A DNA stretch of 64,000 nucleotides from an uncultured Paracoccaceae bacterium (GTDB taxonomy: Bacteria > Pseudomonadota > Alphaproteobacteria > Rhodobacterales > Rhodobacteraceae): the NCBI GenBank assembly GCA_913061275.1, contig CAJXSR010000001.1:1-64000 (forward strand), given 5' to 3'. This document shows positions 1-64,000 of the stretch, piece after piece. Within the stretch, counting starts at the first letter, position 1, and each line of letters begins with the position of its first letter. The notes under the pieces are model-generated. The model did not search any database, was not told the origin of the DNA, and worked only from the letters and a program-made list of their open reading frames with translations. The position numbers and the translations under genes were made by a program.

Positions 1-48
1 TCTACACAGAGTAGATCGTCGGCAGCGTCAGATGTGTATAAGAGACAG
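1..48 (+). other. Illumina Nextera adapter carried into the contig
   Basis: Positions 1-7 match the tail of the P5 primer, 8-15 read AGAGTAGA (the i5 index I know as S504), 16-29 are the read-1 Nextera linker, and 30-48 are the 19-bp Tn5 mosaic end. The order is exactly that of an i5 adapter. Genomic sequence can only start at position 49. This is vector/adapter contamination and marks an assembly end, not a transposon in the organism. Confidence 0.97.
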
Positions 49-297
49 TTATAGAAAGATTGGGTTTCGCCCTTTTCATAATGGGCATCGGCCCAGTCTG
101 TGCTGAAAATTGCAGCGCGGCTTCTAATTTCATTCCAAGATAATCTCATGGGTGCACTAGGGCATAAAAAACCCGTGCTGACAATTACGAAAGGCAAGTA
201 TCTGGCGTATTATAGCTGGCAGGCAGTGCCTGAATTTTGGTTAGATTTAGGGTCTAAAAAAATAGGATTATTGTATAAAAACAATATGTTAATATAG
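49..297. other. Unassigned stretch at contig end
   Basis: About 250 bases with no gene I can support. A GTG-started 65-codon frame at 100-297 lacks a clear ribosome binding site and resembles no family I know. Another plus frame starting at position 51 encodes a hydrophobic run ending in an AxA-like motif but stops after about 30 codons. It may be the end of a gene cut by the contig edge, or plain intergenic DNA. Confidence 0.4.
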
Positions 298-318
298 TGT
301 CCCAACTGGGACATTATG
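298..318 (+). repeat. Palindromic repeat, copy 1
   Basis: Positions 298-313 form a perfect palindrome of two 7-base arms (TGTCCCA / TGGGACA) around AC. Twenty bases, 299-318, recur exactly on the opposite strand at 37518-37537, and the A+T-rich flank before the palindrome (TTAA.TAT pattern) is also partly shared. Both copies lie in intergenic DNA beyond gene ends. It could be a dispersed palindromic element, a regulator's operator or a recombination site; the sequence does not decide. Confidence 0.6.
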
Positions 319-319
319 C

Positions 320-349
320 AAAAACGGCGCCAGCTAATGCTGACGCCGT
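320..349 (-). terminator. Rho-independent terminator of xsc
   Basis: Read on the minus strand, an 11-base stem with one mismatch (339-349 pairing with 324-334) closes a 4-base loop and is followed by five T (324-320). It lies about 25 bases past the xsc stop codon, so xsc transcription probably ends here and no pta gene follows in the same transcript. Confidence 0.8.
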
Positions 350-374
350 CTTTAAATCTATTTTATTTATACGC

Positions 375-2144
375 CTATTGTGACTGCATATCTTTCGGGT
401 CAATGCCAGCAACTTTAACAGGCACAGTCATCGCATCACGACGGAAAGGCTCGCCCAATTCCTGATTAATCATCGCCTCAATAAATGTTGTCTTACCCTC
501 GTTCATCTGCCTTTTCACTGCAGCATCCAAAGCATCCGTCAGCTCATCCATAGTATGAACCCGCACACCCATCAAACCACATGCATTAGCGATGCCCGAA
601 TAGTTTACATCATCATCCAATTCTGTTCCCACAAAATTATCAGAGTACCACAATGTTGTGTTGCGTTTTTCAGCACCCCACTGAAAGTTTCGGAAAATAA
701 CCATCGTAATCGCAGGCCATTCTGCACGACCACACGCGGTCATTTCATTCATCGAAATGCCAAAAGCACCGTCACCCGCAAACCCTACAACAGGCGTGTT
801 ACGGTTGCCGATTTTTGCGCCCAAAATAGAAGGGAAGCCGTAACCACATGGCCCAAACAGACCAGGTGCCAGATACTTGCGACCATCTTCGAATGAAGGG
901 TATGCGTTACCAATGGCACAGTTGTTGCCAATGTCAGACGAAATGATAGCATCTTTAGGCAAAGCCGATTGAATAGCACGCCAAGCTTTACGCGGGCTTA
1001 ACCAATCAGGTTTCGCATCACGCGCACGCTCATTCCAAGTTGTACCCGGATCATCTTGCTCATGATCCATAGAAGTCAGCTCTTGCGCCCAAGCGGATTT
1101 TGTTTTGGAAATCGTTGCTTTACGATCTGCACGACCCGCGTCCCCTGCAGCATCATCCAAACGATCAAGAATACCATTAGCGACTTTTTTAGCATCACCC
1201 ACGATACCAACAGTTACGGTTTTTGTCAGGCCAATACGATCAGGGTTAATATCGACCTGAATGATTTTCGCATCTTTGGGCCAATAATCTATACCGTAGC
1301 CTGGTAGGGTTGAAAACGGGTTTAATCGTGTACCCAATGCCAAAACAACATCAGCTTTTGCAATCAATTCCATTCCAGCTTTTGACCCATTGTAGCCCAA
1401 CGGGCCTGCAAATAACGGGTGTGATCCTGGGAAAGCATCATTGTGCTGATAGCCGCAACAAACAGGTGCATCTAAACGTTCAGCCAGTGCAATACTGTCA
1501 CCAATCGCCCCACCCAAAACAACGCCAGCGCCATTTAAGATTACTGGGAATTTTGCAGACGATAGCAATTCAGCCGCCGCTGTAATCGCATCTTCGCCGC
1601 CAGATGGACGTTCAAATTCAACGATCGCAGGCAGTTCAATGTCAATTATTTTTGTAAAGAAATCACGTGGTACATTAATTTGCGCAGGGGCTGATGCGCG
1701 TTTGGCTTGCAAAATCACTCGGTTCAAAACTTCGGCCATACGGCTTGGGTCACGGACTTCTTCTTGGTAGGCAACCATATCGGAAAATAGTGCCATTTGT
1801 TCAACTTCTTGAAACCCACCTTGGCCCATAGTCTTATTCGCAGCTTGCGGAGTTACCAATAGTAAAGGTGTATGGTTCCAATAGGCAGTTTTCACTGGTG
1901 TTACGAAATTTGTAATACCAGGGCCGTTTTGCGCGACCATCATAGACATTTTACCGTTAGAGCGTGAAAAACCGTCAGCCATCATGCCTGCGGTATATTC
2001 ATGTGCGCAATCCCAAAATGTAATGCCCGCTTGCGGAAACAAATCCGAGATCGGCATCATCGCAGAACCGATAATCCCAAACGCATTATCAATACCATGC
2101 ATTTGCAAAACTTTTACAAAGGCTTCTTCTGTGGTCATTTTCAT
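375..2144 (-). CDS. xsc: Sulfoacetaldehyde acetyltransferase
   Basis: Thiamine-diphosphate enzyme that splits sulfoacetaldehyde with phosphate into acetyl phosphate and sulfite, the desulfonation step of taurine, isethionate and related sulfonate breakdown in the cytoplasm. At 589 residues it has the family's usual length, with the N-terminal ThDP Glu (in CAHE, about residue 49), a central domain, and the GDG...N metal/ThDP motif around residues 457-486. The start MKMTTEE at 2144 is preferred over an upstream in-frame ATG at 2168 because a GGGAG ribosome site precedes it and known Xsc proteins begin this way. Its usual partners (tpa, pta, tau transporter and regulator) are not adjacent; serB lies upstream with a gap of about 100 bases, and a terminator follows. 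Identity is firm by sequence resemblance; the isolated context is unusual. Confidence 0.95.
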   Translation of the reverse strand: MKMTTEEAFVKVLQMHGIDNAFGIIGSAMMPISDLFPQAGITFWDCAHEYTAGMMADGFSRSNGKMSMMVAQNGPGITNFVTPVKTAYWNHTPLLLVTPQAANKTMGQGGFQEVEQMALFSDMVAYQEEVRDPSRMAEVLNRVILQAKRASAPAQINVPRDFFTKIIDIELPAIVEFERPSGGEDAITAAAELLSSAKFPVILNGAGVVLGGAIGDSIALAERLDAPVCCGYQHNDAFPGSHPLFAGPLGYNGSKAGMELIAKADVVLALGTRLNPFSTLPGYGIDYWPKDAKIIQVDINPDRIGLTKTVTVGIVGDAKKVANGILDRLDDAAGDAGRADRKATISKTKSAWAQELTSMDHEQDDPGTTWNERARDAKPDWLSPRKAWRAIQSALPKDAIISSDIGNNCAIGNAYPSFEDGRKYLAPGLFGPCGYGFPSILGAKIGNRNTPVVGFAGDGAFGISMNEMTACGRAEWPAITMVIFRNFQWGAEKRNTTLWYSDNFVGTELDDDVNYSGIANACGLMGVRVHTMDELTDALDAAVKRQMNEGKTTFIEAMINQELGEPFRRDAMTVPVKVAGIDPKDMQSQ

Positions 2145-2248
2145 TTCAGCTACTCCCAAGGGCCGCACTTCGCGGAATTACAATCTGACATGATCTAATG
2201 CAGCATACGGGGATGCGTCCAGAGAATTAGCGATAAATACTGGCGCTT

Positions 2249-3151
2249 CTAAGATTCCGAAACTGTCTTCGGAAAAACAAAATCGCTTTGCTTGTAGCCT
2301 TGTACATACAACAGCCCTGTCAAATCTGCAAAATTCAGACGCACATCACATTGTGCGGCCACGACAGGTTTGGCGTGCAATGCAACACCGCAACCTGCCA
2401 ATGCTAACATACCAAGGTCATTTGCACCGTCACCGACGGCAATAACATCATCCGCTGACAGGCCAAGTTTTGTAGTAATCTGGTTTAATGCATCAACCTT
2501 TGCTTCGCGGCCCAGAATTGGCATTTTAACCTTACCTGTTAAACTTCCATCTTTATGTAGCAACGTATTCGCACGGTTTTCGTCAAAGCCCAACTTCACT
2601 GCAATAGCTTGCGTAAAATCTGTAAACCCGCCCGAAACCAACGCCGCATATGCGCCGTTTGCCTTCATGGTTGCCAACAATTTTGCCCCCCCTGGCATCA
2701 GGTCAATACGCGTATCTAAAACGGTTTGAATTACTGCGCTATCCAACCCCTTCATCAACCCAACACGTTCAATCAAAGCTTCATCGAAATCCAATTCACC
2801 ATTCATTGCACGTGCCGTGATACCTGCCACATGCGCCCCGACACCTACCTCTATTGCCAGCTCGTCAATACATTCTTGTTGGATCATGGTGCTATCCATA
2901 TCTGCCAACAGAATTTTTTTGCGGCGGCCATTTACAGGTTGCACTACCAAATCAATTTCCTGTTTTTGCAAATCTTCCCAAAGCAACTCTATCTCTACAG
3001 GATGTCTGGCACTTGGAATAAATATATCACAAGCCGTGCTTTCACATAACCAGCTTACGTCTTGAACCCCAAGCTTTGTTGCTGTTTGTGCTGCTAAAAC
3101 AGGGGTTAAATTGGCCCGTTCAGGGTTAGCTATCAGTGTTACTACATACAT
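2249..3151 (-). CDS. serB: Phosphoserine phosphatase
   Basis: Hydrolyses phosphoserine to serine, the last step of the phosphorylated serine pathway. The 300-residue protein has an N-terminal ACT-like region (about 1-75) and a HAD phosphatase domain with DMDST (nucleophile Asp84, Asp86), SGG (about 173-175), a motif III lysine near 218 and GDGANDLGML (240-249). AGGAAG precedes the ATG. It is divergent from serC-serA across 166 bases, so the full serine pathway sits together and could share a control region. Confidence 0.96.
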   Translation of the reverse strand: MYVVTLIANPERANLTPVLAAQTATKLGVQDVSWLCESTACDIFIPSARHPVEIELLWEDLQKQEIDLVVQPVNGRRKKILLADMDSTMIQQECIDELAIEVGVGAHVAGITARAMNGELDFDEALIERVGLMKGLDSAVIQTVLDTRIDLMPGGAKLLATMKANGAYAALVSGGFTDFTQAIAVKLGFDENRANTLLHKDGSLTGKVKMPILGREAKVDALNQITTKLGLSADDVIAVGDGANDLGMLALAGCGVALHAKPVVAAQCDVRLNFADLTGLLYVQGYKQSDFVFPKTVSES

Positions 3152-3266
3152 TAAGGGGCTTCCTAGCGTAAATATTTAGGCCATTTACGACTGCATATCA
3201 TACATATGCGGCATCTTGACCAGCGTTTTTTGTTGCATCCGTTTCATCATATCCCTAAAGCGGCAA

Positions 3267-3308
3267 GTGGGACACCCTTCCCCAACGAAGGGCAATTATC
3301 TGTAAGGA
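3267..3308 (+). promoter_or_regulatory. serC leader: candidate serC RNA motif
   Basis: The short leader before serC holds a hairpin with six-base arms CCCTTC/GAAGGG (3275-3280 and 3287-3292) and a CCCAAC loop, starting 26 bases before the serC ribosome site AAGGA (3304-3308). A GTGGGA segment just before it (3267-3272) could pair with the loop-side C tract as an alternative fold. A conserved serC RNA motif is known from 5' leaders of serC in Alphaproteobacteria; placement fits, but I assign it from position and hairpin only and did not run a covariance model. Confidence 0.5.
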
Positions 3309-3317
3309 TACTATATA

Positions 3318-4481
3318 ATGATACTACAAAAACCGGGCATTCGCCCGAATAATCCCCAATTTTCATCTGGCCCCTGCACCAAACCGACCACATGGTCGTT
3401 GGATGCATTATCTGATGCTGCTTTAGGTCGTTCGCACCGTGCGGCTATTGGCAAAAATAAATTGCTGGCCGCCATTGAAACCACGCGCGAAGTTCTAGAC
3501 ATTCCTGCTGACTACAAGATCGGCATCGTTCCCGCATCTGACACAGGTGCTGTTGAAATGGCCCTTTGGTCACTTTTGGGCGCACGCGGCGTTGATATGC
3601 TTTCATGGGAAAGCTTTGGTGCCGGTTGGGTAACGGATGTTGTAAAACAGCTGAAGCTGGACAATGTGAACCATCATCAAGCAGATTACGGTCACTTACC
3701 TGATCTGGATGCGGTAAACTTTGACAATGACGTTGTGTTTACATGGAATGGCACCACATCAGGTGTAAAAGTTCCAAACGGTGATTTTATTCCTGCGGAT
3801 CGTGCTGGCCTTACAATTTGCGATGCAACCTCTGCCGCTTTTGCCCAAGACCTTGCATGGGACAAACTGGATGTGACCACATTTTCTTGGCAAAAAGTGC
3901 TGGGCGGCGAAGCGGCCCACGGAATGCTGGTGCTATCCCCTAGGGCAGTTGAGCGGTTGGAAAACTACACGCCTGCATGGCCCTTGCCGAAAATCTTTCG
4001 TCTGACCAAGGGCGGCAAATTAATCGAAGGTATTTTTAAAGGTGCCACCATCAACACACCGTCCATGCTGGCGGTTGAAGATTATCTGTTTGCATTGGAT
4101 TGGGCAAAATCCCAGGGCGGCAAAGACGGTTTGATCGCTAAGGCAGATGCAAACATGACAGTGCTGGCTGACTTTGTTGCAGCAAATGACTGGGTTGATT
4201 TTCTGGCCATAGATGTTGCCACACAATCAAACACATCCGTTTGTTTGAAAATAACCGATCCACGTGTGACTATTCTGGATGCTGATACTCAAGTTGTCTT
4301 TGCCAAAGGAATGGCCAAATTATTAGAAGTAGAAGCTGTTGCTTATGACATCGGTTCATACCGCGATGCTCCCGCAGGCCTGCGCATCTGGACAGGCGGC
4401 ACAGTAGAGCAGGCTGATCTAGAAGCTTTAATGCCTTGGTTGATCTGGGCGTTCGAAACCCAAATCGCAACTTTATCCTAA
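3318..4481 (+). CDS. serC: Phosphoserine aminotransferase
   Basis: PLP enzyme that transaminates 3-phosphohydroxypyruvate with glutamate to phosphoserine; also used for vitamin B6 synthesis in many bacteria. At 387 residues it belongs to the alphaproteobacterial/archaeal-type SerC rather than the E. coli type, with N-terminal PQFSSGP, the substrate-loop GRSHR (about 37-41) and the PLP lysine in SWQK (Lys193). AAGGA lies nine bases before the ATG. It is followed 54 bases later by serA, probably in one transcript. Confidence 0.95.
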
Positions 4482-4535
4482 CATTATTGCTGGCCCCCAT
4501 ATGCCAGCTTCCCCATTTTTTAAAGGAGGCATAAA

Positions 4536-6125
4536 ATGCCTAAAGTACTTGTATCTGACAAACTATCTGAAACCGCCGTTCAAATTTTCCGTGACAATGG
4601 AATAGAGGTTGATTTTAAACCTGCCCTTGGCAAAGACAAAGACGCGCTATTGGCCAAAATTGGTGATTATGACGGTCTGGCCATTCGTTCTGCCACCAAG
4701 GTTACTGAAAAGTTATTGGCAGCGGCCACTAACCTGAAAGTAATCGGGCGTGCAGGCATTGGTGTGGATAATGTTGACCTAAAAGCAGCTAGTAAAAAGG
4801 GTGTGATTGTAATGAACACGCCTTTTGGCAACTCTATCACCACCGCTGAACACGCTATCGCGATGATGTTTGCCGTGGCGCGCCAAATTCCCGAAGCCAG
4901 CGCATCTACACATGCAGGCAAGTGGGAAAAATCAAGGTTCATGGGCGTTGAACTAACCAGCAAAACCCTAGGTTTGATAGGATCAGGCAATATCGGTTCT
5001 ATCGTTGCATCGCGTGCTTTAGGTCTAAAAATGAAGGTCGTTGCCTATGACCCTTACCTTTCAGAAGAACGCGCTAAGACCATGGGTGTGACAAAAGTAG
5101 AGTTGGACGAACTATTATCAAAGGCTGATTTCATCACTTTGCATGTTCCTAAAACTGACCAAACGGCAGGTATGATTTCCAAAGAAGTTATCGCCAAAAT
5201 GAAACCAGGTGTGCGCATTGTTAACTGTGCGCGTGGCGGTCTGGTTGATGAAGCGGCATTGGCCGAGGCGTTAAAATCTGGCCATGTTGCAGGGGCCGCG
5301 TTCGATGTATTCGAAACCGAACCCGCAACCGACAGCCCGTTGTTCAACCTGGCAAACGTGGTTGTTACCCCGCATTTGGGTGCAGCCACATCTGAGGCAC
5401 AAGAAAATGTAGCCATACAAGTGGCTGAACAACTGTCGGATTATCTGAATAATGGCGCGGTTTCTAATGCGATCAACATGCCTTCGATCACTGCAAAAGA
5501 AGCCCCAATTCTTGGGCCATTTGTGAAGCTTGCGGGCCACCTTGGTGCCTTTGCTGGCCAATTAACGAATGAGCCGATTGAAGCAATCAACATCACATAT
5601 GACGGTAAAGTTTCCGAAATGAACACTAAAGCATTAGGATCGGCTGCAATCGCAGGTGTGATGAAAGCCCAAAACCCAGATGTAAACATGGTGTCTGCCC
5701 CTGTGATTGCGACTGACCGTGGTATCAAAACCTCCAGCACAACACAGGATAAGTCGGGTGTGTTTGACAGTTATATCAAACTAACAGTTAAAACTGCCAA
5801 ACGAGAACGTACGATTGCCGGCACAGTTTTTTCTGATGGGAAACCGCGTTTTATCCAGATTAAAGGCATTAATATTGATGCCGAAATTGGAAATCATATG
5901 TTGTACACGACCAATACCGACGTTCCGGGTATTATCGGTACTTTGGGACAAATCCTAGGTGATAACGGTATGAATATCGCAAACTTTACACTTGGCAGAA
6001 GTGATATTGGCGCAGATGCAATAGCACTGCTTTATCTGGATCATGCGCCAAGCGAAACCGTACTTACCCAGCTAAAAGAAACGGGCATGTTTGCGTCAGT
6101 TCAACCGCTGGAATTTGCAGTTTAG
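4536..6125 (+). CDS. serA: D-3-phosphoglycerate dehydrogenase
   Basis: First enzyme of serine synthesis, oxidising 3-phosphoglycerate to phosphohydroxypyruvate with NAD+. The 529-residue long form has an NAD-binding GSGNIGS (about 149-155), the catalytic region NCARGGLVDE and HLGAAT, an intervening ASB domain and a C-terminal ACT domain (about 455-529), which in this family gives feedback control by serine. A strong AAAGGAGG site sits six bases before the ATG. Second gene of the serC-serA unit; a hairpin terminator follows. Confidence 0.97.
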   Translation: MPKVLVSDKLSETAVQIFRDNGIEVDFKPALGKDKDALLAKIGDYDGLAIRSATKVTEKLLAAATNLKVIGRAGIGVDNVDLKAASKKGVIVMNTPFGNSITTAEHAIAMMFAVARQIPEASASTHAGKWEKSRFMGVELTSKTLGLIGSGNIGSIVASRALGLKMKVVAYDPYLSEERAKTMGVTKVELDELLSKADFITLHVPKTDQTAGMISKEVIAKMKPGVRIVNCARGGLVDEAALAEALKSGHVAGAAFDVFETEPATDSPLFNLANVVVTPHLGAATSEAQENVAIQVAEQLSDYLNNGAVSNAINMPSITAKEAPILGPFVKLAGHLGAFAGQLTNEPIEAINITYDGKVSEMNTKALGSAAIAGVMKAQNPDVNMVSAPVIATDRGIKTSSTTQDKSGVFDSYIKLTVKTAKRERTIAGTVFSDGKPRFIQIKGINIDAEIGNHMLYTTNTDVPGIIGTLGQILGDNGMNIANFTLGRSDIGADAIALLYLDHAPSETVLTQLKETGMFASVQPLEFAV

Positions 6126-6132
6126 CTTTTTG

Positions 6133-6161
6133 TAGGGTGGTCTGAAAGGATCACCCTATTT
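6133..6161 (+). terminator. Terminator of serC-serA
   Basis: Ten-base stem with one G.T pair (6133-6142 with 6149-6158), a six-base loop and TTT after it, eight bases past the serA stop. The descending arm includes the stop codon of the convergent flavoprotein gene, so the same hairpin may serve transcripts from both sides, although on the minus strand it has a poor T tract. Confidence 0.75.
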
Positions 6162-7331
6162 TAGCATGCCCATAATTTTTCGCCTTAAATGCTGAAATGC
6201 TGTGCGCAAAAGATTTTTGAAATTAAACCTACTTCTAAGAAGGTCAGTTATTTCACTACTTTGCAGCTTGCTAATACGGTTAACAGATCGATCCCAATCC
6301 TTGGGGCCATATTTGGAAATGCGTTGATTTGCCCAATAGCCAATCTTGTAGTCTCGGCCATACTTTTTTGTGTAAGCAGTTTGGTAATCTTGTAACTTTT
6401 GTGGATTATTCTGTGCAATCGTACCGTTTAGTGCATCTGCCAAAAATCGCCCTTGTTCTATCGCTATACGAATGCCTTCACCTGCTATTGGTGTTGCACA
6501 GTTCGCGGAATCCCCTACCCGGATAACATTGCCGAAAACCACTTTGCCTTCAAATTCGATTGACGGCAGAATGCCTGAATTAATGGTGTAATCGTCAGGG
6601 ACTTCAACACCTAGCTTGCGTAGAAACCCACTTTCTAAAAGGGTTTGCATTACATCACGTGGGTTGTTTTCTGTATCAGGTTTAATCACACCAACACCCA
6701 ACCTTATCGTGTTATAATTGGTCGGGAAAACCCACCCATATCCAGATAATACAGGCGATCCAACGAATAGAATTGCGCGATTATCTGGGTAGTCCTTTTG
6801 CACAAACTCATATTCCGTACCCACGCCCAATCTTGCAGGTTTTTCAACAAGGCCTAACGCATTCAAGACGGCGCAATGCCAGCCAGAGGCATCTATAATA
6901 TATTTAGACCGTATGGATGCTTGCCCAATTTCACGGTTGCGGATTTCTGAAATATACTTTCCGTCAGATTGTTTAACTGTTGATATAAACTTTGAAGCCA
7001 ATAAAATTTGGCGATTATTCTTATCCGACAAAGATGCGAGATACTGGTATAATTTGGGTATATCCAGCACCACCATTTTATCAGATTTAATATTTATAGA
7101 GGCCCGTGCTGTATCAGAAAATACATCTAATTTATCAATGACCTGATAATATTCATCGGGAATTTTCAGGGCTTTCATATCAGCCAAAAAACTACCACCA
7201 CTTGTGCGAACAGGTTGCCCGATCTTTGCATCTTGGTGAACGATAATGCACTTAATGTCAGCAGCCAAATGTGATGCAACGGATAATCCTGCGGGGCCGC
7301 CACCCACAATCAGAACATCACAATCCTGCAT
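6156..7331 (-). CDS. Geranylgeranyl-reductase-like FAD oxidoreductase
   Basis: A 391-residue flavoprotein of the geranylgeranyl reductase / FAD monooxygenase superfamily. It has the FAD-binding GGGPAGLS near residues 10-17 and the second FAD motif VGDSANCATPIAGEGI around 270-285. Members reduce isoprenoid double bonds or act on quinone or lipid substrates; no photosynthesis or carotenoid gene is nearby, so the substrate is unknown. It lies five bases after the HAD phosphatase and is probably cotranscribed with it. GAGGTG precedes the ATG. Family assignment is firm, function is inference. Confidence 0.75.
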   Translation of the reverse strand: MQDCDVLIVGGGPAGLSVASHLAADIKCIIVHQDAKIGQPVRTSGGSFLADMKALKIPDEYYQVIDKLDVFSDTARASINIKSDKMVVLDIPKLYQYLASLSDKNNRQILLASKFISTVKQSDGKYISEIRNREIGQASIRSKYIIDASGWHCAVLNALGLVEKPARLGVGTEYEFVQKDYPDNRAILFVGSPVLSGYGWVFPTNYNTIRLGVGVIKPDTENNPRDVMQTLLESGFLRKLGVEVPDDYTINSGILPSIEFEGKVVFGNVIRVGDSANCATPIAGEGIRIAIEQGRFLADALNGTIAQNNPQKLQDYQTAYTKKYGRDYKIGYWANQRISKYGPKDWDRSVNRISKLQSSEITDLLRSRFNFKNLLRTAFQHLRRKIMGMLK

Positions 7332-7336
7332 TGTCG

Positions 7337-7993
7337 CTACACCTCTATACCCAATAAATCGAACGCAATTTCCGGCACCTCTTCTGGTGCGCCCGCAAGC
7401 ATATCCGCCTCTGCCATATGCAGCTCACCATGATCCGCATAACCCCAAACAGCACCGATATTTAAAATATCATTGTTCTTGGCGCCAAAAATATCCATGT
7501 GTCGGTCGCCAACCATAATACATTTTGACGGGTCTTCCCCCGTTTCATCCAATGCAAATTGCAACAGGGCAGTTTTATCGGCATTCGTGCCATCCAATTC
7601 TGAGCCAAACAAGCGTTCGACAGGTTCCAATAAACCAAAATATTCTGCGATTTGTTGCGCGTAAACTTGGGGCTTTGATGTTGCGATAAACAAGCGCGCC
7701 TCTACCAACAACAGCTCATCAAACATCGCACCTACCCCTTCGTATGGGGTTGCATCAAACATTGCCTCGGCAGTGTAAAAATCTCGGTACAAATCAACAG
7801 CCGCAGCAATATCGCCATTTTCGCCCATAAGATGTGAAAAAATATAAGGTAGCGGCATACCTATTAACCCGCGCAACTCATCCGCTGTTGGTTCTTCGCC
7901 GCCAAGCGAAATTATTGCGTGTTGAATAGATGCAATAATGCCCAGTTGGCTGTCTAGTAATGTACCATCAAGGTCAAAAAATATAGTCAGCAT
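7337..7993 (-). CDS. HAD-family phosphatase, phosphoglycolate-phosphatase-like
   Basis: Cytoplasmic HAD hydrolase of 218 residues with motif I FFDLDGTLLDS at the N-terminus, motif II ATSKP about mid-protein, a KTALL lysine, and motif IV VGDRHMDI. The helical cap lies between motifs I and II as in Gph/PGPase-type enzymes, but the exact substrate cannot be read. The ATG at 7993 is favoured over an in-frame TTG two codons earlier because AGGGA is placed nine bases before it. First gene of a two-gene unit with the flavoprotein. Confidence 0.8.
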   Translation of the reverse strand: MLTIFFDLDGTLLDSQLGIIASIQHAIISLGGEEPTADELRGLIGMPLPYIFSHLMGENGDIAAAVDLYRDFYTAEAMFDATPYEGVGAMFDELLLVEARLFIATSKPQVYAQQIAEYFGLLEPVERLFGSELDGTNADKTALLQFALDETGEDPSKCIMVGDRHMDIFGAKNNDILNIGAVWGYADHGELHMAEADMLAGAPEEVPEIAFDLLGIEV

Positions 7994-8041
7994 AGGCAAA
8001 AATCCCTGTAATATCTGTATGCAAAAATTGTTAGACCCGAC

Positions 8042-8374
8042 CTAATCAAAAAATGGCGTTAATTGATACACAACAACTGAATTTTCATCCAGTGCTTGCT
8101 GCATCAAGTCCCGCTCTTCTTGATTAATATCGTGGCCTTCTTCAAGACGTTCGCTCAAGGTGCCATACCCCGTCACATCTAACGGTGCTAAATCCGCGCG
8201 CTTCAACAATGCAACAGTTTCACGTACAGCTTCCGCTTCATCAACGCCGCTTGCAAAACACATCATAGCGCCGCCCGTTGCATTTTTAGGCAGGCCATCG
8301 CCATCATTGCGGCCAACCTGAACCAGCAAAGTAAAAACCTGTTGGGGTCGTTTTTGTTTTTTATCTTCAGCCAT
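8042..8374 (-). CDS. Conserved-looking small protein of unknown function
   Basis: A 110-residue acidic, soluble protein that I do not recognise. It begins with a Lys-rich MAEDKKQKRP segment, then a strand-like FTLLVQVGRNDGD and a tidy alternating pattern ending in VVYQLTPFFD, with no signal peptide or membrane segment. The ATG at 8374 is preferred over an adjoining TTG. It sits between dapD and the HAD/flavoprotein pair on the same strand, with a perfect inverted repeat in its upstream region. It may be a lineage-specific protein. Confidence 0.6.
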   Translation of the reverse strand: MAEDKKQKRPQQVFTLLVQVGRNDGDGLPKNATGGAMMCFASGVDEAEAVRETVALLKRADLAPLDVTGYGTLSERLEEGHDINQEERDLMQQALDENSVVVYQLTPFFD

Positions 8375-8438
8375 CAAGAACTAAACTTTTTAGAGTAGGG
8401 ATACATTCATAAGTAAACATTGGCATCCTATCATAATT

Positions 8439-8462
8439 ACTAAACTAGTTTACTAGTTTAGT
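8439..8462. promoter_or_regulatory. Perfect 10-base inverted repeat, operator candidate
   Basis: ACTAAACTAG (8439-8448) and CTAGTTTAGT (8453-8462) are perfect inverted repeats around TTTA. The repeat lies in the 147-base gap between dapD and the small unknown gene, about 65 bases before the latter's start. Symmetry and A+T content look like a dimeric repressor operator; it is a poor terminator because no T tract follows on the dapD-sense strand. The binding protein is unknown. Confidence 0.4.
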
Positions 8463-8521
8463 ATGTGTGAAATAATAGAGCGGCCAAAATATCAACCGCC
8501 CTTATTCCGTAATTACAAAGC

Positions 8522-9349
8522 TTAGTCGCGCAACAACTCGTTGATCGAAGTTTTTGACCGTGTTCTAGCGTCAACCTTCTTCACGATTACAGCACAATAA
8601 AGATTAACACCATTTTTTGATGGCATAGAACCTGCAACCACAACAGAACCTGCTGGCACTTCACCGTACATCACTTCACCGGTTTCACGGTCAACGATTT
8701 TTGTAGATTGGCCAATGAAAACACCCATACCCAAAACAGATCCTTCGCGAACGATACAACCTTCAACAACTTCAGAACGCGCGCCAATAAAGCAATTATC
8801 TTCAATAATGGTCGGGCCTGCCTGCATCGGCTCTAATACGCCACCAATGCCAACGCCGCCAGAAAGGTGCACGTTTTTACCAATTTGGGCACAAGAACCA
8901 ACTGTTGACCAACCATCTACCATTGAGCCTTCGTCAACATAAGCACCGATATTCACAAAAGATGGCATCAAAACCACGCCTTTAGCGATATAAGCAGACC
9001 GACGAACAATCGACCCTGGTACAGCGCGAAAACCTGCGTCTTTCCAACGATTCTCACCCCAACCATCAAATTTAGATGGTACTTTATCCCACCAACCTGC
9101 GTTATCTGGTCCGCCTTCGATGATTTGCATATCATTCAACCGAAACGACAAAAGTACCGCTTTCTTTGCCCATTGATTTACATGCCATGTGCCGTCTTCA
9201 CGAGGCTCTGCCACGCGCAAACTACCGCTATCAAGCGCGGTTAATGTATCTTCGATCGCCTCGCGAGTTTCGCCTGTTGTGGCAGGCGTAATAGTATCAC
9301 GCGCTTCCCAAGCGGCTTCGATGGCAGTTTCTAGTTGGGCATTTGACAT
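8522..9349 (-). CDS. dapD: Tetrahydrodipicolinate N-succinyltransferase
   Basis: Transfers succinyl from succinyl-CoA to tetrahydrodipicolinate in the lysine/diaminopimelate pathway, supplying peptidoglycan as well as lysine. The 275-residue length is standard. An N-terminal helical domain (about 1-100) is followed by a left-handed beta-helix of hexapeptide repeats (visible from [20 protein letters not shown] through [11 protein letters not shown]). GGAGA lies just before the ATG. It stands alone, divergent from the LOG-family gene. Confidence 0.96.
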
Positions 9350-9448
9350 GTTATCTCCAATTCGTGTCTGGATAGATTTGTAAGAAGCCTATAGTTTGGT
9401 TTTATGCCGTGCGCAATGCAGGGCGACAACAGGTAAGGAAGAATCGAC

Positions 9449-10270
9449 ATGGGACGTCATCAAGAAAGCTTTCCAAATGCGGAAGAAGATTTAAAAACAC
9501 TCGAAAAAACACGCGGTACGCCCCAAACAAACGCCCCTGCCTATCGGTTAGCTTTTGCAGACCCCGATTTTTTATGTCGCGATGAATTACGCTCAACCCG
9601 CATTCAGCTGGAAATGATGAAACCAGAAATCATCATGGCAGAACGCGGTATAGAAAGTACTGTTGTCATGTTTGGTGGTGCGCGTATTCCCGATCCGGAA
9701 TTTAAAACTGAAGCGCGCACAAAAACCCTATCTGACTTGTCTGAATATTATGATGAAGCGCGAAAATTCGCCCGTGTTATTACTGAAAAAAGTATGAAAA
9801 GCTATGGCCGTGAAAATGTCATCGTCACAGGTGGTGGCCCTGGTGTGATGGAGGCAGGAAATCGCGGCGCGGTTGATGCAGGTGGTGCGTCTATTGCCCT
9901 GAATATTGTGTTGCCGTTTGAACAGGCACCTAATGTTTATTGTACACCCGAATTGTGTTTTAACTTTCATTACTTTGCCACACGTAAAATACATTTTTTA
10001 ATGCGCGCAAAAGCTGTCACAGCGTTCCCAGGTGGGTTCGGCACATTAGATGAGCTGTTTGAAACCCTGACACTTATTCAAACCCAACGCATGAAACGCA
10101 TTCCCGTAATCTTATTTGGTGAAAAATTCTGGCGTTCTATTATCAACTGGGAAGCACTGGCAGAGGCAGGCACAATCGGTGCTGATGATCTGGAATTGTT
10201 TAGCTTTGTAGAAACGGCTGACCAAGCTTTGGCAATTATAAACGACTGGGATGCCAAGAAATTTGATTAG
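9449..10270 (+). CDS. LOG-family protein (cytokinin riboside phosphoribohydrolase type)
   Basis: Rossmann-fold protein of the LOG family, long misnamed lysine decarboxylase. The hallmark GGGPGVMEA (about residues 130-138) and PGGFGTLDE (about 194-202) are both present. Family members hydrolyse nucleoside 5'-monophosphates at the N-glycosidic bond. At 273 residues it is the longer bacterial form with an N-terminal helical extension. AAGGAAG precedes the ATG. No operon partner; the convergent neighbour ends nine bases away. Confidence 0.88.
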   Translation: MGRHQESFPNAEEDLKTLEKTRGTPQTNAPAYRLAFADPDFLCRDELRSTRIQLEMMKPEIIMAERGIESTVVMFGGARIPDPEFKTEARTKTLSDLSEYYDEARKFARVITEKSMKSYGRENVIVTGGGPGVMEAGNRGAVDAGGASIALNIVLPFEQAPNVYCTPELCFNFHYFATRKIHFLMRAKAVTAFPGGFGTLDELFETLTLIQTQRMKRIPVILFGEKFWRSIINWEALAEAGTIGADDLELFSFVETADQALAIINDWDAKKFD

Positions 10271-10279
10271 GGTTAGCCC

Positions 10280-11143
10280 CTAGTCAATAACATACTCAAC
10301 CAGCTCTGTACGCTGGAAAAATCTGAAATTATCATCTGAAATCAGGGTAATTCTAATGCGGTCCTGTGCATCACGCCAAACGGATATTCCTTCTAGATTG
10401 TCATGAAAACCTAGGGCGGTTTCAATTAACGTTTCTTCGTCGTTAAAACCGCCACCAGTTAATGTGAAGCGCCTTATCCGTGTCGCAAACCCTGTCGGAA
10501 ATTTAAAATCCCGCTCCAATAAATACAACTTATTGTCAGGCCCAAAATCGGCACCCGCAACTAAAAAAGGTGCCCGACGCGGAACCTTAAGTTTTTTATC
10601 CCATACCTTTCCAGTAAACCTATATACGGGAAACGGCCGGTCAATCACGCCCGATCGTTCGGGAATTGTGTAAAGCCACCCGCGCCTATCAATCGCAAGT
10701 GCCTCTAGCGAAGAATTGCTTTGCAAGTTTTTAAAGTCTGGGTGCTTAGGCAACCAAACCGCTTTCGATGATTTATTAGAATATGCCCACACGCGGTGCT
10801 TGCCTTCAAAAGAGACATAAATCCGCCCATCTGCGCCTATAGCTAAACCTTCACTATCCACACGAAACCCTTTTACTGGCTTGCCTTTAGTGTCGTGTAT
10901 TTGCAGTAATTCTTGCTGCTCTATGCCCACTATTTTATCGGTTTTCCGCTTAATACGGCCAGACAAAAAATACCCCCGATCAGAAGTTGTAAAAAACTGG
11001 TGCCCATTGTCACTTAAATGAAGTGACGAAAATCCACCAAATACGGGGTTTTTTGAAGCCCAGCTATACGTCGATAACAAACGCAATTCTGCACCCATCG
11101 CAGCATGGCTTATGCAAAGAGCGGCAGCAATACATTTTATCAT
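10280..11143 (-). CDS. Secreted esterase-like phytase-family protein
   Basis: A 287-residue exported protein resembling the esterase-like activity of phytase family (PF13449): a probable beta-propeller with DSEGLAIGADGRIYVSFE and HDNLEGISVW segments. The N-terminus (MIKCIAAALCISHAAMGA) is a signal peptide, so it acts in the periplasm. The start at 11143 overlaps the mepA stop in an ATGA junction; a frame start eight codons upstream would give a poorer signal peptide. Third gene of the MFS-mepA-esterase-like operon. Substrate unknown. Confidence 0.75.
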   Translation of the reverse strand: MIKCIAAALCISHAAMGAELRLLSTYSWASKNPVFGGFSSLHLSDNGHQFFTTSDRGYFLSGRIKRKTDKIVGIEQQELLQIHDTKGKPVKGFRVDSEGLAIGADGRIYVSFEGKHRVWAYSNKSSKAVWLPKHPDFKNLQSNSSLEALAIDRRGWLYTIPERSGVIDRPFPVYRFTGKVWDKKLKVPRRAPFLVAGADFGPDNKLYLLERDFKFPTGFATRIRRFTLTGGGFNDEETLIETALGFHDNLEGISVWRDAQDRIRITLISDDNFRFFQRTELVEYVID

Positions 11144-12063
11144 TTTGCGGCTAATACATTTTGACATTGGGCAGGCAAATCCGACATGAAATAATCGCGC
11201 GCACCGCGTTTTTTAGGTTTTTTAGGTTCTTTGGGTAAACTAGGGTCACGTGGCTCTAATGCAGTTGTCACCCACCAATTCAAATCTTTATCACAACCTG
11301 TCGCATTCTTAGATAATTGCTTAACCGTGGGTCGTTGCTTTTCACATGCTTTTGACCCTTTGGGGCATTTAAGGCGTACATGAAAATGATAATGGTGACC
11401 CCAAAATGGGCGCACTTTTTGTAACCACTTTTTATTACCCTTCACATTTTTACACATCCACACTTTCGCAGGTGCGGTGATAAAAATGCGGTCAACCGCA
11501 GGGTCACTTGCCGCAGCTTTTATCACTTCCATATGGGCAGGCGTCCAGTTGGTGTTCACTGTGCGATGGTTTTTTGATCGCACGGTTTTTGATGACAGCT
11601 TTTCACGCTCTGCACGGCTAAGGTTCAGTCGTTTTGGTGGTAGCAACCACACATCCGCATCCAGCCCCAGCTGGTGGGATTGGTGACTAGACGTCATTGG
11701 TCCGCCGCGTGGTTGCGAAATATCCCCAATATAAAGCCCAGCCCAATTAGGTTGCTCGGCTGCTTTAGCCGAAAACCGTTTCAAAAAACTTATCATTTCG
11801 GGGTGGCCCCAGTTGCGATTACGGCTTAAGCGCATCGCTTGCCATGTAGGGCCGCTTTCTGGCAGTTGCACAGCCCCCGCCAAGCAACCTTTGGCATATT
11901 TCCCCAACGCGCTTGGCGCTTGTTGGCTGGCTGACGCTTTCGCGCCAAACAGTTTGTTCGCTTTTGGCTCTGCATTTAACACTTGGGTAGAAAACAAAAA
12001 AACCCCGAATAATATTGCATAAAACGGGATATTTTTAATTGCTTTCATCCTAAATCGTCGCAT
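11140..12063 (-). CDS. mepA: Penicillin-insensitive murein endopeptidase
   Basis: Periplasmic metallopeptidase (family M74) that cuts D-alanyl-meso-diaminopimelyl cross-links in peptidoglycan. The 307-residue protein has an N-terminal signal sequence (hydrophobic core about residues 12-28), the zinc-ligand segment SHQLGLDADVW and the second motif GHHYHFHVR. Its start overlaps the MFS stop (TAATG), with GAGGG before it, and its end overlaps the next start. Translation of the three genes is therefore coupled. The C-terminal Lys/Pro-rich stretch (PKEPKKPKKR) looks like a linker. Confidence 0.92.
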   Translation of the reverse strand: MRRFRMKAIKNIPFYAILFGVFLFSTQVLNAEPKANKLFGAKASASQQAPSALGKYAKGCLAGAVQLPESGPTWQAMRLSRNRNWGHPEMISFLKRFSAKAAEQPNWAGLYIGDISQPRGGPMTSSHQSHQLGLDADVWLLPPKRLNLSRAEREKLSSKTVRSKNHRTVNTNWTPAHMEVIKAAASDPAVDRIFITAPAKVWMCKNVKGNKKWLQKVRPFWGHHYHFHVRLKCPKGSKACEKQRPTVKQLSKNATGCDKDLNWWVTTALEPRDPSLPKEPKKPKKRGARDYFMSDLPAQCQNVLAAK

Positions 12064-13403
12064 TATCCCTCTTTTGGATCAACCCAGATTAACAACACCA
12101 AACCGATTAGAAACAGTACGATAATCGGTAATATGCCCAATCGTTGGCTTTGTGTTAAATCGGTAAATAAGGCAATTAGCCCTGGTGCCAAAAATGATGT
12201 CGCACGGCCCGATAGTGCGTATAATCCAAACGCTTCAGTCATACGTTCTTCATTGGCTTGGTACACCATCATCGATCTGGATGAAGCTTGTAAAATTCCG
12301 CCTGCACCCCCAATTAAGGCGCCACAAAACATGAACATCCTATCCGGTAGCGTTGAATCAACTGCTAGAGGTGCTGAAAAGAAAGTCTCTCTTGAAGTAC
12401 CGACAATCAGCGTACACACGAAAATCAGTATGAAAATACAAACGATAACCACCCTTTTTGGGCCAAATGCTCGTTCTATAAAACCACCTATCCAACAAAA
12501 TATAGCCCCAGTAATGGCCGCTATAATACCAAAAATACCAACCTGCACCACTGACCAACCCAGAACACCAACCGCATAAATACCGCCAAAAGCATATAAG
12601 CCGTTTAGGGCATCGCGGTAAAACATAGATGAACCTAGGTAGGCAAAAAGGCTAACATTTTGCGGCAGCTCCCGAATGGTCTTACCCAAATCTCTTACGG
12701 CTTTGCCAAGCGTGTTATTCGCATCCATATTACGTTTCGTATCTGGCACCCACAAAAAGAACGGAACCATAAAGATAACATACCATAACGCAGTAATAGG
12801 CCCAACGGATCGTGTGCCTTCTCGGGCTTCTGGATCTAAGCCCATAATGGGCGGTTTACCCAATAAAGTTACCCCGTCGGCATTTTCAGCGAAAAACAGC
12901 AACATTATAAACAAAGCGATTACACCGCCCGCATAACCAAAGCCCCAACCAGAACCTGATATACGGCCAATTTCATCTTTATCGCCAAGTTCAGGCAGCA
13001 TAGCATTAACGAAAATCTGGGAAAACTCTACGCCAATCAAGCCAACCGCAAACAACACTAATATCAATGTTGTGCTTTCCATACCTGGCACTGCCAACCA
13101 TAACGGTAGTGAACCTGCAACAAATAGAACCGAAAAAAGCATTACCCAAGGTTTTCTGGGGCCCATTGCGTCAGCATATGCGCCTAAAAACGGGGCGGAT
13201 ATAGCTAATATCATCCCTGCGGCTGCCGTCATATATCCCCATGTTGCCTGTCCGCTTACTGGATCAGAAGCTACAGCAGATGCAAAATACGGGCCAAAGA
13301 TGAATGTGACCAGAAGCGTGTGAAATGGTTGGGCCGCCCAATCATATGACATCCAACCCCAAATTGCCTTTTTACTAACTTTACGTGCCATAATTTTTCC
13401 CAT
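12063..13403 (-). CDS. UMF1-family MFS transporter
   Basis: Integral membrane protein of 446 residues with about twelve hydrophobic segments, matching the Vps/Atg22-like UMF1 family of major facilitator transporters (N-terminal WGWMSYDWAAQPFHT is typical). Substrate unknown; placement before mepA hints at, but does not prove, a role with cell-wall fragments or amino acids. Start is 13403 or the in-frame ATG four codons later. First gene of the operon. Confidence 0.85.
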   Translation of the reverse strand: MGKIMARKVSKKAIWGWMSYDWAAQPFHTLLVTFIFGPYFASAVASDPVSGQATWGYMTAAAGMILAISAPFLGAYADAMGPRKPWVMLFSVLFVAGSLPLWLAVPGMESTTLILVLFAVGLIGVEFSQIFVNAMLPELGDKDEIGRISGSGWGFGYAGGVIALFIMLLFFAENADGVTLLGKPPIMGLDPEAREGTRSVGPITALWYVIFMVPFFLWVPDTKRNMDANNTLGKAVRDLGKTIRELPQNVSLFAYLGSSMFYRDALNGLYAFGGIYAVGVLGWSVVQVGIFGIIAAITGAIFCWIGGFIERAFGPKRVVIVCIFILIFVCTLIVGTSRETFFSAPLAVDSTLPDRMFMFCGALIGGAGGILQASSRSMMVYQANEERMTEAFGLYALSGRATSFLAPGLIALFTDLTQSQRLGILPIIVLFLIGLVLLIWVDPKEG

Positions 13404-13451
13404 TCATTTTTATCACTAGAACAGGTTTCACACCGTTCGCGCAAGGTTTAT

Positions 13452-13982
13452 TCAATTTTCAGGCGGCCACACCCGTGTGTTTTCCGCTGCAATCCAATTT
13501 GTTACCCATCCTGGCATTTCTGGTTTCCAATCAGGGCACCCTAACGCGTCAACCATTTTTTGTGTCGGGACAATGCCATTTTTATCTGTAAGTGCAACGC
13601 GATACAAAATAGCAGAGGTCGCCTCATCCTTGCGCCACATCGTTTGATGTAAGTAAATGAACTTATCATCACGCCCTAATGAGCGTGTCCTCATAGTAAA
13701 TTTCTGAAAAACCTTAACACGTCGGCGATACCTGACAGAGGCACCCGCCATTGTCATCCCCCATCCGTTCTTTTTCAACAAAGCCCCCAAGCCAACACGC
13801 TGCCCCATCACAAGTCGACCCAAGTCGTAAAGTGTTAATGTGCGCCCATTGTTCAATTCGCCAAATATATCAATATCAACAGGCCAGCAAATATGTTCAG
13901 ACACATGCACATCATCAAGGCTTAGCCTAGGTGCATTCCTGAACTTAACTATTTCTTTGGCTAAGCGTATTATAGGGTACAT
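13452..13982 (-). CDS. Acyl-CoA thioesterase, hotdog fold
   Basis: A 176-residue protein of the 4-hydroxybenzoyl-CoA-thioesterase-like hotdog group (Them6-like in length and pattern): DIDIFGELNNGRTLTLYDLGR carries the Asp/Asn region of the fold, followed by MAGASVRYRRRVKVFQKFTMRTR. Probably hydrolyses acyl-CoA esters in the cytoplasm or at the membrane; substrate unknown. AAGGAAA precedes the ATG. It is 48 bases upstream of the MFS gene on the same strand and may be cotranscribed with it. Confidence 0.75.
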   Translation of the reverse strand: MYPIIRLAKEIVKFRNAPRLSLDDVHVSEHICWPVDIDIFGELNNGRTLTLYDLGRLVMGQRVGLGALLKKNGWGMTMAGASVRYRRRVKVFQKFTMRTRSLGRDDKFIYLHQTMWRKDEATSAILYRVALTDKNGIVPTQKMVDALGCPDWKPEMPGWVTNWIAAENTRVWPPEN

Positions 13983-14108
13983 TGCGTTTCCTTCTGATTT
14001 TACGCTACCTAAGAAATTAACCTATGCAATCAGAACGTACCGTCACACGGGGCTTGCCAAAACCAAACACACAACCTAAATCTGAATGACTGAAAAAAGG
14101 TTTAGAAT

Positions 14109-14387
14109 ATGACATCTCTTGCGCAAATTTTACTATTCATACTGGACATCGTATATTTTGTTTTAATCGTCCATATCATTATGAGTTGGTTAATTAATTT
14201 TCAGGTACTTAACATCCGCCAACCTATGGTGGCGCAAATCTGGCATATTGTGAACCAACTGCTAGAACCAATATACCGCCCGCTTCGCCGCATTATTCCA
14301 TCGGCAGGTGGCATGGATTTAACACCTATTGTTGTGTTTATCGGCATTTACGCTTTACGCGTTATCATCACAAACAATCTGTATTAG
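14109..14387 (+). CDS. YggT-family membrane protein
   Basis: A 92-residue inner-membrane protein with two hydrophobic segments (about residues 5-25 and 70-90) and the family's loop RQPMVAQIWHIVNQLLEPIYRPLRRIIPSAGGMD between them. YggT proteins are linked to cell division, membrane or osmotic homeostasis, but their molecular job is unclear. It stands alone, convergent with argG, whose stop is three bases away. Confidence 0.9.
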   Translation: MTSLAQILLFILDIVYFVLIVHIIMSWLINFQVLNIRQPMVAQIWHIVNQLLEPIYRPLRRIIPSAGGMDLTPIVVFIGIYALRVIITNNLY

Positions 14388-14390
14388 GGG

Positions 14391-15614
14391 CTATTTTCGC
14401 CGCTTATCGCGTGCAGCCAACAGTTTTAACCGCAAAGCATTAATTTTAATGAAGCCAGCCGCATCCGCTTGGTCATAAGCGCCTGCATCATCTTCAAACG
14501 TTACATGCGCCTCTGAATAAAGCGTGTCATCTGACCAGCGACCAACAGTTTGCACCATGCCTTTGTATAGTTTCAACCGAACCGTACCGTTCACATGTTT
14601 TTGGCTTGCATCAATCAATGCCTGCAACATTTCGCGTTCTGGGCTAAACCAATACCCATTGTAAATCAGCTCTGCGTATTTTGGCATTAACTCATCTTTC
14701 AGATGTGCCGCCCCACGATCCAGTGTTATGCTTTCAATCCCGCGATGGGCTTCTAGCATAATCGTACCCCCAGGAGTTTCGTAAATGCCGCGTGATTTCA
14801 TGCCAACATAGCGACCTTCAACCAGATCAAGTCGGCCAACACCATGCTTGCCGCCCAGCGCATTTAATTCTGTCAACATTTCAGCAGGGCTAAGCGGCTT
14901 GCCATTCAATGCAACCGGATCACCATTTGCATAGGTAATCTCAATATGCTCGGCAACATCTGGTGCTTTTTCTGGGCTAACCGTGCGTTGATAAACATAA
15001 TCAGGTGCTTCAACCGCAGGATCTTCTAATACTTTACCTTCAGAAGATGTATGCAATAGATTTGCGTCCACTGAAAATGGGGCCTCGCCACGCTTGTCTT
15101 TTGCAATTGGGATTTGATGCTCTTCGGCAAACTGCAATAATTTCGTGCGGCTAGACAAATCCCATTCACGCCAAGGGGCGATAACTTTTATATCCGGGTT
15201 TAGCGCATATGCAGAAAGTTCAAACCGAACCTGATCATTCCCTTTACCAGTTGCACCGTGGGCAACTGCATCTGCATCATTTTCTGCTGCGATTTCCACC
15301 AAACGTTTTGAAATAAGCGGGCGGGCAATGGAAGTCCCCAATAAATATAGCCCCTCATATACCGCATTGGCGCGGAACATTGGGAACACAAAGTCGCGCA
15401 CAAATTCTTCGCGCACATCCTCAATATGAATATTCTCGGGCTTTATGCCCAAAAGCTCTGCTTTTTTACGAGCTGGCTCCAGCTCTTCGCCTTGCCCTAA
15501 ATCAGCAGTAAAAGTTACAACTTCGCAATTATATTCAATTTGCAGCCATTTCAAAATAATCGACGTATCCAGACCACCTGAATAGGCTAGAACAACTTTT
15601 TTTGGTGCAGACAT
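14391..15614 (-). CDS. argG: Argininosuccinate synthase
   Basis: ATP-dependent joining of citrulline and aspartate in arginine synthesis. Full length at 407 residues, with the N-terminal pyrophosphatase loop [19 protein letters not shown] and the C-terminal SPEREML region. A GGAG site precedes the ATG. Divergent from ilvA across a 173-base gap in which I see no clear operator. Confidence 0.97.
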
Positions 15615-15787
15615 TAGGGAAACTCCGAAATTTAAGACATATTTTAACGGGGTTTATTGGGTTTTATGCACATGGGCAAGGGCAGCAATTCGATGTTTCA
15701 TGTTGAAATGACTTTTCCAATGTTTCGTTGTCGACATCATTCATCGTTTCGTTAGAATAAACACCATAACGTTTATAAAGTCGCGAT

Positions 15788-17050
15788 ATGGGTTTAGCAA
15801 AAATGACTGATTTTAAAGAAAATGTTGCCAACGCAACTCAAGCTATGCGCAAACTGTTTCCGCAAACACCTTTGCAACGTAATGAACATTTATCAAACCT
15901 TTACAATGCCGACATCTATTTAAAACGCGAAGATCTATCGCCAGTACGATCTTATAAAATACGTGGTGCATTTAATGCGATGCAAAAAACCTTAAAAAAA
16001 TCTGATTCCACAAATTTATTTGTCTGTGCATCTGCGGGTAATCATGCACAAGGCATGGCATTTGCTTGCCGCCATTTTGGTGTTAGGGGCGTTATTTTCA
16101 TGCCTGTTACAACGCCTGGGCAAAAAATCACCAAAACCGCCGCATTTGGCGGTAGGTTTATTGAGATCCGATTGGAAGGTGATTATTTTGACGAAACTCT
16201 CGTTGCAGCGCAATCTTATGCTGCACAAGAAGGGGCTGCATTTTTGCCCCCCTACGACTCTGTTGATGTCATTGAAGGCCAAGCCTCTATCGCGTTTGAA
16301 ATAAATCAACAAATGCCCAAACCCATTGATTATATGATCGTCCCTATTGGTGGTGGCGGCCTATCATCTGGTTTGATAAAATATTACAGCACTGAAAAGA
16401 ATACCCCCGAATTTCGCCTGATAGAGCCAAATGGCGCCCGTAGCCTTTATGCAGCACTTAAGGAAAAACGACTTATCTCTGTGCCTAACATCAACAATTT
16501 TGTAGACGGTGCAGCAGTAGCCCAAATTGGGCATAACAACTTTGAGATTTTAAAACATGTCCCTGTAAAGAACGTTCTTGGCATCAACGAAGACCGACTT
16601 TGCACCACAATGGTAGAATTATTGAATATCGAGGGCATCGTGTTGGAGCCCGCAGGCGCATTAACGATAGATGCATTAAAAGACTTAAAAGATGAAATTG
16701 CAGGAAAATCTGTTATCTGTATCACCTCTGGCGGTAATTTTGATTTTGAAAGATTACCCGATGTAAAAGAACGCGCGTTGCGATCCGAGGGATTGAAAAA
16801 ATATTTAATTCTAAACCTACCCCAACGCCCTGGTGCTTTGAAAGATTTTCTAAACCTATTAGGCCCAGAGGATGACATTGCACGGTTTGAGTACCTAAAA
16901 AAATCTGCCCGGAATTTTGGATCAGTTTTGATTGGGATCGAAACTAAGTCTAAAGGTAATTTTAAGCTTTTATTTGATCGTATGGACAAAGCTGGGTTTA
17001 AGTGTCGGGATATTACAGATGATGAAACTTTGGCGCAATTTTTGATATGA
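15788..17050 (+). CDS. ilvA: Threonine ammonia-lyase (biosynthetic)
   Basis: PLP-dependent conversion of threonine to 2-oxobutanoate, the first step towards isoleucine. A 420-residue short-form IlvA: PLP lysine in RSYKIRGA, phosphate-binding glycines GGGGLSSG, then one C-terminal regulatory ACT-like domain (about 330-420), rather than the two of E. coli IlvA. Start is either 15788 or the in-frame ATG at 15803; neither has a strong ribosome site. The stop overlaps the next gene's ATG (ATGA). Confidence 0.92.
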   Translation: MGLAKMTDFKENVANATQAMRKLFPQTPLQRNEHLSNLYNADIYLKREDLSPVRSYKIRGAFNAMQKTLKKSDSTNLFVCASAGNHAQGMAFACRHFGVRGVIFMPVTTPGQKITKTAAFGGRFIEIRLEGDYFDETLVAAQSYAAQEGAAFLPPYDSVDVIEGQASIAFEINQQMPKPIDYMIVPIGGGGLSSGLIKYYSTEKNTPEFRLIEPNGARSLYAALKEKRLISVPNINNFVDGAAVAQIGHNNFEILKHVPVKNVLGINEDRLCTTMVELLNIEGIVLEPAGALTIDALKDLKDEIAGKSVICITSGGNFDFERLPDVKERALRSEGLKKYLILNLPQRPGALKDFLNLLGPEDDIARFEYLKKSARNFGSVLIGIETKSKGNFKLLFDRMDKAGFKCRDITDDETLAQFLI

Positions 17051-17817
17051 CACAGCTACTAAACAAACAGATTTTTGGGGAACCTAGTAAACACGCTACA
17101 CTGCTAATTGCGCATGGCCTGTTTGGGTCGGGTCGTAATTGGCGCGCGATCGCCAATCAATTAAGCCGTGATCGACAGGTGATTACCGTTGATATGCGCA
17201 ATCACGGCGATAGTTTTTGGTCGGACAGTCACAGTTATGCAGATATGGCCAATGATTTAGCTAATATTATCAATCAAATTGACGGCCCTGTTGATGTTCT
17301 TGGGCACTCGATGGGTGGCAAAGCGGTAATGGTTTTGGCATTGCAGAACCTAACAAAAATGAACAGATTAATTGTCGCCGATATAGCGCCAGTTACTTAC
17401 ACCCACTCGCAAATGCCCAACATTAAAATTATGCAAAACCTTGAAATAGCACATTTTACCCGGCGCACTGAAATTGAAAGCGCGATTAATGAACATTTAA
17501 ATGACGCTGCAACCAGCGCATTTCTTGCACAAAACTTTATAATTTCTGAACAAGGGAACAGCTGGAAAATCAATCTAAATGCACTGGCGAGTAATATGGA
17601 TAAAATTATGGGTTTCCCAAAAGCTTCAGCTACATTTAATAACAATACAGTTTTCATAATTGCTGGAAAATCTGACTATGTTCAGGCCAAGCATTACGAT
17701 GGAATCAACCGTTTATTTCCCAATCATAAAATACACCCAATCAAAGGTGCTGGTCATTGGGTTCATGCCGAAGCACCCCGTGAATTCATTCAAACAGTAA
17801 TTGATTTTCTAAATTAA
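17047..17817 (+). CDS. Alpha/beta hydrolase, YbfF-like
   Basis: A 256-residue cytoplasmic esterase-type hydrolase. It has the oxyanion segment HGLFGSGRNWR near the N-terminus, the nucleophile elbow GHSMGGK (about 86-92), and the terminal histidine in GAGHWVHAEAP. This matches the YbfF-type esterase group. Translationally coupled to ilvA by a four-base overlap, which is notable because no link between the two functions is known. Confidence 0.85.
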   Translation: MTQLLNKQIFGEPSKHATLLIAHGLFGSGRNWRAIANQLSRDRQVITVDMRNHGDSFWSDSHSYADMANDLANIINQIDGPVDVLGHSMGGKAVMVLALQNLTKMNRLIVADIAPVTYTHSQMPNIKIMQNLEIAHFTRRTEIESAINEHLNDAATSAFLAQNFIISEQGNSWKINLNALASNMDKIMGFPKASATFNNNTVFIIAGKSDYVQAKHYDGINRLFPNHKIHPIKGAGHWVHAEAPREFIQTVIDFLN

Positions 17818-17829
17818 CCAACCACAGAT

Positions 17830-18166
17830 TTAGCATAGTTTTTGGTCATAGTTTTGCAAAAATTGTTTTTTTGACTCTTGATACATCAGCATAAGTTCTG
17901 AAATTTTAAAATTTGGAATATGTTCATTTTTAAAAGCCTGCTCTCCATCCGACACATATCCCCAAAGGCTTTAAAGCCTAAATTAGATGCGCAGCCTTTC
18001 AAAAAATGAAATGCCGCTTCACTTTCATCTATTGTAAGGCGGATTGGTTTTCGTCTAATTCAGTCATAGCTTCATCAACCTCACATAGAAACAATTCTAT
18101 AACTTCTGGCACTTCCTCTTTACCCACATCTTCTTGTAGTTGGCGTACTTGCTGCCAGCCTATCAT
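17830..18166 (-). pseudogene. HPt phosphotransfer protein, two frameshifts
   Basis: Reading the minus strand from ATG 18166 gives an acidic helical start MIGWQQVRQLQEDVGKEEV and stops at TAG 18029. A frame change near 18030-18050 restores the HPt core FHFLKGCASNLGF, with its phosphoacceptor His in HxLKG. A second change near 17945-17955 restores a C-terminus ending at TAA 17830. Each change equals one missing base; repaired, the protein would be about 112 residues. The ATG abuts the DUF3131 stop (TAAATG), so it was the last gene of that operon. HPt proteins relay phosphate to receivers, and a receiver-phosphatase gene lies 2.7 kb away. Confidence 0.8.
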
Positions 18167-19329
18167 TTATATCCCCTTTTTAAATCGCGCTGAAATCAAC
18201 GGGCCATTAACTTTATAATTCATAATTTCCAAAATAATTCCGTTGGTGTTTGCCGTTGCGACTGAATTCAAACGCCCATCTTTTTCATATATGCCAGAAA
18301 ACCACCCTCGGTCATTGGTTTGGGTTTTTTGCACAGCACGCATAAGACGCGTAGTATATTCCGTATTATATATAGCGTGCCAACCGAATGCGGCCTTAGT
18401 ACTTAACGTTTTCAGTTCTGGGTATTGCACGCCATCTTCAGCAACCGCATTCCATGGCACCCCATTTGCAAACACAGTGTTATATAAAAAATATGGGGAT
18501 TGATCGATGTTATCCTCACTTACGGCCGTCAAAATTCCAGATGATTTAAATTTGTTCTCTTGCGCTTTATAAATACGATGGGCTAGTTCTTTTGCCTCTC
18601 GATCCAATCCAAACTCAATCGCCATTAAAATGTAAGGCTCACTTACAACATAATTTGGAGCATCAAATAAACTAAAGCTTCTGCTATCCGCCGCAATTTG
18701 TTGCCCTTCAATCGTTTTGAATTTTATATAATCATCGTACTTAGCTGCCGTCATTGCATCCAGGCCCAATAAGGCAATCGCGCGCGCACCATATTCTTCA
18801 TATCCCAGCCTGCCTTCTTGAATTTTTTCAGGTAGCCCCGTTTCAGAATGCAACCTTGCGCCCATTAAAACACCTTTTTCCACCATAGACCCAAAATCCC
18901 AATTAGTAAGAACATTGCCGGCAGCCACAGCATGTTTGGGGAAATCATAAAGTAAAATATTTAATGGAACCGTCATTCTTGCAATATCCAATGCAGACCA
19001 CCCTATACCGGTTGCAGCCAGTTCATTTCCGTAAGTTGTCATTTTCAAACTGCGAGTATCGTATACTTTGTTAGGGAGTTTTTCAAAAAACAGTGGTAAT
19101 TTTGCTAAAGTTCTAAGCGCCGATGACATGCGTAGGTCAAACAATGGTTCGTCAATAATTCCAATTTTATAGGCCGAGATCATACCCAAAAGGTACGAAG
19201 ACTGATCCCACACTGTTGTTGACGGAAAACCATCAACCGAATTCACCAAACCTGTTTCAGGGTTATAATTTTTTTCAAAATATTTCCATGCCACACCTGC
19301 TTGCTGTAACTCGGCATCTTTCCTTGCCT
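18167..19329 (-). pseudogene. DUF3131 protein, N-terminus lost
   Basis: The open frame from about 19294 encodes a DUF3131-type domain (glucoamylase-like alpha/alpha fold): WKYFEKNYNPETGLVN, VDGFPSTTVWDQSSYLLG, then a long body ending at 18167. Sequence homologous to the usual approach to this domain (KDAELQQAGVA) extends upstream in the same frame, but then meets stop codons. No start codon, signal peptide or ribosome site remains. It runs directly into out-of-frame glycosyltransferase sequence, as if a deletion had removed the end of one gene and the beginning of the next. These proteins commonly pair with cellulose-synthase-like glycosyltransferases. Confidence 0.7.
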
Positions 19330-20764
19330 ATTATCAATGCCCCACGTCCCAAAAACCGCTGCCAGTTCATGCACGATTAAGAAAGGTAAAAGATGTGCAA
19401 AAAAAATCAATCGAATAAGCGTTGATCGGTGACAGGCCAAAAAATAATGCAAGTAGTGGGGCCATAAGAAACACAACATTCCAAAGTGGTGCTAAATATG
19501 ACCAAAAAGTTGCGGCATACATCATGCGCTGCCGTACACTCATCCCGCCGCCCAGTAAGGGGAAATCATTGAAAACTATATCCAGACTGCCACCTGCATA
19601 TTTAAATCACTGCATAACCCAGCTTTGAATATCTAAAGGTGATAACATTTTGCTTTCAACATGTGGGTGAAAGACAGATTTCCAATTTCGGTTCTTATCC
19701 TCATGCAATTTTATTGAGGTATATATATCTTCCGACACATGAAATTTATAAGGGGTTAGATCAGTTGAAACTGATAATTCACGCCGTAAGGCCGCTGTTA
19801 ACCCTACCTGTTCAACTTGGTCTTTTTCCAGCTTAGTAAATTCTAGCGTTTGATCTTCTACCGATGTTGCATAATTTTTCAAGGCCACTTCCATTACCGC
19901 TTCACGCCTGTGGATTGAACCTGCGCCACAGCAAAATGAAACGTTTAACCCATTTCGGCGACGTTGGATAACATCATAAAAAAGCTTTGCATCATTAACA
20001 AAAGGATCACGGCCAATAACAACTGGCCCAACCATCTTTTGGCAAGCATACGCTACAAGTTCGCCAATTCGCCCAAAGTTTTTAGACCATTCCACCTGTA
20101 ATGGTCGCCCTTTTGGTGTATCATAAAACCATTGTGGCGTTTGCACCCAAGCCACATCTGCATCTCTGAAGTAACCCAAGGTATGACTTAAAATCGTTGG
20201 GAATGTGCGGGTATCTGAATCTAAAATAACAATAAAATCACCATATGTTTTGGCCATACCATTGCGTAAATTTCCTGCTTTATACCCAATATTTGTTTCG
20301 CGTGTTATATAATTAACTTCTTCTTCTAACGCGACTTTTTTCATTTCTGCACGATTGCCATCATCCAAAACATGCACCTTTAAATCAATCAGGCATGGGT
20401 ATTTTACCTGCTTTGCGTCCCGTATAGAGTATCGTGTCAGCTCAGGGTCTTCATTATATGTGGGCAGAAAAATATCCACACTAATTGGCTGTGTGTCATC
20501 TGCCCCTTTTATTATCTCTGATCGTTTCAAAGGGGCCGCTGTTTGGGGTGTATCATCCACTGACCAAAGGTTGTGGACGTATAGAAAAACCCCAATAAAC
20601 GCGCATGTTTCAGCCAGTACAACCAAAAATGAAAACCACATCACATCGGTATTTAGTGAATGCATCCAGCGCCATGATAGGTACCAGCCACCTAGGCTTA
20701 GCGTGCAGATTGCAAGGCTTTGCCAAATGAATTCAATCATAAATGAATGCTTTAAAGGTGCCAT
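19330..20764 (-). pseudogene. Cellulose-synthase-like glycosyltransferase, interrupted
   Basis: Family-2 membrane glycosyltransferase resembling BcsA-type polysaccharide synthases. ATG 20764 (after GGGGATA) opens 385 codons: two N-terminal membrane segments, HVLDDGN, ILDSDTRT and the SEDIYTSIKLH region are present. An in-frame TGA (19609-19607) sits exactly where the QxxRW-like motif should continue, between WVMQ and FKYAGGSLDI; CGA for Arg is the likely ancestor. The same frame stays homologous (MYAATFWSYLAPLWNVVFL) to an A8/T8 tract at 19399-19406. Homology (HLLPFLIVHELAAVFGTWGIDN) then continues in another frame until about 19330. The remaining C-terminal part is missing. Confidence 0.75.
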
Positions 20765-20913
20765 CAATATCCCCGCCAATCTTTCGCTGGGCTATATTTG
20801 TCAAATCTTCCCTAATTAATGGTTACTAATTTCACATGAATTTAAATTTCAAAAATTCATAATTTTTTAAGCCTCATCATCAAGTATACCCAAAATAATG
20901 ATACGAGGTACAC

Positions 20914-22187
20914 TTGGGAACTTTAAACCTTGCGGAGCCCGCACAGTTGCTGAAAAATGCAAAAGATTTTCGTATACTTGTTGTAGACGATAGTAAGCTT
21001 CAGTTAAAAATTGTATCTACACATCTAAAAAATGGGGCCTAAGCCCTGTTTTATGCTTTAGCGCCAAAGATGCGCTAGAGCGGTGTAAAACCCAAGAGTT
21101 CGATATGGTCATAAGCGACTGGGTGATGCCCGAAATGAATGGTTTAGAGTTTTGTAAGTCTTTTAAGGCGTTAGATAAGGAAAATTTTGGGTATTTTATT
21201 TTGCTTACTTCGAAATCAGCAAAAGAGGAAATTGCCCAAGGTCTTGCCCATGGTGCAGATGATTTTTTATCCAAACCTGTTAATGCCGAAGAATTATTTG
21301 CCAGAATTCAAGCTGGGCAGCGAGTTTTGGAAATGGAACAAGCATTACACGATAAAAATAAACGCATTTCTGAAACTCTTTCCAAGTTGCAGGCATTGCA
21401 CGAAGAAATTCAAAAAGACTTGGTAGAAGCAGAACGTTTACAGCTGTCTCTTATTCCCGAAAGCCATAAAAAACTAGAACAGGGTGATATATCAATTCTG
21501 TTTAAATCATGTGGTCATGTTGGTGGTGATTTGGTCGGTTTTTTCAAGTTTTCCCGTGACCGTTTGGGTATGTATTCCATAGATGTTTCAGGCCACGGAA
21601 TATCCTCTGCCTTGGTTACAGCCCGACTAGCAGGATATTTGAGCCGTAATAATAAAGCTCAAAATATTGCTTTTGAACGCGGGGAAAGTGGTGAGTTTAT
21701 TCATCGTAAACCCGCACAAATTGCAGAGGCGTTAAACAATCAATTACTGGCCGATATGGAAACTGAACACTACTTTACCTTGGCATTCGCAGATATAGAT
21801 TTGAAAACAGGGTATACTCAATTCGTGCAAGCAGGCCATCCATATCCGGTTATAATACGCAAAGATGGCACTACTGAACTTGTGGGCACAGGTGGGCCAC
21901 CAATCAGTTTAGTGCCAGATGTACAATACCAAACAGAAACCTTCGATTTAAAACATGGTGACAGGTTAATGTTGTATTCTGACGGAATTACAGAATGCCA
22001 AAACGTACATGACATCTTATATGACGATGATAGAATGCGTGCCGCTTTGTCAAAAAATACTGGGACAAAAGGCCTGGAATATTTAAATGGCCTGTTGTGG
22101 GATGTAAGCCAGTTTGCTGATGGCACACCATTTTATGATGATTTATCAGCAATTTTATTTGAATTCTCTGCAGATGGTGAAAAGTAA
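20914..22187 (+). pseudogene. Receiver-SpoIIE phosphatase response regulator, frameshifted
   Basis: A TTG start at 20914 with GAGG upstream opens FRILVVDDSKLQLK, a receiver N-terminus, but stops at TAA 21040-21042. One extra base in the A6 tract at 21027-21032 would join it to the rest: phosphoacceptor Asp in VISDWVMPEMNG, the receiver lysine in SKPVN, a coiled linker (about residues 140-170), then a PP2C/SpoIIE Ser/Thr phosphatase domain (GGDLVGFFKF, IDVSGHG, YSDGITE, DDLSAI). Repaired length is about 424 residues. Such proteins control anti-sigma/anti-anti-sigma switches. The remaining 360-codon frame from 21105 keeps the phosphatase but lacks the acidic pocket of the receiver. Programmed -1 frameshifting is an alternative to decay. 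Confidence 0.75.
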
Positions 22188-22254
22188 TTTCAGTATTATT
22201 TACTAAGTTTAAATTCAAACCAATTAATTTCGTGTAAAAGTAATAGGTTACACA

Positions 22255-23799
22255 TTGAACAATTTAATCACAACAACACCCTATCGGCTCTTGTTTGTTT
22301 TATTGTGCCTGTTGGGTCTTGCATCTTGCGCTACGCTAAGCACGCCATTGGTTAAAAACATATCTCAACCTAACCACAGGCCAATAAGGAACTTCACTTC
22401 TTTTAGCACATCCCTTCGGTGTATGGATACGTTACTTGCATCCACTGGTCGTCAGCGCATTCTAATCTCATCAACCGGGATCAAAGATCTATCCAAAAAA
22501 ATATCTGTTGGCGCAGATGAAATGTTACTGAATGCAATCAATAAAACCAACATCAAAAGTGGTGCTTACATATTTCTTGACCAATCTTTTGAAAAAGAAG
22601 TTTGGCAGCTAGAGCTGCTTTCTCCGACAAAGACGCGCAAGATGCCACGATTATATTTTCGCGGGGCGATAACACAAGTCGATGCAAATACCGTAAACGA
22701 TAAATTAAATTTAAGCCTTGATTTAACCAATGCACCACATGCGCCAACCATTCATGGTGGCGCGTTGAAAACCACAAACCCCAGTATCAGTCGTGGCGTT
22801 TCCATCGTATCTATCGACATGCACCTAGTATCTTACCCAGACAAAGTTGTGTTAGCAGGCGGGTCTGTTGCTAATTCAATGGTTGTCACAAGCAAAACAT
22901 TTGGAACTGGCAGTTCGGGGCTGATAAAACTTACTGGATATAATATGGCGATTTCTTTCAACAGGGTAGAAAGCATCGGACAGGCAGTAAGAAACTTAAT
23001 CGAGTTGGGTGTTATTGAACTGATAGGGCGCCATGCGAAGGTTCCATATTGGCAATGCTTAAATATAGAACCCACAAACCAAAAACTGGAAAACTCAAAG
23101 CGACACGTTTTCACTGTAAACCCAAAGTCCATATCCATCTCCAAGGCGCAACATATTTTGAAGAATCTTGGATACCTTCAAACAAAACCTACAGGTATTA
23201 TGGATCGGCGCACACATGCGGCGCTGGCTAAGTTTCAGGCAGATAAAGGTTTGATCGCAACTGGTAACTTAGATTTTGATGCGTACACATATTTGCTTCA
23301 AACTACAAAAGGCTATCCTGTAAACGGGCGTATTTACCGGCAAAAACAAACACCCACCAAAGCCCCTCAAAAACCTGTTGGCAATCACTTAACCCTTACG
23401 GCTTTACGGCCAGATTATAGGTTAAACGACACATTGACCGTAAAGTTTACGTCAAAAACAGCTGGGTATGCCACCTGTTTTCATCAAACAGGTACAGGGG
23501 TTGTGACCCAAATTTTACCTACTGAACCCAACGTTCGCCTAAAAATACCCGCACATTTCAACACACTTCTTCCAAGAAATAAATCTAGCTTTAGTTTAAA
23601 ATTCAGTGCCGCAAACATACCTGAAAATATCTTGTGTACGCTTCAAAGTGTAAAGGGTGACATTACATCCCCATATGACAACAAGTTCAACACACTCAAC
23701 CCTTTGCCCGTCAAAAAACTTATGGATATTCCTACCGAATATACAAAAATCAACCCTTTAATAGACTGGGTTATGATTTCTAATACAGCGACACATTAA
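22255..23799 (+). CDS. CsgG-like lipoprotein with peptidoglycan-binding and DUF4384-like domains
   Basis: A 514-residue exported lipoprotein with a TTG start. The signal peptide ends in the lipobox LASC (Cys at about residue 24). A CsgG/curli-assembly-like domain follows (about 50-250, with ISVGADEMLLNAINKT and a conserved DMHLVSYPDKVV strand pair), then a peptidoglycan-binding domain (about 285-345, AQHILKNLGYLQ...AALAKFQADKGL) and a C-terminal DUF4384-like beta domain (about 370-490). Likely outer-membrane associated and wall-anchored. It lies 67 bases after the receiver-phosphatase gene but is itself intact. Confidence 0.65.
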   Translation: MNNLITTTPYRLLFVLLCLLGLASCATLSTPLVKNISQPNHRPIRNFTSFSTSLRCMDTLLASTGRQRILISSTGIKDLSKKISVGADEMLLNAINKTNIKSGAYIFLDQSFEKEVWQLELLSPTKTRKMPRLYFRGAITQVDANTVNDKLNLSLDLTNAPHAPTIHGGALKTTNPSISRGVSIVSIDMHLVSYPDKVVLAGGSVANSMVVTSKTFGTGSSGLIKLTGYNMAISFNRVESIGQAVRNLIELGVIELIGRHAKVPYWQCLNIEPTNQKLENSKRHVFTVNPKSISISKAQHILKNLGYLQTKPTGIMDRRTHAALAKFQADKGLIATGNLDFDAYTYLLQTTKGYPVNGRIYRQKQTPTKAPQKPVGNHLTLTALRPDYRLNDTLTVKFTSKTAGYATCFHQTGTGVVTQILPTEPNVRLKIPAHFNTLLPRNKSSFSLKFSAANIPENILCTLQSVKGDITSPYDNKFNTLNPLPVKKLMDIPTEYTKINPLIDWVMISNTATH

Positions 23800-23801
23800 A
23801 C

Positions 23802-24233
23802 TTATATAGCAGCCGCTAGAAAATCCCGATCACCCTCATTAGTCAACAATTCCACCCCATCATAAGCATCCTTCCAAACCACCGTATGAAAAGGCTCTAA
23901 GGGTTCATGAAGTTTTAATACGGGCCTGCATAAATATATATGGCAAATTTTTTGTGCCCAAAACCCATATTCAGGCATATGGGTAAATCGTTGATATGCG
24001 CCCAGCCTGCGGGTAATTTGAACTTTCCAGCCCGTTTCCTCTAAACACTCACGGTAAAGTGCCTGAACTGCTGTCTCACCCGCATCAATACCGCCGCCCG
24101 GTAGTTGAATTTCTGTTTCATTTAATTCTTCACGGGTCAACAAAACCTTACCGCGATGCAAAATCACGCCGTATGCTCCTGGTCGGGGGCGGTATTGCAC
24201 GTCAAGGTGCACAGATTCACCATATCGTCTCAT
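23802..24233 (-). CDS. NUDIX hydrolase
   Basis: A 143-residue pyrophosphohydrolase with the NUDIX box GGGIDAGETAVQALYRECLEETG in the first half. The substrate, a nucleoside diphosphate linked to another group, cannot be read. ATG 24233 (MRRYGESVHLD) is favoured over an upstream TTG. Its stop is two bases from the convergent lipoprotein stop, and it is divergent from hslO. Confidence 0.85.
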   Translation of the reverse strand: MRRYGESVHLDVQYRPRPGAYGVILHRGKVLLTREELNETEIQLPGGGIDAGETAVQALYRECLEETGWKVQITRRLGAYQRFTHMPEYGFWAQKICHIYLCRPVLKLHEPLEPFHTVVWKDAYDGVELLTNEGDRDFLAAAI

Positions 24234-24325
24234 ATGGAAACCATACTGCAACCAATTTCAAATAACAGCTTGGAATTGCCCTTTGCCACAAAAGGTTTTA
24301 TGGGAACAAAAAGCCTAGGTGCATC

Positions 24326-25315
24326 ATGTCAAATACTACAGCAAATATCGAATGGGATGATACCATCCTACCCTTCCAACTGGATAGAACTGACATTCGC
24401 GGTCGGGTTGCCAGACTGGATGGATTATTAAACACTATTATAGAACAACATAATTACCCGTTAGAGGTTTCCGCGATACTTGCCGAGGCTGTTATTCTAA
24501 CCGCATTGATCGGCGCCACAATCAAGTTACGCTGGAAATTATCACTGCAAATTCGTGGTGATGGCCCTATTCGAATTTTAGCAACAGATTATTATGGGCC
24601 GAAAAATGAGGGCGATCCAGCCCGCATTCGCGCTTATGCCAGCTTTGATGAAGATCGCTTAACAGCCGAAACTGGTACGCCATTTGAAAAAATTGGCAAA
24701 GGCATATTTGGCATTCTGATAGATCAAGGGGCCAATACCGAACCCTACCAAGGAATAACACCGCTTACAGGTGGGTCATTGGCATCATGCGCAAGTACAT
24801 ATTTTGCCCAATCTGAGCAATTACCTACAGAGTTTGCAATCTCAACGGGTCAATCTTCCACCAAAACAGAGCGTGATAATTGGCGCGCAGGCGGCGTGAT
24901 GGTACAACTTATGCCAAAAGCCTCACCCTTTACTGCCACTGGTTCAAGTGATGAAGCCCAAGATCTTTTGCAGGCTCAAGATCTAATTTCCGAAACCGAT
25001 GAAGACGGCTGGGCCCGCGCAACCATGCATATGCAAACGGTTGAAGAAACCGAACTTATTGGCCCACATGTATCACCGCAAATATTATTAACGCGGCTTT
25101 TCCACGAAGATCAACCACGGATATTTCCAATTCAGCCTATAGAATTTGGCTGTTCATGCAGTGCGGAAAAAGTACGGTCAACAATGTCGATGTATTCAGC
25201 AAAAGACATCAAAACAATGACAACAGATAATGGTATGGTCACTGCTGATTGCCAATTTTGCAGCAGCCATTACGAGTTAGACCCTAAAACCCTTGGGTTT
25301 GACGCAAAAAATTAA
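24326..25315 (+). CDS. hslO: Hsp33 redox-regulated chaperonin
   Basis: Cytoplasmic holdase activated by oxidation through a zinc-bound four-cysteine switch. The 329-residue protein has the N-terminal substrate domain (about 10-230) and the C-terminal redox switch: CSCS and CQFC are the two cysteine pairs (about residues 276-278 and 309-312). AGGTG precedes the ATG. The stop overlaps the NUDIX start by one base (TAATG), beginning a hslO-nudL-cca operon. Confidence 0.95.
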   Translation: MSNTTANIEWDDTILPFQLDRTDIRGRVARLDGLLNTIIEQHNYPLEVSAILAEAVILTALIGATIKLRWKLSLQIRGDGPIRILATDYYGPKNEGDPARIRAYASFDEDRLTAETGTPFEKIGKGIFGILIDQGANTEPYQGITPLTGGSLASCASTYFAQSEQLPTEFAISTGQSSTKTERDNWRAGGVMVQLMPKASPFTATGSSDEAQDLLQAQDLISETDEDGWARATMHMQTVEETELIGPHVSPQILLTRLFHEDQPRIFPIQPIEFGCSCSAEKVRSTMSMYSAKDIKTMTTDNGMVTADCQFCSSHYELDPKTLGFDAKN

Positions 25316-25986
25316 TGCATCCACCACTTGCAGCAAGCGTTTGGGTGGGCCATGAACATAATATGGAAAGATACAGATCAAAAATTGACACCCTTAAAGA
25401 TGCACTGGTTGGAATGGAGCATAGACCACCATCGTCGGATTTTGATCTTAATAAGGATTATCTTACGCCTAAAAACATGAAGTTCCGAAATGCTGCCGTT
25501 TTAATTCCGATAACTTTAGGCCCATCAGGCTTAGAAGTTATTTTTACAAAGCGATCGCAATCAATGCGAAACCATCCTGGGCAAATTTCGTTTCCGGGTG
25601 GCAAGCAAGACCCTACAGATACATCGTTTATTCACACCGCTTTACGCGAAGCTGAAGAAGAAATCGGGTTGCGGCAATCAGATGTCTCAGTCATCGGCGC
25701 ATTGCCAAAACACAAAACGGTCACCTCCTTTCTGGTGCATCCGGTAGTTGGCTTGGTACCGCCAAGTTTTGTACCCCGCGTTTTAACAAATGAAGTATCC
25801 GAGGTTTTTACGGCACCCCTAAGTCACCTGATTAACCCCGGTAATTATTTAATCGAAGGGCGGTTTTGGCAGGGTCATAAACGGCACTATTTCACTATCC
25901 CCTATGGGCCTTACTATATTTGGGGTGCCACTGCGCGTATGTTGCGTATGCTGACAGAAATCATGGAAAAATCCCATGCACCTTAA
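25315..25986 (+). CDS. CoA pyrophosphatase, NUDIX family
   Basis: A 223-residue NudL/YeaB-type NUDIX hydrolase, expected to split coenzyme A into 3',5'-ADP and phosphopantetheine. It shows the extended family signature: FTKRSQSMRNHPGQISFPGG followed by the NUDIX helix REAEEEIGL. Its start overlaps hslO by one base and its end overlaps the CCA-adding enzyme by 11 bases, so the three are coupled. A second in-frame ATG (MERYRSK) is possible. Confidence 0.88.
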   Translation: MHPPLAASVWVGHEHNMERYRSKIDTLKDALVGMEHRPPSSDFDLNKDYLTPKNMKFRNAAVLIPITLGPSGLEVIFTKRSQSMRNHPGQISFPGGKQDPTDTSFIHTALREAEEEIGLRQSDVSVIGALPKHKTVTSFLVHPVVGLVPPSFVPRVLTNEVSEVFTAPLSHLINPGNYLIEGRFWQGHKRHYFTIPYGPYYIWGATARMLRMLTEIMEKSHAP

Positions 25987-27139
25987 AGCAGAATGGCTAA
26001 ATGCAGATGGGCCAAAAACTGTATGTGATGCATTGCAAAAAGCTGGTCATTGTGCCTATTTTGTTGGTGGTTGCGTACGGAACGCGCTTTTAAATAAGCC
26101 CGTTAACGATATTGATATGGCAACAGATGCCACCCCTAAAAGAATGATGGAAATAGCCGCTAAACTAAACTTGCGCATTATTCCCACGGGCATAGATCAC
26201 GGCACCGTAACATTCATCATTAACAACCAACCCTTTGAGGTAACTACGTTTCGCAAAGATGTTATTACCGATGGCCGTCACGCTTTTGTAACATTTTCCA
26301 GATCCATTGAAGATGATGCAAGACGTCGTGATTTTACCATGAACGCCCTATATGCGGATATTAACGGCCAACTTATTGACCCATTATCTGGGCTAGATGA
26401 TTTGCTTGCTCAACACGTCAGGTTTATTGAAAATCCCGCCAAACGCATTCAAGAAGATTATTTGCGGATATTACGGTTTTTTAGGTTTCACGCACTATAC
26501 GGTAATCTGGATGCGGGCATTGATCCCGAAAGTTTAAGTGCTTGTGCCAAAAATATTGACGGTATTGATATGCTATCCAAAGAACGTATCGGTCATGAAA
26601 TGCGTAAACTTCTTGGCGCGACAAACCCTGCACCAAGTATGGCGGCTATGGCAAAAGCTGGCATTTTAACACGGGTACTGAATGGCTCCGACATTACATC
26701 GCTTGCGCCCCTTATTCATCTAGAAGGCACGTCGAACGTTGAACCAAACTGGATGCGCAGACTGTTGGCCATCAATGGGACTGATATTCAAAAGTCCCTG
26801 CGGTTAAGTAAAAAAGAAGCACAAATATTAGCCTCTATGCGCAATGTTGTTAATGATGCACCCACTGCAAAGGTTGCAGGTTATAAACTGGGGGCACAAA
26901 ATGGCTTAAATGCAATGTTGGTTCTGTGTGCACATTTGACAACCCATTTACCCGATAACCTAATTGAAAACCTTAATACGGGTGCTAATGCAAGCTTCCC
27001 AATTATGGCTGCCGATTTATTAGATCAGCTAGAAGGGCCTGCTTTGGGGGCATGTTTGAAACAGCTAGAAACGGCTTGGCTTCAATCCGATCTGACACTT
27101 TCCAAAGCAAAGCTATTGTCGATTAGTGGTATAGAATAA
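25976..27139 (+). CDS. cca: CCA tRNA nucleotidyltransferase
   Basis: Adds or repairs the 3' CCA end of tRNAs. The 387-residue class II enzyme has the N-terminal GGCVRNALL, the metal motif DIDMAT (about 41-46), RRDFTMNAL and the EDYLRILRFFRF helix. The poly(A) polymerase/CCA-adding head and C-terminal tRNA-binding helices are full length. The ATG lies inside the end of the NUDIX gene. Confidence 0.93.
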   Translation: MHLKAEWLNADGPKTVCDALQKAGHCAYFVGGCVRNALLNKPVNDIDMATDATPKRMMEIAAKLNLRIIPTGIDHGTVTFIINNQPFEVTTFRKDVITDGRHAFVTFSRSIEDDARRRDFTMNALYADINGQLIDPLSGLDDLLAQHVRFIENPAKRIQEDYLRILRFFRFHALYGNLDAGIDPESLSACAKNIDGIDMLSKERIGHEMRKLLGATNPAPSMAAMAKAGILTRVLNGSDITSLAPLIHLEGTSNVEPNWMRRLLAINGTDIQKSLRLSKKEAQILASMRNVVNDAPTAKVAGYKLGAQNGLNAMLVLCAHLTTHLPDNLIENLNTGANASFPIMAADLLDQLEGPALGACLKQLETAWLQSDLTLSKAKLLSISGIE

Positions 27140-27245
27140 CAGAATATTACTTGTAAACCAAACTAGGCCTACGATTTCGCAACCGTGTAGCATCGTAACT
27201 ATTCTAGCCCTTTCCGCATTGTTAATTTTCCTTTAGAGCGCAGGT

Positions 27246-28481
27246 ATGAATGAAATACTCAAAATAGAACGGCTTAGTTGGCAGGGCGATGGCATGGCAA
27301 CAGTCAGATCAGATGACGTTTATGTGCCCTATACGCTTCCAGGCGAAGTGGTAGATGGCAATATTGCCAGCGGCGTTTGCCATGATGCGCGCATTTTGGA
27401 GCCCGTTACTGATCGGGTAAAACCCCCTTGCCGGCACTTCAAAAAATGTGGTGGGTGTATACTACAACACGCCCATAATGATTTGTTAGCCAGTTGGAAA
27501 ACAGATCTGGTACGTGGCACGCTTTCGCTTAATCATATTGAAACAGGTTTTAGGCCTATCCAAACTTCACCGCCCGCAAGCCGCAGGCGTGCTGTGTTTT
27601 CAGCAAAGCGCACCAAAAAATCCGCCGAGGTTGGGTTTCACATGCGTGGATCAAATGTTTTGATCGACCTTTTGGAATGTCCCATTATGCATCCGCAAAT
27701 CATGCAAGGGTTTGAGGCATTTAAAGAGATTGCAAAAATTGGGTGTTCTCGGAAAACCGAAATTCGCATTGGGGCCACAGTCACTGAAAATGGGTTGGAT
27801 GTGGATGTAACCGATGCAAAAGAACTAAACGCCACACAAACCGAAGCTTTGGCAGGGTTCATGGCCAAACATGATGTCGCAAGGATCAGTTGGAACACCG
27901 AAGTGATTGCCCAGCTTAAGCCCCCGATACAAAGTTTTGGCACGGCAAAAATTATCCCGCCAAGTGGCGCATTTTTACAAGCGACAAAACAAGGCGAACT
28001 AGCACTGGTATCTGCCAGCCTTGAAACCCTTAATGGGTGCAAACGGGTATTGGATTTATTCAGCGGTTGCGGCACTTTTTCACTACCACTTGCGCAAATA
28101 GCCGAGGTTCATGCGGTTGAAACCGTACCAGATATGCTATCCGCCTTATCAGATGCATGGCGCAAAGCACTTGGTGTAAAAGAACTAACAACAGAGACCC
28201 GTGATCTGTTTTACCGCCCGTTATTACTGGACGAGTTAAAACGTTATGACGGCGTTATTATTGATCCACCACGTGCGGGCGCATTAGAACAATGCAAACT
28301 TTTAGCAAAATCAAACATCACCAAAATTTCATTCATTTCCTGTAATCCTGCTACATTCGCACGCGATGCAAAAATCTTAATAAATGGTGGGTATACACTG
28401 GACTGGGTGCAGGTAGTAGATCAGTTTCGATGGTCATCCCACGTAGAACTGGTTGCGCAATTCACTTTGGCGAGAGGTTAA
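27246..28481 (+). CDS. RumA-type 23S rRNA (uracil-5-)-methyltransferase
   Basis: SAM-dependent m5U RNA methyltransferase of 411 residues. It carries an iron-sulfur cluster motif (CRHFKKCGGC, with a later Cys in LLECPI), the SAM motif DLFSGCGTFSLPLA, IDPPRAGA, and the catalytic SCNPATFARD. Whether it corresponds to RlmC or RlmD cannot be decided. The N-terminal TRAM-like region (about 1-60) is present. Its end overlaps the convergent membrane-protein gene by 20 bases. Confidence 0.9.
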   Translation: MNEILKIERLSWQGDGMATVRSDDVYVPYTLPGEVVDGNIASGVCHDARILEPVTDRVKPPCRHFKKCGGCILQHAHNDLLASWKTDLVRGTLSLNHIETGFRPIQTSPPASRRRAVFSAKRTKKSAEVGFHMRGSNVLIDLLECPIMHPQIMQGFEAFKEIAKIGCSRKTEIRIGATVTENGLDVDVTDAKELNATQTEALAGFMAKHDVARISWNTEVIAQLKPPIQSFGTAKIIPPSGAFLQATKQGELALVSASLETLNGCKRVLDLFSGCGTFSLPLAQIAEVHAVETVPDMLSALSDAWRKALGVKELTTETRDLFYRPLLLDELKRYDGVIIDPPRAGALEQCKLLAKSNITKISFISCNPATFARDAKILINGGYTLDWVQVVDQFRWSSHVELVAQFTLARG

Positions 28482-29118
28482 TTTTTCGCAATCCCTGCGC
28501 AATCCCCCAACAAACAAGCACCAAAACAATCGCGACGAGTGTGTTTTGTAAATAGAACATCACACGGTCGGAAAATTCCAGGCTATTCAAAAATCGGTAC
28601 GGCAATCCAGAGGTAACACTGCCCAAAGGCTCGGCATTATACGGGCGTACAATACTTTCTATCCACACAATATATAATAGATTAACAGATACCGTCAGGG
28701 TTAATATCTTTCTAACAGGGCGAAACACACCCAATATAAAAAACGCATCAATCAATTGCAAAATAGGCCCAGCTAAATGCAGGTAATATTGCTTCCAAAA
28801 AGGGATGGTAGCAACGCCATCCACATAAAATTGAGTGGGGTCGGTCAGGTAAATTTTCCAATATAAAAACACCACCATGATATTCAAAATCACTGTGGCC
28901 GATGCCCAAACCTCATGGCGTTTTGTGTCGCGGCCAAGTGAGCGTTGCAGCATGAAATAGGCAGATAGCGTGCTCATGCTCATCGCCCAATTTGTCAGAT
29001 GCCTAAATTGCCAGCCTATCTTTTCCGGAGCCAAGTCCGTGAACGCATGGCAAAAATAAAATGCAGCGATTAAAAAAACCGCCCAGCGGTAAAGTTTTAC
29101 ACCTGATGATTGTTCCAC
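28462..29118 (-). CDS. Membrane protein resembling FAR-17a/AIG1
   Basis: A 218-residue protein with about six hydrophobic segments. The pattern resembles the FAR-17a/AIG1 (ADTRP) family: RHLTNWAMSMS near the end of the first loop, YYLHLAGPILQLIDAFF in the middle, and GLPYRFLNSLE before the last segment. In animals AIG1 and ADTRP hydrolyse fatty acid esters of hydroxy fatty acids using a Thr and a His; a Thr (in HLTNW) and a His (in LHLAGP) lie at the corresponding places here. GTG 29118 with AAGGGGG before it is a better start than the TTG at 29148. It is 59 bases downstream of dxs. The family link is from memory of motifs. Confidence 0.55.
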   Translation of the reverse strand: MEQSSGVKLYRWAVFLIAAFYFCHAFTDLAPEKIGWQFRHLTNWAMSMSTLSAYFMLQRSLGRDTKRHEVWASATVILNIMVVFLYWKIYLTDPTQFYVDGVATIPFWKQYYLHLAGPILQLIDAFFILGVFRPVRKILTLTVSVNLLYIVWIESIVRPYNAEPLGSVTSGLPYRFLNSLEFSDRVMFYLQNTLVAIVLVLVCWGIAQGLRKINLSPK

Positions 29119-29177
29119 AATGGCCCCCTTATAAAATAGGACAAGCAAACACCCATAAATGCAAAAGAAACCTTACG

Positions 29178-31106
29178 TCAGGCGCGTTTCACCATGCTTG
29201 CAATGCCCAAAACATCCAGCACTTTCGCTTCTATATCTTGTGCATTCATACCTGCTATTTCATACATTTTATCAGGCGAATTTTGGTCAATAAATGTATC
29301 AGGAAATACCATAGCCCGCATCTTTACACCCGTATCAAGTAAACCACTTTCAGCCATAAACTGCATAACATGACTACCAAATCCACCCACAGCACCTTCT
29401 TCGATGGTAATTATGGCTTCGTGGTTTGTAGCAAGCTCTGTGATTAACGCCTCATCCAGTGGCTTGGCAAAACGGGCGTCGGCAATCGTTGGTGTAATTC
29501 CTTTTGCCGACAAAGCTTCTGCCGCGCGCATCACCTCTTGCAAGCGCGTACCAAATGAAAGAATGGCCACGCGTGACCCTTTTTGGATCATGCGCCCTTT
29601 GCCGATTTCCAGTACTTCGCCCTTTTCAGGAATATCAACGCCCACACCTTCACCACGCGGATAACGAAATACACTTGGTCGGTCGTTTATTGATGCCGCT
29701 GTTGCCACCATATGCACCAGCTCAGCCTCATCCGCTGCCGCCATTACCACAAAACCTGGCAGGTTCGCTAAAAATGCAATATCAAAACTGCCCGCATGGG
29801 TTGCCCCATCGGCCCCAACCAGACCCGCCCGATCAATAGCAAATCGCACAGGTAAACGTTGAATTGCCACATCGTGAACAACCTGATCGTACCCCCGCTG
29901 CAAAAACGTTGAATACATAGTGCAAAACGGTTTCATCCCACCTGCGGCCAACCCAGCACAAAAAGTAACACCATGCTGCTCGGCAATACCCACATCAAAA
30001 CATCTACTGGGAAACCGTTCTGCAAACAGATCAAGCCCTGTGCCATCCGGCATTGCAGCGGTCACAGCAACAATTTTATCATCAGATGCCGCTTCTTTAA
30101 TCAGGCTTTGGGCAAAAGTTTTCGTATAACTTGGCGCATTGGATTTAGCTTTGTGCTGCTTACCAGTAATTACATCAAACTTGCTAACCCCGTGATACTT
30201 ATCACTTGCAGCCTCTGCCGGTGCATAGCCTTTGCCCTTTTGGGTTAAAACATGAATAAGCATTGGCCCAGTTGCACGTTGCTTAACCGTGCGCAAAACA
30301 TTCAAAAGCTGTTCCATATCATGCCCGCCAATCGGGCCTATATAAGAAAATCCAAGCTGTTCAAACATGGTGCCACCGACAGTCATATGCTTAACCATAT
30401 CGCGCGCACGTTTTGCACCATCCTGAAACGGGCTAGGCAGTAATGAAACCGCCCCTTTAGCTGCCGCCTTTAATTCCTGAAAGGGTTCACCCGCATATAA
30501 CTTTGACAGATACGATGACATTGCCCCCACGGGTGGCGAAATCGACATTTCATTATCATTCAAAATCACAAATAACCGCTTACCCAAATGGCCTGCATTA
30601 TTCATCGCTTCATAGGCCATGCCCGCTGACATTGCACCGTCCCCGATCACGGCTATTGCATCACCCAACCCATGTTCAGGTGCGCCGCCCAAGTCGCGCG
30701 CAACCGCAAACCCAAGAGCCGCCGAAATAGAGGTTGAACTATGTGCCGCCCCAAACGGATCAAACGGGCTTTCGCTGCGTTTAGTAAAACCAGACAATCC
30801 GCCCGCTTTGCGCAAAGTACGAATGCGGTCACGTCTGCCAGTCAATATTTTATGTGGGTAACATTGGTGACTGACATCCCAAATTAACCTATCTTTTGGC
30901 GTATCAAAAACTGCATGAATGGCTGTTGTCAGCTCAACCACTCCCAGCCCTGCGCCAAGATGACCCCCAGTTTCAGACACCGCAGAAATAGTTTCTGCAC
31001 GCAATTCATCGGCAAGCTGACGCAGCTGCACATCAGATAATAGCTTTAGATCTTCCGGGCTGGTTACTTTATCCAACAAGGGTGTATTCGGGCGATCTTG
31101 CGTCAC
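29178..31106 (-). CDS. dxs: 1-deoxy-D-xylulose-5-phosphate synthase
   Basis: ThDP enzyme that condenses pyruvate and glyceraldehyde 3-phosphate, the entry step of the MEP isoprenoid pathway. It is 642 residues, full length, with [28 protein letters not shown], the ThDP motif [18 protein letters not shown] and the transketolase-type region [14 protein letters not shown]. Last gene of the petP-petR-HDAC-xseB-ispA-dxs run, 15 bases after ispA; coexpression with ispA supplies both ends of farnesyl diphosphate synthesis. Confidence 0.97.
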
Positions 31107-31121
31107 AGGCTTAGCCTTTTA

Positions 31122-32003
31122 TTACTTGTCGCGCTCGATAGCGTATCGGGCAACGCTGCGCAACGGTTCTGCCTTTGCGCCAAATGGTATTAGCACATCT
31201 ATAGCTTGCTCGACCAGAGATTTGGCGCGTAGCTTTGCCACATCTAACCCCAAAATAGATACAAACGTCGCTTTTCCCGCATCAGTATCCTTTTGCAATC
31301 GCTTCCCAGCAGCTTGCGCATTGCCTTCAATATCCAAAATATCATCCTGAATTTGAAATGCGAGGCCCAGCGCATTTGCGTAATCTGATAGTGCCTCTGC
31401 GGGTTGATTGGCCAATATAGCCCCAGCTTCGGCAGACCATTTTATCAACGCACCGGTTTTATTTGCCTGCAAATCTATAATCTGATTCAGCTCCAATGGT
31501 ACTCTTGCGGTTTCTGCAGCAATATCTTGAACTTGCCCCAAAACCATCCCATTCGCACCAGAAGCAGATGCAAGGTTACTGATAAGTTCCACGCGTATTG
31601 TATCTGTGTTGGCTGCCTTTGGATTAGACAGAACCTCATAGGCCAACGCCTGCAAGGCATCGCCAACCAAAACCGCCGTTGCTTGATCCCATTTAACATG
31701 TACCGTCGGCAACCCTCGCCGAAGATCATCATCATCCATGCATGGTAAATCATCATGCACCAAAGAATAGGCGTGAACACATTCTATCGCTGCCGCTGTA
31801 TATAATGCTTGCGTCTCGGGCACATCAAACAAAGCCGCAGATTGCAATACCAAAAATGCCCGCAACCTTTTGCCGCCATTCAACACAGCATGACGCATAG
31901 GTTCGGCAATAAGCGATTGTTCTATCTTGGGCAGGCATTCGTCCAATTTGGCTTCAACCAAATTAACAGATTTTGCCAGTTGGGAAATAAATTCAGGGTG
32001 CAT
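31122..32003 (-). CDS. ispA: Farnesyl diphosphate synthase family
   Basis: Trans-polyprenyl diphosphate synthase of 293 residues. The first aspartate motif DDLPCMDDDDLRRG (about 83-96) and second motif FQIQDDILDIEG (about 212-223) are intact. The spacing and the Leu residue after the first Asp pair fit a short-chain (C15) synthase, but a C20 product cannot be excluded by eye. Lies between xseB (5-base gap) and dxs (15-base gap). Confidence 0.93.
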   Translation of the reverse strand: MHPEFISQLAKSVNLVEAKLDECLPKIEQSLIAEPMRHAVLNGGKRLRAFLVLQSAALFDVPETQALYTAAAIECVHAYSLVHDDLPCMDDDDLRRGLPTVHVKWDQATAVLVGDALQALAYEVLSNPKAANTDTIRVELISNLASASGANGMVLGQVQDIAAETARVPLELNQIIDLQANKTGALIKWSAEAGAILANQPAEALSDYANALGLAFQIQDDILDIEGNAQAAGKRLQKDTDAGKATFVSILGLDVAKLRAKSLVEQAIDVLIPFGAKAEPLRSVARYAIERDK

Positions 32004-32008
32004 TGATC

Positions 32009-32248
32009 TTAGCCCTCAACGGGTTTCAAACCATCAGGCTTACCATTTGGGTCAAGCGTAATTTGCGCAACTTTTTCTTCGGCTGCTTTCAATTTCATCT
32101 CACAATGTCTTTTCAACTCTGCGCCGCGCTCATAAAGCTTAATGGAATCATCCAGCGCTACTTGGCTGCTTTCCAACCTAGAAACCACCGTTTCCAGTTC
32201 GGCCATAGCCTGTTCAAAGCTCATATCAGTTACAGGCGTGTCGCTCAT
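32009..32248 (-). CDS. xseB: Exodeoxyribonuclease VII small subunit
   Basis: A 79-residue helical protein with the family core FEQAMAELETVVSRLESSQVALDDSIKLYERG. XseB binds the large subunit XseA to form a single-strand DNA exonuclease; xseA is not in this window. Gaps of three and five bases to its neighbours place it firmly in the operon, a linkage to ispA and dxs seen in many proteobacteria. Confidence 0.93.
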   Translation of the reverse strand: MSDTPVTDMSFEQAMAELETVVSRLESSQVALDDSIKLYERGAELKRHCEMKLKAAEEKVAQITLDPNGKPDGLKPVEG

Positions 32249-32251
32249 TGC

Positions 32252-33181
32252 TTAAGTCTCCATCAATACTTCTACATGCGCCGCAGTCGATGCAGCCAAC
32301 GCATCAAGATCATATCCCCCTTCCAGAGTCGAGACCAGACGACCCTGACATAACGTATTTGCCGCTTCTTTCAGCTGTTTTGTAGCCCATGCAAAATCTT
32401 CTTCATTAAAATTCAAATTTGCCAAAGGGTCTGCAAAATGGGCATCAAACCCTGCTGAAATAAAGATCATTTCTGGTTTATGGGCATAAAGAGCAGGTAA
32501 AATCGCGTTTTCATAGGCATCCCGCAATACCGCCCCATCCGCATTTGGCGCAAACGGTATGTTTAAAATATTGCCTGATGCCCCCGTTTCATGTGCGGCA
32601 CCTGTTCCTGGGTAAAGTGGCATCTGATGGGTTGAGCTAAAGAAAATACGATCATCATTCCAAACCAGATCTTGTGTGCCATTGCCATGGTGCACATCAA
32701 AATCCACGATGGCTACACGTGAAAGCCCGTGATGTTCCAAAGCGTGCTTTGCGCCGATAGCGACGCTGCCAAACAAACAGAACCCCATAGATTTCGCAGT
32801 TTCCGCATGGTGCCCTGGCGGGCGTATTGCACAAAACGCATTATCGGCAACGCCTGCCATCACCAAATCAACGGCCATAATATTTGCACCAGCGCAACGC
32901 AGCCCTGCATTAAACGATCCATTACACATATGAGTATCCGCATCCAGCATCTGCCAACCTGATGCAGGTTCAGAAATGCGCACACGTTCATAATATTCAT
33001 CGGGATGCACAGATAAAATCTGCGCTTTACTGGCCAGCGGTGCGTCATGGCGGATTAAGCCGTCAAAACGCGGGCCGTTCAATGTGTCCATCACCTTTTG
33101 CAAACGAGCAACCTGTTCTGGATGGCCGTCGGGCGTTACGTGATTTAAACAATCCGAATGTGTAATAAGTGCAGTTGTCAT
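32252..33181 (-). CDS. Histone-deacetylase-family hydrolase
   Basis: A 309-residue zinc amidohydrolase of the HDAC / acetylpolyamine amidohydrolase superfamily. RPPGHHAE, the metal ligands in DFDVHHGNGTQ, AGFDAH and EGGYD are all present, so it should be active. Bacterial members deacetylate polyamines, acetoin-related or protein lysine substrates; the target is unknown here. It separates petR (8-base gap) from xseB (3-base gap). Confidence 0.88.
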   Translation of the reverse strand: MTTALITHSDCLNHVTPDGHPEQVARLQKVMDTLNGPRFDGLIRHDAPLASKAQILSVHPDEYYERVRISEPASGWQMLDADTHMCNGSFNAGLRCAGANIMAVDLVMAGVADNAFCAIRPPGHHAETAKSMGFCLFGSVAIGAKHALEHHGLSRVAIVDFDVHHGNGTQDLVWNDDRIFFSSTHQMPLYPGTGAAHETGASGNILNIPFAPNADGAVLRDAYENAILPALYAHKPEMIFISAGFDAHFADPLANLNFNEEDFAWATKQLKEAANTLCQGRLVSTLEGGYDLDALAASTAAHVEVLMET

Positions 33182-33189
33182 AATAATAC

Positions 33190-33900
33190 TTAATCTGGTG
33201 CCAGCATATATCCGGCACCGCGAACAGTTTGCAAATAACGCGGGCTTTTGGGGTCACTTTCAATTTTTCGGCGCAAACGGGTAATTTGCACATCCACAGC
33301 ACGTTCCTGACTTTGACCTTTATCACCACCCAAATCATCAACCAGTTTTCCACGTGAAACTGGCTGGTGCGTAGAGCTTGCAAAAATACGCATCAAGGCA
33401 CTTTCGGTCGCGGTTAAGCGTACCAAATCTGAGCCACGCCACATTTCACCGCGCGATACATCATAACGCACCTCGCCCAGTTGCAAAGTTTTGGGTGGTG
33501 CGTCTATAGGTGCCTCTGCTGGGACGCGGCGTAAAATTGCATTGATGCGTAAAACCAGTTCTTTTGGTTCAAACGGTTTGGTCAAATAATCATCCGCACC
33601 CGCCTCTAAACCCATGATCCGCTCATGGGTTTCAGCCTTGGCCGTTAATAACAAAATCGGCGTGGAAAGCGTTTCGCGCAAGGAAGTTGTCAGTGTCAGG
33701 CCATCTTCGCCTGGCATCATCACATCCAGAACCAGTAGATCAAATTCTAATCCTTCCAGTAATCTGCGCGCATGTGCTGCATCGCGCGCAGTTGTCACCC
33801 AAAACCCATGGCGCGCTAAAAACTTTTGCAAAAGCCCACGAATACGCTCATCGTCATCAACAATTAGAATATGCGCATCATTTATATTTGGTACTGACAT
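33190..33900 (-). CDS. petR: OmpR-type response regulator, PetR-like
   Basis: A 236-residue two-domain regulator: receiver (IVDDDERIR, phosphoacceptor in LVLDVMMPGEDG, switch Thr in LLLTAK, Lys in TKPFEP) and a C-terminal winged helix (VRLTATESALMRIF...VDVQITRLRRKIE...VRGAGYML). With the MarR gene just upstream it matches the petP-petR pair of Rhodobacter, where PetR affects cytochrome bc1 expression. No histidine kinase is adjacent. ATG 33900 has GGGAG before it; the upstream GTG does not. Confidence 0.8.
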   Translation of the reverse strand: MSVPNINDAHILIVDDDERIRGLLQKFLARHGFWVTTARDAAHARRLLEGLEFDLLVLDVMMPGEDGLTLTTSLRETLSTPILLLTAKAETHERIMGLEAGADDYLTKPFEPKELVLRINAILRRVPAEAPIDAPPKTLQLGEVRYDVSRGEMWRGSDLVRLTATESALMRIFASSTHQPVSRGKLVDDLGGDKGQSQERAVDVQITRLRRKIESDPKSPRYLQTVRGAGYMLAPD

Positions 33901-33916
33901 CTGATCTCCCTGCACC

Positions 33917-34402
33917 TTAATCTAGGTGCGTTTTCATTTGAGGGTCCATAATATTTTTCAAAACAGTCCTAAACCCGTGCACAGCATCAGGGCCTGCTGC
34001 CTTATATGCACCCCGCATACGTTTACGCTGCGCCTCTGAAAGGCTTCTCTCTAATGCGATACCCGCTTGTGTTAATTGCAAATTTCGTTCTCTTCGGTCT
34101 TTAATACCTACACTGCTTTCAACCAGTTCATCATCAACCAAATGCCGTAAAACACGATTCAGTGATTGTTTTGTAACACCCAAAATATCCAACAAAGCAT
34201 TCACCGTTATGCCGGGGTTGCGCTGAATAAAATGAAGTGCGCGATGATGCGCGCGGCCATAGGTGTAATCCTGTAAAATCTGATCTGGATCAGAGGTAAA
34301 ACCTTTATAAGCAAAAAACATTAACTCGATACCTTGCAACAACTGGTCGTCGGTAAGGAAAAGCAGATTTTCTCCCTTTGCAGTATTTGAATGTTCTGCC
34401 AT
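33917..34402 (-). CDS. petP: MarR-type regulator, PetP-like
   Basis: A 161-residue winged-helix DNA-binding protein. The core is NPGITVNALLDILGVTKQSLNRVLRHLVDDELVE, with the wing IKDRRERNLQLT. It heads the operon that runs through petR to dxs, 16 bases before petR. In Rhodobacter capsulatus the corresponding gene petP is cotranscribed with petR. It is divergent from ilvE across 168 bases that hold candidate promoter and operator sequences. Confidence 0.8.
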   Translation of the reverse strand: MAEHSNTAKGENLLFLTDDQLLQGIELMFFAYKGFTSDPDQILQDYTYGRAHHRALHFIQRNPGITVNALLDILGVTKQSLNRVLRHLVDDELVESSVGIKDRRERNLQLTQAGIALERSLSEAQRKRMRGAYKAAGPDAVHGFRTVLKNIMDPQMKTHLD

Positions 34403-34458
34403 TTATATGTCATCCGATCACAAAATTACGCCGCTGAATTCAATTTATGTCAGCATTA

Positions 34459-34527
34459 TTGACTTTTATAGAATCAAATGCTAGCAAAAATTTAAATTTC
34501 GCAACTTTCTATCATAAAGCGAAATTT
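34459..34527 (+). promoter_or_regulatory. Candidate ilvE promoter and inverted repeat
   Basis: TTGACT (34459-34464) and TAGCAA (34482-34487) are spaced by 17 bases and look like a sigma-70 promoter pointing to ilvE. The predicted start falls at an inverted repeat AAATTTCGC (34494-34502) / GCGAAATTT (34519-34527), nine perfect pairs with a 16-base spacer. It could be an operator at the transcription start or a 5' hairpin of the ilvE mRNA. The divergent MarR gene makes a repressor site plausible. Confidence 0.45.
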
Positions 34528-34570
34528 TTGAGCAATTAAATTACGCATAACGGCAAAAGAGGAAAGTATA

Positions 34571-35440
34571 ATGGCAAGTTCTTATGATGATCGTGACGGT
34601 CAAATATGGTTAGACGGTAAGCTTGTCCCTTGGCGTGATGCAAATGTACATTTACTAACACACGCTATGCACTACGCGTCTTCTGTCTTTGAAGGCGAAC
34701 GCGCTTATAACGGCACTATATTCAGAAGCCGCGATCATTCGGCGCGCCTAATCAAATCTGGTGAATATATCGACATTCCTGTGCCATATACGGTTGATGA
34801 AATAGAAGCGGCCAAATACGAAGTAATGCAGGCAAACGGCCTGACTGACGCATATGTGCGTGTACTTTGCTGGCGTGGTTCTGGCAACGATATGGGTGTT
34901 GCCTCTCAGGCGAACCCCGTGCGCATGGCCGTTGCCGCTTGGGAATGGGGTGCCTATTATGGCGACGCCAAAATCAAAGGTGCCAAGCTGGATATTTCCA
35001 AATGGAAACGCCCAAGCCCAGAAACAATTCCCTGCTTCGCCAAAGCATCTGGCCTATATATGATCTGTACTATGGCCAAACATCAGGCCGAGGCAAAAGG
35101 CTGTTCCGACGCGATGATGTTCGACTATCGCGGCTATGTTGCCGAAGCCACGGGGGCAAACATGTTCTTCGTGAAAGACGGCGAAGTGCATACCCCAAAA
35201 CCCGATTGCTTTTTGAATGGACTAACCCGTCAAACGGTTATCGATATGTTAGAGAAAAAGCAGATCAAAACCCATGTGCGCCACATTATGCCAGAAGAAT
35301 TGGAAAGCTTTGAGCAATGCTGGCTAACGGGCACCGCCGCAGAAGTTACACCCGTTGGTCAAATCGGCGATTACAACTTTGAAGTTGGTGCAATGGCACG
35401 TGATATTTCAGCAAGCTACGAAAAATTGGTGCGCGAATAA
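34571..35440 (+). CDS. ilvE: Branched-chain amino acid aminotransferase
   Basis: PLP fold-type IV aminotransferase of 289 residues, last step of isoleucine, leucine and valine synthesis and first of their breakdown. HYASSVFEGERAY is the entry region, and the PLP lysine lies in the AKASGLYMICTMAKHQA stretch. EATGANMFFVKDG and LTGTAAEVTPV bind the cofactor phosphate. AGAGGAAAG precedes the ATG. It ends 52 bases before denD; a GGGTG/CACCC hairpin lies between them at 35451-35468. Confidence 0.93.
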   Translation: MASSYDDRDGQIWLDGKLVPWRDANVHLLTHAMHYASSVFEGERAYNGTIFRSRDHSARLIKSGEYIDIPVPYTVDEIEAAKYEVMQANGLTDAYVRVLCWRGSGNDMGVASQANPVRMAVAAWEWGAYYGDAKIKGAKLDISKWKRPSPETIPCFAKASGLYMICTMAKHQAEAKGCSDAMMFDYRGYVAEATGANMFFVKDGEVHTPKPDCFLNGLTRQTVIDMLEKKQIKTHVRHIMPEELESFEQCWLTGTAAEVTPVGQIGDYNFEVGAMARDISASYEKLVRE

Positions 35441-35492
35441 GATCAGTTTAGGGTGGGGTAACTCACCCACTTTCACGACAGAAAGCAAATCT

Positions 35493-36473
35493 ATGAAAGT
35501 TCTAATTTTAGGCGGCGCTGGCATGATTGGTCAAAAACTGGCGCATGACATCACAAAGAATGGGTTAGGTGATGATCCACAACCAGATATGATCTTGCAC
35601 GACATTGTAGAACCTTCTTGGACGGGCGCTGGCCGACCTGAATTGTTAACTGGAAATATCGCGGCAAATGAAACCGCAGTAACCCTTGCAGCCCAGAAGC
35701 CCGATGTGATCTTCTTTCTAGCGGCGATCGTTTCAAGCGACGCCGAGGCAAATTTCAAAGCGGGGTGGGATGTAAATGCACGTGGTGCGTGGAACTTGTT
35801 GGAAGCGCTACGCGAGCAGCACAAGCTTTCTGGAAAGACCTACCGCCCAAAAGTGATCTTTACGTCCTCGCTTGCGGTTTTCAGCGGCCCATATCCTGAT
35901 GCGATTGATGACAACTTCCACAATAACCCGCAATCCTCTTATGGCGCGCAAAAGTCTGTGGTTGAGTTGCTGATCTCTGACTATTCTCGCAAAGGATATG
36001 TTGATGGTCTATCTATCCGATTGCCAACCATTTGCGTGCGTCCCGGAAAACCGAACCTTGCCGCATCTTCATTCTATTCTGGCATCATTCGTGAACCCCT
36101 AAATGGCCAGCAAGCAATTCTGCCAGTACCAGACACATTGCGTCACTGGTTTGCATCGCCACAAAGTGCCGTAGGCTTTCTTAAATATGCAGTTGAGTTG
36201 GATTTTAACCGTCTAGAAGGTCGCCGCACGCTGAACTTGCCAGGTGTATCTTGTACTGTTGCCGATCAAATCGAAGCTTTACGCCAAATAGCAGGTAATG
36301 ATGTGGTGAAGCTGATTAAACCCATTCACAATCCTGATATTGCTAACATCGTAATGGGCTGGCCCCGTAACTTTCATCCCGAACGGGCAATAAAGTTGGG
36401 GTTTCGGTCGGATAAAGATTTTGCCAACATCATTCAAAGCTACATTGATACGGAAATGTCCGATTCGCGGTAA
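35493..36473 (+). CDS. denD: NAD-dependent sugar-acid dehydrogenase, DenD-like
   Basis: Short-chain epimerase/dehydratase-type protein of 326 residues with an N-terminal GGAGMIGQ nucleotide loop and the YGAQK catalytic motif (SSYGAQKSVVE, about 150). Sequence pattern fits D-erythronate dehydrogenase DenD, which oxidises D-erythronate for four-carbon sugar-acid catabolism; usual partners (DtnK/DtnB-type kinase, Otn genes) are absent. The start MKVLILGG at 35493 is chosen since the longer frame overlaps ilvE out of frame. Confidence 0.75.
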   Translation: MKVLILGGAGMIGQKLAHDITKNGLGDDPQPDMILHDIVEPSWTGAGRPELLTGNIAANETAVTLAAQKPDVIFFLAAIVSSDAEANFKAGWDVNARGAWNLLEALREQHKLSGKTYRPKVIFTSSLAVFSGPYPDAIDDNFHNNPQSSYGAQKSVVELLISDYSRKGYVDGLSIRLPTICVRPGKPNLAASSFYSGIIREPLNGQQAILPVPDTLRHWFASPQSAVGFLKYAVELDFNRLEGRRTLNLPGVSCTVADQIEALRQIAGNDVVKLIKPIHNPDIANIVMGWPRNFHPERAIKLGFRSDKDFANIIQSYIDTEMSDSR

Positions 36474-36569
36474 ATACGATATAAACACGCAAAATACCCT
36501 GCATTTCGCCTTAAAACCCTGTATTTTACCCCTTGCCACCACAATCCGTTCTGCCATACGTCCCCCTTG

Positions 36570-36586
36570 CCCGATAATTTATCGGG
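36570..36586. other. Small hairpin upstream of rsfS
   Basis: CCCGATA / TATCGGG, seven perfect base pairs around ATT, in the 156-base gap between denD and rsfS. No T tract follows on either side, so it is a weak terminator candidate; it may be a small operator or an mRNA leader hairpin 44 bases before the rsfS start. Confidence 0.3.
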
Positions 36587-36629
36587 TGATACCCTGATCA
36601 CACCTTAGCACCAAGGATCGGTGCGTTAT

Positions 36630-37028
36630 ATGGAGGACACGGTTCTGGCTGAACGTGTTGAAGCAGCAGATGCTGCTGGTAAAAATATCCCGAGCATGTC
36701 GATGCTTGATTTGGTTCTGAACTCGCTTCAGGATGATAAAGCAGAGGATATTGTTACCATCGAATTACAAGGCAAATCGCAAATTGCGGACTATATGGTT
36801 GTGGCCTCTGGCCGCTCGACCCGTCAAGTTGCCGCGATCAGCGAAAAGCTTGCAAATAAGTTGAAGCAGAATATGGATGTACACGCACGTATAGAAGGCA
36901 AAGCCGCAGGTGACTGGGTGCTGCTGGATGCAGGCGATATTATTGTACATGTTTTTCGCCCTGAAGTGCGCGAATTTTATCAGCTTGAAAAAATGTGGCA
37001 GTCTTCAGGCGCGCCCGAAGGCGAATAA
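36630..37028 (+). CDS. rsfS: Ribosome silencing factor
   Basis: RsfS binds uL14 on the large ribosomal subunit and blocks subunit joining in starvation. The 132-residue protein has the family core (EDIVTIELQGKSQIADYMVVASGRSTRQVAAIS, DWVLLDAGDIIVHVF, FYQLEKMW). ATG 36630 is chosen over GTG 36621, which would lie too close to the AAGGA site. It has about 25 extra N-terminal residues compared with short homologues. Three bases separate it from rlmH, the usual pair. Confidence 0.93.
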   Translation: MEDTVLAERVEAADAAGKNIPSMSMLDLVLNSLQDDKAEDIVTIELQGKSQIADYMVVASGRSTRQVAAISEKLANKLKQNMDVHARIEGKAAGDWVLLDAGDIIVHVFRPEVREFYQLEKMWQSSGAPEGE

Positions 37029-37031
37029 TAT

Positions 37032-37502
37032 ATGCGCGTACAGATCAGTGTTGTAGGCCGCTTGCGCAATGGCCCCGAAAAAGACCTGATCGACGATTAT
37101 TTGACACGCTTTGAACGTACCGGACGGGCCTTAGGCATTACCGATGCAACCATCGTTGAGGTCGAAGATAAAAAAGGCAGCCGCCAGCAGGTTGAAGCCG
37201 AATTGCTGCTGAAATCCATTCCAAAAGGGGCCATTATCGTCACGCTGGATGAGCGCGGCAAATTGCTGACCTCCCCTGAATTTGCCACCCGCCTTGCAGA
37301 TTGGCGTGACAATGGTGCCCCTGTTGTCTGCTTTGTTATCGGCGGAGCTGACGGATTAATCAAAGAACTGCGCGCCCAAGCTGATGCCTCTATTTCTTTT
37401 GGCAAAATGGTCTGGCCCCACATGCTGGCCCGTGTCATGTTGTGTGAGCAGCTTTATCGCGCGGTCAGTATATTGGCAGGTAGCCCGTATCATCGGGTTT
37501 GA
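37032..37502 (+). CDS. rlmH: 23S rRNA pseudouridine-1915 N3-methyltransferase
   Basis: SPOUT-fold methyltransferase of 156 residues acting on helix 69 of 23S rRNA in assembled ribosomes. The knotted SAM site is seen in VCFVIGGADGL and the C-terminal SFGKMVWPHMLARVMLCEQLYRA. Second gene of rsfS-rlmH. Confidence 0.95.
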   Translation: MRVQISVVGRLRNGPEKDLIDDYLTRFERTGRALGITDATIVEVEDKKGSRQQVEAELLLKSIPKGAIIVTLDERGKLLTSPEFATRLADWRDNGAPVVCFVIGGADGLIKELRAQADASISFGKMVWPHMLARVMLCEQLYRAVSILAGSPYHRV

Positions 37503-37517
37503 ATAATCAATCTAAAA

Positions 37518-37538
37518 CATAATGTCCCAGTTGGGACG
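37518..37538 (-). repeat. Palindromic repeat, copy 2
   Basis: Bases 37518-37537 are the exact reverse complement of 299-318, including the palindrome TGTCCCA/TGGGAC. The outer A+T-rich flank is partly shared too. It lies 16 bases past the rlmH stop and 58 bases beyond the end of the convergent membrane hydroxylase gene. One outer base of the palindrome differs from copy 1 (G instead of A at 37538). Confidence 0.6.
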
Positions 37539-37595
37539 CATAGTTAATACATTGATTTTACTTGATTTACTCAAAAAACTTATAGGTGTTTTACC

Positions 37596-38315
37596 CTAAA
37601 CAACTGCCGCCCGCTCAATCTCAGCCTCTGTCAATCCATACTTCCCCGCAAACCGCAGGCGTGAGGATACAAGGCGTGGGTCATCAGGGCGTAATCCCAT
37701 TGTACGGATAAACTCCATACGTTGTTGTGATTTTAGCGCGTCGCGGTTTATGGCAGTTCCCATTGCACGGTCGATGATCTGCCCGCCGGGCGACACATGA
37801 AACCATTTGGAAAAATCACGAAAATGATGCTGATTATGCAACGTGGTCACATGCCGTTCAACCCAGACTTTCGGCACGCTTAAATGTGCAGTCATATGAA
37901 ACCACTCATAAAACAAAAACGTTCCAACCCCACCGATCAGAATAACCGCAGCGGCGATAGCCAATGCTAGCAGGGTGATGAACGATAGCACAAACCAAAG
38001 GGCAAAAAAGTTAAAGCACAGCATCGGGATGGCAAACCATACAGGAACAAAAAACAGCTCTTTATTAGTCGGAAAATCATGGTGGCCATAATGCACCTGA
38101 TACAGCAGATCAAACTGCCATTGCTTGCTGGGTGCTTTAAGGTGAAAAAGATAACGGTGAATCGAATATTCGTTCAGCATTTGGGTCAAGATACCTAAAG
38201 GTACCAGCAGCCAAACCCAAGCGGGGCCAGTGATTAAGGCAATCACCACACCAATAAACACAGCTAACGCCATAAGCTGCACGGATATGTGACTGAACAT
38301 AATTTTCAAACGCAT
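37596..38315 (-). CDS. Fatty acid hydroxylase / sterol desaturase family membrane protein
   Basis: A 239-residue membrane di-iron protein with four hydrophobic segments. It has the histidine clusters HRYLFH, HYGHH, HMTAH and HNQHH, matching the fatty acid hydroxylase superfamily (PF04116). Could hydroxylate fatty acyl, carotenoid or other lipid chains at the inner membrane; substrate unknown. No lipid gene is adjacent. The C-terminal 50 residues are hydrophilic. Confidence 0.82.
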   Translation of the reverse strand: MRLKIMFSHISVQLMALAVFIGVVIALITGPAWVWLLVPLGILTQMLNEYSIHRYLFHLKAPSKQWQFDLLYQVHYGHHDFPTNKELFFVPVWFAIPMLCFNFFALWFVLSFITLLALAIAAAVILIGGVGTFLFYEWFHMTAHLSVPKVWVERHVTTLHNQHHFRDFSKWFHVSPGGQIIDRAMGTAINRDALKSQQRMEFIRTMGLRPDDPRLVSSRLRFAGKYGLTEAEIERAAVV

Positions 38316-38445
38316 GATAAAATCCCTTTGTCCGCACTATACTGCGTGATTTAGCAAGGTCAAAACGCTACGTGGCGTCAGGATGCGTGGTTGAACCTTT
38401 GACTGTGGCGCATTAAGTAAAGACAAACGTAAAAGGACCCCTGAC

Positions 38446-39969
38446 ATGGCCACGCCAAAACCTGTTGTCTTATGCATTCTTGATGGTTGGGGCCTGCGCA
38501 AAGAAACTGCCAACAATGCGGTGGCTTTGGCTGATACGCCGACATTTGATCGCATCATGACGCAATGCCCTAGTGCTACTTTAATCACACACGGCCCCGA
38601 TGTGGGGCTGCCAGAAGGCCAAATGGGCAACTCTGAAGTTGGGCATATGAACATCGGTGCAGGCCGTGTTATGGAAATGGATTTGCGCCGCATTGAAGGT
38701 ATTATTGAACGCGGTGAACTGGCTGCGCTTCCCGCAATAGAGCGGTTTATTGCAGCCTTGAAAAACTCTGGTGGGGTCGCACATCTGGCGGGTGTTTTAT
38801 CGGATGGCGGGGTGCACAGCCATATTGACCATATGATCGAAACCGCACGTGTCATAACTGCCGCAGGAGTGCCTGTAGCTTTACACTTATTTGGTGACGG
38901 GCGTGATGTGGCACCAAAGTCAGCAAGTGAATATTTAACCCATTTGGAAACCGAATTAGCGGGTACGGTTAGTTTGGCGACTTTTTCAGGCCGTTACTAT
39001 ACTATGGATCGGGATAATCGTTGGCAACGTGTAGAAAAAGCGTATCGTGCGATTGTTTTGGGCGATGGCCCCCATGCAGATAAAGCGGAAGATGTGATTA
39101 AAGCCGCCTATGCGAATGGCATTTCAGATGAATTTTTTGAACCTACCGTTTTGAACAATTACTCTGGTATGAAGGATGGTGACGGTCTTTTGATTTTGAA
39201 CTTCCGTGCGGATCGCGCACGCGAACTTCTATCCGCTATTGCCGACCCGGGTTTTGCCGATTTCAAAACAGGTCCGCGCCCCACTTTGTCGATTGTAAGT
39301 GGGTACGCACAATATTCAGATCGGCACGATACCTATATGGATTGCGTGTTTCCCAATCGGGATATTAAGAACACTTTGGGGTCTTGGGTTGCAGACCACG
39401 GGTTAAAACAGTTCCGTATTGCTGAAACTGAAAAATACCCCCACGTGACGTTTTTTATGAACGGCGGGATAGAACAGCCAAATGATGCCGAAGATCGCTA
39501 TTTGGCCCCTAGCCCAAAAGTGGCGACCTATGATTTGCAACCCGAAATGTCATCTGCCGAGGTGACAGAGCATTTGGTGGATGCCATCACGGCAGGCATG
39601 TATGATTTGATAATCGTGAATTATGCCAACCCAGATATGGTAGGCCATACGGGTGATTTAAAGGCCGCAATGCAGGCATGTGCATCTGTTGATAAAGGGT
39701 TGGGGCAAGTTATTGATGCGCTACACGCACAAGATGGTGCGATGATTGTTTGTGCAGATCATGGGAATTGTGAAACTATGGTGAGCCCAGAAACAGGTGA
39801 GCCGCATACCGCGCACACAACAAACCCTGTGCCTGTGGTCTTGATCGGTGGACCAAAAGAGGCCAAGTTGCGTACAGATGGGCGATTGGCAGATTTGGCA
39901 CCCAGTCTTTTACACTTAATGGGCCTGAAGAAGCCCGAAGAAATGACAGGCGAAACGTTAATTTGTTAA
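38446..39969 (+). CDS. gpmI: 2,3-bisphosphoglycerate-independent phosphoglycerate mutase
   Basis: Manganese enzyme that interconverts 3- and 2-phosphoglycerate in glycolysis. At 507 residues it is full length; the nucleophile Ser lies in GNSEVGHMNIGAGR (about residue 64), and metal sites are in ILDGWG, GDGRDV, DHGNCE and HTTNPVP. AAAGGA precedes the ATG. Its last codons overlap the start of the EnvC-like gene, heading gpmI-envC-ctpA-rppH. Confidence 0.95.
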   Translation: MATPKPVVLCILDGWGLRKETANNAVALADTPTFDRIMTQCPSATLITHGPDVGLPEGQMGNSEVGHMNIGAGRVMEMDLRRIEGIIERGELAALPAIERFIAALKNSGGVAHLAGVLSDGGVHSHIDHMIETARVITAAGVPVALHLFGDGRDVAPKSASEYLTHLETELAGTVSLATFSGRYYTMDRDNRWQRVEKAYRAIVLGDGPHADKAEDVIKAAYANGISDEFFEPTVLNNYSGMKDGDGLLILNFRADRARELLSAIADPGFADFKTGPRPTLSIVSGYAQYSDRHDTYMDCVFPNRDIKNTLGSWVADHGLKQFRIAETEKYPHVTFFMNGGIEQPNDAEDRYLAPSPKVATYDLQPEMSSAEVTEHLVDAITAGMYDLIIVNYANPDMVGHTGDLKAAMQACASVDKGLGQVIDALHAQDGAMIVCADHGNCETMVSPETGEPHTAHTTNPVPVVLIGGPKEAKLRTDGRLADLAPSLLHLMGLKKPEEMTGETLIC

Positions 39970-41111
39970 GATTATTAAAATCAGCATTATTAACACTTTC
40001 AGTGGTGGCGTCCACTGTTCCCATAAGTGTGAATGCGGCAAGTACGCCAATGCAATTAGCAAAAACCGCCGCTGATGAGTTACAGGATGCAGCACTGGCT
40101 TTAAAATCAGCCGAAAAATCAAAAGATCGCATTTCGGCATTAAGCCTGACTGTTCATGCATATGAAAAAGGACTGCGTGCTGTGCGTGAAAGCTTACGCG
40201 CCGCGACAATTCGCGAACAGGTTTTACGCCTTGAGCTGGCCAGTCAACGTGACCAGATCAGCCAGTTGTTAGGTGTTTTACAAACCATGGAACGTGCCAG
40301 CACACCGTTGTTGATGATCCATCCCGCAGGGCCTATTGGCACGGCGCGTTCTGGTATGGTGATGTCAGAGGTGACACCTATGTTGCAGGCCCGCGCAGAA
40401 GAAATTCGTCTGCAACTGCAAGAGCTGGTGGGTTTAAGTGATTTGCAGAAAAATGCCGAAAAAGAATTAGTAGGTGGATTATCAGGTGCGCAAAACGCCC
40501 GCGTGGCACTTGCAAAAGCCATCAGTGAGCGTACAGAATTGCCGCTTCGTTTTGCCGCCGATCCAGTGCGTGTGCAAATTTTGGCAGATAATAGCGAAAC
40601 GCTTGATTTCTTTGCCAATGGATTAACGGATATACCACTTGAAGGCATCCCAGAGGAGCAAACCTCATTTCTGGCCTCTAAGGGCCGTCTGACATTGCCA
40701 ACAGACGGTGCCCTTTTAAGGGCTTTTTACGAGTCTGATGCCGCTGGCATAAAACGCCCTGGCATTCTGATAACAGCGCGGCCCTTATCCCTAGTTACAT
40801 CCCCAATGCCTGCTACAATTCGCTTCGCTGGTGCCTTTTTAGATTATGGAAAAGTTATCATATTAGAACCAGAACCGGGGTTTTTAATCGTGCTTGCAGG
40901 GCTAAACCAGATTTATGGGGAATTTGGCCAAATCGTGAATACGGGTGATCCAATAGGACTTTTAGGCGGAAAACAGCCCGCCGCTCAAGATTTTTTGATC
41001 GAAGCGTCAGAAGGTGGTGGCACTATTGGTCAAGAATCGCTCTATATAGAAGTTAGAAACAATGGTAAGCCTGTTGATCCAGCGACTTGGTTTGCCATTA
41101 ACAATATTTAG
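39963..41111 (+). CDS. EnvC-like murein hydrolase activator, degenerate LytM
   Basis: A 382-residue periplasmic protein with a signal peptide (about residues 1-26), a long coiled-coil region (about 30-170) and a C-terminal LytM/M23 fold ending in SLYIEVRNNGKPVDPATWF. The metal-binding His residues of active LytM enzymes are not seen, as expected for EnvC, which activates amidases at the division septum rather than cutting peptidoglycan itself. The TTG start overlaps the gpmI end by seven bases, so translation is coupled. The gpmI-envC-ctpA order is common in proteobacteria. Confidence 0.82.
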   Translation: MLRLLKSALLTLSVVASTVPISVNAASTPMQLAKTAADELQDAALALKSAEKSKDRISALSLTVHAYEKGLRAVRESLRAATIREQVLRLELASQRDQISQLLGVLQTMERASTPLLMIHPAGPIGTARSGMVMSEVTPMLQARAEEIRLQLQELVGLSDLQKNAEKELVGGLSGAQNARVALAKAISERTELPLRFAADPVRVQILADNSETLDFFANGLTDIPLEGIPEEQTSFLASKGRLTLPTDGALLRAFYESDAAGIKRPGILITARPLSLVTSPMPATIRFAGAFLDYGKVIILEPEPGFLIVLAGLNQIYGEFGQIVNTGDPIGLLGGKQPAAQDFLIEASEGGGTIGQESLYIEVRNNGKPVDPATWFAINNI

Positions 41112-41120
41112 GAAAGCAAA

Positions 41121-42452
41121 ATGAGAAAAATTCTTTTAGCAGCCACTTGTGGCACATTGGCAGGCTTTTTGCTGACCGCAAATTTTACTGGCCCATTGAT
41201 TGCCCAAGAAACGGAACGCACAAAATCTACCTATGAACATCTTGATTTGTTCGGCGATGTGTTTGAACGCATCCGTTCAAGTTATGTTGAAGATGTAGAT
41301 GAGGAAAAGCTGATACAAAGTGCGATTAACGGTATGTTAACCTCGTTAGATCCGCATTCAAATTTCATGGTAGCAGAAGAGTTTGACTCGATGCGTGTGC
41401 AAACTCGCGGTGAATTTGGCGGGCTAGGCATTGAGGTTACGCAGGAAAACGGATTTGTTAAGGTCGTGACCCCGATTGATGATACGCCCGCAGAAAAAGC
41501 AGGCGTTCAGGCTGGTGACTTTATTACCAAAGTTGACGGAGAGCCGACGCTGGGAATGACATTAAGTGATGCGGTTGATCTGATGCGTGGCCCTATTGGA
41601 TCAGAGATTATCATCACGATTGTGCGTGAAGGAACCGATGAGCCGTTTGATATAACGATCATACGCGACCAGATTAAAGTTAAAGCAGCACGTGTTCGCA
41701 TTGAAGGTGATACAATCATCATGCGAGTTTCAGGATTTACAGAGCAGACCCATAAAAACCTGAAAGAAGGCATTGCCAAGCAAATTGAAAAAGCTGGTGG
41801 TATCAAAAAAGTTAGTGGTTTTGTGCTGGATCTGCGCAACAATCCAGGTGGCTTGTTAACACAAGCGGTATTGGTGTCAGATGCGTTTTTAGAAAAAGGT
41901 GAAATCGTATCTACACGGGGCCGCAATTCGCAAGACAGTGATAGACGCAACGCCACACCGGGCGATTTGACCGCAGGTAAACCTTTGGTGGTTTTAATCA
42001 ACGGCGGTTCTGCATCAGCATCTGAAATTGTTGCAGGTGCATTGCAAGATCATCACCGTGCGGTGGTTATTGGCACACGAAGCTTCGGTAAAGGTTCCGT
42101 TCAGACAATCATGCCCCTGCAAAGCGGCTCTGGTATAAAACTGACAACAGCGCGCTATTACACCCCTTCAGGCCGGTCAATTCAGGCCCTTGGCGTATCA
42201 CCTGACATCGTAGTTGAACAACGCCTACCCAAAGCAGACGCGGCAGAGGGCGCAGAAAACACTGGCCAACGATTCGAGTCTGATTTGCGGGGATCGCTTT
42301 CAAATGACAGTCTGACAGAGGATCAGAAAATGTTGTTGGAAGAGGAACAAAAGGCACAAGAAGCCTCTGCAAAACTACGCGATCAAGATTACCAACTTTC
42401 TTATGCGTTGGATGTGCTAAAAGGCTTAACTGTCTTATCTTCTGCAAACTAA
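41121..42452 (+). CDS. ctpA: Carboxy-terminal processing protease, S41 family
   Basis: Periplasmic serine protease of 443 residues: N-terminal signal/anchor, a PDZ domain (about 85-170; FGGLGIEVT...GDFITKVDG) and the S41 catalytic domain with the Ser in [15 protein letters not shown] (about 298) and the Lys in RSFGKGSVQ (about 322). CtpA-type proteases trim exported proteins and peptidoglycan hydrolases. It follows the EnvC-like gene by nine bases. AGGAAAG precedes the ATG. Confidence 0.94.
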
Positions 42453-42462
42453 AGGGCCCACT

Positions 42463-42948
42463 ATGACCGAAGAAGAAATTCTGGCCCTACCTTATCGGCC
42501 TTGCGTCGGCATGATGATTTGTAATCGTGATGGTGGCGTATTTGCAGGGCAAAGGCTTGATGGGTATGGTGATGCTTGGCAAATGCCCCAAGGTGGCGTG
42601 GAAAAAGGTGAAGAACCCCAAACCGCCGCTTTGCGCGAATTGGAAGAAGAAACAGGTATTCCTGCCGATGCGGTTACTGTTGCGGCAGAAACATCGGATT
42701 GGATACCTTATGACTTACCACATCATATCGTCCCGAAATTGTGGAAGGGTCGCTATCGAGGTCAAAAACAAAAATGGTTTTTGATGCGCTTTGACGGGGA
42801 TGATGCGTTGATTAACATCAACACCAAAGAACCCGAATTTGGCGCATGGGCATGGTTGCCACCTGAAAAACTATTGCAGCTAATTGTACCCTTCAAACGC
42901 GATACCTATGAACGCGTCATTCGGGAATTTCAGGCAAAACTATCGTGA
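42463..42948 (+). CDS. rppH: RNA pyrophosphohydrolase
   Basis: NUDIX enzyme of 161 residues that removes pyrophosphate from mRNA 5' ends to start decay. [12 protein letters not shown] and the NUDIX box [22 protein letters not shown], then the RppH-type [11 protein letters not shown], are present. AAAGGG lies before the ATG. Ten bases after ctpA; its stop overlaps the next gene's GTG (GTGA). Confidence 0.93.
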
Positions 42949-43403
42949 TACGACTGGGGGCAATGGGTGTTTTGTTCACTGCCCTCGCCACGCAAGCGGC
43001 GGCCCTTAGTTGTGCGCCACCAGACATTAAACGCACATTTAACTACCTGCACACATCCCCTAAAACTTACGTTATGGGATTTGGGAAAATTACTGCGCTG
43101 GAAACTATCCCTGAATATGTGCGCGGCGAAGAGCGCCACATTTCCGCAGAGTTTGAAGGTGTGTTTTTAGGGCCATCAGGCCAAACTAAACAACAATCCG
43201 CCCTACTTACAGTAGACACAACATGCGTATCTGTCTGGTGCGGAAATTTTCCAAAAACAGATAAACAAATGTTGGTGTTTCTACAAAAAACAGACGTTGG
43301 CTATCGGATGGAATCTGGCCCGTGCGGCGGGCATTTCAAAATATCACCAACATCTAAAGATATAAGAAACTTGAAACGCTGCCTGAAAAAAAATGGCTGT
43401 TAA
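42945..43403 (+). CDS. Secreted cysteine-containing protein of unknown function
   Basis: A 152-residue exported protein that I do not recognise. The GTG start overlaps the rppH stop by four bases. Residues 1-20 form a signal peptide ending in AALS, followed by a Cys-rich body: Cys residues occur near 23, 93, 98, 124, 146 and 152, enough for three disulfides in the periplasm. The central part ([33 protein letters not shown]) looks like a small beta barrel. Last gene of the gpmI-to-rppH run. Confidence 0.65.
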
Positions 43404-43406
43404 GGG

Positions 43407-44873
43407 TTAGCGCGATAAGGTTCGTTGAACCGCATCCAACCACATAGCGTAGTCTTTTTGTCTGTCAGCCTCTGCCATTGCAGGTAAAAACCGTTTTTCC
43501 AACTGCCATGTTTGTTTAAACACATCAGGTTCTGGGTAAAGACCTACGGCCAGACCCGCTAAATAGGCCGCCCCTTTTGCGGTTGTTTCCGTTACTTCAG
43601 GCCGATCTACAGGTGCGTTTAATTGGTTAGACAAATATTGCATTGTCCAATCACTGGCGGTCATTCCACCGTCTACGCGCAAAACTGTATCTGCACCGCC
43701 GCGCCAATCTTTGCGCATCGCTTCTAATAAATCACGGGTTTGAAAAGCCACACTTTGTAAGGCTGCTTTGGCAAACTCTTTTGGGCCAGAATTGCGCGTC
43801 AGCCCATAAATTGCCCCACGACAATCCGCATCCCAATAGGGCGCACCAAGGCCCGTAAAGGCAGGCACGATAACCACAGATTGTTCAGAGTCTGCTGTTT
43901 CTGCCAGATTTTGCGTATCTTTGGCATCATCAATAATTTGCAACCCATCACGCAACCATTGCACAACAGCACCTGCAATAAAGATCGACCCTTCCAGTGC
44001 GTAGGTTGGTTTACCACCCAGCTGATAGGCAATCGTGGTCAACAAACGATTATGCGATTGCACCGCTTTTGGCCCTGTATTTAAAAGCGCAAAACAACCT
44101 GTGCCATAGGTAGATTTCATCATGCCCACATCAAAACAGGCCTGCCCTATACCTGCCGCTTGCTGGTCGCCCGCAACACCCCTGATTGGGATGGCTTTGC
44201 CGAAAATATCGGCCTGAACCTCGCCGAAATCATCGGAACAATCTTTGACTGTTGGCAGCATATTTTTCGGAATATCAAACAGCTTTAACAGATCATCATC
44301 CCACGCGCCGTCATGTATATTATAAAGCATGGTGCGTGATGCGTTGGTGGCATCAGTTGCGTGAACCTTACCACCTGTCAAACGCCAGATCAGGAAGCTA
44401 TCAATGGTTCCGCAAAGCAAATCCCCTGCTTTCGCACGTGCGCGGGCATCTGGGACATTATCCAAAAGCCAGTTGATTTTAGTTGCAGAAAAATACGGAT
44501 CAAGCAGCAGGCCAGTTTTTTCTGTGACCATCGGTTCATGACCTTTGGCTTTCAGATTAGCACAGTAATCCGAGGTGCGCCGATCTTGCCAGACGATTGC
44601 ATTGTAAATTGCTTTACCAGTTGCTTTATCCCAAATAACAACGGTTTCGCGCTGGTTGGTAATCCCTATGGCCATCGCATCATGTGTTAAGGCCTGTTTG
44701 CAGGTTGCAAGGGTTGTTTCCCAGATTTCTTCTGGATCATGTTCCACCCAGCCCGCTTTGGGAAATATCTGGCGAAACTCTTTTTGCCCCGTAGAGACAG
44801 GGCGAAGGTCACCATCGAACAATATAGCCCTGCTGGATGTAGTACCCTGATCTATCGCTAAAATATAACTCAT
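43407..44873 (-). CDS. glpK: Glycerol kinase
   Basis: Phosphorylates glycerol to sn-glycerol 3-phosphate. FGGY-family kinase of 488 residues from [15 protein letters not shown], with the signatures [14 protein letters not shown] and [20 protein letters not shown]. The start at 44873 overlaps the glpD stop (ATGA), which is far better supported than a longer frame running 36 codons into glpD. No glpF or transporter is adjacent. Confidence 0.95.
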
Positions 44874-46384
44874 GGCTTTGCCTTTTTCATCCACGCATCC
44901 AGTGCAGTAATTTGCCTTTTGGTCAATCGTAACCCAAGCTTGGTTCTGCGCCATACCACATCTTGTGCAGTTTGCGCCCATTCATGGTTCATTAACCAGT
45001 ACACCTCGACTTCGGTCAAGCCCGCGCCAAAATGTTTGCCCATTTGTTTAACCGAAGTCATACCTTTCAACATTTCGGTTGCCTGCGTGCCATATGCCTT
45101 GAACATGCGGCGTACTTGGTCTTCATCCAAAAACGGGAAATCCCAGCGAAATTGGGCGATCAATTCGTCTTTTTGCTGCAAGGCAAAATCGCCGCCTGGC
45201 AAGTGGGCGTGATGTGTCCAAGGCTTGCCAATCATTTGGGTATACGGGGCAAGTTCGGCAACCACCTCTTCCGACAGCTTGCGAAAAGTGGTTATCTTGC
45301 CGCCAAAAATGTTAATCAAAGGGCTGCCGTCAATTTCACGCACTTTAATCTCGTAATCGCGTGAGGCGGATTTAGCATCCCCTTCATCATCGTCATTCAA
45401 TGGGCGCACACCTGCATAAGTCCAGATGATATCGTCAGTTGTGATCGCTTTTTTGAAATTCTTTGAAATGACATCACACAGATAAGCTGCCTCTTCAGGG
45501 CTACATTGTGGATTGGTAGGATCGCCTTCGTGGTCGGCATCTGTTGTGCCGATCAAGGTGAAGTCATTTTCATAAGGGATGGTGAATACCAGACGGCCGT
45601 CATCGATTTGAAAGAAGTAGGCGCGATCATGGTCGTATATTTTTGGCACAACAATATGTGAGCCCCGCACAAGACGGATTTTTTCAGGTGTCGTGGATTT
45701 CAGCTGATCTTCAATAATTGTTTTTACCCAAGGCCCACCTGCATTAATCAAAACCCGCGCTTGAACGCGCTTGGTTTTGCCTGTGTTCATATCTTTCAGG
45801 CTGGCAATCCATTGCCCGTCTTTCGGCTTTGCGGTTGTAAATTTGGTGCGCACCATAATCTGTGCGCCACGATCCGCTGCATCACGCGCGTTCAGCACTA
45901 CAAGGCGCGCATCATCAACAGCGCAATCGGAATATTCAAAACCGATTTTAATGTCGTCCACCAATGGGTTGCCTAACGGGCCTTTGTTTAGATGCACTGT
46001 TTTTGTGGGGGGTAGTAATTTACGCCCACCGATGTAATCGTAAATGAACAAACCTGCACGCAGCATCAACTTAGGGCGCATACCTTTGAGATGTGGAAGA
46101 ACGAAACGCATCGGCCAAGAAATATGCGGCATGTTGCGCAACAGAACTTCGCGCTCAATTAAAGCTTTTTTAACCAACCCAAACTCATAAAATTCCAGAT
46201 AGCGTAAGCCCCCATGAAACAGCTTTGTGGATGAGGATGAGGTTTCACCTGCCAAATCACCCTGCTCGACTAAGGCAACTTTTAGTCCACGTCCAACCGC
46301 ATCACGTGCAATACCGCAGCCGTTTACGCCACCACCTATTACCAAAACGTCGTATTGTTCCATAACGGTAATCATTTCTTTCAT
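44870..46384 (-). CDS. glpD: Aerobic glycerol-3-phosphate dehydrogenase
   Basis: Membrane-associated FAD enzyme that oxidises glycerol 3-phosphate to dihydroxyacetone phosphate and feeds electrons to ubiquinone. About 500 residues: FAD loop [35 protein letters not shown], and the C-terminal TYAGVRPL segment. Start may be ATG 46384, 46375 or 46363; none has a strong ribosome site. Upstream of and coupled to glpK. Divergent from the formaldehyde dehydrogenase. Confidence 0.94.
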
Positions 46385-46498
46385 TGTTTAAGGCGAACCT
46401 AAACCTGCCTTTTGAAACAGTCACCCTGTTTCTTGTAATTTGCTTGATTTTGACGCGACGTTCCAACATTGTAACTGAAATTTGATCGGAGAGATAAC

Positions 46499-47611
46499 AT
46501 GAGAACACGCGCCGCTGTTGCCTTAGAAGCTGGAAAACCGCTTGAGGTTATGGAAGTAAACCTTGAAGGCCCAAAAGCGGGCGAGGTTTTAGTAGAGATT
46601 AAAGCCACAGGGCTTTGTCACACGGATGAATTTACCCGTTCTGGTGCTGATCCCGAAGGAATGTTTCCTGCGATTTTGGGTCACGAAGGTGCTGGCGTTG
46701 TTGTTGAATGCGGCCCTGGTGTGAAAAATTTGAAAGTCGGCGATCATGTGATCCCGCTATACACACCTGAATGCCGTGAGTGCGATTATTGTCTGAACCC
46801 AAAAACCAACCTGTGTCAAGCGATCCGCGGCACCCAAGGTCAAGGTTTGATGCCTGACGGCACCAGCCGTTTTTCAATGCTCGATGGCACACCGATCCTG
46901 CATTACATGGGCTGTTCAACTTTTGCCAATCACACAGTTTTACCCGAAATCGCTTTGGCGAAAGTGCGTAAAGACGCACCGTTCGATAAAATTTGCTACA
47001 TCGGTTGCGGTGTGACCACGGGCATTGGCGCAGTGATTAACACGGCCAAAGTTGAAATTGGGTCAACCGCGATTGTGTTTGGTTTAGGTGGCATCGGTTT
47101 GAACGTGGTGCAAGGCTTGCGCCTAGCTGGTGCCGATCAAATCGTAGGTGTAGATCTGAATGACGGCAAAGTTGAAATGGCAACACGGTTTGGCATGACC
47201 GACTTTGTAAACCCTGCAAACGTAAGCGGTGACTTGGTTGAACATCTGGTAGCCTTAACAGGGGGCGGTGGTGATTATACGTTTGACGCAACTGGCAATG
47301 TCGGTGTGATGCGCACTGCATTGGAAACCGCGCACAAAGGTTGGGGCGAAAGTGTTATCATCGGTGTGGCCCCGGCGGGTGCCGAGATTAGCACGCGGCC
47401 ATTTCAGTTGGTAACTGGTCGTGTTTGGCGTGGCACTGCTTTTGGCGGTGCGCGCGGACGCACGGATGTGCCGAAAATCGTAGACTGGTACATGGATGGA
47501 AAAATTGAAATCGATCCAATGATTACCCATAAAATGCCACTGGAAGACATCAACAAAGGTTTTGATTTGATGCACGAAGGGAAATCAATTCGGGCCGTGG
47601 TAGAATTTTAA
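46499..47611 (+). CDS. S-(hydroxymethyl)glutathione dehydrogenase
   Basis: Class III zinc alcohol dehydrogenase (AdhC/FrmA type) that oxidises the glutathione adduct of formaldehyde, a key detoxification and one-carbon step. The 370-residue protein has the catalytic-zinc region GLCHTDEFTRSG and GHEGAG, the structural-zinc cysteines in CRECDYCLNPKTNLC and the NAD loop GLGGIGLNVVQG. GGAGAG precedes the ATG. The usual partner S-formylglutathione hydrolase is not adjacent; a GNAT gene follows immediately. Confidence 0.95.
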   Translation: MRTRAAVALEAGKPLEVMEVNLEGPKAGEVLVEIKATGLCHTDEFTRSGADPEGMFPAILGHEGAGVVVECGPGVKNLKVGDHVIPLYTPECRECDYCLNPKTNLCQAIRGTQGQGLMPDGTSRFSMLDGTPILHYMGCSTFANHTVLPEIALAKVRKDAPFDKICYIGCGVTTGIGAVINTAKVEIGSTAIVFGLGGIGLNVVQGLRLAGADQIVGVDLNDGKVEMATRFGMTDFVNPANVSGDLVEHLVALTGGGGDYTFDATGNVGVMRTALETAHKGWGESVIIGVAPAGAEISTRPFQLVTGRVWRGTAFGGARGRTDVPKIVDWYMDGKIEIDPMITHKMPLEDINKGFDLMHEGKSIRAVVEF

Positions 47612-47613
47612 AA

Positions 47614-48099
47614 CTGACAACAATTCGCAAAGCAGAAAAACAGGATCATCCAGCCATTTGGGCGATCCTGAAACCAATTTTTCGGGCGGGCGAAACCTAT
47701 GCAGTTGAGCCTGACATTTCTAAAGCCAGTGCTGTAGCGTATTGGTGTGGTGGTAATCATACAGCCTTTGTTGCAGAACAAGCGGGCCGTGTTCTGGGCA
47801 CTTACTATATATGTCCTAATACGGGCGGTAATGGCGGGCATATCTGTAATTGTGGGTTTGCCACCTCTGTAGACGCGCAAGGTTTGGGCATTGCGCGTGC
47901 GATGCTAGAACACAGTTTAAAAGTGGCCCCTGAAATGGGGTTTCGCGCGATGCAATTCAATTTTGTCCTGTCATCCAACACCCGTGCTGTGGCGATTTGG
48001 AAAAAATACGGGTTTCAGGTTATCGGGCAAATCCCTGAAGCGTTTAACCACCCTAAAGACGGATTCGTCGATGCATTAGTCATGCACAAAAAGTTATAA
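47614..48099 (+). CDS. GNAT acetyltransferase with non-canonical start
   Basis: From 47614 the frame reads TTIRKAEKQDHPAIWAILKPIFRAGETYAV and continues through the acetyl-CoA loop QGLGIARAM to FRAMQFNFVLSSNTRAVAIWKKYGF and stops at 48099: a complete GNAT domain of about 161 residues. No ATG, GTG or TTG exists in this frame before the domain starts. Candidate initiators are CTG 47614 or ATT 47605, the latter overlapping the upstream dehydrogenase stop. An internal TTG at 47882 would truncate the domain. Either a rare start with coupling, or the start codon was lost. Confidence 0.75.
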   Translation: MTTIRKAEKQDHPAIWAILKPIFRAGETYAVEPDISKASAVAYWCGGNHTAFVAEQAGRVLGTYYICPNTGGNGGHICNCGFATSVDAQGLGIARAMLEHSLKVAPEMGFRAMQFNFVLSSNTRAVAIWKKYGFQVIGQIPEAFNHPKDGFVDALVMHKKL

Positions 48100-48167
48100 A
48101 GATAACGGTTTTGCCTGCTTACACGGCGATGTATGGTAGCTAAATATTATAGGATTAAGGGAATTTA

Positions 48168-49589
48168 ATGGAGCATTATGATTTAATCGTTATCGGCAGT
48201 GGGCCTGCGGGGCGCGCGGCGGCAATTCAAGCCGCCAAGTTACGACGCCGTGTTCTGGTGATTGAACGCAATCCACGCATGGGTGGGGTTTCGGTGCATA
48301 CTGGCACGATCCCGTCAAAGACCTTACGCGAAACAGTTATGAACCTATCGGGCTGGCGTGAGCGCAGTTTTTATGGCCGTTCTTATCGTGCTAAGGAAGA
48401 GATTAAAGCCAGTGATCTAAAAGAGCGTTTGCACAAAACCCTAGATCACGAAGTTGATATTATGGAGCATCAGTTCGCGCGTAACCATGTGGAAAGCATG
48501 ACGGGGGATGCGCGTTTCATTGGTAAGAACGAAGTTGCCGTAGACGTAGCAGGCGATGAAAACTGCCACCTGACTGCCGATCGGTTTCTAATTGCAACGG
48601 GTACCCACACCTATCGCCCCGATTATATTCCCTTTAACAAAACCACAGTTGTGGACGGCGATGATTTATTGGATTTGGATACGATCCCACGCAGTCTGAT
48701 TGTGATCGGTGCTGGTGTGATTGGGGTTGAATATGCCACCATGTTCAGCGCGCTGGATGTGCGGGTGACTTTGGTAGAACCGCGCGATTCGTTTTTGGAT
48801 TTTATCGACAAAACATTGATTGCGGAATTCACCCAGCAAATCCGCACCAATGGTGTTGATATACGCCTTGGCTCTGCGGTTGAAAAAGTTGAAGACAAGG
48901 CTGGATTTGTGGAAATATCGATGGCCAATGGCCGCCATGTACGCGCAGAAATGTTGCTATTTGCAGCTGGGCGTATGGGGAGTACGCAAAGCTTAAACTT
49001 AGAAGCGGCTGGGCTGGAAACAGATAATCGCGGACGCTTAGATGTGAACCGCAAAACCTATCAGACTGATGTGCCACATATCTATGCTGCGGGGGATGTG
49101 ATCGGGCATCCAAGCCTTGCCTCAACTTCGCTACAACAGGGCCGGATTGCAGCTTGTCATGCATTGGAAACACCGACATTGCCAGAAAGCCCATGGTTTC
49201 CTTACGGGGTATATTCGGTGCCTGAAATGTCCACCGTTGGCATGTCCGAGGAAGAGGTGAATGGGCTTGATATCCCTTATGAAGTGGGTGTCGCACGGTT
49301 TTCGGAAACTTCGCGTGGGCATATTATGGGGCTGGATCGTGGGATGTTGAAAATGCTGGTGTCCCTGAAAACCCGGCGTTTGTTGGGTGTACAAATCGTA
49401 GGCGAAGGAGCAACAGAATTGATCCATATCGCGCAGGCGGTTTTGAACCTGAAAGGCACGGTGGATTATTTTGTTGAGAACACATTCAATTACCCTACTT
49501 TGGCCGAGGCCTATAAGGTTGCGGGGTTGGATGCATTCAATCGGATGCCGATCCCTGATGAATTCAAGGTAAAGTCCAAAGAAAAATGA
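48168..49589 (+). CDS. sthA: Soluble pyridine nucleotide transhydrogenase
   Basis: Flavoprotein that balances NADPH and NADH. The 473-residue protein has the FAD loop [12 protein letters not shown], a second nucleotide loop [12 protein letters not shown], the IYAAGDVIG motif and the dimerisation domain. In place of the disulfide pair of lipoamide dehydrogenases it reads [14 protein letters not shown] with no cysteines, as expected for SthA. AAGGGA precedes the ATG. Start of the sthA-yaiI-HAD-cyclodeaminase run, each overlapping or nearly so. Confidence 0.9.
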
Positions 49590-50047
49590 CCCGCATTTTC
49601 ATAGACGCTGACGCATGCCCCGTGAAGGATGAAACAGTTCGCGTGGCTGAGCGGCACAAGTTGCAGACCTATATTGTGTCCAACGGTGGTTTGCGACCAA
49701 ACTTGCACCCACTGGTGGAAAATGTGATTGTATCCGATGGGCCTGATGTGGCCGATATGTGGATTGCTGATCGCGCAGGTTTGGGTGATGTGGTGGTGAC
49801 AGGGGATATTCCGTTGGCGGCGAAATGCATTGAAAATGATGCGCAAGTGATCCAGCATAACGGCGAGGTTTTCACTAAGGGTAATATCGGAAATCGTTTG
49901 GCAACACGCGATTTGATGGCCGATTTACGTGCCGCTGATCCGTTTCGCCAAGGTGGTGGTAAGCCGTTTTCAAAGGCGGATAGATCGCGGTTTTTAGATA
50001 TGCTGGAACGCGAAGTTCAGATGGCTAAACGGATGCAGCCTAAATGA
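49586..50047 (+). CDS. YaiI/YqxD family (UPF0178) protein
   Basis: A 153-residue PIN-like-fold protein: [12 protein letters not shown] at the N-terminus, [20 protein letters not shown] in the middle, and [11 protein letters not shown] followed by a C-terminal Lys/Arg-rich stretch. The conserved acids resemble nuclease-type sites but no activity is established for the family. It overlaps sthA and the HAD gene by four bases each. Confidence 0.9.
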
Positions 50048-50664
50048 TAAAAGCGGTGATATTTGATATTGGTAATGTGCTGATCGAATGGCAACCAGAA
50101 CGGTTTTATGATGCTGCTATTGGCATTGATAAACGCAAAAAAATGTTTGAAGCAGTTAATTTACACGGCATGAACGATGTGGTTGACGGGGGCGGGCCGT
50201 TTCAAGAAACCATTTATGCATGGGCCGAAAAGTACCCAGAATTCCGTGCTGAAATCCGTATGTGGCATGACCATTGGATTGAAATGGCAACGCCTGCGAT
50301 TGATCTATCGTGGGCCAGCCTGCGAGCGTTGCAGGCAAAGGGTATTCCTGTATTTGCCCTGTCCAATTTTGGTATCGACAGCTTTGCTTATGCGCAAACG
50401 AAATACCCCGATCTTGACCTGTTCGATCAACGTTATATCTCGGGTCATATGGGTGTAATCAAGCCTGCCGAACAGATTTACCAGCTGTTGGAAGACGGTT
50501 GCGGGCTGGCACCTGAAACCTTATTATTTACCGATGATCGCCCCGAAAATATTGACGCGGCCAATAATCGGGGGTGGCATACACATCTGTTTCATGGGCC
50601 AAAGGGCTGGGTTGAATGTTTGGTTTCCCACGGATTGTTGGCGCGCTCAGATATAGAAGGATAA
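50044..50664 (+). CDS. HAD-family phosphatase, YihX-like
   Basis: A 206-residue HAD hydrolase with motif [11 protein letters not shown] (the DxGN version typical of YihX-type sugar-phosphate phosphatases), motif II ALSNFG, a conserved Lys in [10 protein letters not shown], and motif [14 protein letters not shown]. Substrate unknown; YihX acts on glucose 1-phosphate. Coupled to yaiI by ATGA and five bases before the next gene. Confidence 0.85.
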
Positions 50665-50668
50665 GCAC

Positions 50669-51598
50669 ATGACAATACCTTTTATCAGTTTCGATGAGAT
50701 GGATAATATCCTGAATTGGGGTGATGTAACGGATGCAATGTTGGCAGGTCACAACTTGCCAAAAGCTAGTATTTCGGATGGGCTTGTATATCGGGGGGAC
50801 GATACGCTTTTATCACGCTCTGCTTGGATTGATGGGTTAGGTGTGTTGGTGAAAAGCGCAACAATCGTGCCTGAAAATACCGCCAAGGGCATCCCGATGG
50901 TTAATGGCGGGGTAATGTTGTTTGATGATGAAACCGGGCAGTTGGAAGCACTGGTTGATTTTCATCTGGTGACGAAATGGAAAACTGCCGCTGACAGTTT
51001 GCTGGGGGCGAAACGACTGGCGCGGCCTGACAGTAAGAATTTTTTGATTGTTGGTGCGGGAACAGTTTCGCGCAATATGGTTTCGGCCTATGCCAGTGCC
51101 TTTGCAGATGCGCGGTTTATGGTTTGGAACCGCAACCCTGATAATGCGCGCAAGATGGTAGCAGACCTGTCTGACAGTTTTGATATTTTACAGGTTGACG
51201 ATCTGGAAGCGGCTGTAAGGCGCGCTGATATAATTACCTGCGCTACAATGGCGTCAGATCCGGTGATTAAAGGGGCGTGGTTACAGGCGGGTCAACATCT
51301 GAACCTGATCGGTGCGTATCGCCCCGATATGCGTGAGGCCGATGATCTGGCCTTGCAAAGGGCGCGCATTTTTGTCGATAGCCGTGAAACAACGGTCAAT
51401 CATATTGGTGAATTAATATTGCCTATTGCCAGTGGGGTTATTTCAGAAAATGATGTGATTGCAGATTATTATGACATTGCTAAAGGCACATTTGCCAGCA
51501 CGGATAATGCGGAAATAACACTGTTTAAAAACGGTGGCGGGGCGCATCTGGATTTGATGACGGCAAAACTGATTTTGCAAAAATGGCGCGAAGCTTAA
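50669..51598 (+). CDS. Ornithine cyclodeaminase family protein
   Basis: A 309-residue NAD(P)-binding protein of the ornithine cyclodeaminase / mu-crystallin family. The nucleotide loop is LIVGAGTVSRNM (about 127-138), preceded by the substrate-side VKSATIVPEN and VTKWKTAADSLLGA. Family members include ornithine cyclodeaminase, alanine dehydrogenase and ketimine reductases, so the substrate is open. AGAAGGA precedes the ATG. Last gene of the sthA run; it ends four bases into the convergent HemY-domain gene. Confidence 0.85.
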   Translation: MTIPFISFDEMDNILNWGDVTDAMLAGHNLPKASISDGLVYRGDDTLLSRSAWIDGLGVLVKSATIVPENTAKGIPMVNGGVMLFDDETGQLEALVDFHLVTKWKTAADSLLGAKRLARPDSKNFLIVGAGTVSRNMVSAYASAFADARFMVWNRNPDNARKMVADLSDSFDILQVDDLEAAVRRADIITCATMASDPVIKGAWLQAGQHLNLIGAYRPDMREADDLALQRARIFVDSRETTVNHIGELILPIASGVISENDVIADYYDIAKGTFASTDNAEITLFKNGGGAHLDLMTAKLILQKWREA

Positions 51599-53001
51599 TC
51601 CGCTTCTTGTGAGTCGTCTGATACAGTCAAAACACTATCCACAAAAGACAAAGCACCAACTGATTTGGTAACATCATCACTTGCAGGCGGGGTTTTCCAA
51701 TCCATGCTATCAAAAGCTTTGCAATTATCGCATTTAGGCGCCCAGACCTCATGTATTTTATTACATGAATTACAAATCCAACGTGGCCCACGAGAAGCAA
51801 CAAGGGCTTTATTCAACCATCCACGCACAACCTTATCGTCAGCACCATCACCGCGATGAATTGCCGCCATAATAGACAAAGATCGCGCATTTGGCTGTGT
51901 TTCATGCAGGTCACCCAATGCGCGACGCGCGGCAGGAAAATCTTCATCAGCCAATGCCAGTTCAGCCTTTAGCAGGCGTGTTTCAATGCTAGTTGGGTTT
52001 ATTTTGGTTAATGCAGCAAACCGCTTAATACGCTGGGCAGAGGTTTCATCTTCTTCTATGTCAGCAAAAGCGGCTGCAAGGTCAGGGTGCGGGTTGCCAT
52101 TCCATGCTTTTTTAAGACCCTTTGCAGCGGCAGATTTATCGCCTGATGCTATGTGCATTTCAGCGGCTAAAACAGCAGCTGGAATTAATGTTGGCGCAAG
52201 TTTATTAGCGTTTACTGCAGCGGTCTTACCCGCTTCCACATCACCTTTATCCAATAAATCTTTGGCGTTTGCCATACCTAGTATCGCTTCGCGGCGTTTG
52301 CCTACGTCTTTGGGTAAAGTCCCTTTGCGTACTTTTGTTACAAGTGTATCACGTGCGCCAACCCAATCACCCGCATCCGATTGCATATCAAACAGCAGGT
52401 TTTGCGTTTCAACATGCGCTGGATGCAAAGCAAACGCTTTTTGTGCCAGTTTCATAGCTGTTTCAGTATCGCCTTCAGCCAGTTTTTGTTTCATCAAACC
52501 GCGCACGCCCACAAATCGGGTGCGGTCATTTTCAAGCAGTTTTTTGTAATACTTCAATGCTTTTTTAGTGTCGCCAGTCATTTCAGCCGCTTGTGCATTA
52601 ACCAGATTAGTCAACTCTGGACGGCCCAGCATTTTTTCTGCTTTTGATACTTGTGCAAGTGCATTTCTACCCTCACCCGCAGCCAAAGACACCATACCAT
52701 CGGCAAGCGCATCAAAGCCATTTTTCTCACGATTGTTATGAAAGTAACGGGAAATCGCAGTTTCATCCCCGTTGAAAAATCTGAAAACCGCGAATAGCAA
52801 GCCCATAACAATGGTAAATATCCATATTGAAATAAGCAGAAATGTTATACCTATTACAGCCATTAACGGGCTAAAGCTATATTCCATTGATGCAACGGAT
52901 ATGCGCACTTCGCCGCCAGTTTCAATTACAAACGCAATGCCGAATGTGATTAAGGCAATGGTGCCAATAAACAGAATAATTCGTATGAGTGACCAAATCA
53001 T
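51595..53001 (-). CDS. HemY-domain TPR membrane protein with zinc ribbon
   Basis: A 468-residue inner-membrane protein: two N-terminal hydrophobic segments (about 3-25 and 40-75), a HemY-N region, then tetratricopeptide-type helical repeats (about 110-400), and a C-terminal WICNSCNKIHEVWAPKCDNC, a four-cysteine zinc-ribbon like that of LapB. Despite the name these proteins are not protoporphyrinogen oxidases; they are probably scaffolds. Last of hemD / mitofilin-like / HemY, 12 bases after its neighbour. Confidence 0.85.
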   Translation of the reverse strand: MIWSLIRIILFIGTIALITFGIAFVIETGGEVRISVASMEYSFSPLMAVIGITFLLISIWIFTIVMGLLFAVFRFFNGDETAISRYFHNNREKNGFDALADGMVSLAAGEGRNALAQVSKAEKMLGRPELTNLVNAQAAEMTGDTKKALKYYKKLLENDRTRFVGVRGLMKQKLAEGDTETAMKLAQKAFALHPAHVETQNLLFDMQSDAGDWVGARDTLVTKVRKGTLPKDVGKRREAILGMANAKDLLDKGDVEAGKTAAVNANKLAPTLIPAAVLAAEMHIASGDKSAAAKGLKKAWNGNPHPDLAAAFADIEEDETSAQRIKRFAALTKINPTSIETRLLKAELALADEDFPAARRALGDLHETQPNARSLSIMAAIHRGDGADDKVVRGWLNKALVASRGPRWICNSCNKIHEVWAPKCDNCKAFDSMDWKTPPASDDVTKSVGALSFVDSVLTVSDDSQEAD

Positions 53002-53013
53002 AATCTTGCCCGC

Positions 53014-54237
53014 CTACCTTTGCGCTATCGTTAATTGTTGTTGCAATGATTGCACAGCTAATGTTGCCCCTGCCAGTTTAGCCAATGCAGCTACCCAGTC
53101 AGACATGGTTTTTTTTGCAAGATCGCTAAGGGCGTTTGTTTCAGCCAAAGCCGTCCCTAAATCACGTTCATCAAGTGCGCCTTCAATCCGTGAGAACACC
53201 GCATCCATCGTATCGCCCGCTTGCGGCTCCAATGATCGCGTGCCCACTTGTGATTTAAGAAATGAGGTGAACTTGTTTAAAACACTTTCATCCGCACGTG
53301 CCTTTATATCTGCGCGAATAGCAACGCGTGCCAGTTGTGGTAATTGCTTTTTCAGATCAGACAAAGACGGCGCACCTTGGGTAGCCACAGCTGATAACTC
53401 GGTAGGAATTACAACGCCATTAATACCGCTAAGATGATCCAATGCTTTGGTAAAAGGTTGGCCCGTTTCCAAAGCATCGGTTATTTGAGACAGCGCATTT
53501 GTTGCATTGGCCAACCGCAGCTTGCTTGCAGCATCTTGTTGTACTTCGGTAGCCTGTGCCTGACTTTTGTTTAGGTCTTGTTGTGCTGCAATAATCGCTG
53601 CCAGCTTTTCTTCGAATTGGGTAATGACCTCTTCTGAAACGCTACCCCCTTCAGAGGTTAAGGCTTGGCGTGCGCTGACTTCGGCAATTTCCGACTGAAC
53701 CGCATCAAAGGCGCCTTGAAGGGCCTGAATATTATCCGACAACATCGCAATCGAAGTGCTTAAATCTGCATCTTTTGCATCAAGCTGGTCAAGCAACAGC
53801 TTAACTTGATCTATAGTATCTTGTTGAAGGTTCGCCGTTTCAATTTCTGCAATGCGCAGCTCTAGCTTAGCTTCTACTGTTTCGATTTGTGCAGAAATAT
53901 CCGCCTGAGGCGATAAAAACTCTGCGACAGGTTTCAACCCTGCAGGTAAGACGGGGGCAATTTTTGGGCCAGCCCATAGTGCCACAACAACGCCAACTGT
54001 AAATATAGCCAGAAACCGCAATATACGCGAAGACAGTGAAACATGTTCTTCGTGCTCTAGGTCATATTCTTCGACAATTTCATAATGATCGTCTGAAGTA
54101 TCTTCGCTAGACGCTGCTTCAGATTCAGTTTGTGCTGCTTCTTCGTTATCCGCTTCTGCCAATTCTACCACATCCAAGATTTTTTCATCTTCTGGTGGCA
54201 GTTCCGCTTTAGCTTTATCTGTGTCTTTTTTCGCCAC
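53014..54237 (-). CDS. Mitofilin-like membrane protein
   Basis: A 407-residue protein with a very acidic N-terminus, one membrane segment (about 78-95, RFLAIFTVGVVVALW), a long coiled coil in the periplasm (about 110-250) and a C-terminal mitofilin-like helical domain. Alphaproteobacterial homologues relate to mitochondrial Mic60 and shape inner membranes; the hemD-mitofilin-HemY order is a hallmark of the class. GTG 54237 with AAAGGT before it is preferred over a TTG six codons earlier. Confidence 0.82.
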   Translation of the reverse strand: MAKKDTDKAKAELPPEDEKILDVVELAEADNEEAAQTESEAASSEDTSDDHYEIVEEYDLEHEEHVSLSSRILRFLAIFTVGVVVALWAGPKIAPVLPAGLKPVAEFLSPQADISAQIETVEAKLELRIAEIETANLQQDTIDQVKLLLDQLDAKDADLSTSIAMLSDNIQALQGAFDAVQSEIAEVSARQALTSEGGSVSEEVITQFEEKLAAIIAAQQDLNKSQAQATEVQQDAASKLRLANATNALSQITDALETGQPFTKALDHLSGINGVVIPTELSAVATQGAPSLSDLKKQLPQLARVAIRADIKARADESVLNKFTSFLKSQVGTRSLEPQAGDTMDAVFSRIEGALDERDLGTALAETNALSDLAKKTMSDWVAALAKLAGATLAVQSLQQQLTIAQR

Positions 54238-54302
54238 GGGAATACCTTTTATCAATCGGATTTAATATAAGCCTCTGTTTGCCGATCTTAAAGCCTTTGT
54301 TC

Positions 54303-55010
54303 TTAAATCGGCGAGATTAAGCTGTCTTTTACCAACGCCAATAAACTTACGCGATCAGGCTTGGGGCTAATTTTGATGTTTACCCCTGTTAAATCGTCAA
54401 AAACCGCTGCTATCTTTGGGCTGATGCAAATTATTGTCAGATCATCTGGCTTTAAACCAATAAGCGCCGCTTGCACCCGCTTGGCAATTTCTTGTGACAA
54501 GACAGGTAAAACAACCGAAGATGATTCGATTAGGGTTTTTGCATCCTGTGGCAAAGGTAGGAATATTTGCTGGTATAAAATGATGTCATTGGCAACATAC
54601 CCCATTGCGGTCAATTCTTTCACCAAATCCACACTGACAATTTGCGCCCTTGGGTAGACTATCTGATTATGATGCACAGTTTGCGTTTCATAAAATGAAA
54701 TGAGGTTTTGGGCAGTTTCAAAAATATTTGAAACGGTAAACCCTGCATTTTCAGCTGTTTTTTGCGTGACAGAGCCAACACACAATACTTTTTGCCCTCG
54801 CTGTTTTGTTTGACTAGAATACAACCTGACCGCATTGGATGATGTGAAAATCAGTGTATGGGCATCTGATATTGGGTGTTTCACAGTCAACGGCTTTATC
54901 TGAACCATCGCGGCAAACATCACAGTGTTAGGCGTAGCCAGTTCTGCGACGAAATCAGTTGCCTGACCTTGCGCGCGAACCATCAGTAAAGTTTTTTCCA
55001 TTCTATTCAT
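54303..55010 (-). CDS. hemD: Uroporphyrinogen-III synthase
   Basis: Closes and inverts ring D of hydroxymethylbilane in heme and cobalamin synthesis. A divergent but recognisable HemD of about 235 residues: [12 protein letters not shown] and [19 protein letters not shown] in the first domain, then IVYPRAQIV and ICISPKIA. Start is 55010 or 55001; a longer frame to 55103 would overlap divergent tsaD. It leads the three-gene unit with the mitofilin-like and HemY-domain genes. hemC is not in the window. Confidence 0.8.
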
Positions 55011-55086
55011 AATGCCGCTGCCATTGCTTGCTTGCAGGTCAGGTGATAACTCGGCTTTAAATGAACATGTAAGGTGCTTTTTGGCA

Positions 55087-56187
55087 ATGTCTGAAACTGT
55101 CACAATATTAGGTTTGGAAAGTAGTTGCGATGATACGGCAGCCTCAGTTCTGCGCCATGTAGCAGGTCAACCTGCACAAATTCTGTCATCTGTTGTGTTT
55201 GACCAAAGCGATCTACATGCAGATTTTGGTGGTGTGGTGCCTGAAATAGCCGCGCGTGCCCATGCTGAACGATTGGATATTTGTGTTGAAGCCGCTTTAA
55301 AAGAAGCGGCAATGAATTTAACCGATATGGATGCGATAGCCGTTACATCTGGGCCGGGGTTGATAGGGGGTGTGCTAAGTGGCGTTATGTGCGCCAAAGG
55401 CTTGGCGGCAGGTTCTGGCAAACCTTTGATAAGTGTTAACCATCTGGCAGGTCACGCACTGACACCGCGTATGACGGATGGCACAGCATTTCCGTATCTG
55501 ATGCTTCTGGTTAGCGGCGGGCATTGCCAGTTTCTGATCGTACACGCAGCCGATAAGTTTACACGATTGGGCGGAACGATTGATGACGCCCCAGGGGAAG
55601 CGTTTGATAAAACCGCTAAACTACTAGGCTTAGGCAACCCTGGTGGGCCTTTGGTAGAAAAAGAAGCTGAAAGAGGTGATGCTAGCCGCTTTAAACTACC
55701 CCGGCCTTTGCTGGATCGTGCGGGGTGCGATATGTCATTTTCAGGCTTGAAAACAGCACTTCGGCGCGCGCGTGATTTGATTGTGGATGAAAAAGGTGGG
55801 CTGACAGTGCAAGATCGTGCTGATCTTTGTGCAGGGTTTCAAGCGGCTGTGGCTGATAGTTTAGTTGAAAAAACCCGAAGGGCCTGTTTGGCTTTTATGG
55901 ACCAGACAAATACACCAACACCTGTGCTTGCTGTTGCAGGCGGGGTTGCTGCAAACACAGTTATTCGAGATGGGTTGCAAGGGCTATGCAAGGCGCAAGG
56001 CTTTGCGTTTTTAGCACCCCCTTTGAAATATTGCACCGATAACGCCGCGATGATTGCATGGGTTGGTGTTGAAAAATATCGTGCAGGGGATTTCAGTACG
56101 ATGGCAATGGCCGCCCGTCCGCGCTGGCCGCTGGATCAAACTGCAAAACCAATGTTAGGGTCGGGTAAAAAAGGGGCCAAGGCATGA
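55087..56187 (+). CDS. tsaD: tRNA N6-adenosine threonylcarbamoyltransferase
   Basis: Catalytic protein of the t6A37 tRNA modification complex, with TsaB and TsaE. The 366-residue ASKHA-fold protein has [11 protein letters not shown] at the N-terminus, the metal histidines in [10 protein letters not shown] (about 115-124) and [16 protein letters not shown] at 55087 is the family's usual start; a longer frame would overlap hemD. Its stop overlaps gpsA (ATGA), beginning tsaD-gpsA-EVE-BKACE. Confidence 0.95.
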
Positions 56188-57152
56188 GTAATATCGGGGT
56201 GATCGGTGCGGGCGCCTTTGGTACCGCTTTGGCCAGTGTACTGGCAAGTGGTGGGAATACTGTGACGCTTTGGGGGCGGGATGCAGGGCAAATGCAGCGG
56301 ATAGACAAAACGCATCAAACCCCGTACTTGCCTGAAATAACTTTGCCTGACGGGTTAAAGGGAACGTGTGAGTTGTCTGATCTTAATGGGTCAGATGTTG
56401 TGTTGATGGTTGTGCCTGCACAAGTAACACGGTCAGTTTTACAAGCTGAAAACTTTGCCGCGATCAACTGCCCTATCCTAATGTGCGCAAAAGGGATTGA
56501 GCTGAAAAACGGGCTTAACCAAACGGATATTTTGCATGAGGAATTACCGCAATGCGTTACGGGTGCAATCTCTGGCCCGGGCTTTGCTGCTGAGATTGCC
56601 AATGGCAAACCAACGGCACTAACGCTTGGCATAAGGGATGCAGGTCTTGGAATTGAGCTGCAAAAGATACTTTCTACACCTACGATGCGGATGTATTTGT
56701 CTGATGATGTGAAAGGCGTGCAACTGGGCGGCGCGTTGAAAAATGTCTATGCGATTGCTTGTGGTATTGTGCGCGGTGCAGGTTTGGGCGAAAGTGCGCA
56801 AGCGGCTTTGTTGACGCGCGGCTTTGCTGAATTTACAACATTGGCTGCAAAGATGGGTGCAAAACCTGAAACCCTATCAGGCCTGTCTGGCTTTGGTGAT
56901 TTAGTGTTAAGTTGCACATCACCACAATCGCGCAACTACTCTTTTGGGTACCAGGTAGGAACTATTGCTGACTTTGGGCAAACCAAAACCGTAGAAGGTA
57001 TTGCATCAGCATTGGCGGTTGGTGCGCTGGCAGATCAGTATAAAATTGAAATGCCGATTTGCGCTGCCGTGTCCGCCGTATTACAAAAGAAATTATCGGT
57101 TAAGGACGCATTGCGGCAGTTAATGTCTAGGCCGCTGAAACGAGAGGTATAG
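56184..57152 (+). CDS. gpsA: Glycerol-3-phosphate dehydrogenase (NAD(P)+)
   Basis: Makes sn-glycerol 3-phosphate from dihydroxyacetone phosphate for phospholipids, the opposite direction to GlpD. It is 322 residues, with the nucleotide loop [11 protein letters not shown], the catalytic Lys in [11 protein letters not shown] (about 191) and [12 protein letters not shown]. Coupled to tsaD by four bases. Confidence 0.96.
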
Positions 57153-57155
57153 CAG

Positions 57156-57575
57156 ATGGCTTATTGGTTGTTTAAATCTGAACCTAACTCATGGGGCTGG
57201 GATAAGCAGGTCGCTAAAGGGCAAATCGGTGAAGAATGGGATGGGGTGCGCAACTATCAGGCACGCAATTTCATGCGCCAAATGGCGGTCGGCGATTTGG
57301 GTTTTTTTTATCATTCGGTGAACGAAAAGCGCATTGTCGGTGTGATTGAGGTTAGTGCAGAATGCCACTCTGACAGCACAACAGACGATCCGCGCTGGGA
57401 ATGTGTAGATATTCGTGCGGTTGGGGATATGCCTGTCCCCGTAACACTGGAACAAATTAAAGCGGATGTGCGATTAGTGGATATGATCCTAGTCAGGAAT
57501 TCGCGCTTGTCTGTGCAGCCTGTAACTGAAAATGAATGGCAGATCATTTGTGATCTGGGTGGATATAAAGGTTAA
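57156..57575 (+). CDS. EVE-domain protein
   Basis: A 139-residue PUA-like EVE protein beginning MAYWLFKSEPNSWGWDKQ and containing EWDGVRNYQARNFMRQMAVGD and GFFYHSVNEKRIVGVIEV, the aromatic-cage region. EVE domains bind modified bases in RNA or DNA; the ligand is not known for this stand-alone form. GAGGT precedes the ATG, three bases after gpsA. Confidence 0.92.
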   Translation: MAYWLFKSEPNSWGWDKQVAKGQIGEEWDGVRNYQARNFMRQMAVGDLGFFYHSVNEKRIVGVIEVSAECHSDSTTDDPRWECVDIRAVGDMPVPVTLEQIKADVRLVDMILVRNSRLSVQPVTENEWQIICDLGGYKG

Positions 57576-57579
57576 TTAC

Positions 57580-58413
57580 ATGAGCAATCCTTGCATAATT
57601 TGCGTAGCTATTACGGGCTCTGTACCTACGAAAGCGCATAACCCTGCAGTGCCTACAACGGTTTCAGAACAAGTAGAAAGCACACACGCAGCATTTGAGG
57701 CAGGGGCGACCATTGCCCATTGTCATGTGCGTAATGAAGATGAAACGCCTAGTTCTGATCCTGAACGGTTTGCCGCTTTGAAAGAGGGGATTGAAAAACA
57801 TTGCCCCGGCATGATTGTACAACTTTCCACCGGTGGCCGTTCTGGTGCGGGGCATGAACGCGGTGGCATGTTGTCGTTATCACCTGATATGGCATCGCTA
57901 TCTGTTGGCTCAAACAATTTTCCGACGCGGGTTTATGAAAATCAGCCTGATCTGGTTGATTGGTTGGCGTCCGAAATGATTAAATATAATGTGAAACCTG
58001 AAATTGAGGCGTTTGATCTGTCGCATATTTTTCAGGCGGTAAAAATGCAGGCAGATAGCCGCCTGAAAGGGCCGCTTCACATTCAGTTTGTGATGGGTGT
58101 GCAAAATGCGATGCCTGTGGATAGGGACGTTTTCGATTTTTACGTGAAAACTGTCAAACGTATAGCACCTGATGCCACGTGGTGCGGTGCAGGCGTTGCC
58201 TCTGGCCAGATTGCCCTGAATGAATGGTCGATCGCATCAGGTGGGCATACCCGAACGGGGTTGGAAGATAACATGCGTATTGATCGCAATACGCTGGCCC
58301 CATCGAATGCGGCTTTGGTGGCGCGTGCGGTAGAGCTGTGTGAAAAATACGAACGGCCTGTGGCCAGTTGGCAGCAAGCGCGTGATATTTTGGGGTTGCC
58401 GTTGAAGGCATAA
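57580..58413 (+). CDS. Beta-keto acid cleavage enzyme (BKACE, DUF849)
   Basis: A 277-residue TIM-barrel enzyme of the BKACE family, which condenses a beta-keto acid with acetyl-CoA to give acetoacetate and a new acyl-CoA. Visible metal ligands are in AHCHVRN (about 46-49), and the family glutamate in LNEWSIASGGHTRTGLEDNM near 210-230. The substrate varies across the family (3-keto-5-aminohexanoate, dehydrocarnitine and others), and no catabolic gene nearby points to one. MSNPCIICVA at 57580 is the start. Confidence 0.88.
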   Translation: MSNPCIICVAITGSVPTKAHNPAVPTTVSEQVESTHAAFEAGATIAHCHVRNEDETPSSDPERFAALKEGIEKHCPGMIVQLSTGGRSGAGHERGGMLSLSPDMASLSVGSNNFPTRVYENQPDLVDWLASEMIKYNVKPEIEAFDLSHIFQAVKMQADSRLKGPLHIQFVMGVQNAMPVDRDVFDFYVKTVKRIAPDATWCGAGVASGQIALNEWSIASGGHTRTGLEDNMRIDRNTLAPSNAALVARAVELCEKYERPVASWQQARDILGLPLKA

Positions 58414-58414
58414 A

Positions 58415-58440
58415 AAAGGGCGCCGTAATGGGCACCCTTT
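58415..58440. terminator. Bidirectional terminator
   Basis: Ten-base stem with one C.A mismatch (58415-58424 with 58431-58440) and a six-base loop, between the convergent BKACE and DUF2853 genes. A-rich on the left and T-rich on the right, it can act on both strands; a run of six A at 58412-58417 gives the T tract for the minus-strand transcript. Confidence 0.75.
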
Positions 58441-58459
58441 ATCTGACTGACTATAAGGC

Positions 58460-58801
58460 TTAGCCGTAAATAGACTCTTTGCCGAAATGTTTTGCCAGCA
58501 TGTAATACACAACTGCGCGGTATTTGTTACGGTTCGACTGGCCGTATGTTGTTAGGACAGAATTGATTGCATCCATCAATTCAGGGCCGTCAGACAGGCC
58601 TAATTTTTTAATCAAGAAATTGTTCTTAACAGTTTCAAGTTCACTTTCCTGCGTACCCGCAACGGTTGATGCGTCTGCATTATAAATTGCAGGGCCGCAA
58701 CCAATGGTTACTTTGGTTAGCAGATCCATATCTGGCTCAACCCCACATTTATTGCGTAGGTCGTCTGCATATGTAGCGATTAAATCATCACGTTTGCTCA
58801 T
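58460..58801 (-). CDS. DUF2853 protein
   Basis: A 113-residue soluble helical protein of the DUF2853 family (about 100 residues, alphaproteobacteria and some others): MSKRDDLIATYADDL at the start, NNFLIKKLGL in the middle and a YRAVVYYMLAKHFGKES end. Function unknown. MSKRDD at 58801 has AAGGAAA before it and fits the family length, so the longer frame to 58876 is rejected. Single gene. Confidence 0.88.
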   Translation of the reverse strand: MSKRDDLIATYADDLRNKCGVEPDMDLLTKVTIGCGPAIYNADASTVAGTQESELETVKNNFLIKKLGLSDGPELMDAINSVLTTYGQSNRNKYRAVVYYMLAKHFGKESIYG

Positions 58802-59015
58802 AGAATTAATTTCCTTCCCTATTATCGAGGTGTCTCGAGTTTTACTGGTAAGAGCGACGGAGCAAGATACAGGCACCCTTCCTAGTGAAAAGATAGGTGA
58901 AGTAGAGGCACAAAAAAAGGGGTAAGATTAAAATATCTAAAATAGGTGGTTTTTGACTAACACATGTGGAATTGCCCTGTCGCCGTTCGCTGTACGGCAG
59001 CCCACACTTCGGCCC
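58802..59015. other. Intergenic region upstream of DUF2853
   Basis: No gene is supported in this 214-base stretch. It contains a short hairpin GCCGT / ACGGC at 58982-58986 and 58994-58998 with a seven-base loop, and presumably the DUF2853 promoter. Nothing else stands out. Confidence 0.5.
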
Positions 59016-59050
59016 AAACAAAAACGGCCAGCACTAATGCTGGCCGTTTT
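59016..59050 (-). terminator. Rho-independent terminator of ahcY
   Basis: A perfect twelve-base stem (59021-59032 with 59039-59050) with a six-base loop, starting 21 bases past the ahcY stop; on the minus strand TTTTTGTTT follows. Its stem and TAAT-containing loop resemble the xsc terminator at 320-349. Confidence 0.9.
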
Positions 59051-59071
59051 ATATAATCCTAATGCTTTTAC

Positions 59072-60457
59072 CTAGTAACGGTAATGCTCTGGCTTGTATG
59101 GGCCAGTTGTTTCTACACCAATGTAATCTGCTTGCTCTTTTGACAATTCAGTCAATTTCACGCCGATTTTTGCAAGGTGCAGGCGGGCTACTTTTTCGTC
59201 TAGGTGCTTCGGCAAGATGTAAACTTGGTTTTCGTATTCATCACCTTTAGTCCAAAGTTCAATTTGCGCTAGAACTTGGTTAGTGAATGACGCTGACATC
59301 ACAAAAGATGGGTGGCCTGTGGCGTTCCCTAAGTTCAACAAACGGCCCTGAGACAATAGAATCATACGGTTGCCTGATGGCATCTCATACATGTCCACTT
59401 GGTCTTTGATGTTTATCATTTTCAGGTTGTCCAGCTGTGCGACCTGAATTTCATTGTCGAAGTGGCCGATGTTACCAACGATGGCCATATCTTTCATCGC
59501 ACGCATGTGCTCAATGCGGATGATGTCTTTGTTGCCGGTTGTTGTGACGAAAATATCAGCGTCGGCCACTGCATCTTCTAGCGTTGTAACCTCAAAGCCA
59601 TCCATTGCTGCTTGTAGCGCACAAATTGGGTCAATTTCAGTTACTTTAACACGTGCGCCCGCACCTTGAAGGGATGCAGCAGACCCTTTGCCAACATCAC
59701 CGTAGCCACAAACAACAGCGGTTTTACCAGCCATCATTGTGTCTGTTGCGCGGCGGATGCCGTCTACCAATGATTCTTTACAACCGTATTTGTTGTCGAA
59801 CTTCGACTTGGTAACACTGTCGTTCACGTTGATCGCAGGGAAAGGCAATTCGCCATTTTTGTGCAATTCGTACAGACGGTGCACACCTGTTGTGGTTTCT
59901 TCAGATACACCTTGGATTTGATCGCGCATTTTTGTGAACCAACCAGGGGAAGCCGCCATGCGTTTTTTAATCTGCACTTGGATCGCTTCTTCTTCTTCAG
60001 AGCCTGCAACACCAAATGCTTCGCCGGCTTCGATGCGTGCGCCCAACAGGATGTAAAGTGTGGCATCACCGCCATCGTCTAGGATTAGGTTAGGGCCGTC
60101 TGCAAACATGAAAGATTTATCTAAGTAATCCCAATGTTCTGTGAGTGTTTGACCTTTGATCGCAAACACTGGAACGCCAGAGGCAGCAATGGCAGCCGCC
60201 GCGTGATCTTGTGTTGAAAAAATGTTGCAAGATGCCCAGCGCACATCCGCACCAAGGGCTGTCAGAGTTTCGATCAGAACAGCCGTCTGGATCGTCATGT
60301 GCAAAGAGCCAACGATGCGCGACCCTTTTAGGGGTTGGCTGGCACCAAACTCTTCGCGCAGTGACATCAATCCCGGCATTTCAGTTTCAGCAATACCCAA
60401 TTCTTTGCGGCCAAATTCAGCCAGTGAAATGTCTTGAACTATATAATCATTGGCCAT
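59072..60457 (-). CDS. ahcY: Adenosylhomocysteinase
   Basis: NAD-dependent hydrolysis of S-adenosylhomocysteine to adenosine and homocysteine, clearing methylation product and feeding the methionine cycle. The 461-residue form has the long insertion common in bacteria (about 150-195), the NAD loop [13 protein letters not shown], and ends in KPEHYRY. AAAGGAG precedes the ATG. Divergent from an HD hydrolase; I saw no SAH riboswitch-like fold in the short leader. Confidence 0.97.
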
Positions 60458-60549
60458 CTGAAGGCTCCTTTATTAAAAATCATACGCTTGGGGTGGCATG
60501 TAACATTGGAATTGGGTATCGACAAGGGTTCAGATACTACGGGGTTTTC

Positions 60550-61149
60550 ATGTCACAACAATCTATACAACCACGCGCATGGCAAAGGATGCTTTCAGGG
60601 CGTAGGCTTGATTTATTGGATCCATCCCCATTGGACATAGAGATCGAAGATATTGCGCATGGGTTGTCTTTTGTTGCCCGCTGGAATGGGCAAACTATTG
60701 GAAATTATCCTTACTCTGTTGCCGAGCATTCCATTTTTGTAGAAGAGCTTTTTACACGGCTTAATCCACGTATTGATGTGAAATGGCGCTTGGCAGCACT
60801 TCTGCACGATGCGCCTGAATATGTAATTGGTGATATGATATCGCCTGTTAAAAATGCTGTTGGGCCCGATTATGAAGTGTTGGATGATCGGTTAACGGCA
60901 GCAATTCATTTGCGCTTTGGCCTGCCCGCAAAAATCCCTGCCATCATCAAGAAACAGATTAAACGGGCCGATAAATTGTCCGCTTGGCTGGAAGCGGTGC
61001 AAATAGCGGGGTTTTCTGTGGAAGAAGCCGATAAGTTATTCGGCAAACCTGTTTTATCAGACTTGCCAAAGCGTACCCTTAGGCCACATGCTCCCAAAGA
61101 AGTTAAGGGACGATTCTTGGAACTTTTTTCGGATTTGACAAATGGATAA
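60550..61149 (+). CDS. HD-domain hydrolase, YfbR-like
   Basis: A 199-residue metal-dependent phosphohydrolase with the HD signature: EHSIFVEE, LLHDAPEYVIGDMISPVK and KRADKLSAW. This pattern is near 5'-deoxynucleotidase (YfbR-type) enzymes; the exact nucleotide is not known. The start MSQQSIQP at 60550 avoids the long upstream frame that only mirrors ahcY. It overlaps the GST gene by eight bases. Confidence 0.8.
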   Translation: MSQQSIQPRAWQRMLSGRRLDLLDPSPLDIEIEDIAHGLSFVARWNGQTIGNYPYSVAEHSIFVEELFTRLNPRIDVKWRLAALLHDAPEYVIGDMISPVKNAVGPDYEVLDDRLTAAIHLRFGLPAKIPAIIKKQIKRADKLSAWLEAVQIAGFSVEEADKLFGKPVLSDLPKRTLRPHAPKEVKGRFLELFSDLTNG

Positions 61150-61759
61150 ACTAGACCCCGCAAAGCTGTATTATATTGATGCATCGCCATTTGCACGGCT
61201 GTGTCGGATATTGATCGATGAATGGCAGGTGCCTGTGCATTTGGTTGAAGTTCCCTTTCCACTTCCCGACACTTTCTTTGAGATTAACCCAATGGGCCAA
61301 GTCCCTGTACTGGAAACCATTGGTGAGATGATTTTTCCAACGGCACAAATTGTGGAACAACTTTGGGCAATGACCATAGAGGCCAGAGAACCATATTTGG
61401 ATCCTCTTGCTGATCGTCAATTACTGACCGTTATATTGGGGTTGGGAAATTTTCTGGTCTTGGGCAATCAACAGGCGCGGGCTGGATTGGAACAAACTGG
61501 TGAAAACAAGCTTGGGTTCAACCCTGCGGAACGTCACCAAATGCGCGTGCAGAAATGTCTTGATTGGATTGATACACGTGCGCAAACGTGGCTGACAGGG
61601 GATGAGCCAAATGTTTGTGATTACGCTTTGGCCTGTATATTGCTTTACTCCGATGCACGCCGCCCGATTGAGTGGCGCAATCGTGTGAAGCTTGCAAAAA
61701 TCGTAGACGGACTGCGAGAGCGGCCAAGTTTTACGGCGACCGCCCCTGCACCCTTATAA
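61142..61759 (+). CDS. Glutathione S-transferase family protein
   Basis: A 205-residue cytoplasmic protein with an N-terminal thioredoxin-fold half (YYIDASPFARLCRILIDEW, then NPMGQVPVLETIGEMIFPTAQIVEQL with the cis-Pro and glutathione-binding segment) and a helical C-terminal half (ANVCDYALACILLYSDAR pattern). Conjugation or detoxification substrate unknown. Coupled to the HD gene by overlap. Confidence 0.85.
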   Translation: MDKLDPAKLYYIDASPFARLCRILIDEWQVPVHLVEVPFPLPDTFFEINPMGQVPVLETIGEMIFPTAQIVEQLWAMTIEAREPYLDPLADRQLLTVILGLGNFLVLGNQQARAGLEQTGENKLGFNPAERHQMRVQKCLDWIDTRAQTWLTGDEPNVCDYALACILLYSDARRPIEWRNRVKLAKIVDGLRERPSFTATAPAPL

Positions 61760-61763
61760 TAAT

Positions 61764-61928
61764 TTACCAATGCCCACTTATCTTTGCGATGTCCCGTTGG
61801 CGTTGCGCATCAATCTTATGTTGTTGCTGTGCCAGATAGCGGCGGCGCATATCCGCTTCACGGTGGTCTGGTCTATGACCTTTAGTACCGGTCGCTGTCA
61901 TCATTGCATCTGCTATAATAGTTAACAT
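61764..61928 (-). CDS. 54-residue basic small protein
   Basis: A short gene, ATG 61928 to TAA 61764, with a good ribosome site AAAGGA nine bases upstream. The product begins MLTIIADAMMTATGTKGHRPD and goes on with a strongly basic, Arg/Gln-rich helix (MRRRYLAQQQHK, IDAQRQRDIAK). No known family is recognised. It is divergent from the LysR-type gene (about 100 bases between starts), which could control it. Coding is supported by the site and a clean frame only. Confidence 0.55.
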   Translation of the reverse strand: MLTIIADAMMTATGTKGHRPDHREADMRRRYLAQQQHKIDAQRQRDIAKISGHW

Positions 61929-62025
61929 ATCTAAATCCTTTTTTTGCTTCTTTGTTTGTTTTATGGCTGCTTTAGTGCAACAATACGACTCAGTAAGATT
62001 TTTAACATGTAAGGTAAGCTATTAT

Positions 62026-62901
62026 ATGGACTGGCGGAAAATTCCATCCCTTGCTTCACTTCGTGCATTTGAAGCAACAGCACGTCTAAGCAGCTTTAGC
62101 AAAGCCGCTCGCGAGCTAAATGTCACGCATGCCGCGATTGCACAGCATGTGCGTAGTTTAGAAGCCGCGTTTTCGGAAACCTTGGTTGTACGACAAGGGC
62201 GCGGCATGGCGACAACGACTAAGGGGGCAGCCCTTGCGGAAAGCTTGCAATCCGGATTTTCTACGATTGCGCAGGGTGTCGAAGACTTGCGTCACTTCAG
62301 CGAAAACCGGCCCCTGAATATATCCCTGACACCCGCATTTGCCACTAATTGGCTGATGCCACGTATCGGTGATTTTTGGGCAAAACACCCAGATGTAACT
62401 GTAAACCTTAACCCTAGCATCAACCTGATAGACCTTGCCCGTGACGGTGTAGATATGGCGATCAGATATGGGCGTGGCGATTGGCGGGGGTTGGAATGCG
62501 AAGCCCTGACCAGTGGTGATTATGTTGTTGTGGTACACCCAGATCTGATTGCAGGGCGTACATATAATTGTTTGCAGGATTTAATCGATATTCCTTGGGT
62601 GTTCGAAAATCACATGACGGAACGCAAATCTTTGATTGAGAACGAAGGCGTTGATTTAGCAAAAGTGAAGACCAGTATGATGAATACTAATGAGTTGGTT
62701 TTGTCTGCGGTTAGGGCAAGATTAGGAATGTCATCGCAACCCCTTGCCTTAGTGGAAAGTGAGATCAAATCAGGTACACTTACCAAGGTCTGTAGTATGA
62801 AGGATGATGGCCTAGGTTATTACATGGTTACGCGCAAACACCATGAAACACCTGCTTTGCTGACATTCAAGAAATGGTTGCGCCGCGCGGCAAAAACTTA
62901 G
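62026..62901 (+). CDS. LysR-family transcriptional regulator, GcvA-like
   Basis: A 291-residue regulator: winged helix-turn-helix (about 5-65, SLRAFEATARLSSFSKAARELNVTHAAIAQHVRSLE) and a substrate-binding domain (about 90-290). The pattern fits the GcvA subgroup. MDWRKIPS at 62026, with AAGGTAAG before it, is preferred over ATG 61963. The likely target is itself or the divergent 54-residue ORF; the inducer is unknown. It ends four bases into regA on the other strand. Confidence 0.88.
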   Translation: MDWRKIPSLASLRAFEATARLSSFSKAARELNVTHAAIAQHVRSLEAAFSETLVVRQGRGMATTTKGAALAESLQSGFSTIAQGVEDLRHFSENRPLNISLTPAFATNWLMPRIGDFWAKHPDVTVNLNPSINLIDLARDGVDMAIRYGRGDWRGLECEALTSGDYVVVVHPDLIAGRTYNCLQDLIDIPWVFENHMTERKSLIENEGVDLAKVKTSMMNTNELVLSAVRARLGMSSQPLALVESEIKSGTLTKVCSMKDDGLGYYMVTRKHHETPALLTFKKWLRRAAKT

Positions 62902-63461
62902 CGCGGGCTGCGTTTGGCCAAAATGCGCTGTAATGTACGACGGTGCATGTTCAAACGGCGTGCGGTTTCAGATACATTGCGATCACACAGCTCAAACACC
63001 CGCTGGATATGTTCCCAGCGCACACGGTCTGCGGACATCGGGTTTTCGGGGGGTGGCGGTTTTGCACCTGGTATTGCCAGTAATGCGTTAGTAACATCAT
63101 TTGCATCCGCAGGTTTAGCCAGATAATCTGTTGCACCTATCTTCACGGCAGCAACGGCTGTCGCAATAGCGCCGTACCCTGTTAAAACAATAACCTTAGC
63201 TTCTGGGCGGCGGGCCCGCAAAACTTCGACAACATCCAAACCGTTGCCATCAAGCAATCGAAGATCGACAACTGCATATGCTGGAGGTGTTGCGGTACAA
63301 AAGGCACGTCCACCTGCCACCGAGTCTAATGCGGTTGGGTTAAAACCCCTTTTTTCCATTGCACGGGCTAACCGTCTGCGAAATGGTTCATCATCGTCTA
63401 AAATTAACAGGCTGTTATCTTGGCCAATTTCCCGCAGCGTTTCTTTAGACATATTCACCAT
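62898..63461 (-). CDS. regA: Redox response regulator RegA/ActR
   Basis: Global redox regulator (PrrA/ActR), partner of the RegB kinase, controlling respiration, carbon and nitrogen fixation genes in alphaproteobacteria. A 187-residue protein: receiver (LLILDDDEPFRRRLA, phosphoacceptor in VVDLRLLDGNG, VLTGYGAIATAVAAVKIGATDYLAKPA), a Pro linker PPPPENP, and a Fis-type helix-turn-helix at the C-terminus (ETARRLNMHRRTLQRIL). Start is 63461 or three codons later. It lies 62 bases after senC, the standard order; regB is outside the window. Confidence 0.95.
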   Translation of the reverse strand: MVNMSKETLREIGQDNSLLILDDDEPFRRRLARAMEKRGFNPTALDSVAGGRAFCTATPPAYAVVDLRLLDGNGLDVVEVLRARRPEAKVIVLTGYGAIATAVAAVKIGATDYLAKPADANDVTNALLAIPGAKPPPPENPMSADRVRWEHIQRVFELCDRNVSETARRLNMHRRTLQRILAKRSPR

Positions 63462-63523
63462 CTTTTTTTAATTTCTACAGGACATTTTATAGAGAAGAAC
63501 ACCGATGGTCAATTTTATGTGGG

Positions 63524-64000
63524 TTAATTTGCAAAACATGTGATTTTTTGTGCTACTTGTTCAGGAGATTGATCGCGCGAAATATAATCCAGAAATCCAC
63601 TTGGTGACATCAAATAGCTAAACGTCGAATGATCCATAAGATAATCTTCGCCATTTCCGTTTTTACGGTAATATGTTTTGTAAGCTTTTGATGCGACCGA
63701 TACCTGCGCCTCTGTGCCTGTAAGCCCAATCATTTTTTCATGCATAACATCAACATAATCTGACAGTGCTGCAGGTGTGTCGCGGGCAGGGTCTATTGTG
63801 ATAAATACTGGTGTCACATCAATACCTGCCTCATCCAGCAAATCTACTGCCTCTACATTGCGGGCCATATCCAATGGACAAACATCTGGGCAAAATGTGT
63901 ATCCAAAATAAACTAATGACAACCCAGTGATAACATCCTTATCAGTCACAGGCGTACCTTTGTGTGTTACAAGTTCAAATGGCCCACCAATTTGTGGATT
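63524..64000 (-). CDS. senC: SCO1/SenC copper protein, N-terminus cut by window edge
   Basis: Periplasmic thioredoxin-fold copper chaperone (PrrC/SenC) for cytochrome c oxidase assembly and redox signalling to RegB. The frame is open to the last base of the window, so the signal anchor and first residues lie beyond it. The CPDVC copper motif (CxxxC) and the third ligand His in MDHSTFSYLM are visible. The C-terminus is complete at 63524. Upstream of regA on the same strand. Confidence 0.92.
   Translation of the reverse strand, partial: NPQIGGPFELVTHKGTPVTDKDVITGLSLVYFGYTFCPDVCPLDMARNVEAVDLLDEAGIDVTPVFITIDPARDTPAALSDYVDVMHEKMIGLTGTEAQVSVASKAYKTYYRKNGNGEDYLMDHSTFSYLMSPSGFLDYISRDQSPEQVAQKITCFAN

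Follow-up and report, generated by a model that had tools for sequence, protein, structure and literature searches.

Neighbouring genes broken together at one genomic site

The question raised by this locus is why adjacent genes for a histidine phosphotransfer (HPt) protein, a DUF3131 protein, a glycosyltransferase (GT) and a receiver-SpoIIE response regulator (RR) are broken together in the 64,000-nucleotide stretch analysed here (the window), which comes from a marine bacterium of the genus Amylibacter (strain genome G000). The original prediction counted at least six lesions in these four genes and attributed them either to one functional unit having been lost recently or to a badly assembled segment. 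Comparison with the intact syntenic copies in G012, G001, G006, G032 and G017 uncovered seven lesions, namely four one-base indels, one TGA, a 51-nt in-frame deletion that had been missed and a 546-nt deletion, all of which are absent from the aligned intact orthologues. We consider this site (locus A), with a probability of about 0.86, to be a copy, only recently broken, of a conserved polysaccharide unit whose parts are spread over three loci in the genus. The features of the site are as follows.

15788..17817, + strand: left flank, intact; a presumed threonine dehydratase-like gene and an alpha/beta hydrolase gene; synteny anchor
17836..18166, − strand: HPt pseudogene, in three frames relative to the 112-aa HPt of G032 and G006
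18167..19308, − strand: DUF3131-A remnant; intact orthologues have 445-448 aa
19308..19309: deletion junction at which the GT C-terminal region runs into DUF3131, from alignment to intact relatives
19309..20766, − strand: BcsA-like GT2 pseudogene, from alignment to intact orthologues and family searches
20965..22187, + strand: RR pseudogene, lacking one base next to the A6 run 21027-21032
22255..23799, + strand: PG_binding_1/DUF4384 gene, an intact ORF under constraint
23802..25315: right flank, intact; genes that we take from their sequences to be NUDIX (− strand) and Hsp33-like (+ strand); synteny anchor

Both frameshifts foreseen in the HPt gene were found, near 18030 and 17947, each aligned as one missing base, and the phospho-His region, HFLKGCASNLGF, is still readable; the Pfam Hpt domain was found in the intact orthologues of G032 and G006, while the HPt of G012 is incomplete, its contig ending inside the gene. 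The suspected gene-end/gene-start junction proved to be a deletion with its breakpoint at 19309/19308, which spans 546 nt relative to G012, G001 and G006 and 537 nt relative to G032 and G017 and takes roughly 118 C-terminal residues from the GT and roughly 65 N-terminal residues from DUF3131-A. The remaining DUF3131-A frame is itself open (375 aa, 18167-19294), and the lost residues include a predicted membrane helix, located in the structure model of the orthologue from L041. The predicted in-frame TGA and frameshift of the GT correspond to a stop at 19609-19607, in place of the Arg found in the QRFKY of relatives, and to one extra base within the A8 run 19399-19406; the 51-nt deletion lies directly 3' of the start codon (20759/20758). 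In 15 relatives from the genus this GT has an open frame with no stop, and a genome search found no further GT match elsewhere in G000. In the RR, the frameshift was likewise borne out; an internal ATG at 21105 opens a 360-aa ORF that lacks the N-terminal acidic pair of the receiver. RR matches without an internal stop occur in the 23 genus relatives that have the gene, and the five relatives aligned are free of the frameshift. The broken genes thus behave as unitary pseudogenes: relatives carry intact orthologues in the syntenic position, the frame-destroying lesions are absent from those relatives, and no functional second copy was found.

The DUF4384 gene, which accompanies the GT in relatives, is still intact and counts against the reading of locus A as part of a broken unit. 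Its N-terminus is weakly HfaB-like, the HfaB match of the intact orthologue falling under the cut-off.

The comparison took in 178 further genes of this contig, none of which was seen broken within its conserved part. Inside the window, 60 orthologue-like genes were mapped, four of them those of locus A; none of the other 56 was broken in its conserved part, in agreement with the earlier impression that no other gene in the window is broken. Flagged cases on the contig were differences in start or end prediction, overlapping-gene extensions (the SfsA-like and FxsA-like genes, both complete) or one partial match. The screen covers 8% of the genome and is incompletely sensitive: it missed the RR frameshift and the DUF3131 truncation, both close to a gene end, and since two of the four locus genes escaped it, the lesion count elsewhere is a lower bound.

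A probable unit spread over three unlinked loci

In relatives that keep the set intact, locus A contains HPt, DUF3131-A, the BcsA-like GT2, the receiver-SpoIIE protein and the DUF4384 protein; locus B holds DUF3131-B; and locus C holds an OpgC-like acyltransferase, a STAS protein, a HATPase_c_2 kinase, DUF3131-C, a 476-aa protein, an ABC-type transporter and an HlyD-like protein. In G000, DUF3131-B lies on another contig and is frameshifted by a one-base deletion. The locus C proteins searched for in G000, namely the STAS, kinase, 476-aa and HlyD-like proteins and DUF3131-C, gave no match, the only DUF3131 matches being the broken A and B copies; no locus C remnant was found at its G012/G001 position, beside the orthologue of window 42463-42948. 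Of the partner switch, the broken RR alone remains. Across three genomic sites of G000, almost every tested part is therefore broken or missing, whereas close relatives either retain the complete set or have already deleted it.

Co-occurrence was assessed in 22 good genomes and 11 lower-quality genomes of the genus. In the good set, DUF3131-C, the 476-aa protein and the HlyD-like protein were present in 9/9 genomes with an intact GT and in 0/13 without, although only five GT differences are phylogenetically independent, all agreeing with DUF3131-C (minimum of the sign test, 0.0625). STAS and kinase followed RR plus HPt in the same way (16/16 and 0/6; the HPt of G001 is truncated), so that RR-SpoIIE, STAS and HATPase_c_2 kinase, which together define a SpoIIE/STAS/kinase partner switch, occur jointly in relatives. 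Several lower-quality genomes fit incompletely: DUF3131-C was not found in G028 and G029, which have the GT; DUF3131-B was not found in G012 and G018; B and C, but not A, are present in G010; and STAS was not found in G005 and G028, which have the RR. Outside this set, GT, DUF3131, STAS and kinase were clustered within the fetched flanks in 45 of 67 further GT loci, drawn from the best 80 of 386 confirmed.

The genus tree comprises 31 of the 33 genomes (G008 and G010, with too little sequence, were left out) and places G000 and G024 among intact species. At the hydrolase-NUDIX site, the 15 genomes examined that lack an intact GT there show HPt-RR only (7), remnants (G009) or an empty site (7, including G024), in which the hydrolase and NUDIX genes adjoin; in the close species G024 the site is clean and empty. 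DUF3131-B is present without A or C in G027. Seven good genomes (G003, G004, G009, G015, G023, G027 and G031) keep HPt, RR, STAS and kinase without an intact GT, suggesting that the switch has another use there. One site in one genus thus presents a graded series, from intact through regulator only, partly decayed and freshly broken to empty, from which one can directly read the sequence of steps that takes a dispersed pathway apart.

Together, the lesions unique to G000 among aligned relatives, the frameshifted DUF3131-B, the unmatched locus C proteins and the empty site of G024 support the proposed recent loss of one functional unit; its restriction to locus A did not hold, the unit being larger and reaching loci B and C.

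Selection on the broken genes

The comparison with intact loci had been proposed together with a dN/dS check. In branch codon models, omega on the window branch was not raised in GT, DUF3131-A or RR; the window-branch value was 0.043 vs 0.059, with 0.08 rejected, and the sole hint of relaxation came from HPt (0.150 vs 0.029, p 0.10). No more than 7 taxa, out of up to 11, entered these fits, and a column was excluded if the window had a gap or X there or if fewer than 60% of taxa were filled. Family-invariant residues were changed in the window at 0/103 positions in GT, 0/37 in DUF3131-A and 1/26 in RR, the sets after length filters holding 80 GT, 75 DUF3131 and 46 RR sequences; set A1 comprised 36 of 73 eligible DUF3131 proteins plus the window copy. 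The lack of any sign of relaxation on the window branch suggests that the loss is recent. This result fits recent loss but by itself proves no decay; as selection is not visibly relaxed, the claim of decay rests on the lesions, not on substitutions.

Alternative explanations

Local sequencing or assembly error would make the indels artefacts and leave the genes intact. The frames are otherwise well conserved, and of the four one-base indels two coincide with homopolymers (the A6 and A8 runs), as this explanation would expect. We regard it as very unlikely, because no indel was observed across some 178 kb of the further contig genes compared, against four in locus A (P ~4e-7 even at a background of 3 per 178 kb), because the TGA and the 546-nt and 51-nt deletions are not homopolymer errors, and because locus B is also hit and the searched locus C proteins are without a match; a bad assembly would not remove locus C. 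That no other gene on the contig was seen broken likewise makes poor assembly improbable. The same intact contig genes, 178 without an internal lesion, and the intact flanks speak against the reading that unrelated neighbours decayed neutrally and independently in a pseudogene-rich genome. Although the genes adjoin, general decay could strike any of them, and only 8% of the genome was screened, this reading is most improbable, given that the unlinked DUF3131-B is broken and the searched locus C proteins are unmatched.

It is also conceivable, if unlikely, that only the polysaccharide genes are dead and that the RR works in another pathway, from the ATG at 21105 or by slippage at the A6 run. 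The 360-aa ORF retains the whole SpoIIE domain and the aspartate of SDW, constraint is undiminished, and the switch persists without an intact GT in the seven relatives named above. However, its expected client and partner, STAS and kinase, both present in the 16 other good genomes with the RR, are unmatched in G000, the HPt is doubly frameshifted, and the RR is free of internal stops in the 23 relatives that have it and of frameshifts in the five aligned. We therefore prefer the loss of one dispersed unit: G000 lost, very recently, the genes and the controlling switch for what is probably a sugar-polymer product.

Predicted function of the lost system

The intact G032 GT orthologue has the Pfam domain Glycos_transf_2 followed by Cellulose_synt, identifying it as a cellulose-synthase-like processive GT2, and shows no PilZ among its Pfam matches; its score of 215.3 bits lies below the 699.1-bit cut-off of the BcsA/CelA equivalog (NCBIfam TIGR03030). 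The L041 orthologue matches the BcsA structure 7lby with E 2.6e-29. For DUF3131-A, a model of the L041 orthologue (pLDDT 92) showed a single (alpha/alpha)6 barrel, most like the GH189/GH144/GH162 superfamily, with the GH189 cyclic beta-1,2-glucan cyclisation domain as top structural match (Z 35.0, 2.7 A over 345 residues); a profile match to 8wy1 (E 1e-5) covers positions 58-153 only. Pfam still lists DUF3131 as a domain of unknown function; a full-text literature search met the name in only three papers, never in a title or abstract, four other forms of the name were unmatched, and no literature joining OpgC, anti-sigma factor antagonist and cellulose synthase was found.

The lost unit is likely a beta-glucan system under partner-switch control, caught mid-loss; the sugar, linkage and enzyme activity are those we infer from the fold. 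In the intact state, a histidine phosphorelay via HPt would drive the receiver-SpoIIE phosphatase, which would dephosphorylate the STAS protein; unphosphorylated STAS may then bind the kinase/anti-sigma factor, and this switch would turn on the GT, which may polymerise and export a beta-glucan. Membrane-anchored DUF3131 proteins, putative (alpha/alpha)6 enzymes of the GH189/GH144 fold, may cut, transglycosylate or perhaps cyclise the chain. On the G000 lineage, selection for the product may have ended recently and the genes then been hit independently, with clean deletion, as in G024, their expected fate. More tentatively, and at somewhat less than even odds, a GT2 and stand-alone GH189-type DUF3131 proteins under an HPt/SpoIIE/STAS/kinase switch may constitute an uncharacterised, widespread system for a beta-glucan (possibly cyclic beta-1,2-glucan), whose parts at three unlinked loci cooperate in Amylibacter and are repeatedly discarded whole, the switch alone being keepable for another client. 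The fold, the steady BcsA-like synthase partner and the joint loss with a distant switch give DUF3131 a testable role in trimming or cyclising beta-glucan.

Comparison with known systems

DUF3131-A shares its fold and a remote sequence match with the GH189 cyclisation domain, for which E1356 of TiCGS is given as a conserved acid and E1442 as the GH189 nucleophile (PMC10834661); it differs in being a separate, membrane-anchored protein of about 12% identity. Like BcsA cellulose synthase systems (PDB 7lby, 4hg6), the unit combines a membrane GT2 of cellulose-synthase similarity with a partner enzyme of (alpha/alpha)6 fold, BcsZ being among the Foldseek matches of DUF3131-A. Here, in contrast, that partner is DUF3131, nearer to GH189/GH144 than to BcsZ, and control is by a partner switch.

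The HPt input of the HsbR-HsbA partner switch of Pseudomonas is HptB, and the predicted input in Amylibacter is likewise an HPt protein. HsbR-HsbA also pairs a response regulator with a STAS-type anti-sigma factor antagonist (PMC6482189); unlike it, Amylibacter has a separate HATPase_c_2 kinase, unlinked parts and an output that is probably a glucan synthase, dead in G000. The Klebsiella pneumoniae accessory 'block 3b' is described as one block of accessory genes (PMC12974863), whereas in Amylibacter the components, together with HPt and RR-SpoIIE, occupy three loci and are pseudogenes in G000. As in a unitary pseudogene cluster, disrupted genes occupy the syntenic site of intact orthologues and have no other copy; here, in contrast, decay is coordinated over three unlinked loci and is seen before substitutions show it.

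Lesions in the polysaccharide and phosphorelay locus

The window covers the opening 64 kb of one 286-kb contig in a 3.39-Mb genome (56 contigs, 99.99% complete), and the named records among the closest matches listed for its BcsA-like glycosyltransferase (GT) are from Amylibacter. The decayed region (locus A: HPt, DUF3131-A, GT, a receiver-SpoIIE response regulator (RR) and a DUF4384/PG-binding gene) is flanked by two genes, an order repeated in relatives:

17047-17817, alpha/beta hydrolase, one flank
23802-24251, NUDIX gene, other flank

Lesions were called by alignment with intact copies in five relatives (G012, G001, G006, G032 and G017). HPt carries two frameshifts, and GT has a 51-nt in-frame deletion directly behind its start, a TGA in place of the relatives' Arg in QRFKY and an A8 run with one extra base. 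One 546-nt deletion (537 nt versus G032 and G017) removed the GT C-terminus together with the DUF3131-A N-terminus, and in RR a single base next to an A6 run is gone. The six lesions of the original prediction are all real, and its "gene-end/gene-start junction" is the 546-nt deletion; a seventh lesion had been overlooked.

The DUF4384/PG-binding gene (22255-23799) is still under constraint despite its dead neighbours; its remnant in G009 contains stops. In G001, an otherwise intact relative, a TAA shortens HPt to 85 aa (L022, 1815-2072). GC is about 0.40-0.41 over 16000-24000 versus 0.43-0.49 around it and is also low in intact genes inside, and the HPt-DUF3131-GT stretch ranges from 0.41 to 0.50 in relatives.

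We screened the contig for assembly errors with 333 ORFs of G032, 182 of which had an orthologue-like place there. By script criteria 169 of the 182 were clean and 13 were flagged, including HPt and GT. On inspection, the other 11 showed a stop before the true start, an end difference, an overlapping-gene extension or a partial match; two of the extension cases, presumably SfsA-like and FxsA-like genes, proved complete when rechecked. The screen was not fully sensitive, the RR and DUF3131-A lesions having gone unflagged. Outside locus A, no indels were seen in 177,996 compared bases of the contig. Four one-base indels in ~3.3 kb of locus A have P ~4e-7 even if the background rate is put at 3 per 178 kb, which argues against assembly error for these indels; the 546-nt deletion needs no such statistic.

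Partner loci are also broken or missing

A search of 33 genus genomes uncovered two partner loci. Locus B, a second DUF3131, lies on contig 13 of the window genome and misses one base; the parts before and after the gap are 67% and 83% identical to G032. Locus C in G032 encodes an OpgC-like acyltransferase, STAS, a HATPase_c_2 kinase, DUF3131-C, a 476-aa protein, an ABC-type transporter and an HlyD-like protein. Searching the window genome gave zero matches to STAS, the kinase, the 476-aa protein and the HlyD-like protein, and for DUF3131 the broken A and B copies were the sole matches. In G012 and G001, locus C immediately follows the orthologue of a NUDIX-like gene at 42463-42948; the window at 42463-43403 holds no locus C remnant there, a 152-aa ORF and then a glycerol-kinase-like gene following instead. 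G005 carries a divergent one-contig version (L036 and G005:C196; GT 45% identical, two DUF3131s, DUF4384-like and 476-aa-like genes) in addition to HPt and RR as a pair in their usual place.

The locus A lesions, the locus B frameshift and the lack of matches to the locus C proteins searched for confirm that a polysaccharide unit dispersed over three loci was recently lost together with its switch, supporting the predicted loss of one functional unit.

The loss is recent

Window-branch versus background omega was 0.071 versus 0.071 for GT, 0.014 versus 0.055 for DUF3131-A, 0.033 versus 0.042 for RR and 0.150 versus 0.029 for HPt; seven control genes had window-branch values of 0.013 to 0.217. 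For GT, DUF3131-A and RR jointly, omega was 0.043 versus 0.059, and a value of 0.08 fits 6.9 log units worse, suggesting that selection was absent for at most about 2% of the window branch. Family-invariant residues are retained in GT (103/103), DUF3131-A (37/37) and RR (25/26). Because omega is not raised in these three genes and the invariant residues persist, the lesions arose late, in agreement with the predicted recency.

Graded states and co-occurrence in the genus

GT is stop-free and open in 15 relatives. At the hydrolase-NUDIX site (G010 and G011 left out), seven genomes (G003, G004, G005, G015, G023, G027 and G031) have HPt and RR only, G009 keeps HPt and RR intact and shows GT and DUF4384 as remnants, and nothing was recognised between the flanks in seven others (G002, G007, G008, G021, G024, G026 and G030). 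In a three-marker tree, G006 and G024 cluster together (support 86) and the window genome (G000) falls among intact species, its exact position being weakly supported (66). Given these positions and site states, G000, G024, G009 and the clade G002/G007/G021/G026/G030 seem to have undergone independent losses, if the full state was ancestral in this part of the tree.

Among 22 genomes (at least 90% complete, at most 5% contaminated), GT is intact in nine; DUF3131-C, the 476-aa protein and the HlyD-like protein occur in 9/9 of these and 0/13 of the rest, and DUF3131-B in the nine plus G027. RR and HPt are present in 16 (broken window copies not counted; HPt of G001 truncated), with STAS and kinase in 16/16 of these and 0/6 others. 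Fisher values of 2e-6 to 2e-5 (GT with STAS, 0.046) are inflated by relatedness; the tree offers five independent GT pairs, all matching DUF3131-C (p = 0.0625, the smallest attainable). Misfits occur among the 11 remaining genomes, in fragmented or contaminated assemblies: DUF3131-C was not found in G028 and G029, which have GT, B was not found in G012 and G018, G010 combines B and C but lacks A, and STAS was not found in G005 and G028, which have RR.

A candidate switch for the polysaccharide unit

Joint presence and joint loss suggest that RR acts on the locus C STAS, which it would be expected to dephosphorylate from established knowledge of SpoIIE/STAS/kinase switches (PMC6482189). Seven good genomes retain the switch without an intact GT, and it therefore serves something else there. 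In three of them (G003 L223, G027 L225 and G015 L227), the kinase-STAS pair adjoins a gene for an 1818-1836-aa protein, an alpha-2-macroglobulin in the two tested (L223 and L227).

Gene decay is in itself ordinary; this case is valuable for the functional link it draws between DUF3131, GT and the partner switch, and for showing graded states within a single genus.

GT is similar to BcsA, yet far under the CelA cut-off. The predicted structure of DUF3131-A from Amylibacter sp. SFDW26 (pLDDT 92) shows an extended helix at the N-terminus. Its best fold match is the GH189 cyclisation domain (Z 35, 2.7 A over 345 residues), and its sequence match to 8wy1 reaches only E = 1e-5. Of 386 confirmed GT loci we surveyed the best 80, 13 from this genus and 67 from elsewhere. 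Within the fetched DNA of the 67, DUF3131 was present in 65, STAS in 50 and the kinase in 52, all three together in 45, and neither STAS nor kinase in 12, some on short contigs; among the 13 genus loci, none had STAS or kinase beside GT. In Yersinia aldovae ATCC 35236 (L115), GT is split into ORFs of 522 and 154 aa and one DUF3131 likewise (259 and 229 aa), reflecting either decay of the GT-DUF3131 unit elsewhere or draft errors. A Klebsiella set has a parts list nearly identical to that of the Amylibacter unit, listed with no function given in the portion of the source consulted (PMC12974863).
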